DNA from: Chitinophagales bacterium
Lineage (GTDB): Bacteria > Bacteroidota > Bacteroidia > Chitinophagales > Chitinophagaceae
Reading direction: 5' to 3'
Assembly (NCBI GenBank): GCA_020059395.1
Contig: JAGVCC010000049.1
Span: 1-34,183, forward strand
Length of the DNA stretch: 34,183 nt
Part shown: one piece after another, positions 1 to 34,183 of the stretch
Layout: the number at the start of each line of letters is the position of its first letter
Position numbering within the stretch: the stretch's first letter is position 1
The notes under the pieces: model-generated
What the model saw: the letters and a program-made list of their open reading frames with translations, nothing else
The model's database searches: none
Told to the model about the DNA's origin: nothing
Translations under genes and position numbers: made by a program

Positions 1-1959
1 CATTCATCTGCTTATAACTACCGGGCTAACAAATCAGCAGCCATGCTGGCAAAACTTATTGGAGAAGATGGCAGCATGTACACAGCTGAAGCCAATAAAA
101 TTTATACAGCCATGCAAACTAATTTATGGTTGAAAGATAAAGGCTGGTATGCGGAGTATAAAGACTTGCTGGGTTTAAAACAGGTGCATCCATCTGCTGC
201 ATTGTGGACGGTGTACCATGCAATAGATGAAGGCGCAGCCACAGCGCAACAACAATATCAATTGCTGCGCTATACAGATAATTACCTTCCGCACATACCC
301 ATAAAAATTAACGGACTTAAAGATGAAGGCTATTACTTATTGGCCACCAGCAACTGGCAGCCTTACACATGGAGCATAAATAATGTGGCATTAGGAGAAA
401 ACCTCCATGCGGCATTAGCATACTGGCAGGGCGGCGAAAATGACAATGCTTTTAAATTATGGAAAAGCACTTTAGTAGAAAGTATGTATGCAAGTGCCAG
501 CCCCGGCGGTTTGCAGCAGTTATCTTTTTACGATGCAGTTCGTGGTGAACTGTACCGTGACTTTGCCGACGGTATTGGCATGGCAGCCCGTACATTAACA
601 GAGGGTTTGTTTGGCATTTTACCCGATGCACTCAATGATAAATTATTAATAAAGCCGGGCTTTCCATCATCATGGCAGTTTGCAAAATTATCGGTGCCGG
701 ATATTAGTATTGATTTTAAGCAACAGGGTAATGCTTCTGTATATAATATTACACAATCGTACAGCAAATTATTAAATATAACGCTGCAATTGAAAGCATC
801 GAAAGATAAAGTGGTTAGTGTTACTGTAAATGGCAAGCTTGCAAAATTTAAGTGGGATGATAATTCTTTTGGACAACCGGGTATAATACTTGAAATAGGA
901 AAAATTAAAAATGCAGTAATAAAAATTGTTTGGGGTGGAAATGCATTTGGTTTTGCCAATGGCCCTCTGCAATCGACTAATACAGTATTACCCGACAGCA
1001 TTAATTTGGGCAAAGCTATTTGTTTACAAGTTATTGACCCCACACAATGCCTGTCTGAATACAGCATTTCCGGTAATGGATTAAATTATTGGCCAGCCGT
1101 TGTTGGAGATTTTAATTTTTTCTTTTTAAGATTAAAGCAAGGCGAAGCCGAATGGATAGCACCTTATTCTTTTACTGAGCAAGAAATTAGAATACTTGAG
1201 GAGCAAGTTTTGTTATTGCCTGAAAAGAATTACGAATTTAAACCTGTAAATCTTAACCCATATTTTAATGCTCAGGTAACACAAATTTTTAAAAATAAAT
1301 ACTTAACCCCCCGCCCACAAGCACCTACGTTGCAGCTTCCATGGCAAGGGATAGGCAACTGGTGTTACCCCCTGGTAAATGCTGTAATAAATGATAGCGG
1401 TATGAGGAGTAAAGCAGGAAAGGAAAACAAAATATGGTTTAAGAAACTGCCGCTTCAAACACCTGGCTCTTTGGATTCAAATAATATAATTTTCACTTCA
1501 CGTTGGGATAATTACCCAGCCGCAGTAACCGTTCCGTTAAGCGGTAAAGCATGGTATGCTTATTTACTAGTGGCAGGCAGCACCAATCACATGCAAAGTC
1601 AGTTTACCAATGCAAAAATTACCGTTACATATACAGATGGGCAAGAGGAGGAGCAGCCATTAATTAACCCTTTTAACTGGAACCCAATTGAGCAAGAGTA
1701 TTTAAATGATGGCTATGCTTTTAAGCCAAACAGATACGGCACTTACAGATTGTTATTAAAATCAGGAGAGTTTGTAAAAGAAATAAAAGACTTTACTTCA
1801 ATAAAAGGGTTTAGTAACAGAGTTATTGATGGTGGCGCAGCTACTTTGCTAGGACTGAATCTAAATAATACAAAAGAATTAAAGAGTTTGAGAATTGAAA
1901 CTTTAGCAAATGATGTGGTGGTGGGGTTGATGAGTGTGACGCTGGTATTAGATAATTAA
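1..1959 (+). CDS. DUF4450-family glycosidase-like protein (3' part; start lies outside the window)
   Basis: The reading frame is open from base 1. The first codons (HSSAYNYRANKSAAMLAKL) already look like family sequence, so the gene starts upstream and the ATG at 43 is internal. About 652 residues are visible; as recalled, DUF4450 proteins run to roughly 1100. The first 220 visible residues are helical, with conserved-looking stretches such as NLWLKDKGWYAEYKD, NWQPYTWSINNVALGEN and YRDFADGIGMAARTLTEGLFG, as expected of an (alpha/alpha)6 glycosidase-like domain. The rest is beta-rich, with IKPGFPSSW marking the join and accessory beta domains following. The likely setting is polysaccharide breakdown, with the GH65-like gene 164 bases downstream. 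No catalytic residue can be assigned, and the activity is unknown. Confidence 0.7.
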   Translation, partial: HSSAYNYRANKSAAMLAKLIGEDGSMYTAEANKIYTAMQTNLWLKDKGWYAEYKDLLGLKQVHPSAALWTVYHAIDEGAATAQQQYQLLRYTDNYLPHIPIKINGLKDEGYYLLATSNWQPYTWSINNVALGENLHAALAYWQGGENDNAFKLWKSTLVESMYASASPGGLQQLSFYDAVRGELYRDFADGIGMAARTLTEGLFGILPDALNDKLLIKPGFPSSWQFAKLSVPDISIDFKQQGNASVYNITQSYSKLLNITLQLKASKDKVVSVTVNGKLAKFKWDDNSFGQPGIILEIGKIKNAVIKIVWGGNAFGFANGPLQSTNTVLPDSINLGKAICLQVIDPTQCLSEYSISGNGLNYWPAVVGDFNFFFLRLKQGEAEWIAPYSFTEQEIRILEEQVLLLPEKNYEFKPVNLNPYFNAQVTQIFKNKYLTPRPQAPTLQLPWQGIGNWCYPLVNAVINDSGMRSKAGKENKIWFKKLPLQTPGSLDSNNIIFTSRWDNYPAAVTVPLSGKAWYAYLLVAGSTNHMQSQFTNAKITVTYTDGQEEEQPLINPFNWNPIEQEYLNDGYAFKPNRYGTYRLLLKSGEFVKEIKDFTSIKGFSNRVIDGGAATLLGLNLNNTKELKSLRIETLANDVVVGLMSVTLVLDN

Positions 1960-1968
1960 TTCGGTAAA

Positions 1969-2056
1969 CTATGTGTTCACCTATGTGCCTCTATGTTCTA
2001 TGTGGTGAAAAAATTGGAACCACATAGGCACAGTAGGAACATAGAAAAACACATAG
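1969..2056. repeat. Imperfect inverted repeat built on iterated CTATGTG-like words
   Basis: The two 38-base arms (1969-2006 and 2019-2056) are equal in length and complementary in their outer 9 and inner 8 bases plus a central block, around a 12-base spacer. Within the left arm the word CTATGTG recurs with small changes. The element fills the gap between two plus-strand genes and could fold as a terminator or be an interspersed palindromic repeat. Similar intergenic elements are common in Bacteroidota genomes, from memory. Confidence 0.6.
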
Positions 2057-2123
2057 GTTAATTTTTGGCACCATATTTTTAAGTAATTACAATTAAATAA
2101 GATTAATAAACTCAGTATACAAC

Positions 2124-4250
2124 ATGCCACTCAAAAAAATTCTTGTTGCACTTACATTTTCATGCACCCTTGCAAACGTTACAGCCCAAAAAATAAACCG
2201 CAAAGCATTAGTACAACGCCACACGGTTGTAAACACCAAAATGGATACACTGGCATCCCTCACTGCAGGCAATGGCATATTTGCATTTACGGTAGATGCT
2301 ACCGGCCTGCAATCGTTTCCTGATTATTATGCAAAAGGAGTTCCACTTGGCACACAAAGCGAATGGGGCTGGCACAGTTTTCCCAATACAAAAAATTATA
2401 AAGAAGAAGAAGGCTTAAAAACTTATAACCTTAATGGCCGTGATGTTAAATACATGGTGCAATGGAATAACCCGGAGCAGCATAAAAATGCAGCCAACTA
2501 CTTCCGGCAAAATTTACACCGCCTGCATTTGGCCAATATTGGTTTAGAAATTACAAAAACCGATGGCACATTGTACAAACCCGAAGATGTAAAAAACATC
2601 CACCAAACATTAGATATGTGGGCAGGAGAAATCCACTCAAAATTTACAGTAGAAAATATTCCGGTGGAAGTAATAACCTATTGCCATCAGCACCAGGATG
2701 CCGTGGGTGTAAAAATAAATTCGCCATTAATTGAAAAAGGAAAAATAAAAATCCGTTTTCGTTTACCTTACCCAACAGGCAGTTGGGGAGATGTGGGTAA
2801 TAGTTTTGCCAACGATGATAAACACAGTTCCATACTTAAAGAATCATCACACAACTCCGCAGCAATAACACATGAGATAGACACAACAGCATACCGTCTT
2901 AATCTGCAATGGAGCAGCCGTGCAGACATCAGCAAAAAGCAAGATCATTACTTTACACTCTCTCCTTATGGCGCTGCAAGTTTTTCATTAAGTTGTCAGT
3001 TTTCAGCATTACAAAAAAACAACCAACTCTCTTTTACACAAATACAAAGCAACAGCCACACACAGTGGCAACAGTTTTGGCAAAGCGGTGGTGCCATAGA
3101 TTTTAACGGCAGTACAGATGAAAGAGCAAAAGAACTGGAACGCAGAATTATTTTATCGCAGTACTTAACAAAAGTAAACTGCGGCGGCAGCAACCCACCG
3201 CAGGAAACTGGTTTAACCTACAACAGCTGGTTTGGCAAACCACATATGGAAATGCACTGGTGGCATGCCGTGCATTTTGCATTATGGGGCCGGCTGGATA
3301 TTTTAGAAAAACAAATGAGCTGGTACAACCGTGCCGCCCCCATTGCAAAATCCATTGCACAGCGCCAGGGTTATGAAGGTTTACGCTGGCAAAAAATGAC
3401 TGATAATGATGGCAGAGAAGTGCCCTCTTCTATTGGTGCATTTTTAATTTGGCAGCAGCCGCATTATATTTATTTTACGGAGTTAATTTACCGGCAAAAA
3501 AACAATCCGCAAACTTTAAACAAGTACAAAGATTTTGTTTTTGCCACCGCAGATTTTATGGCATCATTTGCCCGTTATGATTCGGCTAAACAAAAATATG
3601 TATTGGGCAAAGGAGTAATTGCAGCGCAGGAGCGCTTTAAAGCAGAAGAAACTTTTAACCCCACTTATGAATTAGTGTATTGGCACTGGGCATTGCAAAC
3701 AGCACAACAGTGGAGAGAACGTTTACATTTGCCCCGCAACAAAAAATGGGATGAAGTAATAAAGGACTTATCACCGCTGCCACTGCAAGGCAACAAATAT
3801 TTATTTACAGAAAGCGCCACCGATTCTTACACCAATCCTGAATTTAAAACAGACCACCCATCTGTATTTGGCGCATTGGGTATGCTGCCGCAAACACCCA
3901 TGCTTAATAAACAAACCATGCAAAATACATTTAACTGGATTTGGGATAACTGGAGCTGGAACGAAACCTGGGGCTGGGATTTTCCTATGACAGCCATGAC
4001 GGCAACAAGATTGAACAATCCTGATAAAGCCATAGATGCATTATTAATGCCCATTACTACCAACACCTATTTACCCAACGGGCACAACTATCAGGATGGC
4101 CGCCTTACATTGTACCTGCCGGGTAATGGTGGCTTGCTTACTGCCATTGCCATGATGACGGCAGGCTATGATAATGGCACAACTTTACCTGGCATACCGA
4201 GAAATGGAAAGTGGAAAGTGAAATGGGAAGGATTGAAGAAGATGCCTTAA
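2124..4250 (+). CDS. Secreted GH65-like (alpha/alpha)6 glycoside hydrolase-like protein
   Basis: This is a 708-residue protein with a signal peptide at residues 1-21 (Lys-Lys, hydrophobic core, TAQ cleavage region). The N-terminal ~300 residues look beta-rich and include RHTVVNTKMDTLASLTAGNG and QSEWGWHSFP. The C-terminal ~380 residues are helical and rich in Trp and acidic residues, including ETGLTYNSWFGKPHMEMHWW near 355, ETFNPTYELVYWHWAL near 508 and WSWNETWGWDFPMTA near 610. That layout matches GH65/GH95-type enzymes, where a Glu in the helical barrel is the general acid, but I cannot pick the residue. It probably acts in the periplasm on an oligosaccharide, together with the DUF4450 gene upstream. 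The ATG at 2124 is chosen because the signal peptide begins there. Substrate unknown; the family call is tentative. Confidence 0.6.
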   Translation: MPLKKILVALTFSCTLANVTAQKINRKALVQRHTVVNTKMDTLASLTAGNGIFAFTVDATGLQSFPDYYAKGVPLGTQSEWGWHSFPNTKNYKEEEGLKTYNLNGRDVKYMVQWNNPEQHKNAANYFRQNLHRLHLANIGLEITKTDGTLYKPEDVKNIHQTLDMWAGEIHSKFTVENIPVEVITYCHQHQDAVGVKINSPLIEKGKIKIRFRLPYPTGSWGDVGNSFANDDKHSSILKESSHNSAAITHEIDTTAYRLNLQWSSRADISKKQDHYFTLSPYGAASFSLSCQFSALQKNNQLSFTQIQSNSHTQWQQFWQSGGAIDFNGSTDERAKELERRIILSQYLTKVNCGGSNPPQETGLTYNSWFGKPHMEMHWWHAVHFALWGRLDILEKQMSWYNRAAPIAKSIAQRQGYEGLRWQKMTDNDGREVPSSIGAFLIWQQPHYIYFTELIYRQKNNPQTLNKYKDFVFATADFMASFARYDSAKQKYVLGKGVIAAQERFKAEETFNPTYELVYWHWALQTAQQWRERLHLPRNKKWDEVIKDLSPLPLQGNKYLFTESATDSYTNPEFKTDHPSVFGALGMLPQTPMLNKQTMQNTFNWIWDNWSWNETWGWDFPMTAMTATRLNNPDKAIDALLMPITTNTYLPNGHNYQDGRLTLYLPGNGGLLTAIAMMTAGYDNGTTLPGIPRNGKWKVKWEGLKKMP

Positions 4251-4512
4251 AAAAATTTAAGGTTGTTAAAAGCTGCTGTAACAGTATTGTTTACCTTTTT
4301 GCGGCACCATACTCATAAGGTATGCTTTGTTGTTCTTAATTACATCAATGTATCAACCCAACACTTCACCATCGTCTGTATTTTTAGTTTTTACTTTTTT
4401 TTACAACAACTTACAGCTTGGTATTTTAATTATGTTATCGAACACTTTAACAAATACAAAGCCCGCTGTGGACACTAGCAAAAACAAACCTTAATGCAAA
4501 ACATCAAAATTT

Positions 4513-5817
4513 TCATTTCGCTGTTTTTCTGTATTTTTTATAAACCTTATTTCTTCCAATAAATTGTACCCACTGAATGAAATTGAATTCAAGCTGGTCG
4601 AACATCATTTTTTCGCCATTAATAGACAGGTGCAGGTTGGGAATATAGCGCATATTGGTACGCAGTAAACTGGTACCTGTTTTTGTTATCCTGATATCCC
4701 AGCCAAAAATAAAACCCAACGCAGGTTTTGTATCGGCATAGGCAGTTCCGTTTACATTCATACTTAATTTTTCTACAGAACCGGTGACCCCTGCAAATGG
4801 TACAAAACCCAGATAATTAAATAAATTTTTGTACGCTTCAAGCATGAAAGAGTGGCGGCGTAATCTTATTTTATCATCAAACCCATATATTGTATTACCC
4901 ATTGTTCTGTACGAAATTCCCATGTTCATATCTTGCTTATTAAAAAACCGGCCAAAAGTTATATCAGGCAAGAAACCACCAATAAACTCATTATGCAAAT
5001 GCGGATAATACTTTTGTAAAAAAGGGGATTTACTAACCTGTAACCCGGCAGATGGGCCAATACCCCAATACCAACTGCTTAACTTTTTTTCTTTTTGTAA
5101 AACCTTGTACTTATTGTTTTCATTGCTTACAAATTCTTTTCTGCGTAAATTTTTATCTGAATCAAAATACTTTGATACAGACATTTGAAAACTAAACGGG
5201 CTTACTTTTATACTGCCGGTTAATGAAGGTGAAGTGTTATAAGAAAATTTTGTCAGCGGCTGGTATTGGCCATTAACAGCAAATAAATACTTATTGGTTG
5301 TATAAGTTAACCCTACTTGTAAGGGGTAAACCGTTTTTTGAAATTCCGGAGCCTTGTATTTATACTTTTCATCTTTTAACTGCTGTTGAAAATTCAGTAC
5401 TCTGAATCCAATACCGGCATAAGGGCTCAATCGGCCAGGTTTTAGTGCCATTGGGTATAACTTCAACCCACAATCAACACCTTGTGTATACCTTAAAATA
5501 TCAAAATCGGCAGGCGTGGATTTAATTGCTAAAAATGGCAATGGAAAATTTACATAAAACTCGGTATGTCCCCAAAAATGCACACCACCAATACTAAGCC
5601 GTGGAAGTGCCACTGCAGAAAAATCGGCGCTTTTAGAACTGCCATTTTTTATAAAAGTACTGGTGCCGCCTCCTGATACTAAAAAGTCTGCGCCTATTGT
5701 TGTAGCTGCAAAAGTAGTGCTTTTGGTTAAATACCTTTCTGTGTAAACAGTATCAGTTTGAGCTTTACTTGTAAATGAAATAAGAAGTAGCCCAGCGTAA
5801 ATGAAGAAATGTTTCAT
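4513..5817 (-). CDS. Outer-membrane beta-barrel protein of unknown function
   Basis: This 434-residue protein has a clear signal peptide (about residues 1-19, ending FTSKAQ). The mature part alternates polar and hydrophobic residues with many Gly, Tyr, Phe and Asn, and short repeated strands such as GLTYTTNKYLFAVNGQY and LSPYAGIGFRVLNF. It lacks a plug domain and a TonB box. These are the marks of an outer-membrane barrel. It is the last gene of a minus-strand run (SRPBCC, DUF2306-like, this gene) and starts 23 bases after the DUF2306-like stop, so it is probably co-transcribed. I do not recognise a specific family or ligand. Confidence 0.6.
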   Translation of the reverse strand: MKHFFIYAGLLLISFTSKAQTDTVYTERYLTKSTTFAATTIGADFLVSGGGTSTFIKNGSSKSADFSAVALPRLSIGGVHFWGHTEFYVNFPLPFLAIKSTPADFDILRYTQGVDCGLKLYPMALKPGRLSPYAGIGFRVLNFQQQLKDEKYKYKAPEFQKTVYPLQVGLTYTTNKYLFAVNGQYQPLTKFSYNTSPSLTGSIKVSPFSFQMSVSKYFDSDKNLRRKEFVSNENNKYKVLQKEKKLSSWYWGIGPSAGLQVSKSPFLQKYYPHLHNEFIGGFLPDITFGRFFNKQDMNMGISYRTMGNTIYGFDDKIRLRRHSFMLEAYKNLFNYLGFVPFAGVTGSVEKLSMNVNGTAYADTKPALGFIFGWDIRITKTGTSLLRTNMRYIPNLHLSINGEKMMFDQLEFNFIQWVQFIGRNKVYKKYRKTAK

Positions 5818-5840
5818 TAAGTTTAATTATTTAAGCTTAT

Positions 5841-6491
5841 TTATTTTTTTAATGGTACTAAATACTGCCTTGACCATTTAACAATTAAAGGAATAAAAAT
5901 AGCAGATGGCAAAAGCCAGGAGATAAATGAAAGTTTGTGGGCAGTATTTACCACTAAAAAAGCAGTAAATGCAGCTATATAGGCGCCTGCCATTCTTTGC
6001 AAATGAAAGAGCAGCCAATAGTTCTTTGCTTTTATAAAACCCCTGTAAGTTTTGTAATCCTGATACACAAATGCAAATCCACGCCATGCAAAAAGCAATA
6101 GTACTATGCCAAAGTATTGTTTGCTTAAAAGCAACTGTGTGCCAACTTTTAAAAACCAAAAAGATCCCACTGTCATAAAAACTTGCAACAGCCAGTCTAT
6201 AAAAACTGGTTTTTGTCCATCATGAATTTTTTTAAGCTTTAAATAGCGCCACGAAGTAGCCGTCATATAAATGGTAAAAACACCAACTGCAAATAAAAAA
6301 GTATTTGTATGAATGATAGCCAATCCAAAAGAAGAAAAGCCAACAGCCAGCATTGCAACAGCGAAAATTTTCCCTAATTGCTTATGCTTTTTATTTCCTT
6401 TTTTTACAATCATAATGTAAGACCCAAGCAATAAACCAACTACCCCACCGCTAATATGAAGTACTAATAAAAAATTGAATAACAGGTTCAT
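5841..6491 (-). CDS. DUF2306-like integral membrane protein
   Basis: This is a 216-residue, very hydrophobic protein with about six or seven membrane segments. Near the N terminus LLVLHISGGVVGLLLGSYIM is followed by KKGNKKHKQLGKIF, which resembles the DUF2306 pattern of a His-containing first helix, a basic KG loop with a His, and a Gly-rich second helix. The frame can be extended to a TTG at 6500 that abuts the upstream stop codon, but the ATG at 6491 gives the natural start (MNLLFNFLLVLH). It lies 9 bases from the end of the SRPBCC gene and 23 bases before the barrel gene, consistent with one operon. Function unknown; the conserved His residues have been read as possible cofactor ligands, which is speculation. 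Confidence 0.6.
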   Translation of the reverse strand: MNLLFNFLLVLHISGGVVGLLLGSYIMIVKKGNKKHKQLGKIFAVAMLAVGFSSFGLAIIHTNTFLFAVGVFTIYMTATSWRYLKLKKIHDGQKPVFIDWLLQVFMTVGSFWFLKVGTQLLLSKQYFGIVLLLFAWRGFAFVYQDYKTYRGFIKAKNYWLLFHLQRMAGAYIAAFTAFLVVNTAHKLSFISWLLPSAIFIPLIVKWSRQYLVPLKK

Positions 6492-6500
6492 GTATTTCAA

Positions 6501-7043
6501 TTATGATTTTTCGCAAGCAGCTTTTAACAAATCCAATCCTTGCTGGTTAGTTTTTTCCATGGCTGCTTTTGCGCCAAAAAGCCACATAAAAAAAGCATCT
6601 ACAGCGCCAGACGTTACCTTAAAATCCTGTTTCACTGCTACTCCCGTGGCAGTTTCGGTAAAATAATAATCGAAGGTGGGTTTGGCTTTAAAGGGTTTTT
6701 GAATATCGCATTCCATACCAATAAACTTACCTTCTTCAATTTTTTTTATTTCCTGATAGCCCAAATCTTTGCCTTTGTTACCATCCCAATGATATTGTGC
6801 GCCAACTGTACCATCGGCTCCTTTTACTTCATATTTTTGAGTAGAATCTTGTGCCAAAAATGGCGACCATTTGGGGAAATTTTTTAAATACTTCACCATT
6901 TCAAATGCTTTTTCTTTTGGGGTATTTATACTCACAGTCTTTATAATTTGAATGTTTTTTAAACTGCTTGATTGATAAAATCCAAAACCAATAAAGAGGG
7001 CAAGTGCTATCACTATAATTGAAAGTATCATTTTTATTTTCAT
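6501..7043 (-). CDS. SRPBCC (START/Bet v1-like) family protein with N-terminal membrane anchor
   Basis: This 180-residue protein has one N-terminal hydrophobic helix (residues 5-23), then a domain with the features of SRPBCC polyketide-cyclase-like proteins: SINTPKEKAFEMVKYLKNFPKWSPF, a central GTVGAQYHW strand, and a long C-terminal helix (MWLFGAKAAMEKTNQQGLDLLKAACE). Such folds bind hydrophobic ligands in a deep cavity. Its neighbours are YCII-domain and DUF2306-like genes, a mix often found as small stress or redox-related cassettes. The start at 7043 provides the membrane helix. The ligand is unknown. Confidence 0.75.
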   Translation of the reverse strand: MKIKMILSIIVIALALFIGFGFYQSSSLKNIQIIKTVSINTPKEKAFEMVKYLKNFPKWSPFLAQDSTQKYEVKGADGTVGAQYHWDGNKGKDLGYQEIKKIEEGKFIGMECDIQKPFKAKPTFDYYFTETATGVAVKQDFKVTSGAVDAFFMWLFGAKAAMEKTNQQGLDLLKAACEKS

Positions 7044-7121
7044 TTTATTGTATTTGCAATTTTTTTAAAAAATGAGGCATTTATCTTGTCAACATGAGAT
7101 AAATACCTGAATAATTCTTGA

Positions 7122-7469
7122 CTAGTTCATCGGTGTAATATCCCTTACTTCAACGGTACCGCCCATGTAAAGGATAGGGCATTTTTTAGCTAATTCAGAT
7201 GCCGCCTCCATAGAGTCTGCTTTTAAAATCATATTGCCGCCCAAGGTTTGTCCTTCAGCAATATGTATACCCGGTGTAGTACTTTGGTCGGCAGCAATTA
7301 CCAAACCGTCAAAACCCAGTTGATGGGTGCTTACCAGTTTGCCCTGCATGGCGATATTACCAATAAATTCCCCCCAGCTTTTGTGCATTTCTTCCATTTG
7401 CGCTGGTGTTGGCAGTTCGTTGGTTGGTTCAAAACGGAACATTAGCATAAATTCTTTAGAGTCTGTCAT
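7122..7469 (-). CDS. YCII-related domain protein
   Basis: This 115-residue single-domain protein fits the YCII/DGPF family: the N-terminal strand KEFMLMFRFE, a helix LPTPAQMEEMHKSWGEFIGN, then GKLVSTHQLG, a GGNMILKADSMEAASELAKKCP segment and a final VEVRDITPMN strand. The family has a ferredoxin-like fold and mostly unknown roles; some members sit beside sigma factors. It is the first gene of the minus-strand group, 78 bases before the SRPBCC start. An 18-bp perfect palindrome lies about 60 bases upstream of its ATG, so it is the most likely regulated target. Confidence 0.75.
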   Translation of the reverse strand: MTDSKEFMLMFRFEPTNELPTPAQMEEMHKSWGEFIGNIAMQGKLVSTHQLGFDGLVIAADQSTTPGIHIAEGQTLGGNMILKADSMEAASELAKKCPILYMGGTVEVRDITPMN

Positions 7470-7528
7470 TTTAAAAATTTTTAATTGTTAATTGATGTTG
7501 TAAAAGTGTTGCATATTTTTTATCCGTC

Positions 7529-7546
7529 TCTTGTCATATGACAAGA
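7529..7546. promoter_or_regulatory. 18-bp perfect palindrome, candidate operator (Crp/Fnr-like)
   Basis: TCTTGTCATATGACAAGA reads the same on both strands. It lies between the decayed Crp/Fnr-like gene (stop at 7551) and the YCII gene (start 7469). The TGTCA...TGACA half-sites recall the TGTGA/TCACA layout bound by CRP-family dimers. Binding by any particular protein is inferred. Confidence 0.55.
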
Positions 7547-7550
7547 AGTT

Positions 7551-7973
7551 TTATTCGCTCAAAATTTTCTTTCTTATTCGGCTTAAAGAAGCATCAATAA
7601 TACTTAAAAAAGCAGCAATTTGTCTTAAATGATCATTCTGTATAATTGTATTGGCATTAAAATTTTTCAACAATAAATACCCGGTAGCAGGAGTAGTTAC
7701 ACTAATACTTGTTTTGAATAAGAATGATGGGTTTACCCACTTTCCCTTTTCATCACTTTTTTCGCAGCAAACTTTGCAGCATTGTTTTGCGGTTAAGTGG
7801 GTTAACACTACATCAAAAATGGAGAGTTGAACGTCCATCCAGACCCTTAATTGGCTATTTGTGGGAACTTCAATGTTCCCTTTTTGGGGCTGCATGTTTG
7901 CAATAACGCTACTTGAATTAAAAGAAAAAGAAATACTCACAATTGATAACCTTATTAATTTTGGTATACTCAT
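7551..7973 (-). pseudogene. Probable decayed, internally deleted Crp/Fnr-family regulator
   Basis: This frame encodes 140 residues from the ATG at 7973. The last ~40 residues resemble the winged-helix end of Bacteroidota Crp/Fnr regulators: GYLLLKNFNANTI, then LRQIAAFLSIIDASLSRIRK, where intact members read like IASYLGITPETLSRIRK. The block CCKVCCEKSDEKGKWVNPSF recalls the cyclic-nucleotide-binding fold (GxxRxxxxDEKGKE...SFxFE). The roughly 70 residues expected between these parts are missing, and the N terminus matches nothing I know. An intact family member has about 190 residues. The frame can be extended to a TTG at 8069, which I do not favour. It could still be expressed as a small DNA-binding protein. 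Confidence 0.45.
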
Positions 7974-8144
7974 TTTGAAAAAAATAATCTTTGCAAAAGT
8001 GCAGATGGCGAATTGTACCCGAGCGACAAAATCTACCTGATAAGCCTCAAAATATCTCACGACGCACAAATTATTTGGGGCGCTAACAAAGCATTATTAT
8101 TCAAAGCAAAATTCCATTCTTTCTATTGCAACATGTACTAAAAC

Positions 8145-8163
8145 AACTCATTTGGGATGAGTT
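8145..8163 (-). terminator. Weak hairpin, possible terminator for the LytTR gene
   Basis: A 7-bp perfect stem (AACTCAT/ATGAGTT) with a 5-base loop lies 70 bases past the stop of the LytTR gene. On the minus strand it is followed by GTTTTAG, a short T-run. The weak T-run keeps confidence low. Confidence 0.35.
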
Positions 8164-8233
8164 TGTGGCAAAGGGGAGATTTAGGGAGGAGGGTTTTTAA
8201 AAATATACAACCCAAATTGCGGCTAAGCACTGC

Positions 8234-9196
8234 TTATTTGAGTGGTTTAATATCCTGCAGCAGGTTCTTTACCGTTGAGAGGTACGATTTGCCAACTAGT
8301 ATGGGCTCGTTTACGTTCTTTATTAAAAGCTTTAAACCTTGTGCATCACCTATAATTCTTTCAACTTTATTAAGGTTTACAATATAGCTTCTGTTACACC
8401 TAGCAATGGCATTGAGGTGTTTTATTTTATCAGCCGTATTTTTTAATGTATTCCGTAAAATGGTGGTTTTAACTGCTTGTTCGGCCATATAATGTACCGT
8501 TATATAATTGTCTGCCGAGCTTATAAACAGAAAGTTATTTACTTCAATTTCAACCGCCTCACCAATTCCCGTGCCCGTAAGTGTAATAAAATCGGTTTTC
8601 AGCTTAATAGTTGGGGCTTTATTTAAATTAGATGTTGTTCTTGTGGCATCTTCGCTTACTGCATCTTCACGTGCAGGTATGTTTTTTGTCTGATACTCCT
8701 GAAGTATTGTATTCCATAAAATAGCCTCATTCCTATATTTATCTTTTAGCCATTTTTGTTTGGTTAAAATAGAAAATGTTACGGGAAAAGCAGCCAAAGG
8801 CAACGTATATGAAACAGAAATTAAAAAAGTAATTAAATTCAAAGGGGTAGCATCAAAAATATTATGTGCAATGAGATTTACCACGGAAATCACAATTAGT
8901 ATTAAACAAATATAACATACTTCTTTTATTACAGTCCATTTGGCTTCGTGAAAAAAATTAGGGAAAACCCATGGTATAACCACAGTGAGCAAAACACAAA
9001 TGACTAGTGTTATACCTGAATATAAAAGTGCGTAATTCGTTTTTGTTTTTGCATCTAATAGATTTATATTAAATGGTTCCAAAACATACAACATTAAAAA
9101 AACTGTTGCAGCAGCAATAATACAAACCAGCAGTTGCTTTTTATGCTGTTTAAATGTTGGGAAGGGCTGTTTTAAAGCTGATAAATCAAAATTCAC
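8234..9196 (-). CDS. Membrane-anchored LytTR-family transcriptional regulator
   Basis: From the GTG at 9196 the protein has 320 residues. Four hydrophobic helices fill about residues 20-150 (for example LLVCIIAAATVFLMLYVLEPF). A linker of ~60 residues follows, and then a C-terminal LytTR DNA-binding domain with SSADNYITVHY, a TTILRNTLKN helix and the diagnostic RCNRSYIVNLNKV. There is no receiver domain, so this is the membrane-LytTR type common in Bacteroidota. The frame is open to an ATG at 9286, but a TATATTTG -7 box at 9225-9232 lies inside that extension, and the protein from the GTG begins NFDLSALKQPFPTF, as homologues are recalled to begin. I therefore prefer the GTG. It is monocistronic; signal and targets are unknown. 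Confidence 0.75.
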   Translation of the reverse strand: MNFDLSALKQPFPTFKQHKKQLLVCIIAAATVFLMLYVLEPFNINLLDAKTKTNYALLYSGITLVICVLLTVVIPWVFPNFFHEAKWTVIKEVCYICLILIVISVVNLIAHNIFDATPLNLITFLISVSYTLPLAAFPVTFSILTKQKWLKDKYRNEAILWNTILQEYQTKNIPAREDAVSEDATRTTSNLNKAPTIKLKTDFITLTGTGIGEAVEIEVNNFLFISSADNYITVHYMAEQAVKTTILRNTLKNTADKIKHLNAIARCNRSYIVNLNKVERIIGDAQGLKLLIKNVNEPILVGKSYLSTVKNLLQDIKPLK

Positions 9197-9807
9197 AATC
9201 TGGAAAACTATAAAATTTAAAACGCAAATATACTTAATAAAAGAAAGCTGTTTTCGTAAACTTAAGTGACGCCTTTTATTAAACATGTTACACCTGTAAA
9301 AATTGTAGTAAGTTGGTTATGGTTACGCTATTAAAATGGAAAAGCAGATAATAATTATGTGATTGTATGTATTACAGAAAGGCTGTTGCAAAATCTGATT
9401 GGCGCTATGGCGCTTAATTATTTTTTACCTGTGCTTTATTTAAGCATAAAAAAAACAATCGGCAATAATCAACTTAAATAGAAACTTAACGATAGTTATG
9501 TAGTAGAACATTTATACTAAAACGAATAATCAATACTATCATACAAAATACTCAGTTTAAATTTTTTTTTCACACTTATTCAGTAGTTGCTTCGTTTGGT
9601 TTAATTGATGTTGACCAGTTGGTAGAGCAAAAAATTATTCTCAAAAGTAAAGCTAATTTCAATTTTATCAGAAGCCATCCAAATCCTGTAAATAATTCCG
9701 GAATATAGACTGTTTTAGGATGGTAAAATTCTTAAAGTACTGTTTTTCAACTACAAATTTACTGGCACGGTTATTACAAATACATGCACAACCTATAAAT
9801 CGTATCT
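9197..9807. other. 611-base intergenic region without a recognisable gene
   Basis: The region separates divergent genes (LytTR and the LruC-type lipoprotein). It holds the LytTR -7 box (9225-9232), a small direct repeat of GGCGCTAT/GGCGCTTA near 9400-9418, long AT runs and a tRNA D-arm-like stretch (9616-9629) without the rest of a tRNA. No ORF in it looks coding. Part of it may be decayed sequence, since both flanks hold shortened genes. Confidence 0.5.
9225..9232 (-). promoter_or_regulatory. Bacteroidota -7 promoter box of the LytTR gene
   Basis: TATATTTG on the minus strand is an exact TAnnTTTG match ending 28 bases before the GTG at 9196. No convincing -33 TTTG is present. It argues against the longer start at 9286. 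Confidence 0.45.
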
Positions 9808-10386
9808 GTGAAAAAAAATACTCCTCTCCCTCTTTTACTTCTTGCACTGATATTTACAGGATGTATTAAAAAAGCTTTTCCAGATGACGGCACAACTGTT
9901 CCCGAAGAACAGCAAACAAAGAATAACCTGCTGCCCACTGCCGGATTTAAATTTAATACCAGTAGTGAAATTGAGGTAGAAATAACCACCTTGGACTATG
10001 ATGATAATCCGGTGCCAGGAATACGCATAAACATTTTTAGTGATTATCCTGAAAACGGCGGCAGTAAAATACTCAGTTGTTTTACCGGGGCAAACGAAGT
10101 TCATCTGCTTAACCAGCCACCCACAGATTTAGCAAATACAACATTATTTGGCACACAAAGCGACAGAAGCAATCCTGCAACCGCACAGTATTATTTAACA
10201 AGAAATAATTTACCTTTTGCAATTGACATTGCAAAAGCGTTTGAATACCCCGTTGAGAAAAAGGTAATAACACAGGCACATCTTAAATTTTATCAATGGG
10301 CAGCATTGGGCGGATGGCAATACAGAGACTGGTATATTATTACCACAACAGACTACCGTAATGCAGCTGATATTTTTAAAAGCTAA
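9808..10386 (+). pseudogene. LruC/DUF4842-type lipoprotein with large internal deletion
   Basis: The 192-residue product starts at a GTG and has a lipoprotein signal ending in the lipobox FTGC (Cys19). Residues 50-95 (EVEITTLDYDDNPVPGIRIN, then a PENGGSKIL segment) match the N-terminal beta domain of LruC-type proteins. From about residue 96 (EVHLLNQPPTDLANTTLFG) to the end (LPFAIDIAKAFEYPVEKKV, then a DWY...YRNAADI ending) it matches their extreme C terminus. Family members as I recall them have 600-700 residues, with several hundred between these parts, including the DWDFNDL-type centre. Here the two ends are joined in frame near codon 95 (GCA AAC GAA). It is either an internal deletion or an assembly collapse. 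It is closed by a strong terminator at 10453. Confidence 0.65.
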
Positions 10387-10452
10387 ATATTAAAAAGGAA
10401 CTAAATTATTTTATATAAACTCGTTTTCATTTTCAATGCCTTGGGTTAGGCA

Positions 10453-10491
10453 GAGAAAGCTGTTCAGTCTTGAACGGCTTTTCTTTTTTTT
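10453..10491 (+). terminator. Rho-independent terminator after the LruC-type gene
   Basis: The stem pairs 10454-10466 with 10471-10484, with one G-U pair and one bulge around a 4-base loop, and is followed directly by TTCTTTTTTTT. It lies 67 bases past the stop at 10386. It also shows that an in-frame ATG at 10470 cannot be the start of nagB. Confidence 0.75.
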
Positions 10492-10592
10492 ACAGCTCAT
10501 TATGCACCACATTGTTCAAGCAACCGTTTGCACGGCGCAGTAAAACCGCAACAAAAAAATCGTATTTTTACACAAACCAGATTTTGACTGCC

Positions 10593-12527
10593 ATGCACAA
10601 AATTGATTTAACAGATTCCTTAGAAAAAGTACCCGTAAAAATATTTTCTAACTCTGCCCACGGCTCTGCATTTGTTGCACGCCAAATAGCTGATTTAATA
10701 CGCCAGAAAGAACATGAAGGAAAAAAATGTGTGATTGGTTTGGCAACGGGTTCTTCACCCAAAACTTTATATACCGAACTGGTTCGTATGCACCAGCAGG
10801 AAAATCTGAGTTTTAAAAACGTAATCACATTCAATCTGGATCAATATTACCCAATGGATAAAGATGCGCTGCAGAGTTATCATTACTTCATGCGTAAAAA
10901 TTTATTTGAGCATACTGATATTGATCCTGCAAATTATCACCTGCCCGATGGAATGATACCAAAAGACAAAGTGAAAGCCCATTGTTTGGACTATGAAAAA
11001 CAAATTGAAGCCGCTGGTGGGTTGGATTTACAAATACTGGGCATTGGTGTAAACGGACACATTGGCTTTAACGAACCGGGCAGCGGCATTTACAGCAAAA
11101 CACGTTTAGTTACTTTAGATAACAGTACCCGTATGGCTAATGCCTACGAGTTTGGTAATATGAGCGAAGTTCCACGTATGGCTATAACAATGGGCATAAG
11201 CACTATATTAAAAAGTAAAAAAATAATTTTAATGGCATGGGGCCAAACAAAGGCTCCTGTAATTCAAAAAGCCATTGAGCTGGATGATACAGAAGATATA
11301 CCGGCATCGCTGCTGCAAAATCATGATGACTGCACATTTGTTGTAGATGAAACCGCTGCCAGTGAACTGACACGTTTTAAAAGCCCATGGCTTACCGGTG
11401 AATGTGAGTGGGATGCAAAAATGGTACGCCGTGCCGTTACTAACCTTGCTTTAAAACTACATAAGCCTGTGCTTAGCTTAACCACAGAAGATTATAATGA
11501 TAATGGACTGAATGATTTAATAACGGAGAAAGGAAATGCCTACGATATAAATTTAGAGGTGTTTTATCAGTTAAGAGATTCTATTACAGGATGGCCCGGT
11601 GGAAAGCCGGGTATGCAATTGCAAAAACATCCTGAACGCAGTGAACCCTTTCCCAAAAAAGTCATCCTCTTCTCCCCTCACCCTGATGATGATATTATTA
11701 GTATGGGCGGCACATTTATGCGCCTGCATGATCAGGGACATGAAGTGCATGTGGCATACCAAACCAGCGGCAACATAGCCGTAACCGACGAGTTTGTAAC
11801 AAGGTTTATAGATTTTGCTGTGGGTTTTGAAAGTATGTTTGATATTGATGAAACCAAAAGCAAAAGAATTTTAGATACTGCCATTTCATTTCTAAAAACA
11901 AAAAAATCTACTGAAAAAGATACACCTGAAATACGAGCAATTAAAGGATTGATAAGAAGATGCGAAGCAAAAGCCACCTGTAAATATGTTGGATTAACTG
12001 ATGCACAGATTCATTTTCAAAACTTACCTTTTTATGAAACAGGTACTATTGAAAAAAATCCAATGAGCGAAGCGGATGTGCAATTGACAATAGATTTATT
12101 AAACAAAATACAACCGCAGCAAATTTATTGTGCCGGAGATTTTGCCGACCCACACGGCACACATAAAGTGTGCTTTGATGTTGTGCTGGAAGCTTTAAAG
12201 CGCTTGAAAGTTGAAAGTGAACAGTTAAAAACAGAAAGGCACTGGATACACAGTTGCTGGCTTTGGTTATATAAAGGCGCCTGGCAGGAATGGGATATTA
12301 CCGAAATTGAAATGGCCATACCTATGAGCCCCGACCAGGTTACAAAAAAACGCAACGGTATTTTTATTCATCAATCGCAAAAAGATACGGTGCCTTTTCA
12401 GGGCAGCGACAGCCGTGAATTTTGGCAGCGTGCCGAAGAAAGAAATGCCGCAACTGCTAAGCTTTACGCACAATTAGGTTTAACGCAGTATGCAGCTATG
12501 GAGGCTTTTGTACGATGGAAGTTTTAA
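10593..12527 (+). CDS. nagB: Glucosamine-6-phosphate deaminase fused to a PIG-L (LmbE-like) deacetylase domain
   Basis: This 644-residue two-domain protein starts at the ATG at 10593 (MHKIDLTDSLEKVP). Residues 15-270 are a NagB domain: GLATGSSPKTLY (phosphate binding), NLDQYYPM with the base Asp83, and GVNGHIGFNEPGSG with His156 and Glu161. It converts glucosamine 6-phosphate to fructose 6-phosphate and ammonia. Residues ~355-600 are a PIG-L/LmbE domain with the zinc motif SPHPDDDIISMGG and a downstream DPHGTHK, the fold of GlcNAc deacetylases. This fusion is typical of Bacteroidota and may couple deacetylation of an N-acetylglucosamine derivative to deamination. The residue after Asp83 is Gln where E. 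coli has Glu73. The gene stands alone and ends in a bidirectional terminator. Confidence 0.92.
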   Translation: MHKIDLTDSLEKVPVKIFSNSAHGSAFVARQIADLIRQKEHEGKKCVIGLATGSSPKTLYTELVRMHQQENLSFKNVITFNLDQYYPMDKDALQSYHYFMRKNLFEHTDIDPANYHLPDGMIPKDKVKAHCLDYEKQIEAAGGLDLQILGIGVNGHIGFNEPGSGIYSKTRLVTLDNSTRMANAYEFGNMSEVPRMAITMGISTILKSKKIILMAWGQTKAPVIQKAIELDDTEDIPASLLQNHDDCTFVVDETAASELTRFKSPWLTGECEWDAKMVRRAVTNLALKLHKPVLSLTTEDYNDNGLNDLITEKGNAYDINLEVFYQLRDSITGWPGGKPGMQLQKHPERSEPFPKKVILFSPHPDDDIISMGGTFMRLHDQGHEVHVAYQTSGNIAVTDEFVTRFIDFAVGFESMFDIDETKSKRILDTAISFLKTKKSTEKDTPEIRAIKGLIRRCEAKATCKYVGLTDAQIHFQNLPFYETGTIEKNPMSEADVQLTIDLLNKIQPQQIYCAGDFADPHGTHKVCFDVVLEALKRLKVESEQLKTERHWIHSCWLWLYKGAWQEWDITEIEMAIPMSPDQVTKKRNGIFIHQSQKDTVPFQGSDSREFWQRAEERNAATAKLYAQLGLTQYAAMEAFVRWKF

Positions 12528-12544
12528 AATCTTAATAGTACAAT

Positions 12545-12579
12545 AAAAGCTGTATGGTGTTATCCCATACAGCTTTTTT
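12545..12579. terminator. Bidirectional rho-independent terminator
   Basis: A perfect 13-bp stem pairs AAAAGCTGTATGG (12545-12557) with 12565-12577 around a 7-base loop. T-runs follow on both strands. It sits between the convergent nagB fusion gene and the secreted-protein gene and should serve both. Confidence 0.85.
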
Positions 12580-12593
12580 ATACCGTTATAGCC

Positions 12594-13181
12594 CTACTCT
12601 TTTTTTGATGTTGCATCTTCCGGCAATATTTCATCATCCTCTTTTTTGTCGTACACATACAAACTTACCTGCCAGCCCGTAATAGTGTACTGCAAGGCCA
12701 CTTCAATTTTTACATCTTTATACAAATCACCTTGGTTACCCAGCTTGAAAATACTGCCTGCAAATTTTTTCGCTTCTTTCGGCTCATCATACACAGTGTT
12801 GGCCATACTGGTTTTGGTACAGCCAGGCAATTGCAGGTGCTTTACCTGCAAAAATAATTCCCGGTATGGCTTTTTAGCTGCTGCAAAACCTTCTGCTTCC
12901 GGCATTACAGCCTGCCAGCTGCGGTTTTTATTTTTTTCTGATTTGTATTGCGTAACCGTACAGTTTTCTGTTCCCGGAAAATTCACTTTACTGCTATAAT
13001 CACTGCTCTCAACATTTTCCTGCAGCAATATGCCGGTAATATTTTGAAGCCGGTTGGGGAAATCAATCACCACCTGCTTTAATGCCTGCTGTACTGCAGC
13101 ATCCAGCTTAAATAAAAGCTGTGCTTTTACTGTACACATACAAAAAGAAAAAATCAGCAATGTACTCATCTTCGTTCTCAT
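12594..13181 (-). CDS. Secreted protein of unknown function
   Basis: This 195-residue protein has a signal peptide (MRTKMSTLLIFSFCMCTVKA, residues 1-20). The mature part has a helical start (KLDAAVQQALKQVVIDFPNRL), two well-spaced Cys (in GTENCTV and LPGCTK) that could form a disulfide, and a C-terminal pair of strands (EVALQYTITGWQVSLYVYDK) followed by an acidic, lysine-rich tail. I recognise no family. It is monocistronic, facing nagB across a shared terminator, with a 218-base upstream region shared with the amidotransferase-like gene. Confidence 0.65.
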   Translation of the reverse strand: MRTKMSTLLIFSFCMCTVKAQLLFKLDAAVQQALKQVVIDFPNRLQNITGILLQENVESSDYSSKVNFPGTENCTVTQYKSEKNKNRSWQAVMPEAEGFAAAKKPYRELFLQVKHLQLPGCTKTSMANTVYDEPKEAKKFAGSIFKLGNQGDLYKDVKIEVALQYTITGWQVSLYVYDKKEDDEILPEDATSKKE

Positions 13182-13282
13182 AGTAATTTGGGTTTAGTTA
13201 TAAACAGTGCTTCAACGGAAAAAATCTTAGCTATAGTATTGGTTTTTCAGCAGCGAGTAAGCTCAAACAGCACTTTATCTTT

Positions 13283-13368
13283 CCACACGTGTGGATTACT
13301 TTACTCACACCAGCAAAAAACATAAAACAGGCAATGAAAAACCCGTTTTATGACAGTAGCAGGCAATG
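13283..13368. promoter_or_regulatory. Structured divergent promoter region with palindrome, hairpin and direct repeats
   Basis: The region between the divergent genes at 13181 and 13400 contains a perfect 12-bp palindrome CCACACGTGTGG (13283-13294), an 11-bp stem with one mismatch (13321-13331 with 13342-13352), and a 9-base direct repeat CAGGCAATG at 13328 and 13360, 32 bases apart (about three helical turns). These could be protein-binding sites. No regulator can be named. Confidence 0.35.
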
Positions 13369-13386
13369 TCATTTTTAAAAAATCAG

Positions 13387-13394
13387 TAAGTTTG
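13387..13394 (+). promoter_or_regulatory. -7 promoter box of the amidotransferase-like gene
   Basis: TAAGTTTG is an exact TAnnTTTG match and ends 5 bases before the ATG at 13400. If used, transcription would begin at or next to the start codon, giving a leaderless mRNA. Confidence 0.45.
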
Positions 13395-13399
13395 CACAC

Positions 13400-14245
13400 A
13401 TGAGTTTGGTAGTAACAAAAAGCATACGAATAGCTATTCTAGATATGAATGAGGGCAAGCCCAATCAGGGTATGCGTTGTATACGTGAAATACTAAATCA
13501 GTTTGGAGATGCTGCAAATATTGACCTTGACTGGGATGAGTTTGAAGTGAGGGTAGAAAAACAAGTTCCTTCTTTAGATTACGATATTTATATTTCGAGC
13601 GGCGGCCCCGGCAGCCCCTTAGAAAGTGAAGGCAGCGATTGGGAAAAAGTTTATTTTAACTGGCTTGATGGTGTGCTTGAATACAACAGTAACGATGCAT
13701 ACGTACAAAAGAAAAAAATATTTTTTATTTGTCACAGTTACCAGCTTGCCTGCCGGCATTTAAAAATTGCGACGGTATCTAAAAGAAAAAGTACAGCCTT
13801 TGGTGTTTTTCCAGTACATCCCTTGCCTGTCGCAACAGACGAGCCTGTATTTGACGGACTACGCAATCCGTTTTATGCTGTTGACAGCCGAGACTTTCAG
13901 GTAATTGCGCCCAACCATAACAAATTGCACCAAATGGGTGCCAGTATTTTAGCTATAGAAAAAGAGCGGCCCCACATACCGCTGGAAAGAGCGATAATGG
14001 CCATACGCTTTAATGAACACATGATTGGCACTCAATTTCACCCCGAAGCCGATGCCATTGGTATGAGCCTGCACCTGCAAACAGAAGATAAAAAGAAAAC
14101 CGTAATTGAAAACTACGGGCAGCAAAAATGGCAAAGCATGATTGAACACCTTAACGATCCCGATAAAATTATGTGGACCTACGCACATATACTGCCCAAT
14201 TTTTTAAACCTGGCGGTGGAAAGTATGCAGGCTGTGGAAGTATAA
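13400..14245 (+). CDS. Class I glutamine amidotransferase-like protein
   Basis: This 281-residue protein has a complete GATase1 triad: the nucleophile Cys111 in FFICHSYQLACRHL, and His214 and Glu216 in GTQFHPEAD. YISSGGPGSPLE near 64 corresponds to the oxyanion strand (SGGPxS) of the family. The nucleophile elbow reads ICHSYQ instead of the usual GICxGxQ, so it is a divergent branch. It would hydrolyse glutamine and pass ammonia to a partner, or act as a related hydrolase. No synthetase domain is attached. The next gene, 162 bases downstream, is ATP-grasp-like and could be the ammonia acceptor. The start has a -7 box 5 bases upstream and no ribosome-binding site. The pairing with its neighbours is inferred. 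Confidence 0.75.
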   Translation: MSLVVTKSIRIAILDMNEGKPNQGMRCIREILNQFGDAANIDLDWDEFEVRVEKQVPSLDYDIYISSGGPGSPLESEGSDWEKVYFNWLDGVLEYNSNDAYVQKKKIFFICHSYQLACRHLKIATVSKRKSTAFGVFPVHPLPVATDEPVFDGLRNPFYAVDSRDFQVIAPNHNKLHQMGASILAIEKERPHIPLERAIMAIRFNEHMIGTQFHPEADAIGMSLHLQTEDKKKTVIENYGQQKWQSMIEHLNDPDKIMWTYAHILPNFLNLAVESMQAVEV

Positions 14246-14393
14246 TTTTATTGAACAAACTCCACAACCCCGATAGAACAGTATTAACAGAGTTTATCCT
14301 GTAGAAGAAAGGGCTCCATTCAACATCATCTTTCAATTTAGCTTTTATTAAGCTGAATAAATTCTTTACTTTTAGTAGAACAAACTGCACATT

Positions 14394-14402
14394 TAATTTT
14401 TG
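14394..14402 (+). promoter_or_regulatory. Possible -7 promoter box of the ATP-grasp-like gene
   Basis: TAATTTTTG resembles TAnnTTTG with one extra base and ends 5 bases before the ATG at 14408, repeating the arrangement seen at 13387. It would give this gene its own start of transcription. Confidence 0.3.
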
Positions 14403-14407
14403 TAAGT

Positions 14408-15598
14408 ATGATACCTGCACTCCGTCATCAGTTCAACGGCAATTTTACCAAAGAAAAGTACGAAGCGTATGTAAAAGAAATTGAAGCGCTGCATCCCGGC
14501 GCTCTCGATTTTCGCAATGCAGAAACGCCACTGTTTGTACCAAAAGGTTTTACCCATAAAATGCTGAAAGCCTGTGATGATATTATAGATGTTATCATCA
14601 ATCCAAAATTTATGGAGCTTACAGAACGGGGCATACCAAAAAACGTTTACGTACCGGGGCAAAAAGGCCACAGTCATTTTATTGCTTTTGATTTTGGCGT
14701 GTGCGAAAACGAAAACGGAGCGCTGGAGCCGCAGCTGATAGAAATGCAGGGCTTCCCTACCCTTTTTGCTTTTCAGGCTTATCACTCTGAAATAACAGCA
14801 AAGTATGCTGATATGCCGGATAATTTTTCTCCTTATTTAAATGGTTACAATAAAGAAACCTATTTGCAATTATTAAAAGAAATAATTGTTGGCAACATGA
14901 ATCCGGAAAATGTTGTGCTGCTTGAAATTTTTCCGGAGCAGCAGAAAACCAGAATAGATTTTTATTGTACCGAAGCAGCGCTGGGTATTAAAACGGTTTG
15001 CCTTACTAAATTAATGGCTGAGGGTAACAAACTGTTTTATAACAACAACGGCACCAAAACCGAAATAAAAAGAATTTACAACCGCTTAATTTTTGATGAC
15101 CTGCAAAAACAGGAAGGCCTTGAAAATATTATTGACCTTACCAAAGATTATGATGTGGAATGGGTGCCGCACCCTAACTGGTTTTACCGCATCAGTAAAT
15201 TTACCCTGCCGTTTATTGATAACCCTAATGTACCTAAAACATTTTTTTTAAGCGATTTAAAACAGGCACCTGCCGATTTAGAAAACTATGTATTGAAACC
15301 ATTATTTTCTTTTGCAGGCCAGGGCGTGGTAATAGATGTAACACAAAATGATATTGATACTGTAAAAGACCCAGAAAACTGGATACTGCAGCGCAAAGTA
15401 AAATATGCTGATGTAATTGAAACACCCGATGTGGCCGCCAAAGCAGAAATACGGTTATTTTATTTTTGGAAAGACGGCTGGCAAAAACCAGTGGCAGTAC
15501 ATAACCTTGCAAGGCTAAGCAAAGGCAAAATGATTGGCACCCGCTATAACAAGGATAAGGAGTGGGTTGGCGGCGGTGTGGCTTTTTTTGAAAAGTAG
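14408..15598 (+). CDS. ATP-grasp-like carboxylate ligase of unknown substrate
   Basis: This is a 396-residue soluble protein. The C-terminal part has features of the ATP-grasp fold: YVLKPLFSFAGQGVVIDV (about residues 297-314; Lys plus a Gly-rich loop, as in KPxxxxxGxGV), an ILQRKVKYADV strand-helix typical of the adenine-binding edge, and KAEIRLFYFW with a charged strand that could supply the metal-binding acid. The N-terminal half contains EMQGFPTLFAFQAYHSEI and a region EIKRIYNRLIFDDL that may bind the acceptor. ATP-grasp enzymes activate a carboxylate as acyl phosphate and join it to an amine or thiol. Lying between an amidotransferase-like and a helical protein gene, it may use ammonia from the former. 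The exact family is not recognised. Confidence 0.55.
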   Translation: MIPALRHQFNGNFTKEKYEAYVKEIEALHPGALDFRNAETPLFVPKGFTHKMLKACDDIIDVIINPKFMELTERGIPKNVYVPGQKGHSHFIAFDFGVCENENGALEPQLIEMQGFPTLFAFQAYHSEITAKYADMPDNFSPYLNGYNKETYLQLLKEIIVGNMNPENVVLLEIFPEQQKTRIDFYCTEAALGIKTVCLTKLMAEGNKLFYNNNGTKTEIKRIYNRLIFDDLQKQEGLENIIDLTKDYDVEWVPHPNWFYRISKFTLPFIDNPNVPKTFFLSDLKQAPADLENYVLKPLFSFAGQGVVIDVTQNDIDTVKDPENWILQRKVKYADVIETPDVAAKAEIRLFYFWKDGWQKPVAVHNLARLSKGKMIGTRYNKDKEWVGGGVAFFEK

Positions 15599-15619
15599 CC
15601 CCTAACCCCCAAAGGGGAA
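15599..15619. repeat. Short C4/G4 intergenic element
   Basis: CCCCTAACCCCCAAAGGGG can fold with a 4-bp stem and 3-base loop. It lies directly after the stop of the ATP-grasp-like gene and 14 bases before the next start. Similar CCCC...AAAGGGG words recur between genes in many Bacteroidota genomes, from memory. Confidence 0.35.
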
Positions 15620-15632
15620 TTGAACAAAGCGA

Positions 15633-16652
15633 ATGAAAAGTGTAAAAAATATAAGTATGAAAAACGGTCTTGCAAGATTTGATTATTACCTGAACCAGCT
15701 GCAGGTTTTATTAACCAAAGCTGCTAAACAAAAAAATGCTGCATTGTGGCTGTACCAGAATAATGCCCGTACACCTTTGTTTATGCTGGAAGGCCTGGCA
15801 AAACTGTATGCAGGCATGCACAACAAAAAAAAATTTACCAAAATAAAAGAGCATTTTAAATTTTTAGAAGATGCACTGGGTGCCATTGATTATTATGATG
15901 CCGCTGCAAAACAGTTTGCGCAAAATAAAAAAATACCTGTTGCTGTTACACAGTATTTGCAGGCACAAACCCGTGAAAAAATTCAGCAGTTAAATGAATT
16001 ACTTACAGAAAAAGACTGGATAGCCGAAGGCGAAAACCGCATAACAAAAATAAAAGCCAAACTGGAAGAGGCAGACTGGCTGAAACCGGAAGATGAAATG
16101 AAGAAAATGGAAGGCTTTTATGGGGAAGCTATATTGAGCATTATTGAATTTACACAGGAAACAAAATTTGCTTTTACAAATGTAGAAGCAGATGTGCATG
16201 AACTGCGCCGCAAATTACGCTGGCTGAGTATTTATCCGCAGGCACTGCAGGGCTGTGTACAATTAAGTAAAGATAAAAAAACCGTGCCACAGCATCTTAA
16301 AAAATACCTTACTAAAGAAATAATAAAATCACCTTTTAACAAACTGCCGGATGCAGGAAGCAACAGCCATTTTTTACTGTTGAATCAAAATTATTTTTAT
16401 GCCTTAAGCTGGATAATTGCACAACTGGGGGAACTAAAAGACAGCGGCCTGGGAGTTGTTGCCGTTAAAGAGTCATTGCAGCTTACATCATCTGTAAGCG
16501 ATGAAGCTGCTTACAAAAAAGCTTATGAACTGCTGGGTAAGCAGCAACTAAAAATGCCGCAGCTTTTAAAAGAAGCTTCCACTAACTGCAAAACATTTTT
16601 TTCAGAGCACAATCTGGAATATCTGGTTAATGGAACGGCAGCAGTTAAATAA
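15633..16652 (+). CDS. All-helical protein of unknown function (faintly CHAD-like)
   Basis: This 339-residue protein has no signal peptide and is almost entirely helical and lysine-rich. The N-terminal helices include LFMLEGLAKLYAGMHNKKKF followed by FLEDALGAIDYYDAAAKQ. A central helix, DVHELRRKLRWLSIYPQAL (about residues 188-206), has the His-x-x-Arg-(x)n-Arg-Trp pattern that recalls CHAD domains (VHxLRxxxKRLR), which are known to bind polyphosphate in some proteins. The match is weak and could be chance. It follows the ATP-grasp-like gene by 34 bases and is likely co-transcribed with it. A second ATG at 15657 is possible. Its stop codon lies in the loop of a hairpin shared with the convergent TonB receptor gene. 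Confidence 0.55.
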   Translation: MKSVKNISMKNGLARFDYYLNQLQVLLTKAAKQKNAALWLYQNNARTPLFMLEGLAKLYAGMHNKKKFTKIKEHFKFLEDALGAIDYYDAAAKQFAQNKKIPVAVTQYLQAQTREKIQQLNELLTEKDWIAEGENRITKIKAKLEEADWLKPEDEMKKMEGFYGEAILSIIEFTQETKFAFTNVEADVHELRRKLRWLSIYPQALQGCVQLSKDKKTVPQHLKKYLTKEIIKSPFNKLPDAGSNSHFLLLNQNYFYALSWIIAQLGELKDSGLGVVAVKESLQLTSSVSDEAAYKKAYELLGKQQLKMPQLLKEASTNCKTFFSEHNLEYLVNGTAAVK

Positions 16653-16665
16653 TTATTTTAACTGC
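16641..16665. terminator. Hairpin spanning the abutting stop codons of two convergent genes
   Basis: GCAGTTAAA (16641-16649) pairs perfectly with 16657-16665 around a 7-base loop that contains the stop codon of the helical-protein gene. The stop codon of the TonB receptor gene (16653-16655) is in the same loop. It may terminate both transcripts, though the T-runs are short. Confidence 0.45.
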
Positions 16666-18920
16666 CAGCGTATGCCTGCAAAAGCTTTTGCACCCTGTAT
16701 AGTTGCATAATTATAAGAGGGGTCAAATGTATAACCATTGGGATTAGTATCGGGTCTTGCCACGCCATTGGCATCAAAATATTTTCCGCCTGCTTTATTA
16801 AACGGGTCATCAGCATGCAGCAATGGGTTTGCCGGTAAAAAATTCAGCAGGTTTTTTACACCGCCATATAACTCCAGGCCATTGGCAAAAGTTTTAGTAA
16901 GCTGTACATTTAAAATATTATATAAAGGAGATTTTTCAGGCCTGTAATCGTTAGGTACAACCGGCAAATACATAGGTCCTGTAAGCCTGCCGGTAACATC
17001 CAGCACAAGCCGGGGTGCATAAAAATTATAGCTTACCGAAAATGTACCTGATACAGAAGGCGCAAATAACTGCGGTACTTTAATTTTATTACCAGCAGCA
17101 TTTCTGTCTATTGTAAACACATTCATAAATGTTGCTCCGGCATTTATCTTCAACCCATTTACAAAACTAAAATCTGTATTTAAAGTTATCCCTTTGGACA
17201 CTGCGTATCCATCAAGGTTATCGTAAATTATTTTATTAGGGTCGGTAATAAAATCAGCCACTATTTTATTTGTAAAGTGGGTATAAAAAATACTGCCATC
17301 TAAATTTATAACCCCTTTGCTGTGGCGTATAATTTTAGTGTAATTAATATTTCCGTTCCAGGATTGTTCTGGTTTTAGTGCAGCAGCAATAACCACTTCT
17401 CTTGCACCTGTTAAAGCTGCATGATCTTCTGTAAAAAGATTTACCACCCTGTACCCGTTGCCACCACTCAGCCGCAATGTATTATTTGCATTGGGCGAAT
17501 ATTTAAAACTTAAACGTGGCGTAAAAATATTTCCGTGTTCATTATTATAATCGTAACGGAGCCCGGCAAGCACCACTGTTTTTTTACTCAGCTTATATTC
17601 ATCCTGTATAAAAATACCCGGCAGGTAAGTATTAGCTGGCTGGTTATCGCCATTAACTTTTGCAGTAGCGGGTGAATTATCATCATAAAAAGTATAGCGG
17701 AAAGGTATACCTGTTAATAAAGAATGGCGGCCAAGGGTTTTACTCCAGCGCAGCTGAGCAAAAAATACCTGCTGCACTGCATAGTATTTTACGGTACCGT
17801 AATAACTGTCCTGCAAATGATAATTATACGAAACATCGGCTGTTATATTTTTATGCACTGCGGCAGTGCCAATCAGTTCAGCTCTGTTGGTATTAATACT
17901 TTCTCCATACACACTGTCTCCGCCCCTGAATACCGGTTTCCACTGCGTTTCGCCTCCCCATCTGTCTTCATTAATAAAACGTAGTGCCAGCGATGCGTTT
18001 AAATTATTCCTGGGCTTAAAACTCCATTTATTAAAAACAGAAATACGGTTTTGCAGCGTAACATCGGTAAAATTGTCGTTGTTAATATCCCGCCGTTGCT
18101 GATAATTAAAATAATTTACCCCCAACAACACGGCTGTTTTTTTTCCATTAAATGCTGCTGTTACGTCTGCATTGTATTCTCCCACACTGGTGGCCGAAAA
18201 ATCAACCTTTACCTTTTCACTGCTCCCTGCATCCTTAGTAATTATGTTTATTAATCCACCAACAGCCTCACTGCCGTACAAAGTTGAAGCCGGGCCCTTT
18301 ACAATTTCAATACGTTTTACCATACTGTTGGGTATTCCGGCAAGGCCATACACTGTGGAAAGGCTGCTTACAATTGGCATTCCATCAATTAATATCATGG
18401 TGTAAGGGCCCTCCATCCCATTAATATGAATGTCGCCGGTGTTGCACACATTACAGTTAAGCTGCGGTTGGATGCCATTAACCATTTGCAGGCATTCAAA
18501 AATATTAGGCGAAGGATTCTTTTTAAAAAAAGCCGGTGTGTATACTTCCACCGGAATGGGAGATTCCATTTTACTAATGGCTTTCATCGTTCCGGATACA
18601 ACCACTTCGTTCATTACAGCCTCTGTTTCGGTAAGTGTAATTTCAAGCAATACCGGCATTGCTGTTACAGTTATTTCTTTTACCTGCTTATTATAGTTTA
18701 CAGCAGTAACAACCAATTTGTATTTACCGGCAGCAACATTGCTAAAAGCAAAATTGCCTGCACTATCAGCTGTTAGATTTTTTTTCAACAATGGTATGCT
18801 TACAGTAGCCGAAAATACAGGGCCATTTTTACCCTTTATTTGCCCGCTAATCAAACCTTGCTGGGCAAAGCCAGTAAAAGTAAAGCCTGAAAAAATAAGC
18901 ACCCCAATAAACCGCTTCAT
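16653..18920 (-). CDS. TonB-dependent outer-membrane receptor with CxxC in the plug, probably for a metal
   Basis: This 755-residue receptor has a signal peptide (residues 1-19), a CarboxypepD_reg-like beta domain (about 22-95), a likely TonB box (NEVVVSG, 104-110), a plug (about 115-230: HINGMEGPYTMILIDGMPI, IEIVKGPASTLYGSEAVGG) and a beta barrel ending in WQLK with the usual aromatic-rich last strands. The plug carries NCNVCNTGDIHI with Cys156 and Cys159, a pair absent from ordinary siderophore receptors and suited to binding a soft metal such as copper. It is divergent from a DtxR-type regulator, with a palindromic site between them (18956-18973) lying just upstream of its own -7 box. HMA and HYC_CC_PP genes nearby support metal uptake. 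The substrate is inferred. Confidence 0.85.
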   Translation of the reverse strand: MKRFIGVLIFSGFTFTGFAQQGLISGQIKGKNGPVFSATVSIPLLKKNLTADSAGNFAFSNVAAGKYKLVVTAVNYNKQVKEITVTAMPVLLEITLTETEAVMNEVVVSGTMKAISKMESPIPVEVYTPAFFKKNPSPNIFECLQMVNGIQPQLNCNVCNTGDIHINGMEGPYTMILIDGMPIVSSLSTVYGLAGIPNSMVKRIEIVKGPASTLYGSEAVGGLINIITKDAGSSEKVKVDFSATSVGEYNADVTAAFNGKKTAVLLGVNYFNYQQRRDINNDNFTDVTLQNRISVFNKWSFKPRNNLNASLALRFINEDRWGGETQWKPVFRGGDSVYGESINTNRAELIGTAAVHKNITADVSYNYHLQDSYYGTVKYYAVQQVFFAQLRWSKTLGRHSLLTGIPFRYTFYDDNSPATAKVNGDNQPANTYLPGIFIQDEYKLSKKTVVLAGLRYDYNNEHGNIFTPRLSFKYSPNANNTLRLSGGNGYRVVNLFTEDHAALTGAREVVIAAALKPEQSWNGNINYTKIIRHSKGVINLDGSIFYTHFTNKIVADFITDPNKIIYDNLDGYAVSKGITLNTDFSFVNGLKINAGATFMNVFTIDRNAAGNKIKVPQLFAPSVSGTFSVSYNFYAPRLVLDVTGRLTGPMYLPVVPNDYRPEKSPLYNILNVQLTKTFANGLELYGGVKNLLNFLPANPLLHADDPFNKAGGKYFDANGVARPDTNPNGYTFDPSYNYATIQGAKAFAGIRWQLK

Positions 18921-18944
18921 ACCTGATTAAATTAATTTGCTAAA

Positions 18945-18952
18945 CAAAAATA
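18945..18952 (-). promoter_or_regulatory. -7 promoter box of the TonB receptor gene
   Basis: TATTTTTG on the minus strand is an exact TAnnTTTG match ending 24 bases before the ATG. The DtxR-like palindrome lies directly upstream, between this box and where a -33 element should be, so a bound regulator would block the polymerase. Confidence 0.55.
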
Positions 18953-18955
18953 CAT

Positions 18956-18973
18956 AATTAGGCTCACCTAATT
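18956..18973. promoter_or_regulatory. DtxR/MntR-type operator between the TonB receptor and regulator genes
   Basis: AATTAGG-CTCA-CCTAATT is a perfect 7-bp dyad with a 4-base spacer. It matches the core of DtxR/IdeR boxes (TTAGGnnnnCCTAA). It sits in the divergent promoter region next to a gene for a DtxR-family protein, overlapping the expected -33 regions of both genes. Binding and autoregulation are inferred. Confidence 0.7.
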
Positions 18974-18993
18974 TTATTTTTCCTAAAAAAATT

Positions 18994-19001
18994 TACATTT
19001 G
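18994..19001 (+). promoter_or_regulatory. -7 promoter box of the DtxR-family gene
   Basis: TACATTTG is an exact TAnnTTTG match ending 15 bases before the ATG at 19017. A TTG at 18999 lies within this box, so it cannot be the translation start if the box is used. Confidence 0.55.
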
Positions 19002-19016
19002 CTTAAAATCAGCTGT

Positions 19017-19676
19017 ATGACATCGCTTGCCGAAGAAAATTACCTGAAAGCCATTTATAAGCTGCATGAAAAAAACGGCAGCATGGTAACTACCTCTGCC
19101 CTTGCAGAAACGCTGGGTATCAATGCTGCTTCGGTGACTGATTTTATAAAGAAGATAGCAGCTAAAAAACTTATCAGCTACCAAAAGTCTAAGGGAGTCA
19201 CACTTACAGACAAAGGAAGACTGATGGCCATAAACATAATACGCAAGCACCGGCTATGGGAAGTATGGCTGGTAAACAACCTTGGTTTTAAGTGGGATGA
19301 GGTACATGATATTGCCGAGCAGCTGGAGCATGTGGTGAGTGATGAGCTGATTGAAAACCTGGATAAACATTTAGGCTACCCTAAAGCCGACCCACATGGC
19401 GACCTTATACCCGATGCAAAAGGCCGCTTTGCAAAAAATACCAGCAAGCCTTTAACTGAATGCAACCCCGGCGATAAAGTAAAATTTACCGGCGTGGCAG
19501 ACCACAGCATTGCTTTTTTACAATACCTTACCAAAAGCAACATTAAGCTGGGTGATGAAATTAATATTGAAGCAGTAGAAACCTACGACAATTCCTTTCA
19601 GGTAAAAATTAATAAAAAGGAAACCAAATTACTCAGTAAAGAAGTAGTGAAAAATTTATTGGTAGTGCAGGCTTAG
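19017..19676 (+). CDS. DtxR/MntR-family metal-dependent transcriptional regulator
   Basis: This 219-residue protein has an N-terminal winged helix (EENYLKAIYKLHEKNG, then VTTSALAETLGINAASVTDF as the recognition helix-turn-helix), a dimerisation/metal-binding domain (about 70-135) with AEQLEHVVSDEL matching the E-x-x-E-H ligand cluster of MntR, and a C-terminal FeoA/SH3-like domain (about 150-216). At the N terminus, Asn8 and Lys11 take the places of Asp8 and Glu11 of Bacillus MntR, so the primary metal site is not canonical Mn type. It probably represses the divergent receptor, and itself, through the palindrome at 18956. The stop lies 3 bases from the end of the convergent thioredoxin-like gene. 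Confidence 0.88.
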   Translation: MTSLAEENYLKAIYKLHEKNGSMVTTSALAETLGINAASVTDFIKKIAAKKLISYQKSKGVTLTDKGRLMAINIIRKHRLWEVWLVNNLGFKWDEVHDIAEQLEHVVSDELIENLDKHLGYPKADPHGDLIPDAKGRFAKNTSKPLTECNPGDKVKFTGVADHSIAFLQYLTKSNIKLGDEINIEAVETYDNSFQVKINKKETKLLSKEVVKNLLVVQA

Positions 19677-19679
19677 GTT

Positions 19680-20162
19680 TTATTGCTGCAGTAAATCGTT
19701 TACTAATTTATCAAGCACTGCACCCTCTGCATCAAAAGCCACTATTTTCCCTGTTTTGTCTAATAAAAAACTGGCTGGTATCCCGTTCACTCCCCAGGTT
19801 TCTGCCACTTTACTGTACCAGCCTGCCACATCATTTACTTGTGCATATTTTATTCTGTCCTGCTTAATAGCTTTAACCCATGCCGTCTTTTTACTGTCAA
19901 TAGATACTCCAAAAACTTCAAAGCCTTTACCCTTATACTTGTTGTATAATTTTACTACCGAAGGGTTGGCAGCCCGGCAGGGGCCACACCAGCTTGCCCA
20001 AAAATCTACCAGCACCACTTTACCTTTAAGAGATGAAAGATTTATAATACTGTCTTTTGTATCGGGCAGCGAAATTTCGGGAGCCATAGTTCCAGGACGT
20101 AATTGTGCCGTTGCACTTACAGCAGTTAAAGAAATAAGAAGGCTAAAAAATATTTTTTTCAT
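19680..20162 (-). CDS. TlpA-like periplasmic thioredoxin-family protein
   Basis: This 160-residue protein has a signal peptide (residues 1-19, ending ATAQ) and an AhpC/TSA-Redoxin-type thioredoxin fold: [20 protein letters not shown], then [11 protein letters not shown] with active-site Cys59 and Cys62, and the cis-proline loop GIPASFLLD. Such proteins reduce periplasmic disulfides, for example in cytochrome c maturation, or keep metal-binding cysteines reduced. It follows an outer-membrane protein gene by 73 bases within the metal region, so a role in keeping the Cys of the nearby HMA and HYC_CC_PP proteins reduced is plausible but inferred. Confidence 0.85.
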
Positions 20163-20235
20163 TTACAACATTGTTTTTTTATTAATAAAGAAAGCAGCCA
20201 TTTTATTAAACGCTTTTGTATGTTTATAATTGCCG

Positions 20236-21132
20236 TCATTTTTTCGAAAATACATTTAAAAAATTATACTCACAGCGTATTAAAAAATACGAGTTGCCCA
20301 TGCGCTGCATATTTCCTTTCAATTGTGTACGGTACCCAATATCTACTTTTGCAATACTGTTAAAAATAAACTGAATGGCCGGAGCTGCATCAATGAAATA
20401 GGTTTTATTGTCCCATGCATTTGAGCCCAGCAGTTCTGCATAAATATTTACATTGGTTTGTTTATAGCTGGTGTATTCTTTTGGCAGCAGTAAATAACCA
20501 GCAGACAGTGTATAGTTGATTGCACGCCACGGTACAATTACTTCCCGTTTATCTTGTAAATTATTAAGCCGGTAACTGTATCCGGCCGATGCAGAAACAG
20601 CCAGCTTATTTACCAGTTTTGTTGCCACAATACCAGCAGCCAAACCTGAGTTAGTGCCTTCCAGCTCAATTTCATTATTTATAGTTGTATGCAGTATATC
20701 ATGATAAACAAACCCGCCATTACCATCGGCCACAGCATGTTTGCCAAGTGTGATAAGTGTAGTGGGATTATTAATGGCCGAAATTTTCCCGTAGGCAGCC
20801 ATGCGAAAATGGGAATGAATATCATCTTTAGACAGGAATCTCCATTTTGCATAAAGGCTGCCACCTTCAAGTTTTAAATTTGACTGAAACATATTAGAAG
20901 CATAGCCATTAACATGAATCATTACACTGCGGCTGATGCCAAACATCACTTCGGGGTCAAGCCGGTAAGCACTGAATTTATTATCATGCGCCATTTTAAA
21001 AACTTTTGTATTCATACGCACTCCAATACTTTTTGCAGCCATATTGCTGGCTGGCTCAGTAAATACATACAGCTCCTGTGCAGCAGCAGCCGATGCAGTA
21101 AAAATTATTATTGATAAAAAAAAGATTCGCAT
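20236..21132 (-). CDS. Exported, probably outer-membrane protein of the metal cluster
   Basis: This 298-residue protein has a signal peptide (residues 1-18, ending AAAAQ). The mature sequence is rich in alternating beta strands with Gly and aromatic residues (MIHVNGYASNMF, LAVSASAGYSYRLNNL, AKVDIGYRTQLKG) and ends ...YNFLNVFSKK. An early part (FTEPASNMAAKSIGVRMNT) and several His and Met residues suggest a metal link, but no motif is decisive. From memory, similar barrels occur beside HMA and HYC_CC_PP genes. It lies between the HMA genes, separated by a terminator, and the TlpA-like gene. Function unknown. Confidence 0.6.
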   Translation of the reverse strand: MRIFFLSIIIFTASAAAAQELYVFTEPASNMAAKSIGVRMNTKVFKMAHDNKFSAYRLDPEVMFGISRSVMIHVNGYASNMFQSNLKLEGGSLYAKWRFLSKDDIHSHFRMAAYGKISAINNPTTLITLGKHAVADGNGGFVYHDILHTTINNEIELEGTNSGLAAGIVATKLVNKLAVSASAGYSYRLNNLQDKREVIVPWRAINYTLSAGYLLLPKEYTSYKQTNVNIYAELLGSNAWDNKTYFIDAAPAIQFIFNSIAKVDIGYRTQLKGNMQRMGNSYFLIRCEYNFLNVFSKK

Positions 21133-21140
21133 AAAAATTA

Positions 21141-21180
21141 TAATAAAACCACCACCCGTTTGTTAAACCGGTGGTGGTTT
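21141..21180 (-). terminator. Rho-independent terminator after the HMA genes
   Basis: An 11-bp perfect stem (AAACCACCACC at 21146-21156 with 21170-21180) continues after one mismatch for 4 more pairs to a 3-base loop. On the minus strand it is followed by TTTTATTATAATTTTT. It ends the HMA transcript just before the next gene begins at 21132. Confidence 0.75.
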
Positions 21181-21186
21181 GGTGCT

Positions 21187-21699
21187 TTAAATAGTTACAT
21201 GAAAAATGCGTTTTCCGTTTTCTTCGCCTGTTTTATAACAGGGCATTTTTGTAAAAGCGTTATTCTTTTTGTAGTCTTTTGCAGGCAAAAAACCTTTGTC
21301 AAGCAGGCGTATTTTTTTCTCTCCGGTAAGCACCTGTTTCTTTACATTTAAAAAATGAAAAGTCATGTTTTCTGCTGCAACATGGCTGTCGTTTTCAACA
21401 GCCGTATTATTAAAGTTTATAAATGCGGTAAACTGTGCTACAAAAAAACCAGCGTCTTCCACTTTTGCTTTCATTTTATCAAAGTCAATAGCAGTGCCGG
21501 GCTTAAAAGTTACATCAAAGCTGGAATTTTTTATATTAGCTTCTACCTTTTCAACAAAATCCAGCGACTTAAGGCTTTTATTTATAGCATTACTGCACAT
21601 GCTGCAGGTGAGGCCGCTTGCCTGCAGTGTTGCCTTTTTTATTTGTGCACCTGCGGATAAACACAGCACCGCAAAAACACTTATAAGTATTGTTTTCAT
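21187..21699 (-). CDS. Exported HMA (heavy-metal-associated) domain protein
   Basis: This 170-residue protein has a signal peptide (residues 1-18) and an HMA domain (about 20-90) with the metal loop GLTCSMC (Cys32 and Cys35), close to the usual GMTCxxC, which binds Cu(I) or other soft metals. The C-terminal 75 residues have no Cys pair but include HFLNVKKQVLTGEKKIRLLD and KMPCYKTGEENGKR; I do not recognise this part. It follows the second HMA gene by 11 bases and should share its mRNA. It would carry or sense metal in the periplasm. Confidence 0.8.
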   Translation of the reverse strand: MKTILISVFAVLCLSAGAQIKKATLQASGLTCSMCSNAINKSLKSLDFVEKVEANIKNSSFDVTFKPGTAIDFDKMKAKVEDAGFFVAQFTAFINFNNTAVENDSHVAAENMTFHFLNVKKQVLTGEKKIRLLDKGFLPAKDYKKNNAFTKMPCYKTGEENGKRIFHVTI

Positions 21700-21710
21700 C
21701 AGTATATGTT

Positions 21711-22163
21711 TTATGATTTACAACATGTTTTTTCTTTGCAGCAGGCTTTTTCTTTACATGTATCGGCAGCTTTAGTGCATTTGTCATCACTGCAGCAGTT
21801 AGCAGCCTGTACATCAGTTGCGGCAGCTTTTCGGTCGTACTGGCAACAGCCATGCAGTTTTTTATAAGCGCCATTGTCAGCAGTTACATCCTGTGTATCA
21901 TAACCGGCATTAGCAATACTTTGCTGTATTTTTTTTGAGGTTGTTTTTGCAGCAGCATAAGATACCTGCAGTTCATGTGTTTCTTCACTCCAGTTTGCAA
22001 CTGCCGCTCCGGCTTTTTTAGCTGCTTTTTCAATTGTGGTTTTGCACATACCACAGTTTCCCCAAACTTTTATGGTTTCTTTTGTAAGTGCAGTTTTTTG
22101 CGCATTGGTATGTAAAGTAAACAGGCTGAATAATACAACTGTAAAAATTGATAACGTTTTCAT
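21711..22163 (-). CDS. Exported HMA-domain protein with Cys-rich tail
   Basis: This 150-residue protein has a signal peptide (residues 1-21), an HMA-like domain with WGNCGMCKTTIEKAAKKAG (Cys37 and Cys40), and a C-terminal stretch from about residue 103 with ten Cys, mostly as CC pairs (GCC, NCC, ACC, TCC) among Lys, Asp and Ala. The tail looks like a metallothionein-like metal sink. It is the first gene of a two-gene transcript with the other HMA gene, and a 22-bp perfect palindrome lies 31 bases upstream of its ATG. A role in binding excess copper or zinc in the periplasm is inferred. The low-complexity tail suggests fast evolution. Confidence 0.8.
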   Translation of the reverse strand: MKTLSIFTVVLFSLFTLHTNAQKTALTKETIKVWGNCGMCKTTIEKAAKKAGAAVANWSEETHELQVSYAAAKTTSKKIQQSIANAGYDTQDVTADNGAYKKLHGCCQYDRKAAATDVQAANCCSDDKCTKAADTCKEKACCKEKTCCKS

Positions 22164-22194
22164 TATTGTAAAATTTTAAAATTAGAAATAGATA

Positions 22195-22216
22195 AATTGT
22201 TGTGTACACAACAATT
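22195..22216. promoter_or_regulatory. 22-bp perfect palindrome, candidate metal-responsive operator
   Basis: AATTGTTGTGTACACAACAATT reads identically on both strands. It lies between the HYC_CC_PP gene stop (22256) and the HMA gene start (22163), 31 bases upstream of the latter. A loop-free dyad of this length is an operator rather than a terminator. Its sequence differs from the DtxR-like site at 18956, so another regulator is implied. Confidence 0.65.
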
Positions 22217-22255
22217 ACCACAGCTATTGCTGCAGCAAAAAAATCATTACTAATT

Positions 22256-22669
22256 CTATAGTCTGAAAACGCAGTTTAATATACAGGCAGAAGGCCCGTA
22301 GTATTCCGGTGGAGAATGATTATTTACAGCAGTGGCGGTGCCATCGGCTTGTATTTGCCAGTTAAAAGGAGTATAGAGATTTTCAACAGCGGCAACAGGT
22401 GTTGCAAAATCTAAGTCGTTACTTACTGTTTTATGCGAATCGTCAATTTTATAAAACCCATGCTCATCGTGGCAGCAGCCTGTATCTTTTTCAACCATGC
22501 CGCATTTACCGCATTGCTTGCTTTCGCTGCCATATAACTCCACTCCTGCCTTCTTACCCATGCAATAATGAATTTCTGTTGCCACCCCACAGGCTAAAAC
22601 CAGGTAAATCATTGTCATTATGGAAAGAAAGAATTTCTTCACGCCATAAAGGTAAACGTAAATTTTCAT
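22256..22669 (-). CDS. HYC_CC_PP family protein (metal-cluster associated)
   Basis: This 137-residue protein has an N-terminal hydrophobic helix (signal or anchor, about residues 11-30) and the three motifs that name the family: HYC in EIHYCMGK (34-36), CC in CGKCGMVEKDTGCCHDEH (Cys65-Cys66), and PP in NHSPPEYYG near residue 118. The Cys, His and Met residues make metal binding likely. From memory, the family is found in Bacteroidota beside TonB receptors and HMA proteins, as here. The ATG at 22669 is used; a GTG at 22642 (VKKFFLSIMT) would give a more usual signal peptide and is a real alternative. Biochemical function unknown. Confidence 0.75.
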   Translation of the reverse strand: MKIYVYLYGVKKFFLSIMTMIYLVLACGVATEIHYCMGKKAGVELYGSESKQCGKCGMVEKDTGCCHDEHGFYKIDDSHKTVSNDLDFATPVAAVENLYTPFNWQIQADGTATAVNNHSPPEYYGPSACILNCVFRL

Positions 22670-22702
22670 TGCAGCAATATAAACTGTTAAAATATGCTGT
22701 TA

Positions 22703-22813
22703 TTAAGCTTCGCTTAATCTTAACTGCCACAGAAGCACTGAAGCACAGAAATTAAAAATTGTTTTATTCAGTGTTTCTGTGCAATCAGTGACTACTTCAA
22801 CTGCTTAGCAGTT
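22703..22813. repeat. Intergenic palindromic element (three nested or adjacent hairpins)
   Basis: The stretch holds TTAAGC-TTC-GCTTAA (22703-22717), an imperfect long stem pairing 22736-22751 with 22774-22790 (CACTGAAGCACAGAAA type), and AACTGC-TTA-GCAGTT (22799-22813) that ends 2 bases from the porin stop codon. It resembles the CACAGAGNCAC-type intergenic repeats found in many genomes, from memory, and may also terminate the porin transcript. Confidence 0.55.
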
Positions 22814-22815
22814 AC

Positions 22816-24867
22816 TTAATTCACAAAATTCCACTGTATACCAAAGCGTATCATAAGCCCCTGTGTGGGATAATGGGGTGCAGCAAAATTATTATTGATG
22901 AAGCCAAAACCATTAACCAGGCTTGCAGTGTTAAGATTTTCGCCACGTATATAGCCTGTAAAAGATTTTATACGGAAGTGAAAGAAAGCGGTAATGTCGG
23001 GCAGGTTTTTAAGTTTAAAAGTATCCTGCGGCGTAAACTGCCCCATTGCCGGAGAGTAATTATATGCCTCGTAAGGTGTGTAATACCTGAACTCAATGCC
23101 GGCACTGGTATTAAGATTTTTATAAAAAGTACCTTCTAAAGCTATGCGGTTACGTGTAAATACCAGCGGCACTTTTATTGGGGCGCTGCCATCAGTTTGC
23201 TGCAATACCACTTCTGTATACCAGTTTATTCTTTTAGTAAGTTTTATTTTTTTACTGAGGGATGCCTGTGTTAAGTTGATTACTTTACTGCTTTGTGCAG
23301 TGGTGCGGTAGCCTGAAAAATAAGCAAGGTTTGTAATAATGTGATTTTTAAACCCAAGGTTTATAAAAGAGTTAGTAGCATCTGCTCCAAAGGAAATGAT
23401 GTTTTCTTTTTTAGTAATGCTGGTGTTTTTATAGTTAAAAGCTGAAAATACATCGTACACAAAAGAAGGTGTGCGGTTGGTGTTTACAAAAAACAATCTT
23501 ACATCACCCAGTTTTTTATTAAGGTAACGGGCAATAGTGGCATAGGCGGTATAATCACCGCTGTTTAATCCGTTTAAATAAAATTCGCCTTTCAGCAATA
23601 CATCCCACAGGCGGTTACGGGTTTTATTACGGTACTCCCCGTGCAGCACAATGTTGTAAAAATTTTTTGTTTGTGTGGTGGTATCAGTTCGGTAAAAAGT
23701 GCCTTTCATATTTTCCAGCCTTATTCCTGCTAAAAAAAACTGTGCTGTATTTTTTGTATCGGGAAATTGAATGAGCGAAAAATCATTGGTAACAATTTTC
23801 CATTGCTCCCTAAGCATGTAGCTGGCCGTTCTGGTTTTTAAAGTAGTATCGTACCAGCTTTTGTACAATGCAGAATCTGCCTTTGCATCTTTATACAAAT
23901 AATCCTGTGTATTATAAGTAAAGCTGTGCTGCAGGCGCAGCTTTGGGTAAAATAAATATTCGGTTGTGGAGTCATTAATGGCAACGGAATCTTTTTTACC
24001 AATATCATACCGCTGGCGCAGAAAAAAAGTAAAGTCTTTATAAATATTGCCGGTATTTACGGTAGCATTAAACGGGTTGGGCTGAAACAAACTTTCTCCC
24101 CCTAAATTTACCGGTATACTAAACCTTTTTTTGTTATTTTCATTACTAAGCAGCGTATCATTTTTTATACCGCCATTTTCCGAATTTTTAATAGTGTTAC
24201 CCATTAAAACAAAACTTAGCCCGTAACGTTTGCGCTTGCCCTGATAAGTACTGAACAGCCGGTAGCTTTTATGATTGGTATTTTGTGTAACAAAAAAACC
24301 TGGTGCACTTATAAGCCGGTAATCCAAACCAAAGTTCCAGTTGGGGCGTGGGTTTTGGGTGTGCAGCACTTTTATCATTTGTTCTTTGCCACTTGCAAGC
24401 TGATAACCCAGTTGTGTAAAAGGTTTACTGGTTTTGTAAAATTTTGTTTGTTCCAGCGTGTATTTATAAACATCAAATGCATGAAAGCCGGCATCAAACC
24501 CCGGCCTTGTATTGGGCTTGTAAATAATTGAATATGCCGCAGCGCCGTTGTTACCTAAATACTGGTACGATGATGGAATGGAAAAATATTTATCAAAGTC
24601 ATTTATTGAAGAATCCATCCGCACATTACGCACACTGTCTATAAAATAATAACTGATGCTGATGGAGTCTTTTTTATCGTCCCTGTGCTCAAACCCAAGT
24701 GTTTTATCTTTTTCTGATTTACTGGTATCCGTTTTATTACTGCTGCCTGTTGATTTGCTGTTACCTGAAGGCCTGCCACTGCCGGGCATTTTAATCACAT
24801 CCGGTATTTGTGCATACACAAAACCATAAGCTGTAACCAATATTGTTATCAGAATAAGTTTTTTCAT
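22816..24867 (-). CDS. Putative porin (Porin_10-like outer-membrane barrel)
   Basis: This 683-residue protein has a signal peptide (residues 1-19, FVYAQ). A low-complexity Ser/Lys/Asp linker (about 28-60: SGRPSGNSKSTGSSNKTD) precedes a long barrel of alternating strands rich in Tyr, Asn and Gly, ending in MIRFGIQWNFVN, a typical C-terminal aromatic strand. Strands such as GLDYRLISAPGFFV and ENMKGTFYRTDTTT fit the Porin_10 group of Bacteroidota, which has 600-700 residues. It starts 27 bases after the purine nucleoside phosphorylase gene and is probably co-transcribed; a role in nutrient uptake is guessed from that. Confidence 0.7.
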   Translation of the reverse strand: MKKLILITILVTAYGFVYAQIPDVIKMPGSGRPSGNSKSTGSSNKTDTSKSEKDKTLGFEHRDDKKDSISISYYFIDSVRNVRMDSSINDFDKYFSIPSSYQYLGNNGAAAYSIIYKPNTRPGFDAGFHAFDVYKYTLEQTKFYKTSKPFTQLGYQLASGKEQMIKVLHTQNPRPNWNFGLDYRLISAPGFFVTQNTNHKSYRLFSTYQGKRKRYGLSFVLMGNTIKNSENGGIKNDTLLSNENNKKRFSIPVNLGGESLFQPNPFNATVNTGNIYKDFTFFLRQRYDIGKKDSVAINDSTTEYLFYPKLRLQHSFTYNTQDYLYKDAKADSALYKSWYDTTLKTRTASYMLREQWKIVTNDFSLIQFPDTKNTAQFFLAGIRLENMKGTFYRTDTTTQTKNFYNIVLHGEYRNKTRNRLWDVLLKGEFYLNGLNSGDYTAYATIARYLNKKLGDVRLFFVNTNRTPSFVYDVFSAFNYKNTSITKKENIISFGADATNSFINLGFKNHIITNLAYFSGYRTTAQSSKVINLTQASLSKKIKLTKRINWYTEVVLQQTDGSAPIKVPLVFTRNRIALEGTFYKNLNTSAGIEFRYYTPYEAYNYSPAMGQFTPQDTFKLKNLPDITAFFHFRIKSFTGYIRGENLNTASLVNGFGFINNNFAAPHYPTQGLMIRFGIQWNFVN

Positions 24868-24894
24868 TTTACAAATTGCCGTTGTGCAGTATTT

Positions 24895-25707
24895 TTACAA
24901 ACGTGTTACCATCTCTTTAAAAATAGCTGCAAATTTTGGCTCTGCCTCTTTAGCTGCCTGCAGCACTTCATCATGCGTAATGGTATTTTCTTCATCACGT
25001 ATGCCAATGTCTGTAATTACACTCATGGCAAACACCGGCAGGCCCATATGCACTGCAGCAATTACTTCCTGTACAGTACTCATGCCCACAGCATCGCCAC
25101 CTAACCTGAAGATTAATTCGTATTCAGCACGGGTTTCAAACGTGGGGCCGGTTACACCAAAATAAACACCTTCATGCAGGTTAATGCCTTTTTCGGCAGC
25201 TATGGCTTTTGCTTTGTCAATTAAATATTTTTTATACGGCTCACTCATATCCGGAAAGCGTGGGCCAAACTCATTTATATTTTTACCCACCAGTGGATTG
25301 GGCGTATAGAAACTGATGTGGTCTTTAATAATCATCAGGTCGCCCACTTTCCACTCTTTATGTGTGCCGCCGGCTGCGTTGCTTATCAATAAAGTTTCAA
25401 TACCCAAATACTTCATTACACGTATGGGGAACACCACCGCAGCAGTATCATACCCTTCGTAATAATGAAACCTGCCTGCCATACACACCACTGTTTTGCC
25501 ACCCAGCTGCCCAAAAATAAGTTTACCGCTGTGCCCCTCCACGGTACTTACCGGAAAATGCGGTATATCACCGTAGCTGATTTCTTTTTCAATAGTAATT
25601 TCTTTTGTAAAACTGCTGAGGCCACTACCCAACACTATGCCCACCTGCGGTTTTTTGCTGTACTGCTGCTGTATAAAGGATACAGCACTGCTGATTTTCT
25701 CCAACAT
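24895..25707 (-). CDS. punA: Purine nucleoside phosphorylase (trimeric PNP type)
   Basis: This 270-residue cytoplasmic enzyme cleaves purine nucleosides with phosphate to base and ribose 1-phosphate. The motifs match the trimeric PNP/MTAP family in order: GIVLGSGLSSF (23-33, phosphate), GRFHYYEGY (78-86), LISNAAGGTH (107-115), GVTGPTFETRAEY (184-196, with Glu191 as base-binding acid), DAVGMSTVQEV (205-215, with Met209), and SVITDIGI. At the last site Asp233 stands where mammalian PNPs have Asn243; an Asp there is known to shift specificity towards adenosine. THDEVLQAAKEAEPKF near the end supports the family. It leads a likely two-gene operon with the porin. Confidence 0.93.
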   Translation of the reverse strand: MLEKISSAVSFIQQQYSKKPQVGIVLGSGLSSFTKEITIEKEISYGDIPHFPVSTVEGHSGKLIFGQLGGKTVVCMAGRFHYYEGYDTAAVVFPIRVMKYLGIETLLISNAAGGTHKEWKVGDLMIIKDHISFYTPNPLVGKNINEFGPRFPDMSEPYKKYLIDKAKAIAAEKGINLHEGVYFGVTGPTFETRAEYELIFRLGGDAVGMSTVQEVIAAVHMGLPVFAMSVITDIGIRDEENTITHDEVLQAAKEAEPKFAAIFKEMVTRL

Positions 25708-25838
25708 ATATCAGTTTAAATTTTAGTGCGCTAAAGGTACAATACAATCTGTTAACGGTATGTTGGCAAACTGACAACGTATGTTAAATAGTAATTTATT
25801 TTTTGGGCTGAAAGAAAACTTTATTTAAAATAAATAGA

Positions 25839-25846
25839 TATATTTG
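25839..25846 (+). promoter_or_regulatory. -7 promoter box of the small lipoprotein gene
   Basis: TATATTTG is an exact TAnnTTTG match ending 7 bases before the ATG at 25854, so the mRNA leader would be only a few bases or absent. Confidence 0.5.
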
Positions 25847-25853
25847 AATAGCT

Positions 25854-26297
25854 ATGAAAAAAATGCTGATAATGGTTGCAATTCTTATGCTTTTTTCATG
25901 TGGTAAAGAAAAAAGTGACACTGGCAGTATATATTTCCAGCCATGTAAAGTAGTGCCTTTTCTTACAGACAAACCCTGGAACAGGGATACCGTTTTGATT
26001 AACCCGCCATTAACTTACGCAACACTTACATTAAGTGAACAAATGCAATACAATTCTCTTGTAAGTAACATATTTAAACCTAAAGATTTAACTTTTACAT
26101 CTAACTGCAGGTTAACACAAAACAATCCTGACTATGATATGGGTAATTGCAAATGGAGCCAATCGGCAGATGGTAAACATTTATTGCGTTTAAATACCGC
26201 TGCCGGTTATGTTGATACACTCTATAATTACACAGTATCTGCAACATCCTTTACTTATGAAGTTAAATCCAGCACTGGCGTTGCAGTATTTGCATAA
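25854..26297 (+). CDS. Small lipoprotein of unknown function
   Basis: This 147-residue protein has a lipoprotein signal with the lipobox LFSC (Cys16), followed by GKEKSD. The mature part carries three further Cys (FQPCK, TSNCR, MGNCK) and a C-terminal beta-rich segment (HLLRLNTAAGYVDTLYNYTV). No family is recognised. The gene is monocistronic with a near-leaderless promoter. It is probably lipid-anchored in the periplasm or exposed on the surface. Confidence 0.65.
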   Translation: MKKMLIMVAILMLFSCGKEKSDTGSIYFQPCKVVPFLTDKPWNRDTVLINPPLTYATLTLSEQMQYNSLVSNIFKPKDLTFTSNCRLTQNNPDYDMGNCKWSQSADGKHLLRLNTAAGYVDTLYNYTVSATSFTYEVKSSTGVAVFA

Positions 26298-26704
26298 GTT
26301 ATAAATAAGTTTTGCATTGTTACATTATTCCCTACCTGTTGTTTTATAAAACCGGCAACGTTGCCATTTAAAATTCCTCTAAAAACTATTTGTTTTCCAG
26401 TGTTTAGTCTAACTTTTGTAACTATAATTTACACTGCGTTTTACAAGAAATAAAAAGGCTTTTACTCTAATGAAAAAAAATTGCACCAAATATATAACCC
26501 CAATTTGGACTTAAACCCCGTTGGTAAAAGATGATAAAAGTGATGCGGTTGAAAGTACTGATTAAATTAAATTTCCTCAAAACTTAATTTAACAGAACAA
26601 GTTTATAAGTATGCTGAACAACGGGCTAATGTTGGTAACCAAAAAACAAAAAATCGTAAAACTGTAACCGGTTTGCCTTAACTTCGCCATCAAATTTTTA
26701 ACTT
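26298..26704. other. 407-base intergenic region with possible decayed coding sequence
   Basis: No intact gene is seen. A perfect 12-bp palindrome GGCAACGTTGCC lies at 26354-26365. Between about 26530 and 26683 two short frames without start codons give plausible-looking peptide (VKDDKSDAVESTD, and LTEQVYKYAEQRANVGNQKT ending at a TAA near 26681). They may be remnants of a broken small gene or chance. TAACTTCG at 26679-26686 may be the -7 box of sucC, 18 bases before its ATG. Confidence 0.35.
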
Positions 26705-27916
26705 ATGAATTTGCACGAATATCAGGCAAAAGAATTGCTGAAGAAATACAATGTTCCCGTACAGGAAGGCATTGCTTGCAACACCCCCACCGAAGCGGAA
26801 GAAGCCTACCGCCAGATACACACACAATACAGCAGCAAGTTTGCTGTGGTAAAAGCACAGATACATGCAGGCGGCCGTGGTAAAGGTAAAATTGAAGGTA
26901 CGGAGCAACGTGGTGTGGCTGTAGGTAAAAATGCAGAAGACATAAAACAAATTGCACAAAATATTTTGGGTGGCACATTGGTAACTATTCAAACCGGGGC
27001 TGCCGGTAAAGTGGTTAATAAAGTGCTGGTGGCACAGGATGTATATTATGATGGCCCCAACCCTGTTAAAGAATTTTACCTGAGTATTTTGCTTGACAGA
27101 AGCAAAGGCCAAAACGTAGTTATGTACAGCACCGAAGGTGGTATGAACATTGAAGATGTGGCACACGACACCCCTGAAAAAATATTTAAAGAGTGGGTAC
27201 ACCCCGGCGGTACGCTGCAGGCTTTTCAGGCACGTAAAATTGCTTTTAACCTGGGCCTTGGTGGCGAGGCATTTAAAAGCTGCGTAAAGTTTGTTACTAA
27301 TTTATACAATGCCTATGTTGGCTTAGACTGCGGTATGCTGGAAATTAACCCGCTGTTTAAAACAAGCGACGAAAAAATAATTGCTGTGGATTGTAAAATG
27401 AGCATTGACGAAAACGCTTTAATGCGCCATGCCGATGTTGCTGCTTTACGTGATGTTACCGAAGAAGACCCTACCGAAGTGGAAGCAGGTAAGTTTAACC
27501 TGAACTTTGTAAAACTGGATGGTAATGTAGGCTGTATGGTTAACGGTGCCGGCCTTGCAATGGCCACTATGGATATGATTAAATTAAGCGGCGGCGAACC
27601 TGCCAACTTTTTGGATGTAGGCGGTACTGCCAATGCACAAACTGTGGAAGCCGGTTTCCGTATTATTTTAAAAGACCCTAAAGTAAAAGCAATACTGATA
27701 AACATTTTTGGTGGTATTGTACGTTGCGACCGTGTGGCGCAGGGTGTTATTGATGCGTACCAAAGCATTGGCAACATTAATATCCCAATTATTGTTCGCT
27801 TACAGGGTACCAATGCTGATGTTGCTAAAAAACTAATTGACGAAAGCGGCCTGCAGGTGCAGAGCGCTATACTGTTAAGTGAAGCAGCAGCGCTGGTAAA
27901 CAAAGCAGTAGCCTGA
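26705..27916 (+). CDS. sucC: Succinyl-CoA synthetase (ADP-forming) beta subunit
   Basis: This 403-residue protein converts succinyl-CoA, ADP and phosphate to succinate, CoA and ATP together with the alpha subunit (SucD) in the TCA cycle. It begins MNLHEYQAKELLKKYNVPV, the hallmark of the family, followed by AQIHAGGRGKG (ATP-grasp), GLDCGMLEINPL and IAVDCKMSIDENAL (metal-binding acids), and the CoA-ligase domain with FLDVGGTANAQTVEAGF and INIFGGIVRCDRVAQG. Length is normal. No sucD gene is adjacent, which is common in Bacteroidota. A terminator follows directly. Confidence 0.96.
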   Translation: MNLHEYQAKELLKKYNVPVQEGIACNTPTEAEEAYRQIHTQYSSKFAVVKAQIHAGGRGKGKIEGTEQRGVAVGKNAEDIKQIAQNILGGTLVTIQTGAAGKVVNKVLVAQDVYYDGPNPVKEFYLSILLDRSKGQNVVMYSTEGGMNIEDVAHDTPEKIFKEWVHPGGTLQAFQARKIAFNLGLGGEAFKSCVKFVTNLYNAYVGLDCGMLEINPLFKTSDEKIIAVDCKMSIDENALMRHADVAALRDVTEEDPTEVEAGKFNLNFVKLDGNVGCMVNGAGLAMATMDMIKLSGGEPANFLDVGGTANAQTVEAGFRIILKDPKVKAILINIFGGIVRCDRVAQGVIDAYQSIGNINIPIIVRLQGTNADVAKKLIDESGLQVQSAILLSEAAALVNKAVA

Positions 27917-27934
27917 TTAAAATAGATTACCTAT

Positions 27935-27975
27935 AAAATAAAACCCCCAGATCATTAGAACTGGGGTTTTATTTT
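27935..27975. terminator. Rho-independent terminator after sucC
   Basis: AAAATAAAACCCCCAG pairs with CTGGGGTTTTATTTT (27961-27975) with a single bulged C and a 10-base loop. The A/T-rich outer stem gives T-runs on both strands. It lies 18 bases after the sucC stop. Confidence 0.8.
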
Positions 27976-28086
27976 ATACAACTCACAAACGAGTTTATTA
28001 AATCTAATATATCATAGAAAACAGGTAAACTGTAGTTAGGCTATACTGAACTCAGTTGAGGATTACAAAGCCTTATAAAAAACTAT

Positions 28087-28533
28087 TTAGTCTGCAATAA
28101 CTTCTGCAGCTTCAAGCTTTAGTTTTTTTACAGCAGCACCCAAACTACCTTGCTTAACAAATTGAACAGCATTCCAAAGATTATCAACCGAAATTTGTTC
28201 AGAGGTTTCATATCCAAATGTTGATACGCAATCCCAGCTGGCCATACGGCACAAATCGCTTGCAATTTTTGAAGTAGTTTTAGGAATGGCTATCCAAAAC
28301 TTTGATTTACTGTGCAATGCAGGTATTACATCTTTTAAAATTTCCGTAAGTTGCTTTTGGCTAAACGCAAAAACAAGGGCAAAATCAATCTTTTTTGTTT
28401 TTAAAAGCGGGGTAACATTTTTAGAGAAGGAGTATTTAATAAATTGTTTCTCAATAGCTAAAGGCAATCCTTGCAATAAAATATTTTTTTCTTGCTGCAG
28501 CTGCAGCTTCTCGAGCAATGTAAAAGATGACAT
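28087..28533 (-). CDS. DUF3052-like protein of unknown function
   Basis: This 148-residue soluble protein has LEKLQLQQEKNILLQGLP at the N terminus, then KIDFALVFAFSQKQLTEILK and a strand-turn KFWIAIPKTTSKIASDL. This resembles DUF3052-type proteins, which read like (L)WISWPKxxSxxxTDL after a short Rossmann-like alpha/beta region. A final part, CVSTFGYETSEQISVDNLWN, leads into a basic helix. The similarity is from memory and partial. It stands alone between sucC, which is convergent, and the M48 peptidase gene. No function can be given. Confidence 0.55.
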   Translation of the reverse strand: MSSFTLLEKLQLQQEKNILLQGLPLAIEKQFIKYSFSKNVTPLLKTKKIDFALVFAFSQKQLTEILKDVIPALHSKSKFWIAIPKTTSKIASDLCRMASWDCVSTFGYETSEQISVDNLWNAVQFVKQGSLGAAVKKLKLEAAEVIAD

Positions 28534-28696
28534 AGTGTAAAACAGGTTTTTTTGTTCACAAACGTTAATATACTTAAACTGGCAGTAGTGCTTACAGTTT
28601 ATACCATCAATACTTTAGTTATGGTTTTACCTGAAGGATACAAAGATGTCTGACAACAAAAGTACGAAATATCAAGCGCAGACACAAGCATTTACA

Positions 28697-28724
28697 AAAA
28701 AACTCCGCCTATGGCGGAGCTTTT
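28697..28724 (-). terminator. Rho-independent terminator after the M48 peptidase gene
   Basis: CTCCGCC (28703-28709) pairs with GGCGGAG (28713-28719) around a TAT loop, extended by A/T pairs past one mismatch. On the minus strand it is followed by TTTTTTTG. It lies about 20 bases past the stop of the peptidase gene. Confidence 0.8.
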
Positions 28725-28743
28725 GTTACTTTATAAGGCTTTT

Positions 28744-29568
28744 TTACTTGGTTGTTGGGCCAACAGGCTTGTACAATTTAAGCGCTTCGTCCATATAACT
28801 TTGCAGTTTGGCTATCCTGTTTTCGTCGCTTGGGTGGGTAGACAGAAATTCGGGTGGTTTTTGCCCACCGCCTGCCTGGGCCATACGTTGCCAAAATGGG
28901 ACGGCTTCTCTTGGGTTGTAACCTGCCATTGCACAAAAATATAAGCCAAACCTGTCTGCTTCATATTCTTGTTTACGGCCATTGGGCAACAACACGCCTA
29001 TTTGCGCCCCGGGTGCAAATACATTATTGAACAGATTGTTGTATTTGGGATTATTTGCGGTAGCAATATTACCAACAATTTCAAGTCCTTGCGCCAAAGC
29101 TCCTTGGCTCATTCTTTCATTACCGTGGTGGGCTACAGCATGGGTAATCTCATGCCCCATAACCACTGCAAGTGCTGCTTCGTTTTGCGTTATTGGTAAA
29201 AGGCCTGTATACACTACCACTTTACCGCCAGGCATACACCAAGCGTTTACTTCTTTGTTGTTTACAAGATTAAACTCCCATTTGTAGCCTTCCAGTTCTT
29301 TTACTAATTCCAGCTTATTTTCCTGCACATAATATTGTTTTATAGCAGCAGCAATACGCTTTCCCACACGGTTAACCATTTCTGCATCTTTATTAACGGT
29401 TTCGCTCATTACCGGATTTTGAGATAAAAAACTCTTATACTCATTAACTGCCATTTGCCGTAACGATTCCTCACCAAATAACTTTAGTTGTTTGCGGCCG
29501 GTAACAGCGTTTTTATGACAGGCCGCCAGTGTTACAACAGCCAGTAAAAACAAAAATAATTGCTTCAT
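28744..29568 (-). CDS. M48-family zinc metallopeptidase, lipoprotein
   Basis: This 274-residue protein has a lipoprotein signal with lipobox LAAC (Cys17), then HKNAVTGRKQLKLF, a start common to Bacteroidota M48 lipoproteins. The zinc site is GHEITHAVAHH (His139 and His143 as ligands, Glu140 catalytic) with the third ligand Glu203 in EYEADRFGL. STHPSDENRI near the end completes the family signature. It is likely a periplasmic protease for quality control of outer-membrane proteins, like E. coli LoiP/BepA, but without TPR repeats. It is transcribed alone and ended by the hairpin at 28697. Confidence 0.92.
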   Translation of the reverse strand: MKQLFLFLLAVVTLAACHKNAVTGRKQLKLFGEESLRQMAVNEYKSFLSQNPVMSETVNKDAEMVNRVGKRIAAAIKQYYVQENKLELVKELEGYKWEFNLVNNKEVNAWCMPGGKVVVYTGLLPITQNEAALAVVMGHEITHAVAHHGNERMSQGALAQGLEIVGNIATANNPKYNNLFNNVFAPGAQIGVLLPNGRKQEYEADRFGLYFCAMAGYNPREAVPFWQRMAQAGGGQKPPEFLSTHPSDENRIAKLQSYMDEALKLYKPVGPTTK

Positions 29569-29779
29569 TTTTTTACGTTTAGTTTACTATAAACAATTGA
29601 TGTACCAATTTTACAAACAAAAAACAATAACCTTTAATTTTTAGTTAATCGTTTTTTTAATTTTGTGGCAACACTCAATCAATGCAGCATTTTGTGTGTT
29701 AAAAATTTTGAATTATCAGAACACACCCTGCTTCAAATGGTTATAGATGAATATTTATAGAATAAGGTTGGCAGAAAGA

Positions 29780-30436
29780 TTAATTTCGGCGGCGGGCTTT
29801 GCGTTTATCTCTGTGTTTTAATATAGGCACCCTGCTTTCAACACCACGCAGTATACGGCCTATGTTTTTTTGATGGGTAAAAATTACCAATAGTGCCACT
29901 ATTAAAGCAAATATCCTGTATAAAGTTTCATGTTCATTCCATATCCACAAAACACAAACAGGTAAAAAAATTGATGCCAGTATTGAGCTTAATGAAACAT
30001 ATCTTGTTATATAGAGCACCAGTAAAAACACTCCAACACAACTTAAAGCTACAATGGGCTGAATAGCCAGTATCATACCAAATAAAGTGGCTACACCTTT
30101 ACCACCTTTAAAGTTTGCCCAAATTGGAAAAATGTGCCCCAATACAGCTGAGAGGCCAAGCCCAATCATAAAATTGGTACGCTGTAGTTCATTTTCGCTG
30201 CCAAAATAATAGGGCAAGAAATTATAGAGACCCACAGCAACAGCGCCTTTTAAAATATCCAGAATCATTACAACAGTACCGTATCTTGAGCCTAATACCC
30301 TAAAAGTATTGGTGGCCCCCATATTGCCACTGCCGTAATCTCTAATATCAACACCAAAAAAATTTTTGCTGATGATTAAGGCTGTAGGAACTGATCCAAT
30401 AAGATAAGCTACGATGATAAGGAGTAATTCTTTCAT
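29780..30436 (-). CDS. plsY: Glycerol-3-phosphate acyltransferase PlsY
   Basis: This 218-residue inner-membrane enzyme transfers an acyl group from acyl phosphate to glycerol 3-phosphate, the first step of phospholipid synthesis. The three family motifs are present: YLIGSVPTALIISK and YGSGNMGATNTFRVLG (first), GHIFPIWANFKGGKGVAT (second, with the GGKGVAT phosphate loop), and HQKNIGRILRGVESR (third). Five or so membrane helices and a basic tail (KHRDKRKARRRN) are as expected. A TACATTTG -7 box lies 26 bases upstream. The adjacent minus-strand gene upstream is prmA. Confidence 0.95.
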   Translation of the reverse strand: MKELLLIIVAYLIGSVPTALIISKNFFGVDIRDYGSGNMGATNTFRVLGSRYGTVVMILDILKGAVAVGLYNFLPYYFGSENELQRTNFMIGLGLSAVLGHIFPIWANFKGGKGVATLFGMILAIQPIVALSCVGVFLLVLYITRYVSLSSILASIFLPVCVLWIWNEHETLYRIFALIVALLVIFTHQKNIGRILRGVESRVPILKHRDKRKARRRN

Positions 30437-30462
30437 TCGTTACCTTGGGTTGAGTTGAGATA

Positions 30463-30470
30463 CAAATGTA
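30463..30470 (-). promoter_or_regulatory. -7 promoter box of plsY
   Basis: TACATTTG on the minus strand is an exact TAnnTTTG match ending 26 bases before the plsY ATG at 30436. No clear -33 TTTG is seen. Confidence 0.45.
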
Positions 30471-30537
30471 GGGTATTTATTTATTTGTTAACCTTAATTT
30501 AATACAAATCCTCCACAAACGTTTGCATGTCATATAT

Positions 30538-31350
30538 TTAGCAGCTTGCTTCAATACAGAGCCAGTTGCTTTTTTCAGATACAGTTTTAAAAATTAAACT
30601 GTGTTTTAAGGCTGATTCCTTCAGTGAGTTTTCATCTGAACTTAAAATACCACTGAAAAGAACTGTAGCGCCTTTTTTACAAATAAGGGCAATATCACTC
30701 ATATTATCAAGCAGTACATTCAGGTTAATATTTGCCAATACTACATCGTATTTAGTGGCTGTAGTAATTGCTGAAGCCATGGCAACAGTAATTTTCTGAC
30801 ATTTATTAGCTGCTATATTTTCGTTGGTATTTTCTATACTCCATTCATCAATATCCACCGCATCAATTTTTAGCGCACCCATCTTTTCAGCAAGTATTGC
30901 CAGCACTCCGGTTCCGGTACCAAAGTCAAAAACAGTTTTATCCACAAAATTAATATGACTCATTTGCTGCATCATTAAATAAGTGGTGGCATGGTGGCCC
31001 GTGCCGAAACTCATTTTAGGCGTAATAATAATCTCATGTTGGACATTAGTAACTGGTGTATGAAAATCAGCCCTTACTGCAACAAAGTTTTCAACCATTA
31101 CTGGCTCAAAGCTACGCTCCCATTGCGCATTCCAGTTTTGCTGGGCTACTGTTGTTAATGAATATTGTAGTTGCAGGTTGTTTACCACTTCATTTAATGC
31201 CTCCGTATCCAGCATTGATTCTTTAATAAATGCTTTTATACCATTATCTGATTCTTCAAAACCCTCAAAGCCAATATCAGCCAGCAATGCAACCAGTATT
31301 TCATGTTGTTCTGCTTCGTTTGTTTCTATTGCAACCTGTATGTAATTCAT
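30538..31350 (-). CDS. prmA: Ribosomal protein L11 methyltransferase
   Basis: This 270-residue SAM-dependent methyltransferase modifies ribosomal protein L11. The N-terminal ~100 residues form the substrate-recognition domain (MNYIQVAIETNEAEQHEIL, WNAQWERSFEPV). The catalytic domain has MSFGTGHHATT (about 125-135, diagnostic of PrmA), the SAM loop DFGTGTGVLAILAEKMGA, AVDIDEWSIENTNEN and DVVLANINLNVL. An in-frame ATG at 31404 exists, but the family start MNYIQVAIE is at 31350, a -7-like box (TACCTTCG) ends 4 bases upstream of it, and the longer version would run into the terminator at 31385-31410. I therefore use 31350. Confidence 0.93.
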   Translation of the reverse strand: MNYIQVAIETNEAEQHEILVALLADIGFEGFEESDNGIKAFIKESMLDTEALNEVVNNLQLQYSLTTVAQQNWNAQWERSFEPVMVENFVAVRADFHTPVTNVQHEIIITPKMSFGTGHHATTYLMMQQMSHINFVDKTVFDFGTGTGVLAILAEKMGALKIDAVDIDEWSIENTNENIAANKCQKITVAMASAITTATKYDVVLANINLNVLLDNMSDIALICKKGATVLFSGILSSDENSLKESALKHSLIFKTVSEKSNWLCIEASC

Positions 31351-31354
31351 GCTG

Positions 31355-31362
31355 CGAAGGTA
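31355..31362 (-). promoter_or_regulatory. Possible -7 promoter box of prmA
   Basis: TACCTTCG on the minus strand matches TAnnTTTG at 7 of 8 positions and ends 4 bases before the prmA ATG at 31350, downstream of the rhodanese-gene terminator. It would give a leaderless or nearly leaderless mRNA. Confidence 0.4.
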
Positions 31363-31384
31363 TTTGTTTACCACCGGAATGAAA

Positions 31385-31410
31385 AAAGCCATGACTTTTA
31401 TCATGGCTTT
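31385..31410 (-). terminator. Rho-independent terminator after the rhodanese gene
   Basis: A perfect 10-bp stem (AAAGCCATGA at 31385-31394 with 31401-31410) has a 6-base loop and on the minus strand is followed by TTTTTTC. It ends the ddl-PASTA-rhodanese transcript before prmA. Confidence 0.8.
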
Positions 31411-31426
31411 ACAAATTGCTGTAAAA

Positions 31427-31735
31427 TTATTTACTGAATTTTTCCTGCCAGCTTAACATACCACCTGTTAGATTTTTTACATTAGTAAATCCTAATGTGT
31501 CTAAAATTAAAGCTGCCTGTCCGCTTCGGTTACCACTGCGGCAGTACACAATAACTTCTTCGCCTTTCAGGTGTTCAATATCGTCCACTTGCATAGTTTG
31601 TACCTTTCCCAATGGCAGCAGCAAACCACCAATGTTAAAATCTGCATTTTCGTGGGGCTCACGTACGTCAATTAGATTTAACTGCTCTCCTTTATCGAGG
31701 CGTTGTTTTAATTCATCGTTGGTTATTATTGTCAT
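31427..31735 (-). CDS. Single-domain rhodanese-like protein
   Basis: This 102-residue cytoplasmic protein is one rhodanese domain: ELKQRLDKGEQLNLIDVREP, then HENADFNIGGLLLPLGKV, and the active-site loop VYCRSGNRSGQAA with Cys65. The six-residue loop CRSGNR is typical of sulfur-handling GlpE/PspE-type rhodaneses that carry a persulfide. It starts 11 bases after the PASTA gene and ends at a strong terminator, so it closes the ddl operon. Its sulfur donor and acceptor are unknown. Confidence 0.92.
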   Translation of the reverse strand: MTIITNDELKQRLDKGEQLNLIDVREPHENADFNIGGLLLPLGKVQTMQVDDIEHLKGEEVIVYCRSGNRSGQAALILDTLGFTNVKNLTGGMLSWQEKFSK

Positions 31736-31746
31736 AAAGCAGTTTT

Positions 31747-32547
31747 TTAATTATTGTCGAGTGAATCTTTAGGGCTTTTCATTTCTTTGCTCAACCACAA
31801 ATCCATAACCTGACCGGCCTGAATATATCGTGGCTTCTTTTCCTCGTCAAAACGTTCTGGATTTTGTTTCCAAACAAATGCAGCTGCAGTGTCTTTTACG
31901 CCTGCATCTGGCATTACAGAAGCAATCGTTATACCCAGGCCTTCAAGATATCCTTTTGCTTCTCCATAAGTCATATTAAGAAGTGAGGGTACCATAAAAG
32001 GTTTGCTGTCTATTCCGCTTCCAATTACCAGAGTTATTTTACTGCCCCATTGCACTTTTGCTTTTTCCGGAATTCTTACACCGCTGTATTGCTGTTCTAA
32101 AACAGAACCTGCCTGAAAGTCGGGTTTAAAAATCGTATCTTCTAATTTAAGATGGTTTCTTTCCAGTAAATCTAAAGCAAAACTTAAACTCTGACCTTCT
32201 AGCTTGGGCATATCAATCATTGGCGGTATGGCACGGTTAACCGTTATAAATACCGTACGGTTTATTTTAACTGTTGCATTCGCATCTGGAAGTTGCTTCA
32301 ATACAATGCCTGCTTTTGCCGTGTCGGTATAAACAGAGTCTACTATTTCCACCTGAAAGCCTTTTTCCTCCAGCAGCTTTACCGCTTCGGCAGTTTTTTT
32401 GCCCAATACTGGCGGCACTTTTAAATGAGCATCATGTTTTGTAACCCAACCAAGCATTTTCAAAATAAAATAAAGTATCAGAAATGCAAGCGCCCCTGCT
32501 GCTAACAGGTTTACCCAAAATGGCCGGTTGGTAATAAATTTAAACAT
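31747..32547 (-). CDS. PASTA-domain membrane protein
   Basis: This 266-residue protein has a short basic N terminus, one membrane helix (about residues 12-32) and three PASTA repeats outside: KVPPVLGKKTAEAVKLLEEK (about 43-108), MIDMPKLEGQSLSFALDLLE (about 113-180) and MVPSLLNMTYGEAKGYLEGL (about 186-258). PASTA domains bind peptidoglycan fragments or beta-lactams in kinases and PBPs. Here there is no kinase or transpeptidase domain, as usual for the Bacteroidota version beside ddl. It starts 12 bases after ddl and lies 11 bases before the rhodanese gene, so all three form one operon. A cell-wall role is inferred. Confidence 0.9.
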   Translation of the reverse strand: MFKFITNRPFWVNLLAAGALAFLILYFILKMLGWVTKHDAHLKVPPVLGKKTAEAVKLLEEKGFQVEIVDSVYTDTAKAGIVLKQLPDANATVKINRTVFITVNRAIPPMIDMPKLEGQSLSFALDLLERNHLKLEDTIFKPDFQAGSVLEQQYSGVRIPEKAKVQWGSKITLVIGSGIDSKPFMVPSLLNMTYGEAKGYLEGLGITIASVMPDAGVKDTAAAFVWKQNPERFDEEKKPRYIQAGQVMDLWLSKEMKSPKDSLDNN

Positions 32548-32559
32548 TAAGGTGTACGT

Positions 32560-33546
32560 TTATTTAGTTAAACATTCTTCTATTAAAGCTGTATAAAAGT
32601 CCTGTAAAGTCCAGCCCATTGCAGCCACCTGCTGTGGCACTAAACTGGCTTCGCTCTGCCCGGGAACTGTATTAATTTCAAGCATGTATGGTTCACCATT
32701 GCTTTCGTTCAAAATAAAATCAATCCGCACAACGCCATTGCAATTAAAAACGCTGTAAATTTTTTGTGCGGCACTGCGTATTTTTTCCGCAACAGATGGA
32801 TCTACGTTTGCTGGTGTTATCTCTTCACTGGCACCTTCATATTTTGCTTCAAAATCAAAAAATTCTTTTTTAGAAATGATTTCTGTTATGGGCAATTGTA
32901 TAATTTTCCCCTTGGCCTTAAACACACCAATAGTAAATTCCCTGCCTTTAATAAATTCTTCCACCAGTACCTGGGTATCTTCTTTAAATGCTTTTTCAAC
33001 TGCGGCGGTTACAGCCTCAGCAGTTGGTTCGTTTACTTTCGACATGCCAATACTCGAACCTCCATTATTAGGCTTAACAAAAACCGGAAATTTTAGCTGG
33101 CTGATAATATTATCAACACTATAATGGCTGTTTTTAAAAAGCAGCACCGATGTAGCCACTTTAATACCTGCATTGGCCGCAACAGAAACAGTGTATCGTT
33201 TATTAAAAGTTAAGGCTGATGAAGCCGCATCACAACCAGTGTATGGTATCTTTAAACAGTCGAAATATCCCTGAAGCTTACCATCTTCACCAGGTGTGCC
33301 GTGAAGGCCTATCAGTACCGCATCAAACTTTATTTTAATACCGTTTAATGTAATTGAAAAATCATTTTTGTCAACAAGCTCTTTCCCGTTGCCACCCATA
33401 TAAAACCAGCCAACAGGATTAATATCAATTTTGTAACACTCCCATTTAGCAGAGTCAATATTTTTTTCAATGGTTACAGCGCTTTTATAAGAGATAACAG
33501 CTTCGCCAGAATAGCCGCCGGTAACCAGTGCAATTTTTTTCTTCAT
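32560..33546 (-). CDS. ddl: D-alanine--D-alanine ligase
   Basis: This 328-residue cytoplasmic ATP-grasp enzyme makes the D-Ala-D-Ala dipeptide of peptidoglycan. The motifs in order are: VTGGYSGEAVISYKSA (N-terminal substrate loop, with Glu15), GLHGTPGEDGKLQGYFD (usual HGxxGEDG), FVKPNNGGSSIGM (ATP loop), VEEFIKGREFTIGVF, VVRIDFILNE and MLEINTVPGQSEASLVP (Mg ligands and D-Ala site). Length and order are normal. It opens an operon with the PASTA and rhodanese genes. No exact -7 box is visible before its ATG. Confidence 0.96.
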   Translation of the reverse strand: MKKKIALVTGGYSGEAVISYKSAVTIEKNIDSAKWECYKIDINPVGWFYMGGNGKELVDKNDFSITLNGIKIKFDAVLIGLHGTPGEDGKLQGYFDCLKIPYTGCDAASSALTFNKRYTVSVAANAGIKVATSVLLFKNSHYSVDNIISQLKFPVFVKPNNGGSSIGMSKVNEPTAEAVTAAVEKAFKEDTQVLVEEFIKGREFTIGVFKAKGKIIQLPITEIISKKEFFDFEAKYEGASEEITPANVDPSVAEKIRSAAQKIYSVFNCNGVVRIDFILNESNGEPYMLEINTVPGQSEASLVPQQVAAMGWTLQDFYTALIEECLTK

Positions 33547-33652
33547 TTGGCTGTTTGTGGGGTTGTTTTAAACAAAGAAACGAAAAAATAATTTCTGTTA
33601 TTTAAATAATTGCCGCTTTAAGATTTATTTAAGCAGTATTGTTAAAGCAGGC

Positions 33653-34138
33653 TTATTGAGCACTGTCTGTTACCTGCTGGCCTATGCCTTCGTTACCTGT
33701 ATCCAGTACAAATTTCCAGGAACCATCTACCTGTTTTTTCCATATACTAACGTAGGTACCGTATAATACGGTGTCCTGAGTTGAAGGTGTAAGAGTAAAA
33801 ACACCATAAGTATATCCAAGCTCCCCGCTGTTTGCAACATACCCTTTTTGCGGCTCCCATTCCATAGTAAAACTGGTATCGTTAATCCTTGTCAGGTAAT
33901 CTATTGCCTCTGCGCCCATTAACGGGTATTGGTTGGGGCGTAACAAAACACCATCATCATCTATATAATTAATAAATGCCTTTTTCATCCCTTCTTCTTT
34001 GCTCATTTTAGAAAACCCCCTGTCTGCATCCATCATCTTTAATTTATCTTCTGGAGAAGTTTTTTCATTTTTATTTTCGGGTAACCGGCAAGAAAAAAAT
34101 GACAACGCAAGCAATAGTAATGACAATTTATACATCAT
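33653..34138 (-). CDS. DUF4440/SnoaL-like lipoprotein
   Basis: This 161-residue protein has a lipoprotein signal with lipobox FFSC (Cys17) and an NTF2/SnoaL-type cone fold: DADRGFSKMSKEEGMKKAF, DDDGVLLRPNQYPLMGAEA, a central MEWEPQKGYVANSGELGYTYG, and WKKQVDGSWKFVLDTGNEG. This is the usual order of DUF4440 proteins, which bind small ligands or act as unknown hydrolases. Two ATGs are adjacent (34138 and 34135). A TATTTTTG -7 box ends 1 base before the first, so the second is the more likely start if transcription begins where expected. It lies upstream of ddl, separated by 106 bases. Confidence 0.75.
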   Translation of the reverse strand: MMYKLSLLLLALSFFSCRLPENKNEKTSPEDKLKMMDADRGFSKMSKEEGMKKAFINYIDDDGVLLRPNQYPLMGAEAIDYLTRINDTSFTMEWEPQKGYVANSGELGYTYGVFTLTPSTQDTVLYGTYVSIWKKQVDGSWKFVLDTGNEGIGQQVTDSAQ

Positions 34139-34139
34139 A

Positions 34140-34147
34140 CAAAAATA
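34140..34147 (-). promoter_or_regulatory. -7 promoter box of the DUF4440-like gene
   Basis: TATTTTTG on the minus strand is an exact TAnnTTTG match ending 1 base before the ATG at 34138 and 4 bases before the ATG at 34135. It implies a leaderless mRNA starting at or near these codons. Confidence 0.45.
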
Positions 34148-34183
34148 ACAATTACTTTATTTAAGACATTATTTACCGATACA

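Follow-up and report, generated by a model that had tools for sequence, protein, structure and literature searches.

Receptor and regulator genes flanking a perfect palindrome

The locus described here raises the question whether a single palindrome, located between a TonB-dependent receptor gene and a divergently oriented regulator gene, could serve as the operator of both genes and, if so, which regulator and which metal would act on it. The window, i.e. the whole stretch of DNA that was analysed, comprises 34,183 nucleotides of a Chitinophagales genome (assembly GCA_020059395.1, contig JAGVCC010000049.1). The exact letters at positions 18956-18973 are AATTAGGCTCACCTAATT, a perfect 7-4-7 palindrome, assigned to neither strand, in which the arms AATTAGG and CCTAATT enclose CTCA. 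It is situated between the start codons of the two genes, and with it a palindrome of the DtxR operator type, TTAGGnnnnCCTAA, is present in the promoter of the regulator/receptor pair. The receptor gene (16653-18920, minus strand) encodes a protein of 755 residues with an N-terminal carboxypeptidase-regulatory-like domain (PF13715, over cut-off), and the matches to PF07715 (73.3 bits; cut-off 23.9) and PF00593 (99.7 bits; cut-off 27) identify it as a TonB-dependent receptor. Its structural model is that of a TonB-dependent transporter with a plug and a 22-strand-type barrel (mean pLDDT 82.8), the nearest folds being Cir and BtuB. The facing gene (19017-19676, plus strand) encodes a DtxR-superfamily, MntR-like regulator of 219 residues with a FeoA-like C-terminal domain, as judged from the matches to PF01325 (51.0 bits; cut-off 26), PF02742 (104.5 bits; cut-off 27) and PF04023 (FeoA; 32.9 bits; cut-off 23).

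Both genes are preceded by an exact TAnnTTTG -7 box. On the receptor side this is TATTTTTG (18945-18952, minus strand), the first base of which lies 19 nt past the start of the box core when read on the receptor strand; on the regulator side it is TACATTTG (18994-19001, plus strand). With the usual promoter spacing of Bacteroidota, each of the two promoters would have a -33 zone that overlaps the palindrome's right arm. Neither strand carries a TTG in these zones, and a consensus -33 element was therefore not seen. The first-pass annotation had described a palindrome between exact -7 boxes of divergent TonB receptor and DtxR-family genes, covering the expected -33 zones, and this description held for the letters, both -7 boxes, the zones and, by their Pfam domains, both genes.

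Frequency of the box in the window and the assembly

A palindrome like this one might have arisen by chance in A+T-rich intergenic DNA. Dinucleotide shuffles predicted 0.04 perfect 14-nt cores in the window, and two were found. Two observations would fit a chance origin: matches with up to two mismatches were not enriched in the window (10 found versus 19.3 expected), and in the 3.68-Mb assembly, which is 85% complete, the perfect core occurred at three places as compared to two for a reversed control pattern. Since near-matches were not enriched, only the perfect match carries weight, and the case for an operator is made by this match together with its conservation.

Two of the three perfect cores belong to this locus, namely the operator and a copy within the regulator gene, while the third lies within a frame on another contig (L003). 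The intragenic copy, TTAGGCTACCCTAA (19371-19384, no strand assigned), is of the TTAGGnnnnCCTAA type and coincides with the codons for LGYPK. It is perfect in four of the seven closely related regulator genes described below and requires only one TTA and one CCT codon in this conserved stretch; in the seven genes, TTA accounts for 0-8 of 24-30 leucine codons and CCT for 0-3 of 4-6 proline codons. We considered whether this copy might work as a second operator; its presence in four related genes may, however, be explained by shared ancestry.

A genome-wide scan for the box, as had been proposed along with the first description of the site, recovered the perfect core at this promoter but yielded no further target gene that could be named in the 85%-complete assembly. 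There were 11 occurrences of TTAGRnnnnYCTAA, as compared to 6 of the control pattern. The nine further places were mostly in frames or at a 3′ end, which precluded the naming of targets: six were within predicted frames (L106, L107, L108, L109, L111 and L003) and one at the 3′ end of a predicted frame (L105), with the remaining two shortly upstream of a frame beside ribosomal-protein genes (L104) and 12 nt upstream of a frame (L110). The pattern was also not enriched over the control in two related genomes, G034 (7 versus 13) and the 4.0-Mb genome G345 (1 versus 7), the sole occurrence in G345 being at the regulator promoter.

Conservation of the box in related loci

The closest comparison was provided by seven loci, comprising the window and six loci with regulator homologues that are 76-88% identical (L156, L157, L126, L054, L159 and L158); the two nearest named relatives among the matches listed are Ferruginibacter MAGs, which makes an origin of the window in or close to Ferruginibacter probable. 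In all seven, TTAGGnnnnCCTAA is kept 48-63 nt upstream of the regulator gene. The divergent gene encodes the receptor in six loci and a di-haem oxidoreductase in the seventh, G345. Likewise, in six of the seven loci the distance between the core and TATTTTTG on the receptor side is 13 nt. On the regulator side, the window alone has an exact TAnnTTTG; the other six loci have C/G-A-n-n-TTTG, in which AnnTTTG is kept.

On a wider scale, the box accompanies the receptor. We compiled named Bacteroidota receptor loci from the best 80 of at least 580 matches and dropped L216, which had too little upstream DNA, leaving 79. A perfect TTAGRnnnnYCTAA was present within 200 nt upstream of the receptor gene in 59 of these 79 loci, and at least 9 of the 10 box positions were matched in 70, the other nine loci having 8 or fewer. 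The background for the perfect box was 0.06% in shuffles of the same upstream regions and 0.26% in 2,728 flank windows, which had not been chosen to be intergenic. The perfect box was found in 18 of 22 loci with an adjacent divergent regulator and in 41 of 57 loci without one. In an order-wide search the receptor was detected in 114 of 396 genomes, and the best 30 loci (window included) comprised 25 with a perfect box and 5 with 9 of 10 positions; this set and the named set may have genomes in common. Given the shuffle expectation, the association of the box with receptor homologues across many families and its conservation in 7/7 close loci, a chance origin was rejected, and we regard its probability as negligible.

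The position of the box relative to the receptor promoter was also examined. Among the 59 perfect-box receptor promoters of the named set, TAnnTTTG was located at +19 from the core start in 13, exactly as in the window, and this was the commonest offset (background 0.0047 per position). In 8 of the 59 the TAnnTTTG begins within the box. Both positions are consistent with blocking of the promoter by a bound repressor; no exact TAnnTTTG was present in the range scanned in 28 of the 59.

Probable recognition of the box by the adjacent regulator

The regulator missed the cut-offs of the NCBIfam MntR models (147.6 bits versus 350 for NF047407, and 61.0 versus 138 for NF003025), and we therefore refer to it as MntR-like rather than MntR. 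It has the Glu-x-x-Glu-His arrangement of the MntR primary metal site (E101, E104 and H105), and these residues, together with H78, E82 and H97, are present in all 78 regulator homologues. Residue 8, which we take to be the position of an Asp in MntR, is an Asn in this regulator and in 77 of the 78 homologues, and Glu101 presumably occupies the position of Cys102 in DtxR.

If the regulator binds the palindrome, its recognition helix and the box would be expected to vary together. This helix region corresponds to residues 35-46 (19119-19154, plus strand), where residue 39 and its neighbours vary with the flank of the box. The comparison was made on the 65 of 78 homologues with a box of 9 or 10 matching positions out of 10 and left out the remaining 13. 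All 21 homologues with Thr39 had G/C on one flank or both (GTTAG..CTAAC), and 40 of the 44 with Ser39 had A/T on both flanks. Such co-variation is the pattern expected of regulators that bind their own boxes. On the tree, however, the two traits, helix and flank, call for no more than 3 and 4 changes, and an independent-pairs test cannot reach significance. For the receptor as divergent neighbour of the regulator, 12 changes are required on this tree, so that the pairing of the two genes is patchy.

Two further groups of regulator loci are of note. In L067 and L040, which have NPATVLE recognition helices, TTTGG....CCAAA is located upstream of the regulator gene in place of TTAGG....CCTAA, a possible specificity switch. 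In L051, L068 and L041-L046, TTTAGATTTGTCTAAA is located approximately 30 nt upstream of the MntR-like regulator gene, and as this box contains a TAnnTTTG, TAGATTTG, a single sequence seems to serve as both operator and -7 box. Altogether, these helix/box pairs represent natural material for decoding the DNA specificity of DtxR-superfamily repressors.

The box might instead be used mainly by another DtxR-superfamily protein, such as a housekeeping MntR, to which the adjacent regulator would be a bystander or helper. The 41 receptor homologues of the named set (best 80 of at least 580) that keep a perfect box with no divergent regulator would agree with this, as would the 85% completeness of the assembly. 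However, a single homologue was found in this assembly, the complete genome G034 has two homologues that both have boxes at their own promoters, and the promoter of the regulator gene itself retains the box, which differs according to the regulator's helix. We consider such a use of the box quite improbable. Since receptors without a divergent regulator keep the box, other copies of the regulator would act on them in trans.

We return to the adjacent regulator as the protein that probably acts at the palindrome. At a probability of roughly three in four, we propose that the palindrome serves both halves of a divergent promoter as a common operator, through which the adjacent MntR-like repressor, probably loaded with manganese, controls both the receptor gene and its own gene. 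The metal-dependent repression of both genes from one site, as suggested in the first-pass annotation, is supported by the comparison of sequences, as the box is kept in the close loci, lies upstream of receptor homologues with or without the regulator and varies with the helix, the latter in few independent events. The mechanism would be as follows. A metal-loaded dimer of the regulator, most likely carrying Mn2+, would bind the palindrome and thereby fill the spacer next to the receptor -7 box, blocking the receptor promoter. The bound dimer would also repress its own gene, the -33 zone of which it would overlap. Upon scarcity of the metal, the repressor would be released and the TonB-dependent receptor would be made, which may then bring the metal or a metal complex across the outer membrane.

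Probable metal sensed at the proposed operator

The metals considered at the outset were Mn, Fe and Cu. Mn is favoured as the likeliest metal sensed at the operator, Fe is the second possibility, and there was no pointer to Cu at this site. Manganese is favoured by three observations. Firstly, in G034, a genome of the same genus, TTAGGCAAACCTAA is located approximately 63 nt upstream of an NRAMP-Usp gene, in addition to the receptor/regulator site. Secondly, NRAMP genes were searched for in 12 genomes, and in 4 of them (G126, G286, G096 and G119) a regulator 40-45% identical to the present one stands in line with such a gene; boxes were read for two of the four linked regulators, L051 and L141. 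Thirdly, residue 101 of the regulator is a Glu, the corresponding residue of DtxR being Cys102. Furthermore, in G097 a regulator of another clade is divergent from an NRAMP gene, with TTAGGCATACCTAA between them. The NRAMP gene of the genome studied here is broken at a contig end and lacks its start, so its promoter is not visible. The G034 transporter (L140:2268-4151) carries a C-terminal universal-stress-protein domain.

Speaking against manganese are the unusual Asn8 in place of the Asp of MntR and the missed NCBIfam MntR cut-offs. In addition, regulators of a sister clade (L055, L056, L057, L058, L059, L133 and L136) and that of G345 face a gene for a lipoprotein-like di-haem oxidoreductase, with a box between them; this identity was assigned by Pfam for L136 and by similar N-terminal sequence for the rest. 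These loci tie a metal regulator to a haem peroxidase, which we counted against manganese.

The same operator and logic could accordingly apply to iron, or to iron and manganese together, with the receptor carrying an iron compound. Such a role would be in line with the sister-clade oxidoreductase genes and with the nearest folds of the receptor, which include catecholate-siderophore receptors, and PgMntR of Porphyromonas gingivalis binds both Mn and Fe according to the abstract of its description (PMC4805248). On the other hand, the transporter gene that has the same type of box and stands in line with related regulators is NRAMP, and residue 101 is Glu, not Cys. We judge iron sensing to be unlikely and retain manganese as the favoured metal.

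Copper had come into view through genes for heavy-metal-associated-domain proteins nearby. The minus-strand region 19680-24867 encodes a ResA-like thioredoxin protein, two heavy-metal-associated-domain proteins, an HYC_CC_PP protein and a Porin_10 protein, and a similar cluster, including an HMA-fused TonB receptor, is found next to the regulator gene of G345. There the present receptor is absent, and copper is not supported as the metal of this operator. The cluster looks like a separate envelope system, perhaps related to copper.

The receptor plug and thioredoxin-like neighbours

The plug of the receptor contains a CNVC motif (residues 156-159; 18444-18455, minus strand). None of the 60 receptors aligned lacks either cysteine; most of this set came from two search patterns, one of which contained the motif. 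In 30 loci retrieved without a pattern the motif was CNVC in 27, CSVC in 2 and CNIC in 1. In a Phocaeicola plasmid receptor the CNVC aligns with CQNC, and nothing corresponds to it in a Shinella receptor. Downstream of the receptor gene, a thioredoxin-like gene on the same strand is present in 18 of the 80 named loci (best 80 of at least 580) and in 7 of the 30 order-wide loci; four of these genes were run against Pfam. In this window a profile search detected no thioredoxin-like gene after the receptor gene, and the next frame is convergent. Elsewhere in the window, a single frame (10470-12527) encodes a glucosamine-6-phosphate isomerase domain followed by a PIG-L de-N-acetylase domain.

We considered whether the plug CxxC marks receptors under manganese control. 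The motif is not sufficient as a marker: around the Phocaeicola CQNC receptor, the 5.4 kb covered contain neither a regulator nor such a thioredoxin gene, and no box that matches at 9 or more positions. Moreover, 4 of the 9 named receptor loci with a poor box (L200, L202, L225 and L226) have a thioredoxin gene, showing that the box and this gene do not always go together.

Implications

The operator itself would be an ordinary autoregulatory site of the DtxR/MntR type, and the interest of the locus lies in the candidate family of outer-membrane metal receptors to which it points. That related bacteria have a like switch in front of the same receptor suggests that uptake of a metal, probably manganese, is turned off when the metal is sufficient. 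The passage of manganese across the outer membrane is understood in few bacteria, MnoT being one of the known transporters. The present receptor family, in front of which many Bacteroidota have conserved a manganese-type operator, is a concrete and testable candidate for an importer. Tentatively, and at somewhat short of even odds, we propose that the receptor belongs to an undescribed, phylum-wide Bacteroidota family of Mn (or Mn/Fe) importers, which would have a metal or redox site at the plug CxxC, be served, in part of the family, by a periplasmic thioredoxin of its own and be controlled by a manganese repressor of the DtxR superfamily; copies of the regulator would have come to lie beside the receptor in several lineages, with the box re-tuned along with the helix. 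Among titles and abstract openings of the open-licence PMC literature, we found no DtxR- or MntR-controlled TonB receptor in Bacteroidota.

Comparison with known systems

The DtxR/IdeR operators of Actinobacteria have a TTAGG...CCTAA core and belong to a family of autoregulated metal repressors. DtxR and IdeR sense iron, their operators are longer and DtxR has Cys102, whereas the regulator described here has Glu101. A counterpart within the Bacteroidota is PgMntR, a DtxR-family manganese regulator that likewise has a FeoA-type C-terminal domain. According to the paper, it binds to the promoter of the operon in which it is encoded together with the FB2 manganese transporter, and Mn strengthens this DNA binding (PMC4805248). 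PgMntR differs in having two FeoA domains, with Cys108 and Asp19 in its metal site, as compared to one FeoA domain, Glu101 and Asn8 here; and while the main text on PgMntR makes no mention of TonB, the regulator described here faces a TonB receptor (PMC4805248).

For the receptor, a precedent of TonB-dependent manganese uptake is MnoT of Burkholderia thailandensis, the partner of which, TseM, is a Mn-binding protein secreted by the type VI system, as related in the main text of a 2026 paper on Stenotrophomonas maltophilia (PMC13217887); its likeness to the present receptor is one of description. The candidate family parallels the module that the same main text reports from a distant phylum, in which a receptor with a plug CQNC is repressed by MntR and followed by a gene for a periplasmic thioredoxin-fold protein (TBDR-pTFP; PMC13217887). 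In the Bacteroidota set, 18 of 80 relatives (best 80 of at least 580) have such a downstream gene, although the receptor in this window does not. The S. maltophilia module further differs in its motif, CQNC rather than CNVC, and in its 25-bp MntR box, which is of another design than the present palindrome, and the term "Bacteroid-" is absent from the main text of that paper (PMC13217887). Likened by description rather than by sequence, the Bacteroidota receptor set would nevertheless resemble the S. maltophilia module in its working.
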